A program made the position numbers and the translations under genes. Below are positions 1 to 64,000 of a DNA stretch of 64,000 bases, piece by piece; the first letter of the stretch is position 1, and each line of letters begins with the position of its first letter. The DNA is from Dinochytrium kinnereticum (Eukaryota; Chytridiomycota; Chytridiomycetes; Chytridiales; Chytridiaceae): NCBI GenBank assembly GCA_027604005.1, contig JADGJT010000070.1:1-64000 (forward strand). Direction: 5' to 3'. Under the pieces are notes generated by a model. The model was given only the letters and a program-made list of their open reading frames with translations. It was not told where the DNA came from and searched no databases.

Positions 1-6
1 CCATGT

Positions 7-100
7 TTTCTATTGGGAATATTTAGGTGAGTGAGGCATGTGGGAACGCACATCAACAACAGAGGGTTAATAAAGCACATGTTTCTATTGGGAATATTTA
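7..100. repeat. 19-bp direct repeat
   Basis: The 19-bp word TTTCTATTGGGAATATTTA occurs at 7-25 and again at 82-100, 75 bp apart. No gene is seen in 1-622, which lies beyond the stop codon of the minus-strand coiled-coil gene. The copies could be part of a longer repeat that began before the window. Confidence 0.7.
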
Positions 101-622
101 CTATTCACTAAGTCAAAGGCAGGCTTAGCAGGAGGAAGTAGAGTAGCAGGGAGTCAGGAAGAGTTATTGAGTTTTCTACACGCTTATTTTATAACTTGGT
201 AAAAGCTACTGGCTTTATCCTCAGGTCTCGCCATAATTTACTTGGCCAATCACATCATCAAACACTTTGCCTTGCACAGTTCACTTAGGCACCTTACTGT
301 GCAGCACTGTGCAGGGCTCTGTGATCGTCACTGTGGCTTCTTCTTGAATTCTTGAAGGGCATCTGGGAATATCCCACAACCATCAGTGTAGCAGGAATAT
401 CTCGTGGGAGATATTCTACTATTTATTTTCAACAGCTGCTTAAAGAAAGACGCTTTAAATGTGGAAAGACCATTAGAATACTTAAATATATGTCTAACAT
501 TATTTAAAAAACCCCATCAGCTAAACCCCCACCAACATTTCCACATAATATACAGGAAAGGTATTAACAAATTCGAAACCCATTCCCCGACGCCAAAGGG
601 AAACCCACACAAAATACAGCAA

Positions 623-2950
623 TCATCTACCCCTTGTCTGCAAAAGAGACAGATACTTGATCTTCATTTTTTCAAGAGCCTCACGAAGCTGCTTTGTGTA
701 GTGAGCGCGAAATTCGGCCTGCAATCGCGACACCTCGTCGGTAAACCTTTGGCGTATCTCTTGAATGTCTGATTGATGCTGCTGTTTTGTTTCCGCGAGA
801 ATTTGGTTCAGATCCGAGATAGTTGACTAGGGACCAATAGAGGTTTAGAGAATAGCACAACGAAGAAGAAATATAGCGTCGATGGAAAAAATGACTGACA
901 TACCTCATATTGACCAATAACACTCTCTTTTGAGGTACAATTAGAGCAATTCCTACTTTTTCTCTGTCCAGCCATAGTATTCTGCTGAAATGACACAAAA
1001 TCTTGCTTGAGTTTCTGAACCGCATTCTCATACGCCACAAAGCACTTTCCCTTGACAACCTCAATAGTCTTCCTAACCTCTTCATGGTATTTCTCGTTTA
1101 ACCCCATCCTCTCCATCTCAAAATCCTGCTGCAACCTCCGCACCTCATCGGCATGGGTAAGATAAAGTGTTTCCTGTTCCTTCCGAAACCCCTGCTTCAA
1201 TATATTCTCGAACTCTTTAAACTGTGATGGGTAGATCCGCTGAACGTCAGGAAGGGTCGAGGAAGGATCTGGTCGTTCACGAAGGCGATGTTGTAGGGAT
1301 GCATTCTCATCTTGAAGGAGTTTGATTTGGAGATTGAAGGATCCTTTCAGGGATTCAGTCTCGAAGTCGTGGGATTTTTTTAATTGCTCGAGGTGGCGCC
1401 GATGTTCAACTTCAACCTCAGTGGTGATAGTATCGGAATAGCGCTCGGCATCTCGAAGCTGAGTAGTGAGAGTGGTAATAATGTCGTCCTTTTCTAAAAG
1501 CTAATAATAATAATAATAATAATGAGATGCTATAGATTTTATGAATCCATTAAGTCCTACCCGAGCCTTGACTAATTGATCCCCAAGGTCACATTGTACG
1601 GCGACTACGCGGCTCCTTTTCTCTTGCAACTTTGAGCGAGAAGCATCTCTTTGTTTAGTCGCACTCAGCTCATTTTGAAGGTCAACGTTAAGTCTCTCCA
1701 AATCCGCAATCATGTTCCTCAATTCTACCCTCTCTGCCTCGTCAATAGATTCCTTCTGTGAGAGCAATTCCTTGCGAAGTTGCTGAATCTCGGACTCTTT
1801 TTGCATCATGAGCTCCTTTTTGCAGTTTAAAAGATCTAGCTCTTTCTCCTTTGCCAAGGTTGCGCGTATGGAAGATATCTGTGCAGTATCAGAGCGTAAA
1901 GATTGAAGCTCGTCAGTCTGTTGGTTGAGTCTCTCTTGCAGACGATTCAGTTCTCTGTTTCGAGTAATCTTCAAAAGTCAATAAGAAAGGGTGTGAGGGA
2001 AATGGAAAAACAAACATCTAGTTCCGCAATAGTTTCTAAATGACTTCGTGAAGACACTTCTAGTTCCTTTATACAGTTCTCCTTTAGTGCTGAAAGGAAA
2101 ATTGACATTGGGATTAATAGCGAATCCAAATGGAAATGTAGAGTTGCAAGAATTAGGACGAAATAAGTGCGGTCTACCAACATAAATCTGCTCTGAGGTT
2201 CTCAACCATCTCCTGCAGCTGTTCATTAGCTCTCCGCAAGTCCTGGCACTCGTTAATCACTTCAACAAGCATGTCGTGAAAGTTTGGGTTGTTCGCTGGG
2301 GCTCCTGAGCGTTGTTGTGCATCCATATCGTTTTCCGCATCTTGTAATGTTCTGCTGGACGGATCCCGACTTGGAGGTGAATGATGGCGATGATGGCTGG
2401 GCGGGTCAACAAAAATGCTTTGGCCAAAGCCGTTTTTCGATTTGCTTTGGGATGGGGAGTCGTAAGAACCTTCGTCAAGGTCGTCATTGTTGCTTTGGAG
2501 AAAGGGTGGGTGGTGACCTTGGTGGAATGAATCTGGACTGTATCGAATGCTTGAGAGATTAGAATCTTGATATGAGCTGTCCCCAAGGTCGCTCTGTCGT
2601 TGATACTGTGGGGTGTTGGAATGATGAAGATAGTGTTGCTGTTGCTGGTGATGATGAAGATGGCTTTGATTGATGTTCATGTCTCTAAATTCTTCTTCAA
2701 ACGCTGATGAAGAGGAGGAGGATGTTTGATGCGTTTCATTTCCGAGAAAGGACCGTGAGAGGTCGAAAGAGCTGCTGGTGTTCGGGTCTGCTTGGAAGGA
2801 CAACATCAGGTCGTCGTCGTCCAGGTTGTTAAGCTCATCCTCGAGCAGCTGAATGGATTCGGATGAGGAGCGGGAGATTACGGCGGCCAATGCGGACTCG
2901 TCCTTGCCCGCGGTGTTTGGATGGGTTATGTCGTCCTCATCTTCAAACAT
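623..2950 (-). CDS. Long coiled-coil protein with acidic N-terminus (possible centriole/basal-body protein)
   Basis: Start ATG is at 2948-2950 and stop TGA at 623-625. About six exons give roughly 700 residues. The first exon (about 255 residues) is acidic and low in complexity, with Ser, Asn, His and Gln runs; it opens MFEDEDD and has an LLEDELNNLDDDDL patch near residue 40. Everything after it is almost unbroken heptad-type coiled coil rich in Leu, Glu, Lys and Gln, ending in a basic ALEKMKIKYLSLLQ stretch. An intron holds a (TAA)n tract at 1502-1523. I do not recognise the family with confidence. An acidic head with an LL...DDDDL motif followed by long coiled coil, and a basic KM.KYYL-like tail, recalls CEP152/Asterless centriolar proteins, which would suit a zoospore-forming fungus; that is only an inference. 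Exon edges around 2040-2200 are the least certain. Confidence 0.6.
1502..1523. repeat. (TAA)n microsatellite in intron
   Basis: A run of seven TAA/TAA-like trinucleotides lies in an intron of the minus-strand coiled-coil gene, next to the exon beginning at about 1500. Confidence 0.8.
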
Positions 2951-3591
2951 GTTCAGCGTATATTATTGTCAGAAGTTTGAATTGGACGGACAGCCGGTGG
3001 ACTTCAAACACTGCATGGACGACTGAGTCGGAAAAACTCCTAGTATCTCTGGAATTGCGCAGGCTATTTTGGATTATCTCCAATGTTTCTTATTGCCATG
3101 AACTCCAGAGCACCGGTTTTGAGTGTCTGAATCTGAGCGAGCAGATACTTTTCTTGCATTGCTTCGTAAAATTCAACTTGAGGAAGTGATAATGCTGGAA
3201 TCAGATTGGTTCTGTTCCCCGAGATCATTATCATGTCATCACGGGCAAGCATGCCTGAACAGCGGATGCAAGAGCAGCGTCCACCACATCCAGCACAGGA
3301 GGTATCATCCTCCCACGCGTCGAAAGCAAGCACGGCTCTTCCTCTGCATCTCCCGTCGCCAAGGGCTCTGCTCGCTGATAACCTTCGCAGCAGCCAGTTG
3401 GAGGCAGCGGGTTCAAGGTGTTGCCCTCACGGCCCCCCCGGCAGTTGGTACCACCCGTAATTCAGAGTGAGCAGCAGGCAACTAAAGGAAATTTTCAGAA
3501 CTTGAATTTTCACTTCCGTTTCATTCAACACTCAGCTCCACCCCACCAACCAACCAACACCCAACCCCCTCCAACAGCACCACACGCAAGA
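2951..3591. other. Divergent intergenic region, coiled-coil gene / profilin
   Basis: About 640 bp separate the two divergent start codons. Several short overlapping open frames exist on both strands, but none shows a recognisable domain or consistent splice signals. The stretch presumably holds the promoters and 5' UTRs. I see no clear TATA box. Confidence 0.5.
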
Positions 3592-4417
3592 ATGAGCTGG
3601 CAGGCTTACGTTGACTCCAACCTCGTTGGCACCGGCAAGGTACGCACGCTGCTGCTGCTGCTCATGCATCTCCACCCCCTCACCTACCTGCATTCCCGCC
3701 GCGACTGACCCTGCTTGCCTCCCTGCAGATTACCCAGGCCGCCATCCACGGCCACGACGGCTCCCTTTGGGCTACCTCCGCTGGTTTCACCGTAAGTGCT
3801 TGTTTCATTTATTTCGTACTTGGCCGTTCGCATGGCAGTGCATGCCTCCCCTGCAATCATTCTCAGGATCCACTCGATCTCATCTGATGATGGAAGTGCT
3901 TACATTGCTGCAGGGAGGCATGCACTTGGAGGCGTTTAGGCGCTGATAAAATGCTGCGGTCACGTCGGCTAACTCTTCCTTGTAGATCTCCCAGACGGAG
4001 GCTAAAAAGCTTGCTGAGGCCTTCAAGGACGCCTCCGGCATCCGTGCAGGCGGTCTCCACATTGCCAACGTCAAGTACTTTACCCTGAGGGCCGATGATC
4101 GCAGTATCTACGGCAAGAAGGTCGGTTGCTTTTCACAGTATTTGCCTTTGCTCCTTTTTTATTAACACTTGTCTTTGTTCTCGTTTATAGGAGGCCACTG
4201 GTGTCGTCTGTGTTAAGTCAAAGCAGGCCATCCTCATCGGTGTCTACGGTGAGAAGTCGCAGCCTGGAGAGGCCACCAAGATTGTTGAGGCACTTGCGGA
4301 TTACCTCATTAGCGTTGGCTACGTATGCATAATTTTCCTTCGTAGTTCTTCATTACTTCACTTTCATTCTTCCCCCAGCTTACTCACACCCTCTTCCTTT
4401 TTTTGGCTAAACAGTAA
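3592..4417 (+). CDS. PFN: Profilin
   Basis: Profilin binds actin monomers, poly-proline partners and phosphoinositides in the cytoplasm. Exons are 3592-3639, 3729-3791, 3986-4120, 4191-4322 and 4415-4417. The product is about 126 residues, the normal size of fungal profilins. It starts [16 protein letters not shown], the classic profilin N-terminus with the Trp and Tyr of the poly-proline site, continues with [13 protein letters not shown], and ends with a [16 protein letters not shown]-terminal helix. The fourth exon ends on the final Tyr codon and the stop TAA stands alone after the last intron, so the terminal coding exon is only the stop codon. Intron 2 (3792-3985) is long for this genome and holds a strong inverted repeat. 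The neighbouring transporter gene converges from the other side. Confidence 0.96.
3838..3925 (+). other. Hairpin-forming inverted repeat inside profilin intron 2
   Basis: GTGCATGCCTCCC at 3838-3850 is exactly complementary to GGGAGGCATGCAC at 3913-3925. Pairing can continue inward through TGCA on both sides, giving a stem of about 17 or more pairs closed by a loop of about 50 nt. A GATAAAATG stretch follows. It could be a structured intronic RNA such as part of an H/ACA snoRNA, a splicing-control structure, or chance. No function is shown by the sequence. Confidence 0.6.
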
Positions 4418-4729
4418 TCGACAGTAGCTTCCGGGTCCCCACCATACCTGTCCCCATATTTTGTATTTTTTTGTTGGATCTCAAAATGATCTCAAAATGC
4501 TGAAAAGTGATTGTTGAGGGTTTCACCTTGCCAATGAACACATTTGTTGTTTTACACTCTATATCTCTTTACATTATCCCGTTTTCTCAGGATTCCAGTA
4601 ACAGAAGAAAAGGGCAATTGAAAACATTTTGAAGGAAGGTCTAGAAGAAATGAAAGAAAAACAAAAGAGAGGGTAGATAGTTTTCGGGTGTGAATTCAGC
4701 GGTGAACGCGTAGCTTCATTCCCGGCACT
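4418..4729. other. Convergent intergenic region
   Basis: This 312-bp AT-rich gap lies between the profilin stop and the stop of the minus-strand transporter. It must carry both 3' UTRs. No other feature is seen. Confidence 0.5.
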
Positions 4730-6499
4730 TCAAGATTTGTCCTTTTTCTCCGACATATCCACTGTATCCACTTTGATATAATTGAGATCAACAGTTGCCT
4801 TAGGAGGCACCTTATCAGGCAGCCCGTACAGATGTGTGGCTAAACAGCAAGCATGTATATCAGCATATGCATCAGGTTTAATAAACAACAGAAGCAAACA
4901 CCGGCTAAATATTCAGTAGAAGAGCTCACCGTAAAGAACCATACCGGCCCCGATCGTAAAGTTGAGGGATACTGAGAAATCAAACAAAAAGACAGAGGCA
5001 ATGGCGGAGAGGATGATGGAGATTGAGGTAGCGAACCCTTTGAGAATGTTGTCGGCGTACTAGGCAATACAACACGTTAGCCTTAAGGAACAAGGCAAAA
5101 GTAAAAAGATCATCACCTTAACAACGAGGGCGACAATGAGACCACCAATAGCCTGGCAGGCAATTGCTCCCCACGTCCAGGCAGTGTATCCCTGGAAAAA
5201 TCCGTCGTTATAAACTTTACGTCCGTCCATCCACAAAACTAAAATAAGAGTTCGAGATAATGAAGACCGTTAGTCCCCAATGTCATCACTTGCGTCCAAA
5301 AATCTGAACAGATACCTCCGATGAAAAATCCTGGGAGAACACTGTAGAAACTAAAAGAGGTTTGAGCTTCTGCGCCGAGGAAAAAGCATTAAATAGATGT
5401 ATCTCACCTGAGCTGGACATTTCTATGCCATAAAGACGCCTTAGAACCCTTCAAAACCTTTTCGAACCTACGGAGCAAAAATTGAGTCTAATCAGTGCAT
5501 GATCCAAACAACTCGCCAATAGAAAACTCTATTACCAAACACCAGCTAGCCCAGAGAGCACACAAGCAACTCCTACGGCTATAAGTCCAATAAATTGCGC
5601 GATGCCAGACTTCTCGCTTCCAGAGTTCGCAGACTTTTTCGGATCCGACGAAGATATTTGGACTAGTGCAATACCAGCAGTTAAGAGGAAGAGAGAGCCC
5701 CACTTTAACTTTGTAAGGGTCTTTCGTAGCATCCATACGGAGAAGAGTGCAGTTGTTAGGATCTTCATTTGGTAGGTGACCTACATTGGGATAGATGCGT
5801 GAGATAAACAGTTGAACACGTGAAATAAACAGTTCAAGACTTTATAGCTTACCTGGAAAGTTGCGGGGTCCAAGTTCGAGACTGCGAGGTACTGGAGGTT
5901 GTTCTGCAACACGTCTGGGTTATAGAGAAAAAACGATTAGCTTAACAGTTACAGCCCAGAAGCCTTCAATACGTCCAAATAACAAAAGTAAAACTTACAT
6001 AAAGCAGCAGGAACCATCATCTTGAAAGAATCCGAGTTCTTTCCAAAAAGGTCAGAAGCCACCTTGGCAATCGTGAGCCTTTGGACCTTGCTTTCCTCCA
6101 TCACATACACAACGAGACAAATGATAAGCTTGCAGACTTCAGACATGACAACAGCGGTGGAAGCCAAGTAATTCTTTGCATCTGGATCCGAAGAACTCAC
6201 GCGCGAGTACTTCATCACGATAACTAGTAGGTGCAGGAGAGGCGTATGATCAGATTCCCAAATCACGCAGGCCGAGTGGAGTAGATTAAGAAGATGATCT
6301 CACCAAGCATTGAGTTCTGCATGTATGCAAGTGATGGAGGGATCGCAGACGCCATTGTGAGTTAGACCACAGACAAACAAACCCCGCCCATGGAGGCCGA
6401 AGCCCATGGGATGAATTCCGCACTCACCTGGACAACCAGCGTGATGAGACTGATGTAAGAGAGGGGGATGCCCCACAGCATTGCTGCAGAGGAGGACAT
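4730..6499 (-). CDS. UDP-galactose-type nucleotide-sugar transporter (SLC35A family)
   Basis: This Golgi membrane protein exchanges UDP-sugars for UMP to feed glycosylation. Start ATG is at 6497-6499 and stop TGA at 4730-4732, with about nine exons giving roughly 340 residues and ten expected membrane spans. The family signature is clear: [13 protein letters not shown] at the N-terminus, [25 protein letters not shown], then [18 protein letters not shown] and [15 protein letters not shown], the hallmark stretch of SLC35A1-A3 proteins. Later come [42 protein letters not shown] and a GAGMVLYGE end. The tail is short and charged (ending SEKKDKS). The substrate (galactose, N-acetylglucosamine or CMP-sialic acid in other members) cannot be set from sequence by eye; UDP-galactose is the best guess. 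Confidence 0.93.
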
Positions 6500-6724
6500 G
6501 ATGCGTCGTGCGGTGGTAGGTGAGGAGCAACGCCCTGTGGATCGAGCGAGGCAGGCGTTGAGCGTCAGTCAAAGGAGCGACGGCCTCTTCAAAACAATTT
6601 TGCCAAACGCAGGAGCAGATTGTGCGGTGGAAAACCCATAGGTAGAAAGTGCAGAAAAAAAGAATTCACGCATCGCCTTGGCCCAACGGTCTCCGTCAAT
6701 CACCAGAGCATCAGAGCAGCCAAC

Positions 6725-7622
6725 ATGCAGTCCTCCGCCAACGCCGTGTGGGCGCTCCTTGGATTCCTCACCCTGATTCTGCTTCTCCGCACAACAGTTC
6801 TGAAGAGAATCAAGGCCGCTTCCGCATCCGCAAAGTCAAAGCCTGGCGGTTACTTCCCCCCCCATCTCCAGAAGAACCAGTATGAGGAGCTTGCAGAGAT
6901 GTATTCGCCAGAGGATGAGGCTGGACTCAAGATCCTTACCAGTGCGTTGGTGAGGAGGGCTATGGTGGATGTGCAGAGGATCTGGCAGATTAGGGAGGAG
7001 AAGCCCAGTTTGCAAAATCTTGTGCGGACTGGGGTGCTTGGGGAGGAAATGATGGAGAAAATCACGTTGGCTGAGAAGGAGCTGGAAGTGGAGGTTCAGG
7101 ATGTATGTTGCTGTCTTCTTCTTTTATTTTGTTTTCTTTTTTGCTCACGTTTTCTGGCTTTTACAAAAAGCATATTATGGAGGAACCTCCGATCATCATG
7201 ATAGACATCAATTCATAACTTGGAAGAATCAACTAAATGTGAATACTAACCTTCATCTTTCTTCCACCAAATCAAATCCAAAATTCCATCAGATCATGAC
7301 TGAAGCCGATCTTTACAAGGCTGGCTGGGGCAAGACGATCTTCCAAGAGGCCACGCAGTTTATACAGCTCCAAACTCAGCAGCTTCAAAAGGCAGCCGCA
7401 GCGCAACAGAAACATCAGCACCAACACCAGGCCACGTCGCCCACCGGCTCTGCTGGCAGCGCGAAACCAGAGTCAGAGATGTCAAAAGAGGAATTGGAGG
7501 AACGTGCCAGGAAGGCTGCAGAAGATTTGCTGCTTGAGGAAGAGAGGGAGAAGGCGAAGTCTGAGCAGAGGGCTAAGAGCGCTAAGGCAAAAGGGAAGCC
7601 TGTTGCTGCTAAGAAGAAGTGA
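6725..7622 (+). CDS. SEC66: Sec66-like subunit of the post-translational ER translocon
   Basis: Sec66 (Sec71) belongs to the Sec62/63 complex that helps move finished proteins into the ER. Exons 6725-7102 and 7293-7622 give 235 residues, close to the fungal norm. One membrane helix sits near residues 8-24 (VWALLGFLTLILLLRTTV). A long cytosolic part follows, with MYSPEDEAGLKILTSALVRR, RIWQIREEKPSLQNLVRTG and EMMEKITLAEKELE, then DLYKAGWGKTIFQEATQF, all typical of the family. The C-terminus is Gln/His-rich, then charged and Lys/Ala-rich. The single intron has a perfect TACTAAC branch point at 7244-7250. The start codon lies 225 bp from that of the divergent transporter, so the two share a promoter region. 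Confidence 0.9.
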
Positions 7623-8295
7623 TGACCGTATATGTAGCGAGGTTAGCTTATTTTGCGGTGGATTGGGGTTGGATTATCGGGTGGGAATGCTGCCTCTATT
7701 TGATTTGTTTTCTTTTTTGACTTTATATTTTGCGAGATGGAACAAAAAAAGTTATTTCGTGTAGAGGAGCAGGCTTTTTGGGCTCTAATGTCTCATATGG
7801 GGGGAAATGTTATGGTTGGGGAGGTTAAAAGATTAGGGGAGCTTTTTGTTCAGAAACTTTGAGGGGATATCGGTTTTCTCTGTCTGTATTTCTTGCGGGT
7901 TACTGGCGACTCGCTCCCTCTTTTTAACATACCTTTTATCGCCATTTCTTCCTTTTACTTCTTAGCAAACTTGCTTCTCGTTTTCTCCATTTATTCCCCC
8001 CACCACTAAAACCCTCTTGTTTGTGGAGAAAGTAGGGAAGTTTATAGAACCAAGACGAAAGAAATACATTGTTATGTGCTATGACCCATTTTTTGCGTTT
8101 CCCTTTCAGTTTTTCCTACAAATCACTGTTTTCCAGGGCTTTGTCGTTTCTGTTTTCCTATCGAGGAAAAAGCCTTCGGTAGCTGAAAGAACTTAAAGGA
8201 TTGAGGGAATATAATTACATTTATGTGATTCTTTTTCGTAGAAAAATATACATTTTACTTCTTCATGCTCTTTTAGTTATTCATTACAATGCAAT
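7623..8295. other. Convergent intergenic region, SEC66 / LRRC71
   Basis: About 670 bp of T-rich sequence between two convergent stops. It holds the 3' UTRs and short homopolymer runs. I see no gene, RNA or repeat family. Confidence 0.5.
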
Positions 8296-10929
8296 TCAAC
8301 TCTCCTCCTCCAACACGCTATTTCCTTCTTCACTATCCTCCTCTTCCTTTCGATCATGAGCTTTCTCACCCTGCGAGTCCTGATCAACAAATGGGTTCCT
8401 CTGATTTAGTAACGTTAAGAGATGTGTATACGCTAGTGATTCTTTGTCAAATAGATTTCCCTAATTAACATAAGATAAGTTACTTGTTACATTCTAGACT
8501 TCTTCCCCGACAAAACAACAGCATAAATTTTAAAAAAAAAAAACAGTGTGGGAAAGGAGGGGATGAGATGTATTGGTTCATATCTTTTTACCTGCATGCT
8601 GATCCGAAATATTCCTGACAACCCCTCTGGAGTATTCTCAGCCGAGACTTCTTGTTCCATCACGGCTTCAAGCAGAGATTTGACCCCAGCTTCACCAATC
8701 TCGGCGTGAGAGAGGTTTAGACAGGAGAGAGTGCGATTACCGAGGACAAACCATTGGCCGTTGTGTTCGAACATGGGTTCTACGCTGGTGTTTATTTCGG
8801 GATTTGGCTATTGATTTTTGTTGCCGTTGGTGGAGTAAGTTGCAGAGAATCAATAAAAAATACAAGAAGCCCACAGAATACAAAACAAAAGAAGGGAGGA
8901 AATGAAGAAAGAAGGGAAAAAAGGATCAAAGTACCTCCTCAGTCTCCTCTCTCATCTCCTCAACCTTCGTCTTCTTACTCCCTTTAGCAGTTCCACTAGC
9001 CCCCTTTTTATCCTTCCCACCCTTCTTATCCTCCGCCGCGGAAGCAGCATTCCCAGGTGCAGTCCCTTTCCTTCCTCCTTGATTATTAGCAGCAGCGGGA
9101 CCCGTATCTGGGGTGCGTTTTTGTGGAGGCTGAGGTGGGTCGGCTTTCTTGTTCGATTTGGCAGCTGCTGCACCTTTTTTGGCAGTTTTGGCGTCGGCAG
9201 GAGGGTTCGGGTCTTTTTTGTTGAGGGTTTCTTCGCTTTTGATTCTAGAGGTAGTGGACATGGGAAGACAGAGGTTAATTTGATTCAGTGGGTGATGGAG
9301 ATTATGGTATTACTTTGCGCTTGCCGAGGAATTGCGACCGTGGCTGGTATTTATTCGACCTTTTGCTTTCTTAACGATCGGGTCCTGAACCGGAAGAATA
9401 AGTTACTAAATGTTTTTGTATATGTGTGTATAGATTGGATAAACAAGGTCTTCTTTCTAGTTACCTCTTCTTGCTCTCGTCGTTGTTTTTCCAACTCTAA
9501 GAGCGCTTTTCGGCGGGATATAATTTCGTCATGGAGAAGAATGGAGTTTGATAAAACCTATGGGAACAAAAGGCGTGTTTTTTTGTTTCAATAGGCTCGA
9601 TTTATCTGCAGGATAGCCCCCTTACTTTTCCTAAAGCTGCGGCTCCCTCGTCTCCAACAGGGTTACGACCGAGAGAGAGGTAAGAGAGACTTTGGTTGAA
9701 TTTGAGGGCCTTTTCATGGTTGATAGGTAAGAGTAAATTAGGAAGTGGGGCATGCGGCCTTAACGATTCCAATGAAAAAGAGCACTGTAAAACAATATGA
9801 ACCGCTTCAAAAGCCAGTCCTCGAATACACTCCTAACCTACCTCGGCTAAATCCCCCGCCCCCTCCCTCCCAATCGCATTCCCCCAAAGATTCAAATTCA
9901 TTAAAACACGATTCGTCTTCAGAGCCCCTGCAATAGCTTTTGCGCCTATATCTCCTATCTTGTTCATTCTCAAGCTGAGCGTCTTGAGAGAGGACTCTTC
10001 CGAAATCAGGTAGGCGAAGAGATGATCTGGGATGGAGGGGTTTTGGTCGATTGAGAGATTTCGTATGTTGGTGGATAAAATCGTGGTTAGGATGGGGGGG
10101 AAATGGGTTTCTTGGAGGTTGCAGTTCCATAGGCTTTTGTAGATTAAGGAATATCAAAGGTTGGTAAATAGGAGATGTTTGATTTATAGATCATGGAAAG
10201 AAGACCCGTTAGTGCTGACAAAAACAAAGAGACTTAGGTGCTTTTTTGCGTTTGCCAAACAGAGTGAAGAAGTATCTCATCCATTTTATCAAGGGAAGGG
10301 CAAAAGAGCATTCGGGTTTCTTTAAAAAGACGAAAGACTCACACAAGACTATTTATCGAATTATACCCAGGCATCACAAAACACAAGGCTTCCAGAACCC
10401 TCAAAGAAAGTTTCCACCCGCGCAACTCAACTTTATAAATCTCCTCATCCTCATCCGCCTCCAAACATATCGTTGGGCGAAATTTATATCTTGATCGATA
10501 CTGAGGAGGCAGTGGTGGAGGTGTTTGTAAAACTGTTGAAAGAGGTCTCTCCCCACCCACGGCAACGGCCCCAGCTTCTGCATGAGGAACCGGCGGTAAA
10601 ACCTCTCCACTGGTTCCGGGCTCAACGACTTCAACGACTGCCCCCCCACCCTCTGTTGAAGACGAAACAACAGGCTTAGGGTCTTCAGAGATGCCCTCCT
10701 CCACGGTTACATTAGCCTCCAGAGATGTGACTTTAGGCGTTGAATCCCGGGACGGGGGAGTAGGCAGGGATACGGGGAGGATTGGAATGGGGATTGGAGG
10801 GAGGGGGAATGGAATTCGGAGGATTGCTGGAGCGTCCTGTACGGAGAGACGCCTGCATGATTCCTGGTAGTCTGCCTCAAAGTTCCCCGTGAAGACGATG
10901 CTGTCCTTTTCGTCCTCGATGGCGATCAT
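8296..10929 (-). CDS. LRRC71: LRRC71-like leucine-rich-repeat ciliary protein
   Basis: LRRC71 is a leucine-rich-repeat protein found in ciliated organisms and linked to the axoneme. Start ATG 10927-10929, stop TGA 8296-8298, at least eight exons and about 550-600 residues. A Pro/Val-rich N-terminal region is followed by YKFRPTICLEADEDEE and VELRGWKLSLRVLEAL, then repeats such as LKTLSLRMNKIGDIGAKAIA, LMNLNLWGNAIG and LSYLSLGRNPVGDEGAAALG. Next come RRKALLELEKQRREQEE, a Lys/Ala/Pro-rich linker, and a C-terminal block NGQWFVLGNRTLSCLNLSHA ... GLSGIFRISMQ. The order repeats-linker-LPGNKVLLHLNL-like block is that of animal LRRC71. The reading phase of the small exon at about 9360-9385 before the Lys-rich exon could not be reconciled cleanly, so one exon may be mis-placed. 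The start codon is 98 bp from the divergent TRAP-gamma gene. Confidence 0.85.
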
Positions 10930-11027
10930 GGCTCCAAGGCACGTTGACAAGTCCTAATGTCCTGTCGGGAATTTTTTGTTGGACCTGTGTGACTTTTGGA
11001 AAAAAAGACTTGATCAAACCTGCAGCA

Positions 11028-11808
11028 ATGGTGAGTGCGTTGACCTCTCCCCGCGACGAGAGGATGCGTTACGACGGCGATGCGGCTGCTAATTGTGTTG
11101 CTTGGTGTTGGGTTTGGATGTAGGCCGGCGCTACTCTTGACGATGCTACCCCCGTGGTCAGCCGCTTCCCCGACGTTTCAACCATCACGTCCTACCTCTC
11201 CTCTTCCACCGTCATCTCTGTTGTCTGCTTGTGTGAGTTATTTGCCGTTAATTCGCTGCGGGATCCATCTTTGAATGGCTCTTCTCTACAATTATTATAT
11301 AGTTCTGATCACTTTTTGTTGGTTGTTTTTGTTGACCTTCGCGCATATTAGACCTTTACAGCAGCACTTTTGGACTGAACGTTCTTTCGAACCTTCCTAT
11401 TGTGATCATCGTTTCGGGGCTTGTTATTGGAGGGTTGTCGGTTGCTTACAGTAACTCCACTTACACCACGTAAGCTCTGCGCATTTCTGCGATTGAATTA
11501 TCTTAACCTACTCGAACCCCCTCAAAAATAACAGCCGTATCTTCTACCACAAAGCCGACAAGCAGGACGGCAGCCTCGCCTCCAAGAAGACTCTTACTCA
11601 AGCTGAAGAGGTTGCCCGGACTGGAACCATCAAGACGACCTCAGTTTACTGGTCCATCTTTTTTGTCAACTCGTTCTTCTTCATCCTCTTTACTTTGTTC
11701 ACTCTTGGAGTTACCTCTAATATTCCCGCGGTTTACAAGTACGCGGTGACCGCTTTGCTGCCTCCTACGATTCTTGTGTTTTTGACTGAGCCTTCGACTT
11801 TGAAGTAA
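11028..11808 (+). CDS. SSR3: Translocon-associated protein gamma (TRAP-gamma/SSR3)
   Basis: TRAP-gamma is a four-span ER membrane protein that sits against the Sec61 channel and the ribosome. Exons 11028-11030, 11124-11232, 11352-11469 and 11535-11808 sum to 504 nt, giving 167 residues. Two hydrophobic spans (SSTVISVVCLYLY region; LPIVIIVSGLVIGGLSVAY) come first, then a charged cytosolic loop ending EEVARTGTIKTTSVYWSIFF, then two more spans (FFFILFTLFTLGV; YAVTALLPPTILVFL). Length, topology and the loop placed before paired C-terminal helices match SSR3. Exon 1 codes only the start Met: the ATG is followed at once by GTGAGT. The assignment rests on topology plus loose sequence likeness, so another small four-span protein remains possible. 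Confidence 0.75.
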
Positions 11809-12064
11809 TTTTGTTTGAGTAGGGGAGGTTTTGGTTTATGTTGTTGGGATGGGGTATGTTGTTGGGATGGGGTTAAGCCTTTTTTTTTTTGTTAAAAGAT
11901 TTGGAATGAGACATTATATTTTGTTCACTTCATCTTGTAATGAAAGAGAAACATGTATTAAATTCTACGAGATCATGTAACTCGTTACTTTATCAAAAAG
12001 TCGTTGGTTTTTATTAGAGACACAGAAAGGACTCATGAGATTACTACAAATAAAAAAACAGAGA

Positions 12065-13401
12065 TCAGGCGGTGCCCTTCGCCGCCTTCGCCCCTCCGTC
12101 AGTCTTGGGCGGCGCCCGATCACCGCCATCCTTCTTCTTCTTCTCCTTCTTCAAAGTCTTCGGATCCACTGGAGGGGGGTAAGCCAACTTTGTCAACTCC
12201 ACCAAAGCCGAATCCAAGAACTTCTGTCTGATAGGCTCTAGTAACTCATTGATGGCATCCGTAGCACCCCCCTTCAAATCCAGCGGATGCAATTTCTTCT
12301 CCTTAAAGGATTCAAACACCTCGTCAAAGGAATTGAAGACCAAGTTTCCGCCAAACTTTTCAGGTCGCTTGATGGTGAAGGTGATAGGACCGCCGTCGGA
12401 TTTGAGAGAAAGGATGGGGAAGATGACGTACTTAAGGAACGAAAGGATGGGGTTATCGTCCACGTTGCCTTCCTCACAGAAAGCCTTTTTGAGTTTCTTT
12501 TCAACGGACTTGGCGTCGTCCAGAAGATCAATCTTTGAGTCAGGTTCCGATGAACTCATCTTGGATCCACTCAATCCACCCAGCATGACGTTCATCAAAT
12601 GCGCTCGCTTCTTGTACCCAAGAGTGGGCATGTGCTTCTCCGCGAAAGTGAAGATCTTTCTCTGATCGACTCCACCAAACTGCGCATCAACCCCCAAGTA
12701 CTCTTCATCAAGCGCTTGAAGTAACGGGTAAACCAGTCCTGACATAAGCGGTGATTCAACTTGCTTCACAACCTCCGCCCCAGCTTTCTTGGCGTCATGT
12801 TCAGAGGTGACAGCAAGCATGCGGTAAACATCGAGGGTGTATTCTCGGCTAAGTTGATAGTCCGTTCCAACAACGAACTTAAGTTTAGAGATTGGAACTC
12901 CAATGGATTCTAGCATGGCTTTGATCGCGGCTTCATAGTACTTGGTTCGGTGGTTTAGAAGCTCCCAGGGTGCTTTCATGTTATCCAGGTAGGCATGCAG
13001 ATCGGCAAACAAGATCGTGACCTAAATCAAAGAAACGCAGCCAGTTAAGAAATATACAGTCGGCCCAGCATGACATGGGGAGGAGAAATGTGCTATGATG
13101 ACCCAACCTCGCATCCGGCTTTAAGGAAATCAGCAATCTTGGTCATGGGAACAAAGTATCCAATGTGAGGTTTCCCAGTCGTTGCAGTACCCCAGTAAAC
13201 CTTCAGATCTCTCTCGGCAAGAACTTTCTTGATCTCCTCCTCTCCAAGGTATTCCTGAAGATTACGAGTGATCAGCGCGAACCTATCGTACACCCACAAA
13301 CAACAGAATAATCAGATTTGAACCATCACGTAATAAAATACGAATAATGGAATTACAAGTTGAAGGACTTCGTTTCTGTACCTTTCTTCAACGGATGTCA
13401 T
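12065..13401 (-). CDS. TYS1: Cytosolic tyrosyl-tRNA synthetase
   Basis: Class I enzyme that charges tRNA-Tyr. Exons are 13382-13401, 13108-13282 and 12065-13021, giving 383 residues, normal for the eukaryotic cytosolic enzyme without extra C-terminal EMAP domain. It begins [20 protein letters not shown]. The HIGH-type motif appears as KPHIGYF near residue 45 and the KMSKS-type loop as [17 protein letters not shown]. The Tyr-binding region includes [15 protein letters not shown] and the [11 protein letters not shown] segment. The C-terminal tail is a Lys/Asp/Gly/Ala-rich extension ([11 protein letters not shown]) like that of other fungal enzymes, which aids tRNA binding. The first exon is only 20 nt. 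Confidence 0.97.
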
Positions 13402-14395
13402 GATGGTTTAAAATGATGTGTTGAGAAAAGAAAAAAATTGATGGGGATTGGACTTGGACGAGATTGGCTCAAAACCGCCTTTTTTATTATAAGCCTTACC
13501 GTTAACCTTCTGAATTCTGAACGCAGTGCAGTTTAAAAAGAGAAACATGGGGGAAAAAAACGTAAGAAAGATATGTCTGCTTGGCCTTGTCTCATCATCT
13601 TCAAAAAAAAACAAAAAAAACCACATACCACATATCTAGCATTGACCCTTTCATCCAAGGGTGTAAGTACTCGCATGCTAATGATTTTTACAGAGAATCG
13701 CAACCTGAAGTGTTGCAAGGGCTTTAGCGAACAAAACCCCGCTCCACACTGCGAAATATATTTGACATCAATGATGAAACATGGGAATGTTTATATGATG
13801 AGAGGAAGGACGCCAAGGCAGAGAAAAAGGAGAATGCTGGGGCTCTTAACTATTACCAGCGTTGAAGCAATGAAAAAAGGACGAAAATAAAAGGTAAAGA
13901 AAAAGAAGAAGTGTTCAAAAACAGGCATGGCTTCCGGCCGCTCCAAAACCCTCGCCTAAGGATATAATACCATAACACAACAATTTCCCCCCAGCTAGAT
14001 ACAATTGCAATAGAGAAAACGGGGAAACCGAAAAAAAGGAGTTGAAAAAACCACAACAGCAAAACTGAGTGGCAAAGCGAGTCATTCCGTGCGAAAAAGA
14101 ACGCTTAAAAAAACGGAGTTCGTCAATAAAAAGGGTCATAAAAAGGGTGTAATAAAAATGTGATAAAAAATAAACAAAGAGTCATCCATTTTCGTAGATC
14201 TCCAAAAGTGGCGCTCGTAAAATACAAATAACCAAAGTCAACAAAAAAAGGCAAAAACAATAAAATACAATGGAGTTTTAATCTAGGTTCAGCTTTCTTC
14301 ACAGGAAGTGAGCCTAGAGTAGAAAAAAGAAGGATGAAGAGAAAAGATGAAAAGATATCAAAAACCTCCCAATAAACCTCCAACCAGACCTTCCA
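13402..14395. other. Intergenic region, TYS1 promoter and 3' UTR of next gene
   Basis: About 1 kb between two minus-strand genes. It is A-rich on the plus strand with many runs of 5-8 A. No conserved open frame, RNA gene or repeat was recognised. Confidence 0.5.
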
Positions 14396-15663
14396 CTAAG
14401 CCTTCGTGGAAGCCCTAAAAGAGCCGCGATAGTTCACTGATGCTGGAGCAGAACTAAACGCCGACACTTTATCCCGTTTCCCAATACTAGCCACCCTCGT
14501 CGAATCCGGTGAGCTCATCAATGAAGGAAGTGTACCAAAGCTCGAAACCGATGAGCATCCATCTTCAGATGAGGTCGAAATCGTCGATCTCTCCGACAAC
14601 GGAGTCCCAGGAATAGACCTCAACGACGTCGTATAATGCGACGAAGAATCATAACCACCTCTCGAAAACCCATGTGCATTGATGTCGGTAAAGATAAAAG
14701 GTCGCAGAGCCTTCGGCTTTTTCACACCCGGTGGAGGGATGGTCCAAACTCCCAGGGGTTCGGTGTCGGTGTCATAGATCTGCTTCAGGTTGCCGTTTTG
14801 AATTAAATCATCGGCGTCTGGGCCTGGGCATCTGGGTAGGAGGGTTGAGGGGTCGTACGAGGACGGGTTGGAAGTCGTGAGACGGGTGATGGCTTCGTCG
14901 GGGTCTTCGACGGGAATGCTAGAGATCCACCAATCGATAAAGTTGAGGTCGGAGGAAACGAACGATTCGGAAGTTTGACACCCTATAGGAGAAGATGTAT
15001 AATGATAAGCATATGAAAACATGTGAGTTGAAAAGATGGGGGGAGACAAATCAGATTCATACCGGCATCCCTGACAAAAACACCTTGAATGCACCGAATA
15101 GCACTTGTCTTGAACCCGCGGTCCAAGCTAGGTACAGCACTCTGCCTCAGCACCTGCTGTGGGGTAGAATCGACCGAGAGCCTTGACATCCTAGTTCGGA
15201 CGTCGTCCGACCTCGAGACTTTGGTGCTAGGCACAGCCTTCGTCTTTGGAGCGCCATGTAAGCCAGAGAAAGAAGAAAGGGAAAAAACGGCAATATCTGA
15301 ATAAGGGGATGAATGCTGGGTCGGTGGACGCATGTCAAGAAGAAACTGGGAGGGCTTGGAGGATTCTGATTGAGGCTGGGCGGCGGGCCTTGTGGTTGTG
15401 GTGGATGTGGATGTGGATGAGGAGAGAGACGGAACGCTGGGACGACGGGAAACAAATACGGGGGGGGAAGTGGAGGATGTGGCTGAGGTTGAGCTTGACC
15501 AGCGCGACTTGTGAGCCGCAAAGGCTGTTCCTGACGCGGGGAGGGCATATTGGGCAAGTGTTTCCCTTCTGCCAGTGCTGCTGATGGATGGGCGTCGTGA
15601 TGAGGAGGCGGAGGAGGGGGTTGTGGTGGGGCGTTGGGAAGGGGGACCAGAGGAGGAGTGCAT
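14396..15663 (-). CDS. Ser/Pro/Thr-rich protein of unknown function
   Basis: Start ATG 15661-15663, stop TAG 14396-14398; two exons joined at GTATGA (near 15063) and an AG near 14985, about 395 residues. The N-terminal half is almost all Ser, Thr, Pro and Arg (SSSGPPSQRPTTTPSS; RRPSVPSLSSSTSTSTTTT) and looks disordered and phosphorylatable. The middle has a more ordered patch, SLDRGFKTSAIRCIQGVFVR then SDLNFIDWWISSIPVEDPDE. The C-terminus is again Ser-rich with SLRSIPGTPLSERSTIS. No domain, signal peptide or membrane span was seen. A role in signalling or the cytoskeleton is only a guess. The exon join keeps frame and sense, supporting one gene. Confidence 0.6.
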
Positions 15664-16200
15664 TCGGAGAGAGTCGGTAGTGGCCCAGGGGCTCGCTGCT
15701 TTTTTTTTTCCGTGAGTTCTGCTGGGTTGGGATCAAGAGTGAAAAAATTGAGGACGACGGCGCGATGGTGAAAATTGAGACGTGCCCGAGCCGATGGGCA
15801 AGTCCGTGCGCGTTGATGTGCGGAGGGCAGCGATTGATCACGCTCTGCCCGGCGATCGACCAGCGCGAGGTGCATTTCAATGCTCGTGCTTCAGCATGTT
15901 GCAGGGCATGACCCTGTGATGGACGCATGTCGATCCGATGGCCGCCTACGCCTCTAGCGCACCCTAAGAGATCTGAAGCTGCCGCAGCAGCGCAGATGGA
16001 TGCCTGGATGCGCTGCTGACCGAGGACGTCCACGCCTGCGTTGGTCGAGCGACTGCGTGCGGGTCTGCACTGCATGGGCAGCAATTATTACAACCCGTTG
16101 CCAAAATCCCTGCCGTCACACAGGAAAGAGGGAGTTGACAACTCCACGCAACAGCACATCACACGCACCCGACACGCAACTGGGCAAGGCGCACGGAGCG
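15664..16200. other. Divergent intergenic region, Ser-rich gene / TMEM249
   Basis: 537 bp between two divergent start codons; GC-richer than the rest. It holds both promoters. Long overlapping open frames cross it but have no recognisable domain. Confidence 0.45.
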
Positions 16201-17697
16201 ATGGGGGGAAATCCCTTCATGGACATCTGGAGGCAGCTCAACAGGCAGCCGGAGGAGGTGCTGCAGCAGAAGCTGGATGCTAATCCATACCATCCATTCC
16301 AAGTCATCCAGTCTCAGGGTGCTTATTCCGTTAGCCCCCATCGCCCGCCCGCCCCTAATGTCTCATCCTCTCAACTTCTCATCCAACTACATCAGCTCTG
16401 CAGTTCTCTGTGAGATACACTGCTCTCTTCGTCTCAATAGCAAGCTTTGCAGTGTCCTCAGGCATGATCATCTTCTGGACGGCAAAGGGCCTTCTCGACA
16501 ATGTCTGTCCATTCTTTCTCTTATTCCATGAAAAAGGCTTCGATTCCATCTAAACTGTTTTCTCCTACTTTATTATAATTATTTGAAGGCATTCTTCATA
16601 TTACCCTTCCTTGGAATGGTCGTCTCTGTCGTGGGAATCTGGAACTACAAAGACACAAGATACTACACCCTCCTGCCCAGTCAAAAAGAGTATATGTTCG
16701 CACATAACAAAAAGGTGCATGTGCGTGGAGGTATTTTTTCATTTCCCTGCTTTTTTCTTTCACAGTCATCGTTGGAGCCTCCATGTAATTTCTTTCAATT
16801 CACATAGAGTTTTACAACATCTACATTCGCTTACGGCGAGAAGTCCGATCAGGTAATCAAAATAACTATTGCGAAGAGAATCTTCTTGATACCACTTTCA
16901 TGGCGAGAGTAGCAGTATTTTTGTTGCGAATGAAACCTTTTTGGATTTGTTTACAGAGTGTGATCACTTTAATTAATTAGTCATGCCGCTAAAAGGCGGC
17001 GGTATCATCCATTCCTCTTATCAGATGTTCATCACTTATCATTTCTTATCATCCATTCCTCTTATGAGATGAGATATTCATCACTTATATTTCTTCAAAA
17101 GGGCAATTAAAGTACTATCATCTAGTGTTGAACGGCTACCAAATAGACAGTCGACGACTTTCCGGGACATCAAAAAACGTCGAGGTGAGAAAATATGCAC
17201 AACTCAACATGACAACTCGACTTTATGTAGAAACTACGAAAGCTGGGGCAAACAATGGCAGCAAATTTGAATTTAAAGTGAGCAAAAACAATTCATCAAA
17301 AAAAAGGGACTTTTAAACCTTTAAAAAATAGCTACTTTGACGAGGCCAACACTTCACAGCATCATGTTATTCGTCATTTCAGGTCTGATTTTTATTTTTA
17401 TGAAACAGGTTGACACTGGAAGTATTGACGGTGATATCCTTCTATTTCTTTTTGGCTTTGCTCTGTGAAGGAGCGACAAGCAGGTCTTTTCATTCCGAAA
17501 AGGAAGTGTCGCGGCCAACAAGCAAGTCTCTTGACCACTATCCTGAGCTTGAAACAGTTATTCTCTGTTGTCATCGTTCATTAAAGTATATAACAAGAAG
17601 AAAAGTACCTACTTCAAAGAATTTATTCATCCAAACCATCACAAGCATTTGCGTTATCATCCGCAAAGGGTTTTTACAGAATAAAAATACCACATAA
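16201..17697 (+). CDS. TMEM249: TMEM249-like membrane protein (CatSper auxiliary subunit family)
   Basis: Exons 16201-16318, 16396-16502, 16589-16730, 16808-16852, 17102-17184, 17231-17277, 17332-17382 and a last exon from 17409; phases agree at every join. Two membrane helices occur at about residues 46-70 (TALFVSIASFAVSSGMIIFW) and 77-92 (FFILPFLGMVVSVVGIW). A compact domain follows with VHVRGEFYNIYIRLRREV, KYYHLVLNGYQID, KLRKLGQTMAANLNLNYFD and HHVIRHF. Two short spans plus NIYIRL / YLVLNGY / LR.LG..LA..L.LNYFD is the pattern I associate with TMEM249, in mammals a subunit of the sperm CatSper calcium channel. The end is uncertain: frame stays open to 17697, but a GT-AG intron at 17422-17470 would end the protein at 17584 (about 239 residues, nearer the animal length). 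Expected in the zoospore flagellum. Confidence 0.8.
17004..17095 (+). repeat. Tandem duplication inside TMEM249 intron
   Basis: ATCATCCATTCCTCTTAT starts copies at 17004 and 17048. Each copy runs about 44-48 bp and ends CATCACTTAT(C)ATTTCTT; the second differs by a few changes and a small insertion (GAGAT). The pair lies in the 249-nt intron between exons 4 and 5, which is longer than its neighbours. Confidence 0.85.
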
Positions 17698-17924
17698 ATT
17701 CAGCAGCAGGAAATAACAAGAAAATAAAAACAAAACAAAAACATAGCAAAAACAATGAGAGGGCAACCCTCTTCATTAAGAAAAAATAAAAATCACTCCG
17801 CACAAAAAACAACAACAAAACAATAGGATAAAAAGGAAAACATACGAAAATCTTAAAGTCTATAATATATTTATTGATATGTCTTAACACCCCGTCAACA
17901 AAAGCGAAAACAAACATGAACGTT

Positions 17925-20900
17925 CTACGAATTCACATGTCCCAGCCTCCCCCCACTCCCCGAAAATACCTCATACTTCTGAATCCTCCCCCAATCACTC
18001 CTAGTCATCAAAAAAGGCTGAAGAAGTTGCACCTCGATTCTTCCCAAACAACCTTCTGACAAAACCGTATGAAGGTTTTCGGGTTTAACAATAAATAAGT
18101 TACCAATCTCACGTAGCATTTCAAATCGTTCCGTAATGGGTGGTTGCTTGAAGAATGACATTGTTTCGTAGTACTTGGCAAGATCTCTGTTGACGTTGAA
18201 GAGATATTTTCTGTTAGTATGGAAAGGAAAGGGTAGTAGGCAAAGGCGGTTTTTTTTTTATATACTTTGTGAGAGTCACGCCGCCACTGTATGAGAAGGT
18301 GAACTTTTTGATGTGCTCGAGAAGCATTCTATGCCCGACATTAATAATGCAACATGAATGAAGAAAGTATACCCATGGAATGCGAATCCAATGTCGCAGA
18401 GAAACACTTCAAGGTTTTCTGAATCGAGAGACTGTTGAGCGGTCGCGCATATTCTCCGCATGAATTCACAGCACTGCTGGCAAGGCTGTAAAGAAACCGA
18501 CAATTTTAGTGGTTGCTGCACATCGCCGAGAAAGAGAAAAATAACGAGAACAAGAAGAAGGGCTCGAGAAACCTGGGTTGCGACCACGTTGCTTTCAAAA
18601 GTCTCATCTTTTGGCTTAAATTCTCCTTTTTTCTGCTTTGAAAGTAGTGTGGCAGCCCATGCCAGGATGGCTTAGGATGTTGTGAGTTTTTTGAAAGATG
18701 TCGAAGACTTGTTACCATCAATCTGTTTCTGAAGTAATTGGTTCAAAATATCTTCAATGGAAGACATGAATTCGTTTTTGATGATGATTGCCTCGCGATG
18801 TGCACTTGGAGATGAAGAGACGGCTGGGATCTTGTTTTTTTTTTGAGGAAATGATAAGAAAGAAAACACTGGAAGAAAAGCACTTACGACATAGGTTTGA
18901 AAGTGGAGTTGAATGAGTTGCAGTGTTTTACTTGTGACGGATACAAAGCGTAACGCGTTATCAACCTCCGGTTCAGATTTGGTATCCACTACCATGTTTT
19001 CCTCTGCAGCGCTGTAAAAAAAAAAACGAACAAAATTGGAGGCAAGAAAATAAATAAATAAGTAACAGAAAACAAACCCACGAGAAATAACTAATTATAA
19101 CACTCACATCTCGACCGCAGCCAGAATATATTCTAACCCAGCAACATCCACAAAAACCTTAAACAGCGCCCCAGCATTTTTCGCATGAACACCCTGCTTG
19201 CTCAGCTCCCTACATCTTTTTGCGCTCTCAAGGTGCATTTTAATCAACTCCAAAATGATTTTCAATGAGAGTTGAGAGGGATCATCTTCAGGTTTCGGAA
19301 ACGTTGGGGAAGTCGGGGATTTTGATCCGTCGAATCCAACGATGGTGAGGAGGTTTCCGACTGCTGGTAGGGGTGGCTGCTGTTTGGATTTGTTTTTCAG
19401 TTTTTTCCTGTTGATCTATTATTATTATTATTATTTTTTGCCCCCCATATTAGCTGAAGACTAAAAAAATAAATGGAGACGGGGTCAACTCACTACATGG
19501 TTTATGAAGGGAGCTATAACGCTTTCGAGCCGTTGCAACAAACAAGTGTTTTCAATGTTAATGTATCGGTCTCCGTCGGTGTAAGGAACGAAGAGGTCGT
19601 CAAAGTATCGGTCCAACGTCGCTGAGAGGGTATATTCGGGTTCTGCGCCGGCAAGTAAAGTCTCCCCTTGCCGTTTGAGATCGTTTGTGAGAGATAGCGT
19701 TGAAGAGTGAATAGAGGCTAAAGTGCGAAGGTAAAGTAGAGGGGAAACTTCTCCGGCCTTTGTTAGAAGAATTTCTAGAAAGTTTTGAATCTGTCAGGAA
19801 ATTCTGGTTTAGATCCGAGGGTATGCACTGTTTGTTTCTATCTAAAAATATGAGGTTTGTTTACCAGTTGAGCAAAGATTCGCTGAATGAATGTTTTCAA
19901 GACTGCGATGCTGTTTGGAAACACGACTGATATGGTAGACCATTCTGCAGGGAAAGAGGTTCGAATGTCGTCAAACAGCTTCCTCAATCCGATCATATCA
20001 ATATCGTCACTTTGATTGGAAGGAGGGTAAATCTTTCGTTTAAGGAAAACTCTGGAAGAACCTGTTATCAAATTCATCTTCGGAGATTATGGCTCGGTTG
20101 AGGAAGAATTCGTTTTGGTTGACGTAGGCTTGGACGCAAGAGTTTCCACCGTTCAGTTCGAATAGAAACTTTGCGCAAAACTACACCCTTGTGAGCGAAT
20201 ATCATAGTATTGTTTGCACAAACATTCATATCTGTCTTGTCGTTTTCTCTGTAAGCTGCATCAAATCTTGATAACATCTCTTGTTCCAGCTCCTCACAGT
20301 ATTTTTCGATATTTATACGGGCCTTCACATATTGTTAAATGTAAGTCACTCACGACAAGCAAACCGTTTCAGTTCCGGGTGCATCAAGCTCTTTGGCCAA
20401 TGCTGCCAACCGTCTTGCGATAACCGCAGACTTTTGATCCATCCCTTAGTCACCATCGATTCTATAACGTAATGTGTTTACCTTAAGCTCAGAATCATTT
20501 CCGGACTTTCGATACTCTTCAAGCCTGAAATGCCCTTCATCCTTGTTGAAGTCCAAAAAATATTGAATCAAATCCCTCGCTTCAACTGCCCGCGTTCTCT
20601 GCTTATCGATAGTTTCCAGCTGCTCCCCTGAACAAAAAGTGAGCGTCATCAAGGGCCCCCCAAGGTTACCTATCCGTATGGCCGTCTTCCCAACCATCCC
20701 TAGATGAGACTCAAGCGCTTGAAATGCCGATTTAACATCCTGAAGAACCACCTTAGTCGAACGCGCAAACACCTTGACAAACCTCAATAGCTGCCTGAAG
20801 CTCCGCCAACTTTCGTTTCCTAGCAACCTCTGACGCCTTTGCGGCATCATCCAGATCATCAATCTTATTCTGAACCTTCCGCCTTAAACGCAGCAGCTCA

Positions 20901-21145
20901 TCCAAGGACCCTTCAAACGCCCTAATCAATGGTTTGGGATCGAACCCAACCTCCGCTTGCAACAAATAGTTTTAGCCCGTCTCTTCGTCTCCTCACAGCT
21001 ATAAAAACCTGATAAACTCGGCTTCCGTCCCGCGGTAACAGTCTTCTTAGAGCATTGCTCGATGTATTGCTTGGCTGAGAAGGATCCCTTTGAGCGCTGG
21101 TTAGGTATGAGACCAGTATGCTTGAGCCACCTTAAACGAATCCAT
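17925..21145 (-). CDS. SEC10: Exocyst complex subunit Sec10 (EXOC5)
   Basis: Sec10 is one of eight exocyst subunits that tether secretory vesicles to the plasma membrane. Start ATG 21143-21145, stop TAG 17925-17927, more than twelve short exons, roughly 750-800 residues. Family features in order: FSAKQYIEQC near the N-terminus; FDPKPLIRAFEGSLDELLRL; coiled coil DDLDDAAKASEVARKRKLAE; the strong SEC10 block GEQLETIDKQRTRAVEARDL followed by LIQYFLDFN; AVIARRLAALAKEL; CEELEQEMLSRFDAAYRE; IAVLKTFIQRIFAQ, typical of the helical-bundle rod; and a C-terminus with DLAKYYETM and LRDIGNLF-like segments. The C-terminal exons (18120-18420) are separated by introns of about 60-100 nt; one near 19415 carries an (ATT)n tract. 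Its start lies 116 bp from divergent NOP12. Individual exon edges are approximate. Confidence 0.9.
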
Positions 21146-21261
21146 TGAGGGCGGTTTGTCAACAGATTTTTTTTTTTTTTGGTTCGCTCTGGACGCCTTG
21201 AAGATCACCAGCTTCTGCGACGTGCATCGCTTATCTGGGCCCAAAAGGACGACAGCCGATA

Positions 21262-22636
21262 ATGTTTAATTTCATTGCGGACAGCGATGCGATTGACAGC
21301 GACTTGAATAAGGTCTTTGCGGAGTCGAAGCGGAAGGCTGAGCCGGTGAAGGAGGTGACAACCTTGGCTGAGGGCGTCCAGGAGTCGGGTACGAATTACA
21401 TCAAGCGTTGCTCATGCATGCATTCCTTGATCGGTATGAGCTAATGCATGATCGTTTTGTCAGGGCAGGATGGTGCTGATATTGACATGGAATTGGATGC
21501 AAAAGAGGAGGACTTGAAGGATGACAAGAAGGCTGATAGGACAATCTTCATTGGGAACCTGCCCGTCTCCGTGGCGGAAAAGGTTCGATAAATTCTACTG
21601 TAGGGATGCTTGCTGACTTTTGAGCGTTATTGGTTTGATAGAAAACTGTGTTGAAGAAGCTGAAGAAGGTGTTAATGGAATTTGGGACGCTGGAGAGTAT
21701 AAGGTTCCGGTCCATTGTAAGGGCAAAGATATACGCTCACCCTTTTGCTGATCACTTTTGTAAGGCTTTTGCAAACCTAATGCCGAAGCGTGTTGCATTC
21801 CTCACCAAAAAGTTTCATCCGGAAAGAGATAGCTTGAATGCGTATGCTGTTTTCGCGGACTCAGTGAGCCTGACATGGTTGGGAAGATTGTAACTTTTTT
21901 TCAAGGAATCCGTTCAAAAATCACTAGCACTTAACGGGACCGTTTTTGAGGGGAAGCATATCCGAGTGGATGCGGTCGCAAAGGTAAAGGCTTGGCTGGT
22001 AATATTCGATTATTTATGGTGAAAAAAGGAAACAACTCCTGATCTTAAGCGCTGTATATTTATTGGAAACCTTCCATTCAGCGTCGCTGATGAGGTTCTG
22101 TGGGAGTTCTTCGGGAAAGTGGGAGAGATAGGTGAGCATAATGTTAGGTGTTTCTGGTATTGACAAACGTTATGCAGAAAATGTCCGAGTGATCCGCGAC
22201 AAGTGAGCCAGCCCTTTTATCTCAAAGTAGAAAGATGGTGGATTTTAAACTTTCTCTTGTTTAGGAAAACCAACGTTGGCAAAGGGTTTGCGTACGTTCA
22301 GTTTAAGGAGAAGACGAGCGTTACGGTGGCGCTAGAGTACCATGACACGGAGGTAGCAGGAAGGAAGATTCGCATACAGCGCTGCGCCAAGCCGAAAGCG
22401 CTCGTGAAGCTTGAAGGGCAGCGATCCAAACTGTGAGTGCCTTTTTTTCTTATAGTTCAGGGCAGGTGCGGGGTGCCGTCCCTCCTTTTGCACCCCCTTT
22501 CTTGTTACCCAGTGGAAGCGGCTGACTTTGAATTAATTCTCCGATATGGTGCAGCGGATCCAAGGCCAAGGGAAAGAAGAACAAGAAGCCGACAAAGGCG
22601 GGCAGCAAGGCCCAAACAGCAAAAACAAAAAAATAA
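21262..22636 (+). CDS. NOP12: Nucleolar RNA-binding protein Nop12 / RBM34-like, two RRMs
   Basis: Nop12 is a nucleolar protein needed for pre-25S rRNA processing. ATG 21262-21264, stop TAA 22634-22636, nine short exons, about 260 residues. It starts MFNFIADSDAIDSDLNKVF. RRM1 begins RTIFIGNLPVSVAEKKTVLK and is interrupted by the basic insertion typical of Nop12/RBM34 (SIRFRSI...RVAFLTKKFHPERDSLNAYAVF). RRM2 has RNP2 CIFIGNLPF and RNP1 KGFAYVQF. The tail is a Lys-rich nucleolar-localisation type segment (KGKKNKKPTKAGSK). The last exon joins after SKL at GTGAGT (22433). The stop codon lies only 70 bp upstream of the myosin start on the same strand. Confidence 0.92.
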
Positions 22637-22706
22637 AAAAATCATCAAAACAACAATTGTCACTCTGATTGACAACCCGCCAGCAGCTGAACCTGAACGA
22701 ACGAAC

Positions 22707-25700
22707 ATGGCTGACCGCGTTCGTCCCTACCAAGGCGTCAGCGACGCTCTGGCGCAAGCGCAGTTTGCCGAGCGAAAGTGGGTGTGGGTGGCGGACAAGG
22801 AAGAAGGATTCACCGCCGGTTGGATCACCAAGGAGGATGGCGACCAGGTCACCGTCGAGTTCTCCAACAACACGGTGAGCCAGTCCCCTTGTCCCTCACG
22901 CCTTCTAACCATCCAAGCAGAAGAAATCACTGCACATAAACGACACCGAGAAGATGAACCCGCCGAAGTTTGATAAGGCTGAGGACATGGCTGATCTCAC
23001 CTACCTGAACGAGGCCTCCGTCATTCACAACCTTAGACTCCGATATCTATCGAACCTGATATATGTTTGTGGCTGGTGACAACCCATCAACCTTTAACCA
23101 CTCCTTCCCCCTACCACCCCAACCACCTTTAGACCTACTCCGGCCTCTTCTTGGTCACCGTAAACCCGTACAAGCGACTGCCCATCTACACAGATGAGGT
23201 TGTAAAGGCTTACAGGGGCAAGAAGCGGAATGAGACTGCTCCCGTAAGGATTGGGCCCTGGTGTCTCCCAGCCATCTAACCTTCTCCTCCAGCACATTTT
23301 TGCTATCGCAGATGCCGCATACCATGACATGGTACAGGACAAGGAGAACCAGTCTATCCTTATCACGTAACACCGTTTTGCTCATGGAGATTCACGCTAA
23401 AATGTTTAAATAGAGGCGAGTCTGGCGCCGGAAAGACCGAAAACACTAAAAAGGTCATTCAATACCTGGCCTCTGTTGCTACTTCAAGCGAAAAGGGCAA
23501 GCTTGGAACACTGGAGCAACAAATTCTTCAGGCAAACCCCATTCTTGAGTCATTCGGAAACGCTCAGACCATTCGTAACAATAACTCTTCTCGTTTCGTA
23601 CGTTTCTCCCGTCATTTTTTTATGGTGTAATTTATGTTTTTGCTCCTGTTTTTAGGGGAAATTCATTCGCCTCGAGTTTAACCCTTCTGGCCAAATCTGT
23701 GGTGCCAATATTGAGCGATACCTGTTGGAAAAGTCAAGAGTCACCCACCAAACTGCTAAGGAAAGAACCTATCACATCTTTTACCAGCTTTTAAAGGGAG
23801 CGTCGCCTGAAATGAGAGGTATTCCTGTTTAAACCTGAAGATAGTTTAATTTTCAAAGCCAAGCTCCTCCTTGACGGTGGACTCAACGATTACAACTTCA
23901 TCAAGAACTCGAGAAAGGAAATCGAGGGTGTTGATGACGCCGCTGACTTCCGGCTCCTCCAGGTATTTCCACGGGATTAATCATTATTGTCAAAGAAATA
24001 ACAGTATCTCTGAAAAGGAATCATTTGGCATTATGAAACTCTCTAGCGACGATCAAATGGAGCTCTTCAAAATTATTGCCGCCGTTTTACATCTCGGAAA
24101 TATCCAGGTCTCCGGTGACCGTGACGACCAAGCCCATCTCACAGAAGTTGGCCAATCGGTCTGCGAAAAAGTTTGCCACGTTCTTGGCATCCCCGTTGCA
24201 GAGTTTGCAAAGAGTTTGTTGAAACCAAAGATAAAGGCTGGACGAGACTGGGTGACGCAGTCGCGTAACCCTGAGCAAGTTCAGTACTCGGTTGAGGCTT
24301 TGGCTAGAACTTTGTATGAGAGGATGTTTGGGAGACTGGTGGATAGAATTAATGAGACACTCTATGTTCCGAGCTCGAAGTCGATGTTTATCGGAGTGCT
24401 TGATATCGCTGGTTTCGAAATCTTTGAGGTGAGAGCCTTCAAATATATAGTTGTTGGGTTCTGGAAATATTAACTCAATCTACTATTCAGAAAAATAGCT
24501 TTGAACAGCTCTGTATCAACTATACCAATGAAAAACTTCAGCAATTCTTCAACCATCACATGTTTATCATTGAGCAAGAAGAGTACAGAAAGGAAGGTAT
24601 CGAGTGGAAATTTATCGACTTTGGTCTTGACCTTCAACCTACCATCGATCTTATTGAAAAGACATCGGTAAGCACAAAAACTTTGATTGCAAACTAAAAG
24701 CCTCCTATAGCCAATCGGTATCCTTTCCTGCCTTGACGAAGAATGTGTTATGCCGAAAGCATCAGACAAAACCTTCATTGAAAAGCTCAACGGCCTCTGG
24801 AAGGGGAAGTCCAGCAAGTATGAGGTTCCGCGCTTCAACACTGGTTTCATGATCGAGCATTACGCCGGCAAAGTTGAATATGACACTCTAGGATGGCTTG
24901 ATAAGAACAAAGACCCTCTGAACGAGAACATTACTCGTCTCCTGGCTTACTCTACCGAGAAAGTTGTCGCCAACCTCTTTGCTGACTATGCTGGAGAGCA
25001 GGAAGAGGCTGGCGGAAAAGGAAGGGGGATTACCAAGAAGGGTGCTTTCCGAACCGTCGCTCAACGTCACAAGGAGCAACTTAACTCGCTCATGTCTCAG
25101 TTGTATTCAACTGAGCCTCACTTTGTTCGTTGCATTATTCCGAATGAGGAAAAGAGGCCGGGGAAGTTCCAGGTGAACCAGGTTCTTGAACAGCTTCGAT
25201 GCAATGGTGTACTTGAGGGAATTAGGATCTGCAGGGCTGGGTTCCCCAATAGACTCACCTTTATGGACTTCCGTCAGCGCTATGAGGTTTTGGCTCCTGG
25301 CGTTATTCCTAAGGGTTTCATGGATGGACGTAGTGGCGCGCAGCTTTTATTAGAGAGTCTCGCTCTTGATAAAAATCAATACCGTGTTGGAACAAGCAAA
25401 GTGTTTTTCCGCTCTGGAGTGGTAAGTCTGCCAACTATTTGTTGTCCCAGCCATTATGCAATTACATATCATAGGTCTAATAGTTTTTCTGTAGCTGGCC
25501 CAATTGGAAGAGCTCCGAGACGTCAAATTGGCTCAAATTGTAATCAAGATCCAGGCCATTGCTCGCGGCTACCTTGCTCGCAAGCACTACAAAAAACGTC
25601 TTGACCAATTCCGCGCCATACGCATCATCCAAAAGAACGCCCGAATTTACGTCACCCTTCGAGAATGGAGCTGGTGGAAGCTCTACACCAAGGTCAAGCC

Positions 25701-28700
25701 TCTTCTGAACGTCACTCGCACAGATGAGGAGCTCCGTAAGCATGAGGAACTTGCTAGGGAGTGGGAGGAAAAGGCTAAGAAGGAAACGGAAGAGAGGGCT
25801 AAGCTCGAGTCTTTAAGGTCCGCACTTGAGGTTGAGAAGAAGAGGATTGAGGATCTGCTTATCCAGGAGAAGAATGCTGCGGCTTATCAGGCTGAATTGC
25901 TTAGTAGAACTCAGAAGCGAGAGGTAGACCTTAGTGAGCAATTGGGGGCTCTTTCAAGTGAGCTTGAGGCGAAGGAGGTCGAATACGATAATATCATGAA
26001 GACCAAAAAACGCCTTGAGGCCGACCTTAAAAGCGTTCAAGAGTCCTTCTCACTCGAGAAAGCCAACAGTGAAAAAATTGAGAAAGAAAAGTTGGCTCGT
26101 GAGCAGAAGATTCGCGAGCTCGAGGACGACCTTCGTAGAGAAACAGAAAGTTATCAACGTATCGACCATGAGAAAAAGAACCTAGAGAACCAGCTTCAAG
26201 ATATGCAACGAAACTTCGACTCGGCTAGTGACCAAGTAACAGACGTGCTCCGCACCCAAGCCAAGCTGAAGGCGACCATCACTGAGCTGGAGCAAAAGCT
26301 CGAGAATGAGACGATCGAGAATAAACGCATCGACGGTCAGCGACAGGCGTTTGAGAACGAGTGCGGCAAGCTCAACGCTTCGCTTTCAGAACTCGCGAAA
26401 GCTCGTGGGGAGCTTGAAGTAGCTCTTAAGAGGAAGGAGAGCGAATTGGCTTCCGTAAATGATAGGCTGAAGCAAGAGACCGCTGAGAAGGAGGGAATTG
26501 AGAAGCAACGTAGGGAAGGACAGTTGCAACTTAACGCCACCAAGGGGGACCTTGAGAATGAGAGGATTGAAAAGGAGCGGCTTCAGAAGGCAAAGAAGAA
26601 GCTAGAAGAGGAGCTTGAAGCTATTTCACGGTTGGCTGAAGAAAAGACTTCGGAGGAAAGCAAGCAGGGAGAGCTTCGTAGAATGAGAGAGGCAGAGTTA
26701 AATGACCTTAAGGCCCAGCTGGCCACCGCTTTAAGCGATGCTGAAATTCAAAGAAAGTCACTTGGCTTGGCGATCGATAAAGTCAAGGTTGAGCTCGATA
26801 CTGTCCGCGGGGAACTCATCAGTAGCACTAAAGCCAAAGCAAATGTTGAGCGCCAGGTCGAAGACCTTAAGAGTGAGATTGAAAGAATCGAGGAAGCTCG
26901 CAACCGCTCCGAGAAAGCGAAAAAGCAGGCTGAAGTCGACCTTTCTAGCTCACGCTCACGAGTTGAAGAACTTGAGACCACTCTAGCTGAACTTAAGATT
27001 GTAAAGGAGGCTTTGGAGGTTAAAGTCACTTCTCTCGGATCAAAGCTGGAGGAGAGTGAGGCGAATGCTTCTCGATTTGAACGTGAGAAGCAGGCGCTTG
27101 CTCGACAAGTAGACACCCTTCGAGATGAAGTTGAGGAGGAGGTTAAGAAGTCTTCCAACCTCGAATCTCAGCGAAAGAAGCTTATGACTGAGATCAGTGA
27201 CCTGCAGGCTCGCATTGATGAAGACGAGAACCAGAGAGCTGACCTTGGGAAACGACTGACACTGAAGACTCAGGAACTTGAGTCTCTTAAAGACAAGTAC
27301 GCCAAGGACGCCAGTGCAAAGTCCTCCGATTTCGACGAGTACAAAAAGAAGATTGAAAAGGAGGTTGCTGAGCTCCGTGAACGGTGTGACGACAATGAGA
27401 GGAACACTGTTAATTACGAGAAGACGAAAAACCGACTCGTAGCGGAGGTTGAGGACCTCAAACTCGAACTTGAGAGAGAGCACAATGCCGCCCGCAACGC
27501 CGAAAAGCTTCTCAAAAATCAGGAAGTTCAGCTTTCATCGGTCAATACTGCACTTGAATCTGAGAGGCGACAAAAGGAAACGGCGGAAAGCTCCGCCAGA
27601 CGTCTTCAGTCGAACATTGACTCGCTCACCCTTGAACTGGAGGAGAAGGCTAACCAGCTTGTCAACACTCAAAAAATCAAGGGAGACCTAGAGGCTGAGC
27701 TCAAAGCCTTAATTGGAGAGATTGGTGACAGTGGTCGAAACGTTCACGAACTTGAGAAAAGTAAGCGACGTCTTGAGCTTCGGATTGAAGAGCTTGAACG
27801 CCAAGTCACTGATGAGGAGATTGCGCGCCGAAAAGCTGAGGAAGGCAAGCTCGCCTCTGAAAATCAGTTAACAGATCTCCGCAGAAAGTTTGATATCGAA
27901 CTCTCTGCCAAGGACTCGCTTGTTGATGAGACAAGACGTATGCTGATGAAGGAGGTGAACTCTCTTGGGGAGCAGCTTGACGAGGTCACACTTTTGAAGA
28001 ACGATGCTTTGAAGCAGAAAAAGAAGTTGGAGGATGTTGTCGAGAGCCTCAGCTCCAAGGCTGAGAACACCGCAAAGGGCCAGTCGGACCTCGAGAAAGC
28101 CAAAAAGAAAGCCGAAGCCACTGTTAAGGAGCTCCAGGCCAAACTTGAAGAGGAGGAGAAGGCTCGGAAAAATGCTGAAGAATCAGCAGAACGCCATGAA
28201 AGGCGAGCCAACTCCCTTCAGTCCGATGTCGAGCGCCTTGAAGTCTCAACGGAAAATCTTGACCGCACCAGGCGGCAGCTTGAGAAGAAGGTGGATGAAT
28301 TGAGCTCCGAACTGTCTGGTGGAGATGACTCAAAGTCAAGTCTTGCGGAGGCGAAGAAACGGCTTGAAAAGGAGAAGGCGGATCTCTTGTCTCGCCTTGA
28401 GGAAGAGCAAGAGGCGAGAATGAACCTTGAGATGGCAAAGTTGTCTGGCGCAAACGAGCTTGAGCTCCGAAACAAGGCTAGAGAGGACCTTGAGATCAAG
28501 ATTGAGAAGCTTGAAGAATCTCGCAGGGCTCTCCTTGCCGCTCAGAGACTCTCCTCTCAGGAGCTTGACGATCGCGCTAAAGATATCGCAAACCTCGAGA
28601 AGCAGAGAAAGCTTCTGCAGGCTGAGATTGACGATCTCAAGGCCGGTTTAGAGGCTGAGGTTGCTGCAAAGTGCGAGGAGGCTGCCGCGAGGAGGAAGCT

Positions 28701-30204
28701 TGCAGGGGAGGTTCAAGACCTGCAAATCAAACTGGACGCGGAGGTTTCGAAGGCAAATGACGCTGTTGACAATGCCAGTATTTACCGCGTCAAGGCTGAC
28801 TCCTTGATGAATAAGTTAGAGGCCGCCGAGATTGCTAAGATCAAGGCTGAGAAGAACGAGTCTACTCTGCGGATTCAAAATAAGGAGCTTGAGGAGGCTG
28901 TTGCTGAGGCTTCTAACGAGAGGAAAAACGCTGAGGATCGTGTTAAGGGTCTTGAACAACGCGCTCTTGAGCTTCAAGAGAAACAGGAGGAAGATGGGCT
29001 TGAGATTTCTGATCTTCAAAATGTGAAGAGGAAACTTCAGGAAGATCTTCAGCAGCTTCATGAAAGAATTAAGCGCGACAACGAGGATAGGGAAAGCCTT
29101 GTCGAGCAGACAAGAAGGAAGTACCAAAAGGAGATCAAGGAACTCATCTCGGAGATACAGATTGAGAAGGGCAACGTTATGAAGTTGAAGGAGCTTAACA
29201 AGGAGCTTGAAGGCGAAACTGAAGGACTCTCCAACCGCGTCGAGGCAGAGATGCGAAATTCGGCCCACTGGAAAAAGGAAAAAGAAAAGCTCGACAGCAA
29301 GGTCGAGGACCTCACCAAAGCCTACACCGAGGCGATCGACGGCCACGAAGACCTCCAAAGCCAGATCACAAGCCTTCTCGGACAAATCCGAGACCTTAAA
29401 TCTCATCTCGAAGATTCCGAAGCCCAACGCACGCTCCTTGAAAAGTCCAAAAAGACCCTCGAATCTCGGTTGGATGAGATTGGGGAGCAGTACCAGGACG
29501 CTGATCGCGCCCGTGCTGATCTCTTTAAATCCGTTCACGCGCTTGATCAAAAGACCACCGAATTAAGGGATAGTCTTGAGGATTACCAGGACCAAGCTAG
29601 GATTGCTCGTGAGAAGCTTCGCCGGGCTGAGCAAAACGCGACCGATGCGGTGGGTGAGCTTGCCAAAGAGAAGGATCGAAGCATTGAGCTTGAGAAGAGT
29701 AAGATTGCGCTTGAGAAGCAAGTCAAGGAGTTGAACTCACGTGTTCTTGATCTTGAGGCAGTTGTCCTTCAAACCTCCAACGGGGCTTCCAAGCGCCTTG
29801 AAGCGCGTGTTGAAGAGCTTGCTCAACAGCTTGATGCAGAGGTGAAAGAGAAGGTTGAGATTCAGAAGAATGCACGGAAGACGGAAAGGATTATTCGAGA
29901 ATTGCAGTTCCAGGTTGGGGAGAAGGATAAGCAGAAGCAAAGGTTTGAGGAGGAGGTTGAAAAGATGGATCAGAAGTTAAAGAGGATGAAGATCCAGATT
30001 GAGGAGTTAGAGACTTCTGAGAGTAACTTGCAGCTGTCGAAGAGAAGAGCTGAGAGGGAGAGCAGTGAGTACAGAGAGAGGTCTTTAAGGTGAGCTTTTT
30101 ATAATTTTTTCATCTATCCTTCATCAACATGGACTAAATTTCATTTCATTAGGTTCGAGAAAGAGGTTGAGAAACTCAAGACCAGAATCGAGCGAGGAAT
30201 TTAA
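22707..30204 (+). CDS. Conventional (class II) myosin heavy chain
   Basis: Motor protein of the actomyosin system, expected in the contractile ring and cortex. ATG 22707-22709; stop TAA 30202-30204. The product is about 2,150 residues. An SH3-like N-terminus ([16 protein letters not shown]) precedes the motor, with P-loop [13 protein letters not shown], switch [16 protein letters not shown], switch [11 protein letters not shown] and an actin-binding [10 protein letters not shown]. The converter leads to one clear IQ motif ([20 protein letters not shown]) and an imperfect second, then a proline and about 1,400 residues of continuous heptad coiled coil, the mark of class II. The head is split by about eleven short introns, whereas the neck and tail sit in one exon (about 25496-30091). 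A last exon (30153-30204) adds [16 protein letters not shown]. Light-chain and filament-forming roles follow from family knowledge. A decayed second copy of the 3' end follows. Confidence 0.97.
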
Positions 30205-30735
30205 AAAAACCCCTCGCCAACAGCAACGAAGTGCCTTCAGGTCCCCAGTTACATTTCATACTATTATTCTGTTTTGATTGAGAGAGATGAAAAAAATACT
30301 TCAGTTGCCCTTTTTTTTGTTTCGCTACTTTCGTGCTCTGAGCCATATCATTTTGTTAAATTACCATGTTTTAACCTAAAGCTCACTGTTTTTGGAATAA
30401 ACAAATGTTTTATATTTATGTCACAGCATAGTTAGTCGGCATGCTTAAATCGACCAAAATTCCTATCTTCAGATTCGAGAATGGGTTGAGAAAATTTCAT
30501 CCCCCAACACCCCCAACAACAACAACGACAATAACCAAGTGCCTTCAACTCCCCAGTTACATTTCATAATTATTATTCTATTTTCATTGCTTTGCTCACT
30601 TTTTTGTTTCGCTATTTTCGTGCGTTAGGCCAAGTCATTTGTGCATGGACCCTGACGTTAAACCCGAAGCTCCCCATTCTTCGAATAAAAAGGTGCTTTA
30701 TATTATTATCGATGAGAGTAGGCCAGCAGCATGCT
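30153..30735 (+). repeat. Tandem duplicate of myosin last exon and 3' UTR
   Basis: The real last exon and 3' UTR (about 30153-30455) are matched in order by 30466-30735. Shared blocks include TTCGAGAA..GGTTGAGAAA at the exon start, AAGTGCCTTCA, CCCCAGTTACATTTCATA, TTATTCT.TTTT.ATTG, TTTTTTGTTTCGCTA, TTTTCGTGC, GAATAAA, and a GCATGCTT end. The second copy lacks the coding frame of the first and differs by many substitutions, so it is an old local duplication that has decayed. Both copies keep an AATAAA signal (near 30395 and 30684). Confidence 0.85.
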
Positions 30736-31140
30736 TCAAAAACATAGTTAAAATATTCAAGTTATTGTACCCCGAAAACCAAGGCAATGTCATCAGTTGT
30801 TTTTAGCCATTTGGCAGAGGAGACTAGTGGGATGTTCAAAAGTATGAAGTCAGTCGATATTTAATTGAATTAAGGTGGAGGCTGGGAATAATATTTTTTT
30901 AAAAAAAAGGGGTAATCGAACAAAAAGGAGGAAGAGGAAAACAAAAAAAAAACAGCTATTATAGAATAGATTTGAAAAGGACAAACTGTGGTAGCCCGAA
31001 AAAAACAAAAGAGAAACAAAACAAAAAAACCTAAGCGGCATTGACAAAAACAAAGCAAAAAAAAAAAAAAAGGAAGAGGTTATAGCTGAGCAAGACAAAT
31101 CAATCAGAATACGAGGAACTGTATTCCTCCGAATCCCCCG
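30736..31140. other. Convergent intergenic region, myosin / HSF
   Basis: About 400 bp, A-rich on the plus strand with poly-A runs near 30945 and 31060. It carries the 3' UTR of the minus-strand HSF gene. No coding or RNA feature seen. Confidence 0.5.
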
Positions 31141-32927
31141 CTAAACCCCCCTAAACAAATCATACTCATCCCCTTGCCCAACCCCTTCAGGCTTAACCTG
31201 CATCACCGCCCCTCCACCCTTACTCTGTAACCCCTGCTGCATCAAATCCATCGCTAATGAATCCACTATACCATCCTTCGAAGCCCCTTGCAGCCCCTGC
31301 CCTGCCCCCGCATACGCAAGCGAAGAGCCACTCATCCCCGTCAACGAGTTAAACAAAGCGTCTGAGGACAGATCCTTTCCAGCGTAATTTTGAAAGTCGG
31401 TTGAGGTGGGCATGAGCAGGCGGGGGTCTGATGGGTCGGTGGGGGTCGGGTTTATCAAGTACGTGCTTGAACCGATGGTTAGGTCTGTCGGGGGCAGAGT
31501 ACCGTAGATGGAGGGGGGAGTTTGTTGTTGTTGTTGTTGTTGCTGTAGTTGTTGCTGCTGCTGCTGGGGGATTTGTTGTTGAAGTAGTTGTTGTTGTTGC
31601 TGCTGCTGTTGTTGTTGTTGGCGTTGGTCGTAGTATTCGAAGGTTAGTTCGGGTGGGAGATCTGTGTGGTGGTGATTAACGTTTTTGGTCATCAAAGCTA
31701 ACTTCAAAAAAAAAAAAAGAAGTCTGGCATGAGACGTGCAAAAAAGCAACACCCACATTGCTGCTGATGATGCTGCTTCATAAACTCCATCATATTTTTC
31801 ATCATCATCTGCTGAATCTGCTGTTTTCGTTGACTCTCATTCAGCTGTCTCAGCACCTGAGTGAGGGTGTCATGGAGCGTCGAGATCTGTTGCACCATCT
31901 CAGCCTGCTGCATCTGCATAGTTTGAATCTGAACTTGAATGTCCCCTGTTTCCCTTCTCAACGCTTCAGATTCCATCGGTTTCCTTTTGATCTCATCCAG
32001 CAGGTCTGGTCGGTCTCTCAGGAACTTTGAATGAGAAAACTCCCATACTTGGTTTTCGGCGAGGGTACGACTGCCTCGTGGGGATTTGTTGACTTTGTGG
32101 AAGCCTGCGAAATGAGTGGTTTAGACTTGGACTTTGCCTAGGATCTGTAGAGGCTATGCTGTGAGCCACTCACCATACATGTTCAGCTGCCTAACAAAAC
32201 TTGAGAAGTTGTTGTGCTTAAAGTCTGGTAGGAATGATCAGTCTGACGAAGTCATCGTGGTTGAAAAACACTCACGTTTTGGAAGCACCTCCCGAGAAAA
32301 CTCCAACACATTGCATACAATGAAGGACGTGCCAGAGTAATTCCAACTTATTAAATGCTGATAGACCTTGTCGACAACCATGCTACAGTGATATGTGAGC
32401 TTCGATCTTGTCACAACGCGACCGTCCTTCCAAAACTTACCCATGGAGCTTGTGAACAAACTATTTCAATCGAAAAGCGAGAAAAACGGCAAAGCCGGCA
32501 AAAATAGAGCCACATCAGTTGTCGATCAAGGGCGCCGATGATGCCCAGATTCCCGAACAACCCCCACAAAAACCAACAACGCAAACGTTTAAAAAATAAA
32601 GTGTAAAAAAAAAAACAAGCCACGCACATTTGTCCAGACAGTCCCATTGTTCGCCTTTGACGACGGGCTGTGCGGGCCAACCCTTGGACTCGCAATGGGG
32701 GAAGAGATGGGGCTCATCTGCGGACTTAGAGCGGCGGAGGCGGGTGACAGGAAAGCGGGATTCGACGGGCTCATTAGCCCGGCATGCATGAGGCCCATGG
32801 CCGAAGCGGCGGCGTTGACCCCCGTGGGCATGATGGCGGACGTGCTGGGGCTCCCGTGGATGCGGGCGCTGATGGGAGCCGTCGCCGGGGACCCCGCCAT
32901 CTTCATGTGCTGCTGCTGATGCTGCAT
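31141..32927 (-). CDS. HSF1: Heat-shock transcription factor
   Basis: HSF trimers bind GAA/TTC repeats and drive the heat-shock response in the nucleus. Start ATG 32925-32927, stop TAG 31141-31143, about seven exons, roughly 480 residues. A Ser/Pro/Ala-rich N-terminal extension of about 90 residues precedes the DNA-binding domain: FVHKLHGMVVDKVYQHLISW, GTSFIVCNVLEFSREVLPK, the recognition helix block HFKHNNFSSFVRQLNMYGFH and VWEFSHSKFLRDRPDLLDEI. The coiled-coil oligomerisation region follows (ETGDIQVQIQTMQMQQAEM ... LTQVLRQLNESQR). The C-terminal activation region has glutamine runs coded by mixed CAA/CAG triplets (about 31530-31625) and DLPPELTFEYYD. The domain reads W-N and C-N where many HSFs have W-S and V-x-D. 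The stretch to the next upstream gene is only 90 bp. Confidence 0.95.
31530..31625. repeat. Poly-glutamine coding trinucleotide tracts in HSF
   Basis: Runs of TTG/CTG triplets (CAA/CAG on the coding strand) code glutamine stretches in the C-terminal part of HSF. The codons are mixed rather than pure, which usually means the protein tract rather than DNA slippage is being kept. Confidence 0.85.
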
Positions 32928-33017
32928 GGGCCGTGAGGGGTGTGAGATTTGGGATGTGAGGCCAGCCAAGGAATTCCAGATTTTTATTTATTTTTGGAGT
33001 TTCTGATTGGGCCGTCG

Positions 33018-34245
33018 TCAACGCCCCTTCCTAAAGAACGGCGACGGCGGCGACTCGGGCGAGACGGGCGAGACGGGCGACACCGGAGACAGCATCGACG
33101 TGGCTGACTTGGGGGTGGGTGGCACTGAGAACGTCGACGCCGTCCGGCCGCGTCCGCCGTGGCCTCCACCCCCGCCTCCGTCGCCTCCCTTGTCATCGCG
33201 GCCTCCAGCGTGGCCGTTCTTGAGGTACTCGTCGATGAGGTTGCGATCATCCTGAAAGTCAATGTCGCCAAACAATCCATGGTACTTGCTTAGTATTTCA
33301 AGGGATCTCGCATGGTAGGATATCTCGGACCTGCAACATTTGGGAGAAAGCATGTTAACGCGATGACCTTTTGCAGATGTGGAGGTTCTCACCAGATGAG
33401 CTCGCTCAACGATGTTTTCAGGTCCAATCTTTTTTGATCCTTTTTGAAGATGTATCAATGGTTCATTGAAGGCAGGTGATCGGCCTTACCTCAAATCTCC
33501 TGACCCTCTCCATGAGATTCTCTGTTGCTTCCGAGACATCGTGAGTTGCCGTGATGAGCTCCGTTTGAACTTGGGATATCTTTGGCCGGTTATTTGACTC
33601 CTTTATCATGATCTTATCGAGCTGTTGCTGCTTCTTGTGCTCCCTATCGATGGCCGACTCGCGAGATTTGACCTCATCCTGTGCATTAATTGAGTGGTCA
33701 ACCCAAACGCAGGACGAGGCCTGAGATTAACCCACCCGAAGCTTTTGACAAATCGAAGGATAGGATTTCAGCGGGTAGCCCGAGACGTAGTGTATTCTCT
33801 CAATCATTTTCTCTCTCTCCTTTTCCCTCTCTGATGGTGAGAATGGGTCATCAGATTGGAGCGGTTGAAACAGAAGGGATGTCTCACCCGACAGCATGCT
33901 TGCAAAAGCATCCAGCATGCGCACCATCTCTTGTGAGCCGCCATCCGAGAATGACTTCAGCACGAGAGACATTTTGATGGACTTTTGACGCAGCCGCTCG
34001 TGGTTGCGCAGGTAGCCGTCCAGCACGGCGCGCACCTTGCCGACATCCTTGTCGGTGTCGCGCACAAGCGAGAGGATAGCCTGTGTCTTTCTATCGGAGC
34101 TGGAGGATGGTGCGGAGGGGGGAAATGTGTGTGAGGGGTAAGGGTGATGAGGGCGGTGAAGGGGAGGGATGAGGGGAGGAACGAGGGGCGATGAGGGCGA
34201 GAGTGAGGGCTCACTCACTCACCTCTTTGGCTGCAGGACGTTCAT
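33018..34245 (-). CDS. CIBAR1: CIBAR/FAM92-family BAR-domain protein
   Basis: FAM92 (CIBAR) proteins are BAR-domain membrane-bending proteins that act with Chibby at the ciliary base. Start ATG 34243-34245, stop TGA 33018-33020, five or six exons, about 325 residues. The first exon MNVLQPKS joins to SDRKTQAILSLVRDTDKDVG. The BAR helices follow: VRAVLDGYLRNHERLRQKSI, EMVRMLDAFASMLSGETSLL, ERIHYVSGYPLKSYPSIC, VKSRESAIDREHKKQQQLDK, QTELITATHDVSEATENLME then RVRRFEKDQKRLDLKTSLSE and SEISYHARSLEILSKYHGLF. The order and the final YHARSLEI...IDFQDDRN block match FAM92. The C-terminus is Gly-rich and then a Ser/Pro repeat (SPVSPVSPVSPESPPSP). Chibby itself is not seen in this window. Assignment is by pattern, since BAR helices diverge fast. 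Confidence 0.8.
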
Positions 34246-34257
34246 GGCAAAACAACA

Positions 34258-34258
34258 A

Positions 34259-34289
<31 letters not shown>

Positions 34290-34290
34290 A
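34258..34290. repeat. (AAAT)n microsatellite
   Basis: Eight tandem TAAA units lie just upstream of the CIBAR start codon, in the divergent promoter region with the V-ATPase gene. Confidence 0.9.
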
Positions 34291-34401
34291 GCTGAATTGT
34301 CAAATCTGGCACAGACAGGCCCTGCCACAGCCATGCCTCCTTGCGGTTGAGGGCATGAACAAGAACTGCTGCTGGCAGCACTCCAGCAAACTATTTCACA
34401 T

Positions 34402-34673
34402 CAAGGATATCTCTCATCCACACAGGGATATATCTTTTAATTGCAAGTTTGCAAGGATATCTCTACCTAATTCACACGGGGACATCTCTATTCATGGCAA
34501 GGACATCTCTCATTTACACAAGGACATCTCTCTTTTTATATAACGATATCTCTCATTCACACAGGGACATATCTCTTTTTATTTTTATAGCAAGGATATC
34601 TCTCAGTTACACAGGGATATCCATCTCTTCACATAGCAAGGATATCTCACTTTTAGGGCAAGGATATCTCTCG
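34402..34673. repeat. Degenerate GATATC minisatellite
   Basis: About ten imperfect copies of a CAAGGATATCTCTC core, separated by 10-25 bp spacers often reading ATTCACACAGGGAYAT, fill 270 bp of the 722-bp divergent region between CIBAR and VPH1. The core contains the palindrome GATATC (or GACATC in some copies). It could be a simple minisatellite or a cluster of binding sites. Confidence 0.85.
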
Positions 34674-34967
34674 GAATGAATGCTCATTGTACAGGCATTG
34701 CACTGGGCTCCATCGAATAAATGCGCAAAAGATCTCTAGCCTGCGCACCCCCTCCATCCGCGCGTCGTCGCTCCCTGCTTGTCGTCCTTCCCCTCTGTGA
34801 TCCCTTTGTGAGGAGGAATGGCCATCCATTGCATTGCATTGCAGTCGGTCCCATTCAACCTGAATTGAGAAAATTTCTGTGATTGACAAAAATCTTTTGC
34901 CTTTGATCTCCTTCACTCCTCCCAACCGACGCCTGTGAGGCCATTGCTGGTTGACAAGAGACTCAAG

Positions 34968-37900
34968 ATGACGACCCTCTTCCGCTCCGAGGAGATGTCG
35001 CTGGTGCAGGTGCGCTTCCCTCTCTGCTCTGCCCTGTTCTGATTGCGTGTGTGTGTGTGTGTGTGGGACTGTCGATGGCACAATGGCGTCGTTGGTGTAT
35101 TATTGTTCGTCTATCGATCCCTTCTAACCCTGACCTTCACCCACGATTCAAACAGCTGTACATTCCTTTGGAGATTGCGCAGGCGACCGTAGCCGAACTA
35201 GGGGAGCTTGGGTTGATCCAGTTCCGTGATGTAAGTTGTTCTCCCTCAAACAACCACGGTTGGAGTCTGAGATGCCACTTGTTTCCAGTTGAACGGCGAC
35301 GTCAACGCGTTCCAGCGCACCTTTGTGAATGAGATCCGACGTCTGGATGATATGGAGAGGAAGCTTCGTAAGATTTGAACCATTGGCGACCCCACTCAGC
35401 CTGACTTTGTTTCTCGTTTTAGGTTTCCTCAAATCTCAGATTGAAAAGGAGGAGATCGCAATCAAGTCGGCGTCTGGTTTGCCTCAGAGGCCTCGAAATC
35501 ATCAGGAGATTGACGAGCTTGAGGAGAAGCTTTCGCAGCATGACAACCGTCTTCAACAGATGAACACCTCACAGGAGACGTTGAATAAGCGTTACCTGGA
35601 GTTAACGGAGCTTCGACATGTTTTAACGGAGATCTCTGGCTTCTTCAGAGCTGTTAGTTTCTTTCTTGATGTCTAGTAGGACTTCAGCAAAGTGCAAGGA
35701 TTAACTGGTGTTGGTTTTGTTTTTCAGGCTGAAGCTCGAGGGGAAGACGGCTACCAGTCCAATTACAGAGAGGATGGCAGGCTTCTTGACACCCCCCAGC
35801 GTGGGGACGAAGATACTGAGGCTACGGAAGAAGGTCGATCGAGCGGCCACGTTAAACTTGGGTAAGCACCTCACTTGTCCAATTTGCCGTGACGGAAAGC
35901 CAAGTTAAACACTGGTTAATGATTTTGTAGCTTTGTTGCCGGTGTTATCCCTCGCGGCAGGCTCGGGACTTTCGAAAGGATCCTGTTCCGCGCTCTTCGT
36001 GGCAACCTCTTCATGAACAATGCGGAGATCGACGAGCTCATCCGTGATCCAACCACCGACGAGCTTCTCCAAAAGAACGTTTTTGTCATTTTTGCCCACG
36101 GTAAGGAGATCCTTACCAAGATCCGCAAAATTTGCGAGAGCATGGGGGCCACCCTTTACGCTGTTGACGAGAAGGCGGATAAGCGCCAAAAGGACCTTGA
36201 CGAAGTGCAGGCGAGGATCGCAGACCTCAAGAACATCCTCGACAACACTTCGCATCAACGCCGTGCTGAGCTTGTCAAGGCTGCTGAATTTTTGGATGCT
36301 TGGTCCATCACGCTGAGGAAGGAGAAGGCCGTTTATCATACTATGAACACCTTCAACTATGATCAGAACCGAAAGGCGTTGATTGCTGAAGGATGGTGTC
36401 CTACTGCTTCTCAAAACTCTATCCGGTACGCTTTGAGGACTGTGACGGAGAGAACTGGGTCGACTATCTCCCCCATCTTGAATGAGATGCGGACGGTGAA
36501 GACGCCACCGACTTTCCATAAGACCAACAAATTTACTGTCGGGTTTCAGGAGATTGTGGATGCTTATGGGATGGCTTCTTATCAGGAGGTTAATCCGGGT
36601 ATTTTTACCATTATCACGTTCCCGTTCCTATTTGCGGTGATGTTTGGCGACTTCGGGCATGGAATTTTGATCACTATCTTTGCGGCTTGGATGGTTGCTT
36701 ATGAGGCTAAGCTTGCTCAGAAGAAGGGTGGAGAGGTATTTTCTTTTCTCGTCTTTTTTAGTGTTGATGTCTAGGTTACGTATGTTGGCTGATTCCCGCG
36801 ATTTTATTGTTCTATCTGTTTAGATTTGGGCCATCTTCTTCTCTGGCAGATACATTATTCTGCTGATGGGTATTTTCTCTATTTTCACCGGTTTGATCTA
36901 CAACGATATTTTCTCCAAGAATATGAACTTGTTCGGATCAGCTTACAAGTTTATCTTGGATCCTAATACCAAAAAATGGGTCGGTCAGAAATCATCCAAG
37001 GTCTATCCTTTTGGCATTGATCCGGTGAGTTTTGCTGGACACGCTTGAAAAATCTCCCTTCCGCTTTTTCTTCTGCCTAGTGATGAATATTTTCCCAAAC
37101 GTGCGGAGTTGCCAAATTGCTGGATCGTTTTGGTTCAGTGGCTTCGTTGATATTTGTTTATGTCATAGTTACACTGAGGGCACCTTTATGACGGACAAGC
37201 AGCTTACCCCAAAACTCCCTTGATACCTTTTACTAAACTTGAACTGTTTGTTACCCCATGAATACACTCAGGCTTGGCACGGCACCGACAACATGCTCAT
37301 GTTCTCCAACTCCTACAAAATGAAGATGGCTATCGTTCTGGGTGTTATGCACATGGTCTTTGGAATCGTCCTGAATGTGTTCAACCACATTCACTTTAAG
37401 CGCGTTTCCCATATTTACACCGAGACTTTGCCGCAGATCATTTACATTGTTTCCATCTTTGGGTACCTTGTCATCATGATTCTTTATAAGTGGTCTGTCT
37501 ATTGGGAGAATCCTTCGACTGCTCCTGGGCTTTTGAATACGCTTATTTACATGTTTTTGGCGCCGGGCAAAGTTGACTTGCCGTTGTATCCGGGTCAGGT
37601 AAGGGTGGTTTTGGTTGTTGTTGTGTTTTGGTTTTGCTATCATTTTGCGGCGTTGCGCTTATCATTGATGTGAAAGGCTTCCCGTCTCACTCCCTACAAT
37701 TAATTTTTTTTCCTTTCTCGTTCTGCAAACCCACCACCCCTAACGATCTTAAATTTTATTTATCTAACCAGGGCCCCGTCCAAGTCATGCTCCTTCTCAT
37801 CGCCTTTGTCTGCATTCCTTGGATGCTTCTCGCAACTCCTGCCATGACGATGATTGAGAATTATTACCTCAAGGACAAGGGATACGTGAACCTTTCCTCG

Positions 37901-38824
37901 GAGAATTTGGCATCCCATGATCCTTCTTTGGAGATTGATAGGACTAATATGATTGCTGGACCTTCGCCTACGGCTAATGCGGCTGGATCTAGCGGTCAGA
38001 CTGAGGAGATGCATCAAGAGGTGGTAAGGGTTCCTGTGTTTTTTTCTCTCTCTTGCTGCCTTTTTTCCTTTTTTTTTTATTGTTGGGGGGAGAGGAGTTG
38101 GCTTTTTTGTGTTTTGCGTTTTTTTTTCTGTGCTGATAGACTTGAAGTTGTGGTTTTCTTCTTTCTTCGTGTTTCTTCGTGTTTCTGAATATCTAACCCC
38201 ACTGAAATAGCACGTTGATATGAGTGAAATGATGGTCCACCAAGTCATCCACACTATCGAATTCTGCCTCAGCGGTATCTCCAACACCGCTTCCTACCTC
38301 CGTCTCTGGGCTCTCTCCCTTGCTCACGCTCGTACGTCTTTCATTTCTCCTCTTTCTTTTTTCTTTCCCCCCCTCTCGCCCGTTTCATTTTTCTTTCTTC
38401 ACTGTTTCTCACAAACGCGTGTTTTCTGTTGTTGATTTTCAGAATTGTCGGAGGTGCTCTGGGAGATGGTCATGCTGAATGCGCTTTCGATCAAGATCAT
38501 GAGACCTGTTGTGATTATGATTGCCTTTGCGATGTGGTTCTCGCTGACGATTGGCGTGTTGCTTGTCATGGAGGGGCTTTCGGCATTTTTGCATGCCTTG
38601 CGTTTGCATTGGTAAGTTGTTGTCTTTTCTTTTTTTCTTTCTTTTTTTCTTCTCTTTTTTTTTTTTTGACTGGTTTTTGTGTTTTGTGTTTCTGACTTTC
38701 TTTTCTTTTCTTTCTTTCTCTTGTTTGAAATAGGGTCGAGTTCCAGTCAAAGTTCTATCAAGGTGTTGGAAAGAAGTTTGAGCCTTTCTCTTTTGCCATC
38801 TTGTTGGCTGAGGAGGATGAGTGA
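34968..38824 (+). CDS. VPH1: V-type proton ATPase subunit a (Vph1/Stv1)
   Basis: Subunit a forms the two proton half-channels of the V-ATPase and anchors the peripheral stalk. ATG 34968-34970, stop TGA 38822-38824, about twelve exons, roughly 840 residues. The cytosolic N-terminal half reads [40 protein letters not shown], then coiled coil and [20 protein letters not shown]. The membrane half has [72 protein letters not shown], and the key [20 protein letters not shown], whose Arg is the essential channel residue. It ends [14 protein letters not shown], as in other fungal a subunits. Introns near 37600, 38030, 38330 and 38610 interrupt the membrane half. With one copy in view, vacuolar versus Golgi isoform cannot be told. 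Confidence 0.97.
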
Positions 38825-39464
38825 TCGTCTTTTTATCTTTCACCCACCCCGTGGCACTTTTTTTTTCTTCTTTCATGCTTCTGTGATGTGTGGTATCGTT
38901 CAGTATCACTGTATACAAAAGAGAAGATCAGTTTGACCCATCCATTTTCCTAATTTTTGTTGTGTTTTGTTGTATGTTTTTGCGCATTTCTTGCGGGGCG
39001 GGGTTTTGAGGGTGTTCTTTTTCATTTGCTTCTCTTGGTTGCCATGTTAGGTTGCGCGTGTCCTCGTCATGGCGAGCGTCTTGCGAGTCAAGAGGAGATT
39101 GTGGGAGATGGGTGTGGTTGGTTTCTCTTGCCTAAGAAGTAAAGTTTCTGCTGCTTCTTGTCACATAAATTATGGGTTTTGGTTCGCCTCGTTTCTTGTT
39201 CTTGAATCTCGCCTTTAAAGTAGTATGTATATTTCTCTGCCTGCGGTGCATACAAATGATACCGAGGTGAAATGACAACAGAAATCAAGTCGACGGACTC
39301 AACAGATTTGATTGTGGGTTTATTGTAAAGGATGGCAAAAATCGGAAGAGTTGATGATGGTCTGTCAAGAGGGTTGTGATTTTATTAGATTCAAGTTGCG
39401 GTTGTTGTTGTTTTTTTTTTTTGTTTTTTTTTGTCCTTAGGTTCCCAGTTTTGAAGGAACGAGT
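38825..39464. other. Convergent intergenic region, VPH1 / uricase
   Basis: About 640 bp, T-rich on the plus strand with poly-T tracts near 38860 and 39410. Both 3' UTRs lie here. No gene seen. Confidence 0.5.
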
Positions 39465-40753
39465 TTAGAGCTTTGCCTTTGAACGGCCGATGGTGGCGGT
39501 GATGAGACCTTTTGTTTGGAGAATGTTAGAGAGCGAATCAACTAATTAAAAAAAAAAAAACAAGAAGGGGAAGGAGGCACTTTACGGGAAACGAAGAGCA
39601 AAAAAAAGGGGGGAGTGAAAAGAAACACCGTAAGAAAGGACATAAAAGGCCCTCACCGGAAGGATCCGCAACCGGATAGAAAACAGTCATGTTCTTCCCC
39701 TTGTTCTGAAGTCCAAAACGATCCAAATCATACCCAAAGACATGCTTGTTTGGCAGAGCGTAATGAACCAAATTCACTTCCGGGAAGATGCTCAGAATGT
39801 GTTCACCCATACGGTACAAAGTGTTTTGAACGGACGGAGAGTTGTGGTTGGCAAAGATATCAAGGGTGACCTGCTTGCACCCCCGGAAGATGGCATCATA
39901 ATTGACCTTCCCAAACTCAGACACATCCTTCCCAGAATGCTCCAACACGGCCGAGGAAGGGATGACCTCCTCCTTTCCACAAAAGTCCCAGTAAGCCTCC
40001 ACGGTTGTGGAAAAGATGCGATCATCCATATCAGGAAGCGTCGTCAACTCGCATCGATGAAAGTTCTCAAAAGAGGATCCTGTGGTCTTGAGAACAAGGA
40101 GATCGGTCAACCCGGATTTGGCCGTCACCTTCATCTTGCCGTTACCAATCCTCTCGGCGATGACAGAGGTGACGCGCTTCTCGTCTCCGCCTCGGTAGAA
40201 TGAGTGCGGGTGCGCGGCGGTGATGTTGGGGCCTTGAGGGGTGTACAACCCAGCGCCGCGACCGTCGACAGCGGTGCCGGCAAAGTCTGAGGTGGTTGGG
40301 GTGAAGGTGGTGGTTTGGACTCGGGTCCAGTTGTGAGACTGGATGGAGACGTCAACACCGTCGACGTGGGGGTACTTTGAGAGGAAGTGGGTTGAGATGG
40401 TGTGAGCAAAGAGCTCGATCGTCTCCAGGGTTTGAGGGGTCTTCTTGGCGAGATAGTAGATGGTGTTCTTGACTGTTTCAAACAGGAAAGAAAGAAAGAA
40501 AGAAATAAAGGGTTGGGAGTGAGACTTGCTGCTAAAGTGAAGAGAGATCTTTACCCGTGTCGGTGGGGACGACCAAAGCGTTGTCGGCAACAGCGTAAGA
40601 AGGGTCAAAGGCCTTGCCCATCAGCAGGACGCGCACAGTCAGCTCAGCGACATGCTGACGCTTGAGGTGGGGAGCGTCCGGGTTGACGGGAAGATCCGAG
40701 ACCTTGACAAGGCGGACCTTGTCCTTTCCGTATCGCTGGGTGATGAGGGGCAT
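39465..40753 (-). CDS. Urate oxidase (uricase), peroxisomal
   Basis: Uricase oxidises urate to 5-hydroxyisourate in purine breakdown, inside peroxisomes. Exons 40555-40753, 39657-40472 and 39465-39508 sum to 1,059 nt, 352 residues, about 50 more than usual. It begins MPLITQRYGKDKVRLVKVSD, the normal uricase N-terminus, so this Met is preferred although the frame stays open upstream. Other family blocks are ADNALVVPTDTVKNTIYYLA, ELFAHTISTHFLSKYPHVDG, SGLTDLLVLKTTGSSFENF, SPSVQNTLYRMGEHILSIFP and YALPNKHVFGYDLDRFGLQN. The extra length is an insertion between RVQTTTFTPTTSDF and HPHSFYRGGDEKRV, containing GTAVDGRGAGLYTPQGPNIT. The protein ends SKAKL, a peroxisomal targeting signal of type 1. Confidence 0.96.
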
Positions 40754-41913
40754 TCGTTCAGCAGCAGCAGGTTTGAGGTGAACTTTGAAAAATGTTTTTC
40801 TGGAGAAAACGGAAGCGACAAGGCAGTGGTCGCTCTGAGTCACGAACGGGTGCGATGAAAATATAATAAAAAAAAGTGTTTTTGATGAGATTCCGTGATG
40901 ATGGCGGGCGTCTTGGGGAGTGTGCGCGAATGGATGCGCGTTCAGACGCGTCGCTTGGGCGTGATGCGTGGCGATGCGGACGTTAATGGTTGCTGCCGTG
41001 ATTGGATTGAAGGCGGGGGTGCGGCGGTGCTGTGTGCGGTGGTGGTGGAGCTGTGCGATGGACTTGTGGCGCATTCGCATCGACTTCAACCTTCTATCAA
41101 CGCAGCGAAGGCCATACAAACCTTTCTTTGTGTTGTTTCTCTCGAGTCAGGGCAGGCATCCTCCAGTATTCCCCTAATACCTGTTTTGACGTATTCAATC
41201 AGCACTGTGGGCTTTGAGGGTAAGCCAGGCCAAAGTTATTCAAAGGCTCATAGACCTCATGGAGTCATCTCAATGGAACAGAATCACTTGTGTATCAACA
41301 AGATGGGCAAAGACCTCCTGTCCTTGATCTGAGAAGGCTTGTTGGAAGATGGGCTGGGGGTGGGGAAGAGAGCAAATAAGCCAAGATGTCTGCCAGATTT
41401 GATGGTGATGCTTCCCCATCTAATACCCATTGAGGTGAAGCCAAAGGAAGGCGAGAGCATGAGCGTGAGCGTTTAGCGCATGGTCGTGTGCAGGTCCTGC
41501 AGAACGAGGGGAAGGCAATCCATCTGTTCTCCCGCACATCATTTGAAACAAATTGCTTGTTCACGGTGAGCTTCCCCCCCCCCCCCCCCCGCGTCCCCAT
41601 CCATCCGCTGCCCTCCTCCATCGCTGCGTCCAGCCTCGCTCGCGTCTGCAGTCGCGGTGAGTCGAGGGGGCCAAGCGCGTCGCCGCACGCGTCAAGTGAT
41701 GAGATTGTCACAAGTCAGCCTGACTCACCCACCCTCACCGTCACGCTGTCTCCAACCCCTGGGCGGGTATAAAAGGGCGCTCCGAATCCCCTCTGCACTC
41801 ACCCACCAACCAGCCAACCAGCACACCTCCACACATTCAACCAGCCTTACAGCACCAGCACCAGGAAACCACCACCATCACCCTCCCCGTCACCAACCAG
41901 ACCTAATCCTACA
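40754..41913. other. Divergent intergenic region, uricase / small TATA-driven gene
   Basis: Nearly 1.2 kb. It holds the uricase promoter, a 17-base C run at 41574-41590 and a TATA box at 41768-41774. An open frame at 40901-41332 (plus) has no recognisable domain and is not supported. Nothing else seen. Confidence 0.5.
41768..41774 (+). promoter_or_regulatory. TATA box
   Basis: A perfect TATAAAA in the context GGGCGGGTATAAAAGGGCGC lies 140 bp upstream of the ATG of the small 82-residue gene. Few other genes in this window show such a box, so this gene may be strongly or conditionally expressed. Confidence 0.8.
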
Positions 41914-42162
41914 ATGAGCGCCACCACCGACGACCTCAGCCTCTACCCCCCCGTCGCCCGTGACGTCCTCAACCACACCGACAGCGCAAAGGAGATTGGC
42001 TCGGAGTCTCTGCGCTCTGAGATCCTCAAGAGCCACGCCGGCGACTGCGCGTGCGATACAAAGGCCAAGGACGATTGTTACCCCAGCGCCATCAGGGCTA
42101 TTGAGAACCAGGGGACGGATGCACAGCGCGAGGCTCTGCATATGATTGAGAGGGATCCGTGA
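41914..42162 (+). CDS. Small acidic Cys-containing protein, unknown
   Basis: ATG 41914-41916, stop TGA 42160-42162, one exon, 82 residues. It starts MSATTDDLSLYPPVARDVLN and ends in REALHMIERDP. Three cysteines cluster in a central GDCACDTKAKDDC block, flanked by charged helical sequence; there is no signal peptide or membrane span. The strong upstream TATA box, the pyrimidine-rich leader and the high share of C-ending codons suggest an abundant transcript. I do not recognise a family. The CxC...C pattern could bind metal or form a disulfide, but that is a guess. Confidence 0.7.
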   Translation: MSATTDDLSLYPPVARDVLNHTDSAKEIGSESLRSEILKSHAGDCACDTKAKDDCYPSAIRAIENQGTDAQREALHMIERDP

Positions 42163-42362
42163 ACCCCGCCCTCCCGCCTTTTCCTTTTTCATTCGCCTGA
42201 GAGGGTCTCTGCGACCTGGCGTTTGTTCGTTTTTTGGTGATTTGTTTGTTACCTGAAGATAGTGTTGTAAATAGAATCCATCTTATCAATCCATCACTTT
42301 CGCACTTCACTCTCTAAATGTGCTTGTCGTTGCCAGGGTTTTATTATTCATGATGTTGTTAT

Positions 42363-43379
42363 TTACAGAACCTGCGTTGACACCACAACCCCAACTTTTT
42401 TCCCCAACCGACTTCCCTGCTGGTGTGGCACTCTGATCCCTCTGGTTTTGTCACCTCCATTGCCTATGAGCATTTTGGTGGTGGCCGCCATCACCATTGG
42501 GTCGATGAGGGGTGTTCCGTCTGGAGCGATGGTTGAGGAGTGTTGGGGCTTGCCGAATGGATAGATGTGGCCTTTTGACATGTGGTGGGTTAACGCGGAC
42601 GTGCAGGTGTGAAGGACTAACCCCTGAATGTTCATTTCAAAAAGATGTCCGGTTTTCATTAGCGTGTGGACTGGAGGGATCAAAATAAAAAAAAAATAAC
42701 AATAATAAGAAAAACGGCAACGCAGAAGAAACCAAAAAAAAAAAAAAAAACAGAAACAAAAACCAAAGGGAAAACGCCCACCTCAACAACAACAAACAAA
42801 ACATGGTTGAACCCAATAAGCATGAACCTCAAATGCTCCTTCCCAAACCTCTCCTCCAATTTACATTCTGGGAAAATCTGTCTGTATTCCATCACTGAAG
42901 TTCGATCCGGGTGTTTCCCGAAACAGTCTTCACGGTTGGCTTGAGTGTGGTCCAAGCAGCATTGCATTTGGTAGGTGAATGCTATGTTTTGGGTGGCGTA
43001 GAATAGGAGTGTCGCGAGGAATGTGACGGCTGCTGTGAAGGAGATGAACTATTTTTTTTTACCGGGGGAAAAGGGAGGTTGGGGAGGGAAGGTGTGTTAA
43101 TTATTTGTTGTTTTTCCTTAACTATCCCTTCTTTTTTTTTCTTTTCTGTTTTTGGAGGTTAGAGGGAGGAAGTTGGTGTGGGAAGTGTGTTTGAGCTCTT
43201 TTCTGGTTCATTCGCCATAGTTATTCGTCATATAGACCCGTCTCCTTTTTTTTCCAAATTAAAAAAGCCCTTTCATCCATCTTCTTATACTTAACGATGC
43301 AAGAACGCCATTTCTTTCCATTGACGTTCAATTCTCTCAAATTCATTTTAAGCTTCGTGATCACACTTTCCACCATCAT
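42363..43379 (-). CDS. Unknown membrane protein
   Basis: Two or three exons are readable. The best supported central exon (about 42772-43049) codes FISFTAAVTFLATLLFYATQ then NIAFTYQMQCCLDHTQ, a Cys/charged segment with REDCFGKHPDRTSVMEYRQI and FPECKLEERFGKEHLRFMLI, and a second hydrophobic GFNHVLFVVVE. The last exon has VLHTCTSALTHHMSKGHIYP, an APDGTPLIDPMVMAATTK stretch and a GLKK-like basic end, stop TAA 42363-42365. The first exon may start at the ATG 43377-43379 (MMVESVITKLKMNLREL) and splice at about 43290, but this join is unsure and the 5' intron would be about 240 nt. Four cysteines between the two spans suggest a lumenal or external disulfide loop. No family was recognised. Confidence 0.5.
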
Positions 43380-43464
43380 GTAGAACCACAGCCTCGTCTC
43401 GCGAGAAGAAAAAACGACAGCACAAAAGCAAACACCAACAAAAAGGTGGCCAAAACAAACCCCT

Positions 43465-43484
43465 CCCCCCCCCCCCCCCCCCCC
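43465..43484. repeat. 20-base C homopolymer
   Basis: An unbroken run of 20 C on the plus strand lies between the unknown membrane-protein gene and ECT1. A similar 17-C run is at 41574-41590. Such runs are prone to length error in sequencing. Confidence 0.85.
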
Positions 43485-43713
43485 GAAAACAACACAGCCG
43501 GCATCTGCTCGGGTTGTCCCTTTCCTCTCCGATATTTCATCAGGGGGGTGTTGTGTGATAACATGTCAGTATGCCAGTACGCGACTTTTTTTCTTTTTCT
43601 TCTTCTTTCTTTCTTCTTTCGCCATGACACAAAAACAAGGCATGGCATTTGAATTATTCAAAAAACACATAAAACAAGAATGAGGACCCCCCCTCCGTTT
43701 CTCTTCAATTCTT

Positions 43714-45919
<2,206 letters not shown>

Positions 45920-46183
45920 TTACAACCATCGACCAAAAGCGAATCCATTTTGGCAAAACGAGCATGCGGGTTCAAAGCAAATGAATGTAGGTGGTAGAGA
46001 AAGCGAGATGGAGCGGGTTAGTCGCCAAGACCGCCAACTCACACCCAGAAAAGCCCCATCGCCCTCCCAAATGCGCATCCCATTCCCAATCAGCAAAAGA
46101 AAAACGTTCACCACAACTCAGGAGATGGACCTAAATGCAACTGACCAACCCAGATCCGAATGGGCTTCCTCCCTTCCGTCTTT

Positions 46184-46286
46184 GTGGTGGTGGTGGTGGT
46201 GGTGGTGGTGTCGTCCATGACGTTTAAAAAAAGTTTGTGGTTTTTCAGGGATGGATGGATGGATGGTTGGTTGGTTGGTTGGTTGG
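46184..46286. repeat. (TGG)n and (GGAT/TTGG)n microsatellites
   Basis: A TGG run (46184-46209) is followed 40 bp later by four GGAT units and five TTGG units (about 46249-46286). Confidence 0.9.
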
Positions 46287-46500
46287 GGTAGTTCAAGCGC
46301 TTTGGGGACAAATCCTGTGTGATCCTTGGGCAATAAATGAAAATAATAATAGGGGCACAACCTTTACATTTGATACAATACTGACGTTATTTCTCAGCCA
46401 AGTAAGTGTTCTTCACCACACACAGGCCATCTCCCTGCCCTCCACCACCACCACAACCACCACCCGCTACGCAGAGCGTCTCAGAAAACACGCTCCAACG

Positions 46501-46545
46501 AAAACAAAACAAAACAAAACAAAACAAAACAAAACAAAACAAAAA
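46501..46545. repeat. (AAAAC)n pentanucleotide repeat
   Basis: Eight to nine AAAAC units in a row, followed by about 100 bp of A-rich sequence with scattered G. Confidence 0.9.
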
Positions 46546-47488
46546 AAAAGAGAGAAAAAGAAGAAAAAAAAAAAAGAAGAAAAAAAGAGATTACAGAAAA
46601 GAACAACAGAATCTCAGCAGGAAAAGAAAAGAAAAAAGAGAAAAAAAAAGGGCAGTCTCCAAAGACCACAACATCACAAACTTCACGGAAAAAAATTATC
46701 GAGATTTTAAAGGGCGGGTAGGAATGGTTACGTGGGGGTAAAGGTGCGGAGGAGCCTTGTGGCTGCATCTCAGCGATATAAAAACCAAAGCAGGCGTTGA
46801 GGAGATAACGTACGAGAGGAGGGAGGGGCTTTGGAAATCAAAACAAAATAAAGGGATGGAACAGCTTCAACAACTTACGACCATGCCAAACCATGTGCTG
46901 AATTCGGCATCAAGTTGGAGCTTAATTTCTTTCCTGGTCACTCATCCAGACCAAACGAGAACACAAAGAAAAGAAAGGAAGACAAAATGCTTCGGGTAGG
47001 GGTAAAGCCATCCTCGGCTAATACCCAATGGAAAGCATAGTGAAAAAAAAAGGCATCCACTCTAAACAAACGGGATCACAGAACAAGGAAGAAGATATGG
47101 GGGAACTGATTTAACCACCCAAAACTAGAACCCACTTCAGAAATGGAGAGTAAAAGTGTCTCCTGATAATCTCCAGAAGAAACAGGAGGAAGAAAGAAGT
47201 AAAAGAGAAATAAAAAAGAACGGTCAAACAACTATCACTAAGCGATAGACCAGAAGCGAATAAGCTTCGAACCACCCACACCTACACTCTAAACAACTCC
47301 CCCCCAAAAAATATAAAAGGATGGACAAAAACAGTGAGGAAACAAAAACACGACCACATATTTTGGGGCGAAACTCTGCCCCGAAGACGGAAAAGGACAA
47401 AGAAAAATAAATGGATAAGGGTTCGGTGGACTCGTTGCCAACTCTCCTACAGATAGTAAAGTCTTCGCAAAATGGCGGGAATAATAAC

Positions 47489-48566
47489 TTAAATCGAGTC
47501 CATAGGACAGCAGCCATTGACGCGAATATGACGGCGAAGAGCATCCTAGAGACGGTAGAAAAAGTCGATTAGAGTACTGGCGATGGATGGATGCGGCCAG
47601 AAAAAACAGTGAAAAGCAATACCTTGCGAGAGAAAGTCTTTGTGGGGCAGGCAGGGCAAACCATCAAGTTGGTCTTGTCATGAACGGTGCCGTGGCGAAG
47701 CAGGTCTACAGAAAGAAGAGAAAAGGATGAGCCGCACAACCCCAAAGTTGAAGTAAACAACAACTCAACAACATCAAGGTTGAAATAAACAACTCAACAA
47801 ACCTTGAGCACGGCAAAACGCAACACCACAGTGCTCGCACTTGAAGCTGCGCTCCCTGTCTGGATTGTGTGTCTCCATGTGCGCCTTGAGGTTAAAAAGC
47901 CTTGTGAAGCTCCGGTTGCAGCCAGGCTGCTTGCAGGGGTATCGCTTCACCTGCTTGGTGGTGCTAGGGATGTAGTTCTCTCTGTCGCTTCCAGCATTTT
48001 CGTAACACTGACCCTGAAGCGAAAAGCCGTCAGAGGACGCGCTCGAGTAGCCTGACGAGTTGGAGGCAAACGAATCAGACCTAGACAGGCCCATGGGGGA
48101 TGTGGAGGATGGAGATGGGAGGTAGTACGGTGATTGTGGGGGAGTGGTGGCATCGGACATCGGGTAGTTGTTCTGGTAGGCGTCCGATTGCGCATCGACA
48201 GGCGACCACATATGTCCCAAGGCCGTTGATTTCTTCACACTGTGCTTCAACTCGTCGTCGTCGACCTCATCCTCCCAGATACGCAGATTCTTGCGAGGAG
48301 CCTGCCACTGCGATTCCGGCTCCTGCTTGACCTCGACTGGGGAGACCAACTCCTTCTTGACCTTCTTCTCATTCTATCATCGAGCAGGAATAGTTAGACG
48401 AGTGTGTTGAGGTATTGGGGGAGGTGTGTTGGGGTGGCTCGGACATTTTCTGGCAAGCTGCCAAATTCAAAAGAGCCTGCCAAAAAGCCTTTCGCAAAGG
48501 GAAGGATGGCCCGAGGGCCAGCAAAGACGCTCACCAACAGCTCCGAAGCCAGAAGAAGGAGGTCCA
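47489..48566 (-). CDS. C2H2 zinc-finger transcription factor, three C-terminal fingers
   Basis: Start ATG 48564-48566, stop TAA 47489-47491. The first exon MDLLLLASELL splices into NEKKVKKELVSPVEVKQEPE. About 280 residues. The N-terminal two thirds are acidic then Ser/Pro/Tyr-rich (YYLPSPSSTSPMGLS; SSGYSSASSDGF), likely an activation region with phosphorylation sites. Three fingers close the protein: YPCKQPGCNRSFTRLFNLKA then HMETH; FKCEHCGVAFCRAQDLLRHG; and VCPACPTKTFSRKDALRRHI then RVNGC. The third ends H-IRVNGC, a C2HC-type ligand set. Introns fall between fingers 2 and 3 and after FSRK. The layout resembles fungal stress and calcium-responsive factors of the Crz1/Msn group, but no single orthologue is clear. 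Confidence 0.88.
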
Positions 48567-49459
48567 TTCCGCACGCTGAGCCTTCCCTGCTGGATGAAAA
48601 GTAGGGTCCGGAAAGAGTGTATCAGTTAGCGTGCACAACATTGATGTAGGTGGGGTGGGGCATGAGGGGGGGTAGCAGGGTCCAGGGAATGACTGGAGGC
48701 ACGCAGGCAAAGTGCAGACCTTGGAGGAGACGGTTGCCTGTGATCGGGCTGACCGCCAGTGGCCCTGTGAGAGTGTGAGCCAGCGACCAGTTCGCGGTCC
48801 ACATGCTGCGCCACGGGGATGGTTCCAGCCATCATTCTGGGAGAAGCAGTATCTGAGGATGCGGCGAGTGCAGTCGGAGCGGTGGGGAGCGGCCGGGGCA
48901 GAGCGCAGACGGAGGGAGCAGCGCGCGGGTGTAGGGGAGAGGACAGGAGAGGGGAGGGGAGGGCGGTGGCGAGGAGAGGTGGGGGCAGCAGCAGGCAAAT
49001 AATTAATTGAAAATCGAGGTTGAAGGTCGAGTGGCCCCTCTGAGCAAGGCGAATTTTTGTTTTTTTTTCTTCTGTGCCTCTGTGAAAATTTGTGGAAATC
49101 TTCCGACTTGCCTCTCTCTCTGCGTGCCCACCACTGCCTGCCTGCCTGCCCGCCCGCCCTTTTAGCATCATTGATTGCTTTCACTTTTATCATTAACATT
49201 AATTATTATTATTTATTGCAAAAGTGCTGCTGCTGCTGCTGCTGCTGTTGCTGCTGCGTGCGTCAAAACTGGGCTTTGGCTGCTGCTGCTGCTGCTGCGG
49301 CATTGTTTGCTCTGCTTGCAAAACACGCTGACACCCCTTCGTCTGGCTGAAATACGCGTGCCGCTGCCTGAGAACACGCGTCCATCCACCCCACCCCATC
49401 TGCCTCACTCCGGCCCTGCTCATTGCTCCATCCATCACTCACTGAACACGCTGTGGCAG
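48567..49459. other. Divergent intergenic region, zinc-finger gene / NPT1
   Basis: 893 bp between divergent start codons. It is GC-rich near 48850-48990 and holds (GCT)n tracts at about 49225-49300. Open frames exist on both strands from the repeats, but no domain. Promoters and long 5' UTRs are expected here. Confidence 0.5.
49226..49300. repeat. (TGC)n microsatellite upstream of NPT1
   Basis: Two TGC/GCT runs (49226-49256 and 49278-49299) lie 160-235 bp upstream of the NPT1 start. The frame of NPT1 stays open through them, which would add an Ala/Leu-rich stretch if translation began further upstream at a non-ATG codon. Confidence 0.85.
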
Positions 49460-50683
49460 ATGACAATGGCATTGGGCAGGGCCTTCACATCTGAGGACCT
49501 TCTGGACAATGATCTTTACAAGTTCACCATGCAGCTGGCTCTGTGGAAAAGAGGGTACGCCAATACCATGGTGGGCTACCGCTTTGGCGACAGAAGTCGC
49601 CTTCTCAAGCTCAAAGATCCTTCGGCAATCACTGGCTTGTTGAAGACTTTACAGGCCTATGTTGATCTTGCATGGGACGAGGCATCACTAGCGCTGGTGC
49701 AGAGTACTCTGGCGCGTTGTCTTGGTCCAGATGATTCAGAAGAGACCCTGAAAGCTTACGTGACAAGGCTTTGCGAGCCCAGAAACGTCCAGATCTACAT
49801 TGGAGTCTCCTCTGATGGCCTGCTTGAGCTCGAGTATTCTGGGTCTTGGTTCGACACCATCCTCCTTGAAGTACCCTTTCTGTCCATTATCAGCGAATGG
49901 CACAACTCTGGGGTGAAGCTGGATGTGAACTGTCTGGTCGAGAGAACGCAGAAAAAGTGTCAGATGTATCGGAACCTGGGGGCCAACGTTATCGACTTTG
50001 GGACAAGGCGCCGATTCAGCCGGGCCGCCCATGAGGCGGTTTATCAAGTGGTATCGTCGTTTGGCTATGATACCTCCAACGTTCTCCTTGCTTCAAGGCA
50101 CGGACGGATGCCGAGAGGAACGTGTGCACATGAATGGTTCATGTTTCACGAGGCCATCACACGAGCTGCCTCTGCCGATGCAGACATACAATCCACCATC
50201 AAGGCCTCCATCCGTCACGCCATCACAGGATGGTTGGAAGTTTTCCCCACCCTCATCGCCCTGACTGACGTCTACGGCACGAGGTTGTTCGCCGAGGCTT
50301 TTTTGGTGATGGACAAATCTGCCCAGCAAAGGACACACTTTCGATGTGACTCTGGCCGAGAGGAAGATTACCTCCCCTATCTCATATCACTTCTTGGATT
50401 CGAAAATGTGAACTCTAAAACCATCATTTATTCAAACGCGCTGAACCCGGAACGCGTTCAATCCATTCAAGAGGCTTTGATGAGGGGAGAGACGTGTAGT
50501 GGGCCAAGGGTCTATGGCATTGGGACCAACTTCACCAACGATACGGGCGATGGTCGGGAGAGACTTGACATCGTGATCAAGCTGCATAAGGTCAATGGCG
50601 TCTTTTCTTTTAAAACCTCGGATGATCCGGGCAAGTTTACGGGCGACATCTCTCTAAAACTCAGAGTAAATACATTGCTGTAA
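49460..50683 (+). CDS. NPT1: Nicotinate phosphoribosyltransferase
   Basis: The enzyme turns nicotinate and PRPP into nicotinate mononucleotide in NAD salvage. A single uninterrupted frame from ATG 49460-49462 to TAA 50681-50683 gives 407 residues, the usual size of the fungal and proteobacterial (PncB) form. Features: LLDNDLYKFTMQLALWK at the N-terminus, GSWFDTILLEVPFLSIISEW, IDFGTRRRFSRAAHEAV with the GTRRR phosphoribosyl motif, the PRGTCAHEWFMFHEA block matching the PIGTMAHE motif, TDVYGTRLFAEAF and FRCDSG. The upstream frame is open but begins with no ATG and is low in complexity, so this Met is preferred. It is one of only two intronless genes here. The stop is only 23 bp before the VPS35 start codon. 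Confidence 0.95.
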   Translation: MTMALGRAFTSEDLLDNDLYKFTMQLALWKRGYANTMVGYRFGDRSRLLKLKDPSAITGLLKTLQAYVDLAWDEASLALVQSTLARCLGPDDSEETLKAYVTRLCEPRNVQIYIGVSSDGLLELEYSGSWFDTILLEVPFLSIISEWHNSGVKLDVNCLVERTQKKCQMYRNLGANVIDFGTRRRFSRAAHEAVYQVVSSFGYDTSNVLLASRHGRMPRGTCAHEWFMFHEAITRAASADADIQSTIKASIRHAITGWLEVFPTLIALTDVYGTRLFAEAFLVMDKSAQQRTHFRCDSGREEDYLPYLISLLGFENVNSKTIIYSNALNPERVQSIQEALMRGETCSGPRVYGIGTNFTNDTGDGRERLDIVIKLHKVNGVFSFKTSDDPGKFTGDISLKLRVNTLL

Positions 50684-50706
50684 CAAAATTTTGCTTCATA
50701 CCCACC

Positions 50707-53700
50707 ATGTCGACCTCCTCGATCGCCCCGTCAGGGATATCAACTCCCAATGCGGAGGACCAGTCAAAGGTGCTCGAGGAGGCGCTGAATATCGTCAAAG
50801 TGCAGGCCTTCCATATGAAGCGATGTCTGGTGAGATATTAGGCTTGAATCTCTTTGATGGGCAATCTGGGTTTCCATGGGCTTGCAATCCAATTCTAGAC
50901 TGGGTGCCATTAGGGTCGATGCGCTGGAGAGAATATGTCAGTCGATGCTGTCGAATGGATCTTGATTTTTTGGCACTTGGGAATGCGCATATTGGGTTTT
51001 GAGGAGAAACGCAGGGCATTGATGCAGACGGAAACCTGCCACTGGGACGCGAAGTCTTTTATTCGAATCCCACTTCTCACCCATATAATGCAGTGCCTAT
51101 GGCCATCAGTGCTTGCTCCTAATTCGCTCCAATTTAATCTCAGGATAATGGCAAGCTTATGGACGCCCTTAAACACTGCTCAACGATGTTGGCGGAGTTG
51201 CGAACTTCGTCCCTCACCCCCAAGAATTACTACGAACTTTGTAAGTTCTTCTTCTAATCTCACTTCAAAAGACGTGTTCCACATGCTGCATTTCCAGTAT
51301 ATTTCCCCTTCAAGATCGCTCACCCTCACTTAATAAAAAAAACTAGACATGGCCATTTTTGACGAGCTCCGCCACCTCACAACTTTCCTCCACGAAGCCC
51401 ACATGTCCAAGCGCCATCATCTCTCAGATCTCTATGAGCTCGTTCAGTACGCTGGCAACATTGTTCCAAGGCTTTACCTCATGATCACAGTCGGGTCAGT
51501 TTATATGAGAGTAGCGAGAGAACAAATTGCTGAGAGAAGGCAACGGGCTGAGGCGGCTGCTGCTGCCCCTCCTAAAGCCGGGGGTGAGGCTCCTGCGGAA
51601 GAGGAGGACGAAGAGGAGGTGCCCCCTATTCGGGAGCTTATGAAGGATATGCTGGAGATGGCTAGGGGAGTTCAACACCCAACTCGAGGGTTGTTTTTGA
51701 GATATTATCTAAGCGGGATGACTAGAGATTACTTGCCGGATGGGATAGTGGAGGGGTGAGTTGTTGTTTGCGCATTGAAGAATGGTACTCAACCTTTTTT
51801 TTTTCTTCGCCGTAAGGCCTCATGGAACCATTAACGACTCGATTCAGTTCATTCTTCAGAACTTCATTGAGATGAACAAGCTTTGGGTTAGGCTTCAGTT
51901 TCAAGGTCATAGCCGGGAGCGTGAGAAGAGGGAGAAGGAGAGGAAGGAGTTGAGGTTGCTGGTTGGGTCTAATTTAGTGCGGTTGAGCCAGTTGGATGGT
52001 CTGGATTTGGAGATCTTCCGTGGTGTAAGTTTCTTACCTTTTTTTTGTCTGTTAGACCGAAATCATTCTCTGTGATGGCTCTTGGGACAATATTTTACCT
52101 TCGTTTTGATAATGTTGGTTTTTGACATTTTTTCCTCGTTCTTCACAGTACGTTCTTCCGAAAATCCTGGAAGAAATTGTCAGCTGCAAAGATATCATTG
52201 CTCAAGAATACCTTATGGAAGTGATTATTCAGGTATAATGCATCCAAATATTCTTTCTCCCGACCCACATTTTGCAACTCTGTGATATAGGTCTTCCAAG
52301 ACGACTTCCACCTCCGCACTCTTGATTCCTTTCTTTCGGCCACCGCAAAGCTTCACCGCAACGTGAATGTTAAGCAAACTGTCATCAGCCTAATTGATCG
52401 ATTTGCTGCTTTTGCTGCGAGGGCAAGGGATGAAGCCGATGCGAAGGCTAAAGTGGCGGGTTCGTGGTATTTGAATATTTTAATTTTCTTACCTATCGTT
52501 TGTCCGGAAAAAAGCTGCGAACGGTGAGACCGGGCAGGCCATAAGCGGAATTCCCGATGATGTGCCGCTCTTTGAGGTTTTCTGGGGCCAAATCACTGAG
52601 CTGATTCAGGTGGGGATCGCAGATGGTAATAGTCGCTTTTTTTCTGACTCTTTTGTCTTTGGTTTTCAGGCTCGTCCCGAGTTTTCGATTCAGGATGTTA
52701 TTGCGCTTTTGGTGTCGCTTATGAACTTGTCACTTAACTGCTATCCTGATCGGTTGGACCATGCGGATCAGATTCTTGGCTTTGCGAAGGAGAAAGTCCT
52801 GGAGGCACTTTCGCAGAAATCGTAAGCTATCGTTTGTTTTTTTTCCTTGAAAGAAAGAAGCAACATGTATTATTCCCTCTAACTTTTTGCATTGCAGAAC
52901 CGAGCTTCATATCCCCCAAACTACATCCTCACTCCTTCAGCTCCTGCTGGCGCCTATCTCTGCCTACCGCAGTAACCCCCTCGTCCTCCTCTCATTCCCA
53001 TCAAGTTCAACCCAGCACCCCTCACCAACTGAATCCCAGCCCGCAGATGATGCAGTCGGATGGGCAGCCCAATACGCCGGGCCTCCTCAACCCAAAATCA
53101 TTGCACCAACCCCGCAAAGCCTCTTTGGAAATTACACAGACCTTCTGTTCCTCCAACCATTTGCCACTCGACGACAGGTTGGCCACGCTTTTGCCTCAGC
53201 TTGCGTCAGGGCTAGCGCTGCCGGCACTTTTGGGATCACGACCGTTGAAGAGGTGGATGCTGTTTTGGGAGAGGTGTGTGGCGTTATGATTCGGGATCAG
53301 AAGGATGGGGGGTTGTTTGGGAGCAGGAGGACGGGGGGGGAGGAGGCGTTTAGGAAGAGTGAAGAGACTCCTTTAGACTGGGAGGATGTGGTGGAGGAGC
53401 AGAATTTGGTGGCGAAGTTAGTACATTTGGTGAAGTCGAAAGAGAAGGATCCTGAGGATGAGTTTCTGGTGGGTCATTTTTTTAATTCTTGTTTTTTTAT
53501 GTGGGGGGGGGCTTTGGACCAAGTTTTATTTGCGTTCTTTTGTGCTTATTTTTGGCTCTAGCTCTTGGCGGCGACACGCAAGCACTTTGGCGAAGGTGGA
53601 GATATTCGTATCAGGTTTACTCTCCCTCCTTTAGTGATGGCGAGCATTCAACTCGCGAACAAGTATCTTGTCACAGGATCAGCGGATGTAAGATGTTTTG

Positions 53701-54854
53701 CTTTATCATAGAAGTCTCACTATTCCTCATCCCTTTCACAACAAAGGATGAGCAAACCAAAACTCGCCTAGTAAGCCTCTACAAGTTTATTCATCAAACG
53801 GTGCTCTCTCTCTCCCGTGCACAAGAGCATTTCTCCGAGGACGACTATGAAACTGTCCCAATGTTTAAGGGGGAATCTTCCGGCTCTATAATCGGGAGGG
53901 GCCTTCTCTCACCACCTGACATTGCCATTAGACTCTTCCTTATGTCCGCCAAGTCGGCTGACGAGACTGGTCACGAAGAGTTATCCTATGAATTCTTTGT
54001 TCAAGCCTTGACCCTTTACGAGGAGTCCATCTCCGAATCCAGAGCCCAGACCGCAGCCATCACCCTCATCATTGGGACGCTGTACAACACCACCATCTTT
54101 GGGTTTGAGAACTACGAGACCCTTATCACCAAGTGCACTGTTCATTGTTCGCGGCTCCTTAAGAGGGTGGATCAGTGCCGTGGGGTCACGCTTGCTTCGC
54201 ATTTGTTCTGGGCGGGAGTGGGACAGGTTGTTGAGGGCGTTACGGATGAGGAGGCTGTTAGAAAGCTAAGGGATAAGGGGAGGGTCGTTTATAGGGATGG
54301 GAAGAAGGTGCTTGAGTGTTTGCAGAAGGCTTTGAAGGTCGCGGATAGCGTTATGGATCAGAGTGTGAATGTGGAGTTGTTTGTTGAGATTTTGGAGAAG
54401 TATGTTTGGTATTTTGAGAGGAGGAATGATGCGGTGAGTTCCTTGCCTTTCTGCGTTTTTTTCCTTTCTTTTGGATTCGATCGAAAGGTATTTCTAATAC
54501 ATTATACGAATCTATAAGATCACCGTCAAGTACCTCAACTCTCTTATCGATCTCATCCAAACCAACCTAGCCAACATCGACTCTGGGTCAGCTCCCTCGT
54601 CCATGTCCTACAATTCTCAGCAAGGCAATGGCTTTGGTCGGCCCTCTCTCTTTGGTCAGTCAGATGGTCAACAAGCCACTTCTGGAGCAGGGGGAAGGCG
54701 TGTGCCAGACTCGGTCGTGAGACACTTTGGGAACCTGTTGGCGCACTTAAGATTTAAACAGGATGAGGAGGCTGGAAAGGAGCTCCCAGGATTTTCTACT
54801 GGTTTCGGGGGTAGTGTGGGGAGGTGGGGAGAGATTGATTTTGGGAGGAGATGA
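50707..54854 (+). CDS. VPS35: Retromer subunit Vps35
   Basis: Vps35 is the curved helical-solenoid core of retromer, which recycles cargo from endosomes. ATG 50707-50709 ([13 protein letters not shown]), stop TGA 54852-54854, about eleven exons, roughly 930 residues. Key blocks: [39 protein letters not shown]; the family motif [14 protein letters not shown] that contacts Vps26; [100 protein letters not shown]; later [20 protein letters not shown] and [20 protein letters not shown] charged low-complexity insertion ([14 protein letters not shown]) interrupts the N-terminal region. Intron 1 (about 50833-51143) is over 300 nt, long for this genome. Confidence 0.96.
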
Positions 54855-55908
54855 TCATTGAGTGTTGATGATCGTCTCTTTTGTCTTCTTCTTTTCTTTT
54901 TTTTTTTTTTTGTTCTTCCGTCGTCTTCGCTGCGTTGTTACTCTTTCTTTTTATTGTGGTTGAAGTTGATTCTCATCAAGCTAGACTGTCTCATTTGTGC
55001 GATATTAATACATATGAATGAAATACTAATGCTGCCTTATCCATGATGGAGTCTCTGTCTTCCCAAAACGCGGGATTACAGCTGGAGGGCAACAAGGACA
55101 GAATAAACACATCCTCAACTCAACTGTTCCTGCCTCCTCCGCAGTGAGAGAAGAACGGCTTTCATGACTACCAAATAAACGGGTAGAACAAATAGAAAAA
55201 GAAATAATACAGCAAGTTTAGTACACTGGATGAGCACCAGAATGTAGCGAGAAGGTGACGGCGGTTGAAGGCATTTCCGTTGGTAAGTGCAGTGACGTTT
55301 GCTTCTAGAACAGAACAATGAAAGCGCAAGTCTACTCTATTGCAGAAACAGAATCAATGAAAGCACAAGGCCACATAACAGGCGAACCTCGATGGGCAAG
55401 GTGATGCCTGCTGCCTCGTCTCATCTCCTCACCGCCGTCAGTGGCATCCGACGGCAAAAATCCCACAAACGAAATTTCTCGGAGAATAAGCAAATGCTGC
55501 AATCTGATTGGTCGGTGATCCGCAGTTGCTTTTGAAAAATTCCGCAGTTGCTGCAGGGGTATAAAAACAGGCGGTCCCCCATCTGCTGCTCCCTATCCTG
55601 CACAGGAAGCAATACCTTTGGACGTGAAGTTCCGACTGATTCCGAGGTTTTTGCTGATTGAAAACTAAAATCCATCTACGCCTGGATGCGTTCGCGTGTC
55701 CAGGAAATTTTTGGAATCCTTTTTTCTCTTCCTCAAGAGGAATTGAAGATGTTTCTAAGCTAAATGTGAAAAATAAGAAAGTCTGATAGCCATGAATGCT
55801 GGTTGCGTACTACTGAGTGGAAGAAGGGCTGACCATTGGAATATTGTCAACAAGACTCCTGAATGCACATAAGAAACGCAGGTATAGCAAGTGAAGGAGT
55901 TATCTGCA
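54855..55908. other. Intergenic region with isolated TATA element
   Basis: About 1.05 kb between VPS35 and the zinc-finger/helical gene. It contains the 3' UTR of VPS35, a GAA/TTC-rich stretch and TATA box (55471-55567), and a 25-codon open frame at 55686-55763. No recognisable gene. Confidence 0.5.
55471..55567 (+). promoter_or_regulatory. Candidate promoter: heat-shock-like elements and TATA box
   Basis: GAAATTTCTCGGAGAA (55471-55486) reads as an inverted GAA/TTC pair plus a weak third unit; GAAAAATTC lies near 55534; TATAAAAA is at about 55559-55566. The nearest downstream ATG of a real gene is 340 bp away at 55909, so the transcript would have a long leader or an unseen first exon. Confidence 0.4.
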
Positions 55909-57616
55909 ATGGCAGATTCTACTTTGAGGTCGTTGCAGCTCGATGAACGGCATCTCGCTGTCCTGCATTCAGTTGACACATTTGCCAGTGACCTGCAGCT
56001 GCAGGAGATATTTGGGAAAGAGCGTAAGTTTTCATCACCGTCTTCCCCATCCTGCGGCATCTGACACCGCATCCACCGAATGTTCGCTTTGCGCAGTGTT
56101 TTCACAGCAGGAGGTCAGCATTCATCCACCCGATGGGAAGGCACGGAGAGCACGGGATTTCAACGTTGGGTACTGCACACTCTGTCAAGCGGATGTGCCA
56201 ATGGGCGGTTGGTATGGCCATGTCATGGACAACAGCCATGCCAGCAAGACGCTCCTTATTTCGCCGTCACCTATGAAGGACAAGTCAAAGAGGAGGCAGT
56301 CGTCAGGTACTTCTTCGCTTTTTGCTATGAATGAAGGCTGATCTGTCAAAGGGTCAGAGAAGGATGCAGTTCAGCAGGCTCTCACAACGTTGAAGAATGC
56401 TCCATCTGCAGAAGTTCCAAAGGCCGTAGGCATGTACTGGAGAAGCATCACCAGTGAGTGGATTAAGATTTTGTTTCAAGACTTGATGCTCATTACCTTC
56501 GGATGCTCTACTTTGCCGTTCTCTCCTCTCTCCCATTGCTGCCAGTTCTTTGGGAGGCCAGGGAGCTGTTTCTCACCAGTGTTTGCTTAATCCGATTGAT
56601 ACGATTGCTTCGACCATGGAACAACCCGAGAGCAGAATTACCGTGGACGGACCTCATGCCTGCCCAGATCAAGGGGACACTGTTTCAGGCATATCTCGCT
56701 TCTGCCAGGATCTTTGCCTTCTGTGACCCTACCTCTGCCATTAATTCGTATCTGGGTGCGCTTGAATGCCGGTATTTGGATGCAGCACCGCCATCAACGT
56801 TATCCAACTTAGTTAAGGTATGTCGGTTTCAGCTTAAAAATTGCATGAGAAGCGGATGGTTCTTCATTGCCCTTCATATATTCTTACTTTATCTGCTGGC
56901 TTCACTATAAGGCAACGGCGCAGGTGCTGCAGACCGAGCCATTATTTTCAATGCACAAAGATACCGTAGAGCAGCACATATTCCCCTCATCCAAGAAGCC
57001 ACCATCTGACAAGAAGTCTTCCTTCGAGTCATTGGCCCTAGAGGCTGCGAGATACAGTTCGAGAGCCGCTCTCCTCCATGAGTTACCTCATTTTAATCTC
57101 GCTGCGACTTCTCTATACCTTCTTTCTGCCTCAGCCGCATTGATTGCAGGTCGCATAACGGATGCTGTCGATAATCTTATCTCTTTGTCAAAATTCCTGC
57201 TCGACACAGGCTCACCTTGGAAGGCAAGCGATGTCCTCGACCTAGCCTCCAATATCTTGCGCAATGACGGAGAGGCGGCCTCTGACGCGTTTCTTCTTCT
57301 TTTGGACGCGGCTTTGCTCACGGTTGAATTGGATGACAGGGTGCGCTCACGGCGCTTTGAAGTCAAGCTCCTCTCATACATTGAGGCTGATGTGATGTCG
57401 ATCCCAGAGGTCACGCGAGAGATGGGAACGCTAGTAGTAGACCTACTTCAGGTGTCGGCCTCGCTTGACCTCCATCGCCTTGATGCAGATCTGGAGCTTC
57501 GAGTTGACATGCTAGAGGATGGCCGCTCTTTGATGGGTGCAGGCCAGGCGGCTCTTTTGGACGTTCTCCGACAGCGACTGGGTGTTGTCCGTAGCAGAAT
57601 TTGCGAAACCCAATAA
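55909..57616 (+). CDS. Unknown protein: one C2H2-like zinc finger plus helical repeats
   Basis: ATG 55909-55911 (MADSTLRSLQLDERHLAVLH), stop TAA 57614-57616, about five exons, roughly 500 residues. Near residue 60 a zinc-binding motif reads YCTLCQADVPMGGWYGHVMD with NSHASK, that is C-x2-C-x12-H-x5-H. After a basic link (KDKSKRRQSS) comes a long all-helical part rich in Leu and Ala: LWEARELFLTSVCLIRLIRL, QAYLASARIFAFCDPTSAIN, SLALEAARYSSRAALLHELP, TSLYLLSASAALIAGRITDA, LDTGSPWKASDVLDLASNIL. The pattern recalls TPR/HEAT-type solenoids, but I know no family joining them. Possibly an RNA- or protein-binding scaffold. The stop overlaps an AATAAA and lies 28 bp before the next gene. Confidence 0.7.
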
Positions 57617-57617
57617 A
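57612..57617 (+). promoter_or_regulatory. AATAAA polyadenylation signal overlapping a stop codon
   Basis: The final codons of the zinc-finger/helical gene read CAATAAATAAA, so the canonical signal AATAAA contains the stop TAA itself. The next ATG on the same strand is 28 bp past the stop. Cleavage after this signal would fall at or inside the start of the sugar-porter gene. Confidence 0.6.
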
Positions 57618-57644
57618 TAAATTACCGTATTTATTTACTGGCAG

Positions 57645-59787
57645 ATGACTTCGACGTTGTCGCTCTCCATCCTTGTTGCGGCCCTCACGGCCTTCCAGTT
57701 TGGCTACCACTCTGGAGTCATTAACCAGCCCAGGGATGCTATTGTGAGTACAGGCCTGACGGTTCGTGGTGGGAGCTCATGCTCACACAGCTCCTTCCTT
57801 AGAGCAATTGCACTAGCGGCACAAGCACGCCAGGCTCACTGCCCGACTGCATTCCCATGGACGACTGGCAGGTAATGCCCGCACAACCCCATAACCACAA
57901 AGCATAGAGACCTTATGTCCATCGCCTTGGAGTCCATCAAACTCACCACCTTGTAGTGGGGCATCTTTGTATCTCTCTTTCTCCTTGGTGGTATCGTGGG
58001 AGGCCTCAGCGGCGGTCATTTCGCAACCGTTTATGGACGCCGTCGCGTCATCATGATTGATAACTTTGCTTTCGTAGCCTCTGGTCTGCTTCTCGGCTTC
58101 TCTCCGAATGTCATGCAGCTTTACTTGGGCCGCTTTATTGCTGGTGTTGGGGCGGGTGTGGGAACCGTTGTGGTACCCCTGTACATTGCGGAAGTCTCAC
58201 CCATGGACCTTAGGGGAGCTTATGGGAGCTTAAACCAGCTATCAATTGTTGTTGGGGTTCTTCTTTCTCAAGTTGCTGGAGTTGCTTTGTCAACCCGTGA
58301 TGGGTGGAGGCCGCTGCTGGCTTTGACTGTTGGTAAGTGGTTTTCGCGGTTCTTTTGATTACTGGGCTGAATGTAGCGCAGTCCCATCGATTTTGCAGAT
58401 GATCCTGCTTCCGTACGCCGTGGAGAGTCCAAAGTAAGTTTTCCTCGGTTTTTAAAGCAGTGTTTAAGCTCCAATCCCCAAAAAGGTGGCTTGCGGCCCG
58501 CGGCCTCGTTCACGATACCCGGAAGTCTCTCACTGCCGTCCGTGGACCCGCATATGATATCGAGGCCGAGCTTGCTGAAATGCTTGGCGCATCTGAATCA
58601 GGGAATGCTGATGATAATGGGGAGACTGGCACACGCTCTCAGATTCAGGCGGATTCGTCTACCACGCAGCTTATCCAGGACAGGCCTCCTAGGTCGTCTT
58701 CGAATCAAAATAAGCCTTTGACAGTTTCGGAGCTGCTCGAGAGGAAGGCGCTTCGAAGGCCGTTGATTGCGGCGTTTGCTTTGCAGCTTATTCAGCAGTT
58801 TAGTGGAATCAACGCGGCGGTTTATTATTCGAGTTGGTTTTTGATTTGCTTTTAATGTTTCCTCCTATTTGTTTTCATGTTCAGTGGGATATAATTCGCC
58901 GGCTTTCTCTTATATCTCTTGCTTTATCTTAGCTACCATCTTCACCCAGTCCTACCCCGCTGAGACCGCCATCAAGCTCACTCTCCTCGTTTCAGTCGTC
59001 AATTTGGTCATGACCCTTGTCTCTTCATCCCTCATTGAGAAGCTTGGGCGCCGCACCCTTCTCCTCACAGCCGAGCTTGGAATGGCTGTTTCAGCGTTCA
59101 TCGTCGTCCTTAGCGTTCACTTTGATCTTGGTGCATCTGTTATTGTCGCTGCACTTATGACCTTTGTTGGGGCGTTCGGATTGGGATTGGGGGCCATTCC
59201 TTGGTAGGTGCTGGTTCTTTAACATTTTTCTCTTCGTTTCTTTCGTAGAAGAGTTGTATTAATTGCGTGGTTTCGCAATATCTAGGCTCATTCTTCCCGA
59301 GTTGGTCCCTTCATATGCTCTTGGCCCTGCTGCGTCGATCTGCACGGGGATCAACTGGACGGCCTCGTTTACTCTCGCTCTTCTTTTCCCGATACTGATT
59401 AGATCTCGTATGTTCCTCTTTTATTATTGCCCTACTATATCGTTCTTTATTGTTCTGTTTCTTTTTTTTCGTCGGAGCCAAGACAATCGTTCCTTTTGAT
59501 TGTTTGGTTTTGATTATGGTTTTCGTTTGTTTTTTTTCTCTCGTTTTCTAATTGTTATTTTTCAGTTGGGTACGATGTTTTCTTCCTTTTCGGTATTGTA
59601 CTGCTTGGGGCTGCTGCCTTCACAAAAAGCTTTGTCCCGGAAACCAAGGTAAAATAATTTGCTGCCTAACTTTGCCTGTTCCTTCTTTTCTTTGGCTGTT
59701 TCTCCTCCATAAACTCACCTTTTTTCCTTCCATCGTTCACAGGGTCTCAAGCCAGAAGAGGTTGCGGTTGTGAACCACTACAATTAA
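57645..59787 (+). CDS. MFS sugar porter (GLUT/HXT family)
   Basis: Facilitator or proton symporter for hexoses at the plasma membrane. ATG 57645-57647, stop TAA 59785-59787, about ten exons, roughly 520 residues with twelve expected spans. It starts MTSTLSLSILVAALTAFQFG then YHSGVINQPRDAISNCT, like animal GLUTs. Signature stretches: GGLSGGHFATVYGRRRVIMI (the G-R-R-R loop), YLGRFIAGVGAGVGTVVVPL then YIAEVSPMDLRGAYGSLNQL, VESPKWLAARG, a Ser/Asn-rich central loop, LQLIQQFSGINAAVYYS, EKLGRRTLLL, GLGAIPWLILPELVP and SFVPETKGLKPEE. The long, polar, Ser-rich middle loop is larger than in yeast hexose transporters. Substrate cannot be told. The start ATG directly follows CTGGCAG, which also looks like a 3' splice site, so a 5' UTR intron is possible. 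Confidence 0.93.
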
Positions 59788-59913
59788 TCTAAGTTTTATC
59801 TGGCGGTTGTTGAATAGGGACTCGGTGATCTTCAGTGAGAATTCCAATTATGCAATAAAGAAGAATTGGATTCTCCCAAAAAGTTGTTTTTGATGTTTCT
59901 ATTTATAGAGAGC

Positions 59914-61740
59914 TTAACCCTTTTTCTTTACAATTTGAATGACATCATCATCATCCACAATGTGAGCGACTCCCACTCTTTGAGGACTGTGCTTTGTCGA
60001 CGTTCCCCATACCAGTGCGTACTAACAAAAATTTCAGAAAAAGTCATTAAACTGTCGAGCAAAAACGAAAAAGGGGGGAGGGAGAATATGGAAGGAAGAT
60101 AATTGAAACTGTTCAAATTCTCACATTAATCTCCTCAGCGAGCGACTTGTGGATATGTCTGCAAACATCCATAACGCTTGATCCAGATTTTAAAATCAGG
60201 CCCCCTTCAAAGTCGGGGAATTCTCCTCGCTTCTTCGTGTAGACCCTGACAAGGCTAAGGTTCTTCCACATATACTCGATCAAGTAATCCAGGTTCAGGT
60301 CACTCTCGCACGACACGACGACTGTATAAGGCTGGGATGGTTGCATATTGTCAGTTGATTATCGACATAAACCCACAAAAATAAAACAATAATCTTGGTG
60401 ACTAGGAGGTTGATGCTACCTGCCGTGCTAGCTTGTCGACTTCCTCTAGGGATATCTGATCAATCTTGTTGTAGCAGTAAACGCATCGAATGTATTTTCG
60501 GTTTCCGAGAATGACATCAATAAATTCATCCACAGTGTGATCCTCCCGAATGAGAACCTCTGCGTTGTGAATCTTATAGGATTGAAGAATCTAGTGAAGG
60601 CAAAAAAGGTATATATATATGTGTATGTGAATTAGAAATAAAACGAAGCAGGAAAGATTGGTAAACCTGTTGAACAAGACGCTCGGATAGGTAGGTCAGC
60701 TTTGTTGTGGCGTTGAATGAAATGCCGCCTCCTTTCTTAATTTTGAAGTAGATGTTGGGTTTTTTGGTGTTAATACGAATTCCAACTACAAGATTATTAG
60801 ACTGATTGAGCATATGCAAGTGCTACTGTTAAAAATCTAAAAAAAATAATACTAACCAGCCTCGAGTTCAATCTCTAGGAGCTCTCTTTGCCTAGGCCCT
60901 TTCGTAGCATCCAACATCATCAGAATCAAGTCCGCCGTCTTAGCAACCGCAATGACTAGAAAGTATATTCAGATATAAGCCTTATGAAAAAACCAAATAC
61001 CTTGACGTCCTCTTCCTTTTCCTTGAGCAGCTCCCTCAATGATACCAGGAAGATCAAGCAGCTGAATGGCGGCACCGTTGTAGTAGATTTTCCCAGGAAT
61101 GCAGGTCAGTGTTGTGAATTCATAAGCGGCAGCTGTAAGACGACATTAACCTTCAATATAAAACTAGTAAGAATCCTGACCTTCAGAGCTCGTCCCAGTC
61201 ACTTTGCTCAACAGAGTAGACTTTCCGACGGAAGGGAATCTGAAGTGAGGCCCACGTTAGCGCACCATGCAACAAAAACAAATGGTAAGAAATGGTCTAC
61301 CCTATCAAGGCTACGCGCGCATCGCCTGATCTGACGACATCAAACCCGGGCCCCTTTGGTCCTCCCTTCCCCGTTGGCTCCAAAAGCATCGTTCGGTATT
61401 TGGCCAACTTTGCTTTTAGGAGACCAAGATGGTATTCCGTGGCCTTGTTTTTTTGAGTCTGCATGCAGCAGTATTAGATATATGTTTTTAAATCAAGCAT
61501 TGCTTAATATATTAAATAAGGAAAATACAAGGATATGAGGATGCTTACCCGGGCCATTTCGGCCTCAATATCGGCTGTTGCATGCGATCAAAACGAGCGT
61601 CCATAATTTATTTTATCAAGGGATAGGAATGTGCAATGCATCAGATATTGAAAACATAGGAAATAACCACTGTGTCGGCGTAATCCTTAAAGTGCATTCG
61701 TGGCCAACGGCAACCCACCAATCTTCTCCAGAATCCCCAT
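59914..61740 (-). CDS. DRG2: Developmentally regulated GTP-binding protein 2 (DRG2/Rbg2)
   Basis: DRG2 (yeast Rbg2) is an Obg-family GTPase that binds ribosomes with a DFRP partner (Gir2). Start ATG 61738-61740, stop TAA 59914-59916, nine or so exons, about 365 residues. [20 protein letters not shown] leads into [18 protein letters not shown], the invariant DRG helix-turn-helix. G-domain pieces include [16 protein letters not shown], a switch region near [20 protein letters not shown], and [19 protein letters not shown]. The [20 protein letters not shown] block follows. The TGS domain closes with [20 protein letters not shown] and [20 protein letters not shown]; the TSTK.SPQRVG form identifies DRG2 rather than DRG1. 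The start codon is only 80 bp from the divergent rhodanese gene. Confidence 0.95.
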
Positions 61741-61820
61741 CTTGCAGCAGCAGTGGGTGGTGAGGGATCAATCGAGAGGTGGTACGGTGCAAGATTCAAA
61801 AAACGAAAATTCTTTCACCC

Positions 61821-62678
61821 ATGCTCGCCAGCGTTCGACGGTCCCTCATCAGCGCACCCTCCAAGGCATCCGTGGCAGGCCTGAGATGCACCGCGCCCTC
61901 GGCTGCTTCTTGCTTCGTTAGGCCTTTTGCTTCGGTGAGACCTTCTGATGCATTTTGATACCTTGTTGAGGGGCAGCCTCCCATCCTTTGTTTTGGGGAC
62001 AGATGGAATCTTTTCGACAACCTGTGAAGACTGAACGATTACTTTCATTAAAAGACTTCGCCTGCTTCTGGCATTTACGATGACTACCTCAAGTCTCTGA
62101 AGGAGTCGGGGGTGAAGGAAGTCAACGTCGCGTATGTTGATGGGGTCCTTTCCAGGAACCCTTCCACCTTCCACCTTTTCGACGTTAGGTGAGTTCAAAC
62201 TGTCTACCCTTTAAGGCGAATGGATCTTCGTTATAAAGATATGTTTGGTTTACTTGTATGTGTTTTTCTCATTATTTTGGCGCCAACAGGGAAACATACG
62301 AATGGAACGAGGAGAGAATTCCCACCGCACTTTACATTGGCCGTGGATGTCTGGAAAGGGATATTGTGGGTGCTTCTTTTTCAATCTGACCTTTTCTCTC
62401 GTCTTAAAGAATTGCTGGAATCTTGAATCTTTCCGAGACGAAGCCTGATCAAATGCTAACCTGAGCTGCGATGACAGGAACAACTCGCACCCGACACTTT
62501 TGACGAGATCGTCCTCTACTGCGCGGGGGGCGGTCGATCCCTCATTGCTGCTGATTCGTTACGGCGAATGGGCTACAAGAACGTTGCGTCACTTGCTGGG
62601 GGTATTGGAGAGTGGAAGCGGTCTGGGAAGAAGACCGAGCATAGCTTCAACACTTACAGCGATCTAGTGAATTATTAA
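61821..62678 (+). CDS. Mitochondrial-type rhodanese-domain sulfurtransferase
   Basis: Single-domain rhodanese; such enzymes move sulfane sulfur, for example from thiosulfate or persulfides. ATG 61821-61823, stop TAA 62676-62678, five exons, about 175 residues. The N-terminus MLASVRRSLISAPSKASVAG has Arg, Ser and Ala but no acidic residue, as in mitochondrial presequences. The domain covers VNVAYVDGVLSRNPSTFHLF then DVRETYEWNEERIPTALYIG, and the active-site loop is YCAGGGRSLIAADSLRRMGY, with the catalytic Cys of C-x-G-G-x-R present. It ends NVASLAGGIGEWKRSGK. Frame between exons 2 and 3 needs a very short intron (about 62011-62042, 32 nt), or the exon 2 call is wrong. Confidence 0.85.
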
Positions 62679-62786
62679 TATACATATATATCAAACCTCG
62701 ATAACGTCCTTGTTCAGCTATCGTTGGGAACCAGTGATGGCTGTGCAGTCTTTTTGTCCAAATTTTGGTCAATTGGAAATGGGGGA

Positions 62787-64000
62787 ATGGCCCCGTTGCC
62801 TACCATCGAGCCGCACCCCCAAGCGGAGTTCACGAAGACCAAACCCACAGACTCTCTAGCCTTAGAGATGGCTCCTCCTCATTCCATTCCTCTCGATTTC
62901 CCTGACTCTGTGGTTTTGCAACGCAACTCCACAAGTCGGAGGGGCTCCAGCCCCTCGATTCCTTCCCTCCCTTCACCCGACCTCGAAAATCTCCTACCAA
63001 CTCCTCCGTCACTGTCAGGAAGAGAATCACCCGCCGATGCAGAGGCTATTCAAAATATTTTGATCATGGGAACCAGGATGATGAAGTACCCTAACAAGGC
63101 GTCATCAAGACCCGAAGAACGTGTTATCAAGGTCAACCTTCTACCACTTCAGGTGTCTTGGGAATCCAAGAAGAAGAAATCAACGCATTCTACAGGTGCG
63201 ATAATGCTTGTTGTTTCTATGGCCCCAATACTGAATGGGCTGGGGCTCCGGCTTTTGTCACGATTTAGCTGACGTGCATTCCATTCGCGAGATTCGGCTC
63301 GGGCAGAATACAAAGGCCTTTGAGATGCATGGGAAGGCTCCTGGTATCGATGACAGAGCGTTTACTGTCATTTACGTTGCTGGGGGCAAGTACAAGATGC
63401 TGAATCTAGGTGCGTATTTTGATTGTGTGGTGCCACTCTTCAATCAAGGTACCCTGACATCTTATTATTTTGGGGAACTAGTTGCGCCGACGAAGGAGTA
63501 CTGCGAGCTCTGGGTAACAGGTCTTCACATGCTTTTGGCGCAAGCCGATGGCAACCCCTTCCAGACAAATATGAGGTCATGGCTTAGACGAATGTGGAAG
63601 GAGGTTGACACAACAGGGAGGGATAGGTTGGATCTTGATGAGGTGACGGTTCTGATGAAGAGGCTGAACATTCGGTTGTCCAAGATCGAGATTAAGAGTA
63701 CTTTTAAGGTGAACTTCACGCCCTCCCTTTTGATATACGAATCTAACCCCCCCCTTTTTGTTGGCAATTCAGCAAGCGGATATCAGCAAGCAAGGGTTCA
63801 TAAGCTATTATAATTTTGAAAGGCTCTACCGAGCGCTTCGGTTCCGTCCTGAGATAGCTGAAGTATTTTCAATGCTCGCAAAGGCCAATTCCCCCTTCAT
63901 CACTCATGAGGAGTTTGAAAGATTCCTTTTGGAAATTCAGAAGGTACAATAGCTTCGCCTTCTTTTATACCTTGTCAGTGTCTCACTTGCCTTATCAATT
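62787..64000 (+). CDS. PLC1: Phosphoinositide-specific phospholipase C, N-terminal part
   Basis: PI-PLC splits PIP2 into IP3 and diacylglycerol. The gene runs off the window. The ATG at 62787-62789 (MAPLPTIEPHPQ) is the first in frame. A Ser/Pro-rich lead of about 75 residues precedes a PH-type domain: LIMGTRMMKYPNKASSRPEE, RVIKVNLLPLQVSWESKKKK, VHSIREIRLGQNTKAFEM, DRAFTVIYVAGGKYKMLNLV and YCELWVTGLHMLLAQ. EF-hand-like pairs follow, with WKEVDTTGRDRLDLDEV and ADISKQGFISYYNFERLYRA, then FEIFSMLAKANSPFITHEEF-type sequence. This PH plus EF order is that of PLC-delta and fungal Plc1. Introns end the visible coding part near 63943. The catalytic X and Y boxes are outside the window. Confidence 0.9.

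Follow-up and report, generated by a model that had tools for sequence, protein, structure and literature searches.

A TMEM249 orthologue with CatSper partner genes in the chytrid Dinochytrium kinnereticum, and isoleucine in place of the CatSper4 filter aspartate

In the mouse, CATSPERtheta (TMEM249) stabilises CATSPER4 through its own cytosolic domain and the CATSPER4 tail, and also self-associates; in mice without CATSPERtheta, the flagellum lacks the CatSper channel (PMC10055175). Over 1,256 eukaryotic genomes TMEM249 clusters with the CatSper genes (PMC10055175), and the CatSper network was later surveyed in 1,952 species (PMC12638846). CatSper subunits have also been described in some flagellated fungi (PMC13358043), in agreement with what a first-pass annotation of the DNA studied here had stated about flagellated early-diverging fungi; the main text of that paper has no occurrence of the word TMEM249, and the pore residue goes undiscussed in four of its CatSper passages.

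The pore of the channel has been characterised in terms of a single acidic residue. Cai and Clapham (2008) described the key CatSper aspartate as “absolutely conserved” in the species compared (PMC2572835), and Shimomura et al. (2020) gave the filters of CatSper3 and CatSper4 as TVDGWTD and TQDGWVD, respectively (PMC7041947). A 2023 review treats the filter acid as a high-field-strength site, and links Ca2+ selectivity, in channels with a single domain, to the next residue, a glycine in CatSper2-4 (PMC10120453). The presence of CatSper in some flagellated fungi and the coevolution of TMEM249 with CatSper are already published, and PMC10055175 and PMC12638846 have distribution figures in which fungal TMEM249 may already appear. 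In the open-licence literature we found no report of TMEM249 in fungi, nor of an aspartate-to-isoleucine change in CatSper4; it is the CatSper4 filter that is the unexpected part.

The TMEM249 gene occupies positions 16201-17534 (plus strand) of the window, a stretch of 64,000 nucleotides at the start of contig JADGJT010000070.1 from the Dinochytrium kinnereticum assembly GCA_027604005.1, and its eight exons encode a product of 218 residues (Table 1). Searching the genome with this 218-aa protein gave eight matches, every one at the TMEM249 locus, and a single copy was seen; exons 4 and 6 score weakly on their own. Ten stretches of the window were scanned with Pfam: eight carry ordinary cell-gene domains, two carry none, and no CatSper gene was found among the ten.

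Table 1. Exons of the TMEM249 gene and Pfam-scanned neighbours, in window positions; exon E-values are from the genome search with the 218-aa protein.
Feature	Position	Strand	Content and evidence
Exon 1	16201..16318	+	start codon 16201-16203; N terminus with NPYHPF; E=1.3e-20 alone
Exon 2	16396..16502	+	first predicted transmembrane helix; E=1.0e-16 alone
Exon 3	16589..16730	+	second predicted transmembrane helix, then the opening strands of the next domain; E=1.7e-26
Exon 4	16808..16852	+	FYNIYIRL core; E=0.0026 alone
Exon 5	17102..17184	+	YYHLVLNGYQID core; E=2.4e-12
Exon 6	17231..17277	+	KLRKLGQTMAANLNLN helix; E=0.31 alone
Exon 7	17332..17382	+	YFDEANTSQHHVIRHF; E=4.7e-6
Exon 8	17471..17534	+	stop codon 17532-17534; C terminus RSDKQVFSFRKGSVAANKQVS; E=2.1e-4; P0010/P0013 C termini agree
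Class I W/Y tRNA synthetase	12068-13021		Pfam
Exocyst Sec10	18276-18671		Pfam
Myosin head, then long myosin tail	24711-30090		Pfam
V-ATPase 116-kDa subunit	35923-36771		Pfam
Uricase	39541-40620		Pfam
Nicotinate phosphoribosyltransferase	49175-50680		Pfam
Vps35	53486-54514		Pfam

The first-pass annotation had observed an eight-exon TMEM249 gene with four motifs, ending at 17697, and this observation is partly confirmed. The eight exons and their agreeing phases stand, from the ATG at 16201 onwards, with all seven introns bounded by GT...AG, and FYNIYIRL, YYHLVLNGYQID, KLRKLGQTMAANLNLNYFD and HHVIRHF are all present in the product. The end of the gene is to be revised. After exon 7 several acceptors are possible, as is read-through to a nearby stop, and the open frame 17404-17697, reachable via acceptors at 17409, 17481 or 17484, is the one that ends at 17697. 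Two relatives, P0010 (Chytridium lagenaria) and P0013 (Phlyctochytrium planicorne), share the C-terminal end HHVIRHFRSDKQVFSFRKGSVAA (also given as FRSDKQVFSFRKGSVAA), which among the acceptors listed is obtained only from the one before 17471; 17697 therefore probably lies in the wrong frame of the last exon, and the stop of the present model fits the C termini of these relatives.

It could be objected that the gene model is spurious, describing a pseudogene or a visual assembly of exons that do not belong together, since it was drawn from sequence alone, has unusual donors at two introns (gtctgt after 16502 and gtctga after 17382), and finds no Dinochytrium protein among 16 database matches. 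We consider this extremely unlikely, given 218 codons free of stops and frameshifts, full-length relatives that align without gaps across most of the exon junctions, the single copy seen, and 45-65% identity to eleven named fungal homologues. The database models P0010 and P0013 themselves skip TMEM249 exons, which makes poor annotation of this small-exon gene unsurprising. The D. kinnereticum gene is probably unannotated; a differently modelled protein may lie outside the length limits of the search.

Against the Pfam TMEM249 profile (PF15158) the product scores 113.5 bits (curated cut-off 25 bits; E=1.3e-32), covering profile positions 2-183 of 184, and its sequence matches mouse CatSper structures (PDB 7eeb chain J and 9ubw chain J). 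The fold predicted for a close relative, P0001, has two helices and then a domain rich in strands, and agrees with that of the mouse protein in the CatSper complex, at an identity to mouse TMEM249 of just 16-22% in the structural matches; the helix of exon 2 has its counterpart at the matching place in this model. The TMEM249 identity proposed in the first-pass annotation is borne out on all three counts, and profile, structure-sequence match and predicted fold of a relative together support the gene as the TMEM249 (CATSPERtheta) orthologue of D. kinnereticum.

A protein database search with a 207-aa version of the product, carrying a provisional tail, returned the 16 TMEM249 matches: eleven from flagellated fungi, under names such as hypothetical or uncharacterized protein, one from Carpediemonas, one from Colp12, which we take to be Colponema, and three without an organism label. 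No animal TMEM249 was among them, the search being word-based and of limited reach. A TMEM249 tree, from which P0016 was omitted as it was from the alignments, is consistent with a chytrid origin of the gene; D. kinnereticum is classified in the Chytridiales.

Searching the genome with the Ion_trans profile gave 13 matches on seven contigs, and for five of the channel genes exon translations were joined by hand and compared with PDB chains. Four-domain Cav or Nav chains come out on top for four of these genes, which is due at least in part to the summing of several domains, and a CatSper chain comes first for the other (a CatSper1-like gene). Among the mouse CatSpers each gene has an unambiguous best match: CatSper1 for the two genes on contigs C65 and C122, CatSper2 for that on C251, CatSper3 for the downstream copy on C158, and CatSper4 for that on C310; by best mouse match, the genome would thus encode four distinct single-domain pore subunits, CatSper1-4, alongside TMEM249. 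A database protein from D. kinnereticum named CatSper4 (P0017) aligns over the whole of the hand-joined C310 query at 91% identity, and we attribute the residual 9% difference to imprecise splicing of either model. The CatSper3-like genes form a tandem pair at about 24650-27430 of C158 (plus strand), 73% identical over 231 residues. Three other Ion_trans genes, on C28, C158 (35233-39192, minus strand) and C471, appear by eye not to be CatSper-like, that on C471 seemingly having ankyrin-like repeats upstream.

Both CATSPERB and CATSPERG are represented: the CATSPERB_C profile matches at 6.6e-26, with CATSPERB_2nd in an upstream exon (7.1e-8), and CATSPERG_C matches at 3.3e-18, with a likely membrane helix (read by eye) in the frame that follows. 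The six-frame genome search gave no match to the CATSPERG propeller profile, nor to five further profiles (CATSPERD propeller, CATSPERD-E C-terminal, and CATSPERE NTD1, propeller and NTD2). Such a search is insensitive: introns hide such genes, and a search of this type with the TMEM249 profile failed to recover the TMEM249 gene itself, so the CATSPERD/E misses are not evidence of absence. Of the wider complex that the first-pass annotation had proposed to look for in this genome, CatSper1-4-like, CATSPERB and CATSPERG genes are present, with CATSPERD/E unmatched.

This inventory bears on the two branches that had been left open for a fungal TMEM249, namely a CatSper-like channel of the zoospore, or an older role independent of CatSper. 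The latter, such as a general function in assembling membrane proteins, would explain the presence of the gene in a fungus, but it is quite unlikely: the genome also carries CatSper1-4-like, CATSPERB and CATSPERG genes, which makes TMEM249 in the absence of the channel improbable. Of the 13 labelled TMEM249 sources, 11 also have CatSper4, as judged from a protein database search and the best 120 of 227 rows of an alignment-based search, a word-based search being able to overlook a diverged CatSper4 in Carpediemonas, and the published coevolution of TMEM249 with CatSper genes points the same way (PMC10055175). The partner genes thus favour the zoospore channel.

The filter aspartate (TxDxW) is found in the pore subunits of D. 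kinnereticum other than CatSper4. The CatSper1-like filters are TTDTW and SQDTW (contigs C65, 66305-66319, and C122, 35430-35444, minus strand), the CatSper2-like filter is TFDQW, with the aspartate kept, and both CatSper3-like copies have CGDGW, in which the aspartate is kept and cysteine replaces the filter threonine. The CatSper4 filter reads TQIGW (C310, 19996-20010, minus strand), where animal CatSper4 has TQDGW. When a close CatSper4 was used as query against the genome, C310 was the only contig with strong matches, and no second, aspartate-bearing CatSper4 was seen. As its CatSper4 is without the filter aspartate, the D. kinnereticum complex would be a variant of the CatSper complex rather than a plain member.

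To place this residue, CatSper4 relatives were collected by an alignment-based search, of which the best 120 of 227 rows were listed, the 107 others lying outside the counts. In these 120 the filter position is aspartate in 99, isoleucine in 16, glutamate in three (two Stylophora rows and Hondaea), proline in one and a gap in one; the proline belongs to a coral row (P0024, RKPGW) whose gene model looks broken there. Five further CatSper4 rows, from the database search that gave P0017, all have isoleucine, and together with 72 of the 120 make up a chosen table of 77 rows; P0025, P0028 and P0053, without the filter region, enter no count. Within this table isoleucine is found in 18 of the 19 rows assigned to chytridiomycetes by their source names (in one of them as TPIGW), the sole exception being Cladochytrium replicatum, which retains aspartate. 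Four blastocladiomycete rows, Gonapodya, Anaeromyces and Rozella likewise retain it, Blastocladiella emersonii being an aspartate species, and the named animal and protist rows have aspartate or, in Stylophora and Hondaea, glutamate. Isoleucine also occurs in P0021, P0023 and P0124, giving 21 such rows in all. Of the 26 named fungi with CatSper4 in the table, 11 are known to have TMEM249, and the other 15 gave no TMEM249 match, which is no evidence of absence, since the search was insensitive enough to return no animal TMEM249 either. Rhizoclosmatium globosum, whose life-cycle data sets PMC13358043 mentions, has TMEM249 (P0003) together with an isoleucine CatSper4 (P0112).

In a CatSper4 tree of 49 rows, the 21 isoleucine rows fall on one side of a branch with support of 99/93 (99% of 200 bootstraps); shuffled labels require 16.1 changes on average. 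A tree of 30 rows with the filter residue masked, for which fragments and some rows were dropped, tests whether the filter column itself unites these rows: a single change remains the minimum, at lower support (83/80, 84% of bootstraps). C. replicatum and P0154, both with aspartate, branch just outside the isoleucine clade. The “chytrid” label does not form one clade in the 49-row tree (5 changes), because unlabelled metagenome rows fall among the chytrids. Non-Rozella fungal CatSper4 groups together in both trees, as expected from descent, and the position of Rozella varies between the two. One isoleucine clade is the pattern that a single origin would give.

We put at about an even chance the reading in which a chytrid ancestor underwent a single aspartate-to-isoleucine change in CatSper4 that was then kept, leaving a re-tuned zoospore CatSper with three aspartates and one isoleucine that would admit monovalent ions or bind Ca2+ less tightly than the channel of animal sperm does, with TMEM249 still assembling it via CatSper4. 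The alternative is that isoleucine marks a relaxed subunit, in a chytrid channel that is decaying. The loss of the filter acid from one of the four subunit types, and the cysteine in the CatSper3 filter of D. kinnereticum, would fit such decay, which we nevertheless judge unlikely, as isoleucine, glycine and tryptophan are constant in all 21 isoleucine rows and glutamine in 20, the other subunit types of D. kinnereticum keep their aspartate, and the genes for TMEM249, CATSPERB and CATSPERG are retained. The assembled chytrid pore would present a ring of three aspartates and one isoleucine, unlike the animal channel, and such a ring may change ion selectivity. The fungal channel may not be Ca2+-selective as in animals; the glycine after the filter acid is kept in the isoleucine rows, so Ca2+ selectivity could survive.

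Since the same parts are encoded in D. kinnereticum, the same role of TMEM249 would be expected in the zoospore, and with considerable confidence we propose that the orthologue works as in the mouse, assembling CatSper for the zoospore flagellum. The two-helix membrane protein would hold the C-terminal tail of CatSper4 with its cytosolic domain; the four different pore subunits, CATSPERB and CATSPERG would then assemble and pair up, and the paired complexes would be released to the flagellar membrane of the zoospore. Sequence provides the gene, its family assignment, a relative's predicted fold and the partner genes, and the assembly role is carried over from the mouse, where binding of TMEM249 to CatSper4 and arrival of the channel at the flagellum are known (PMC10055175); both are putative here, and zoospore expression, flagellar location and cation entry are what we infer. 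Assembly, pore and ectodomain subunits would thereby be placed in a fungus that swims as a spore and not as a sperm, and culturable chytrids offer a system for testing the function of CatSper in cells other than sperm. The aspartate-to-isoleucine change contradicts the view of an invariant CatSper filter acid, and provides a natural experiment on the number of filter acids that a Ca2+ channel needs.

Compared with mouse TMEM249 (CATSPERtheta), the D. kinnereticum protein is alike in its profile match, in the predicted two helices and strand-rich domain, in the NYFD...HHVIRH-type C-terminal block, and in the partner genes found in the same genome. It differs in its low identity, in the seven short introns of its gene, and in the C terminus FRSDKQVFSFR, which it has in common with chytrid relatives. 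The putative complex likewise resembles that of animal sperm in the best matches to CatSper1-4 and in the CATSPERB and CATSPERG domains, but has two CatSper1-like genes and a CatSper3-like tandem pair, and its filters depart from those of animals (PMC7041947) in CatSper3 (CGDGW against TVDGW) and, at the acid itself, in CatSper4 (TQIGW against TQDGW).
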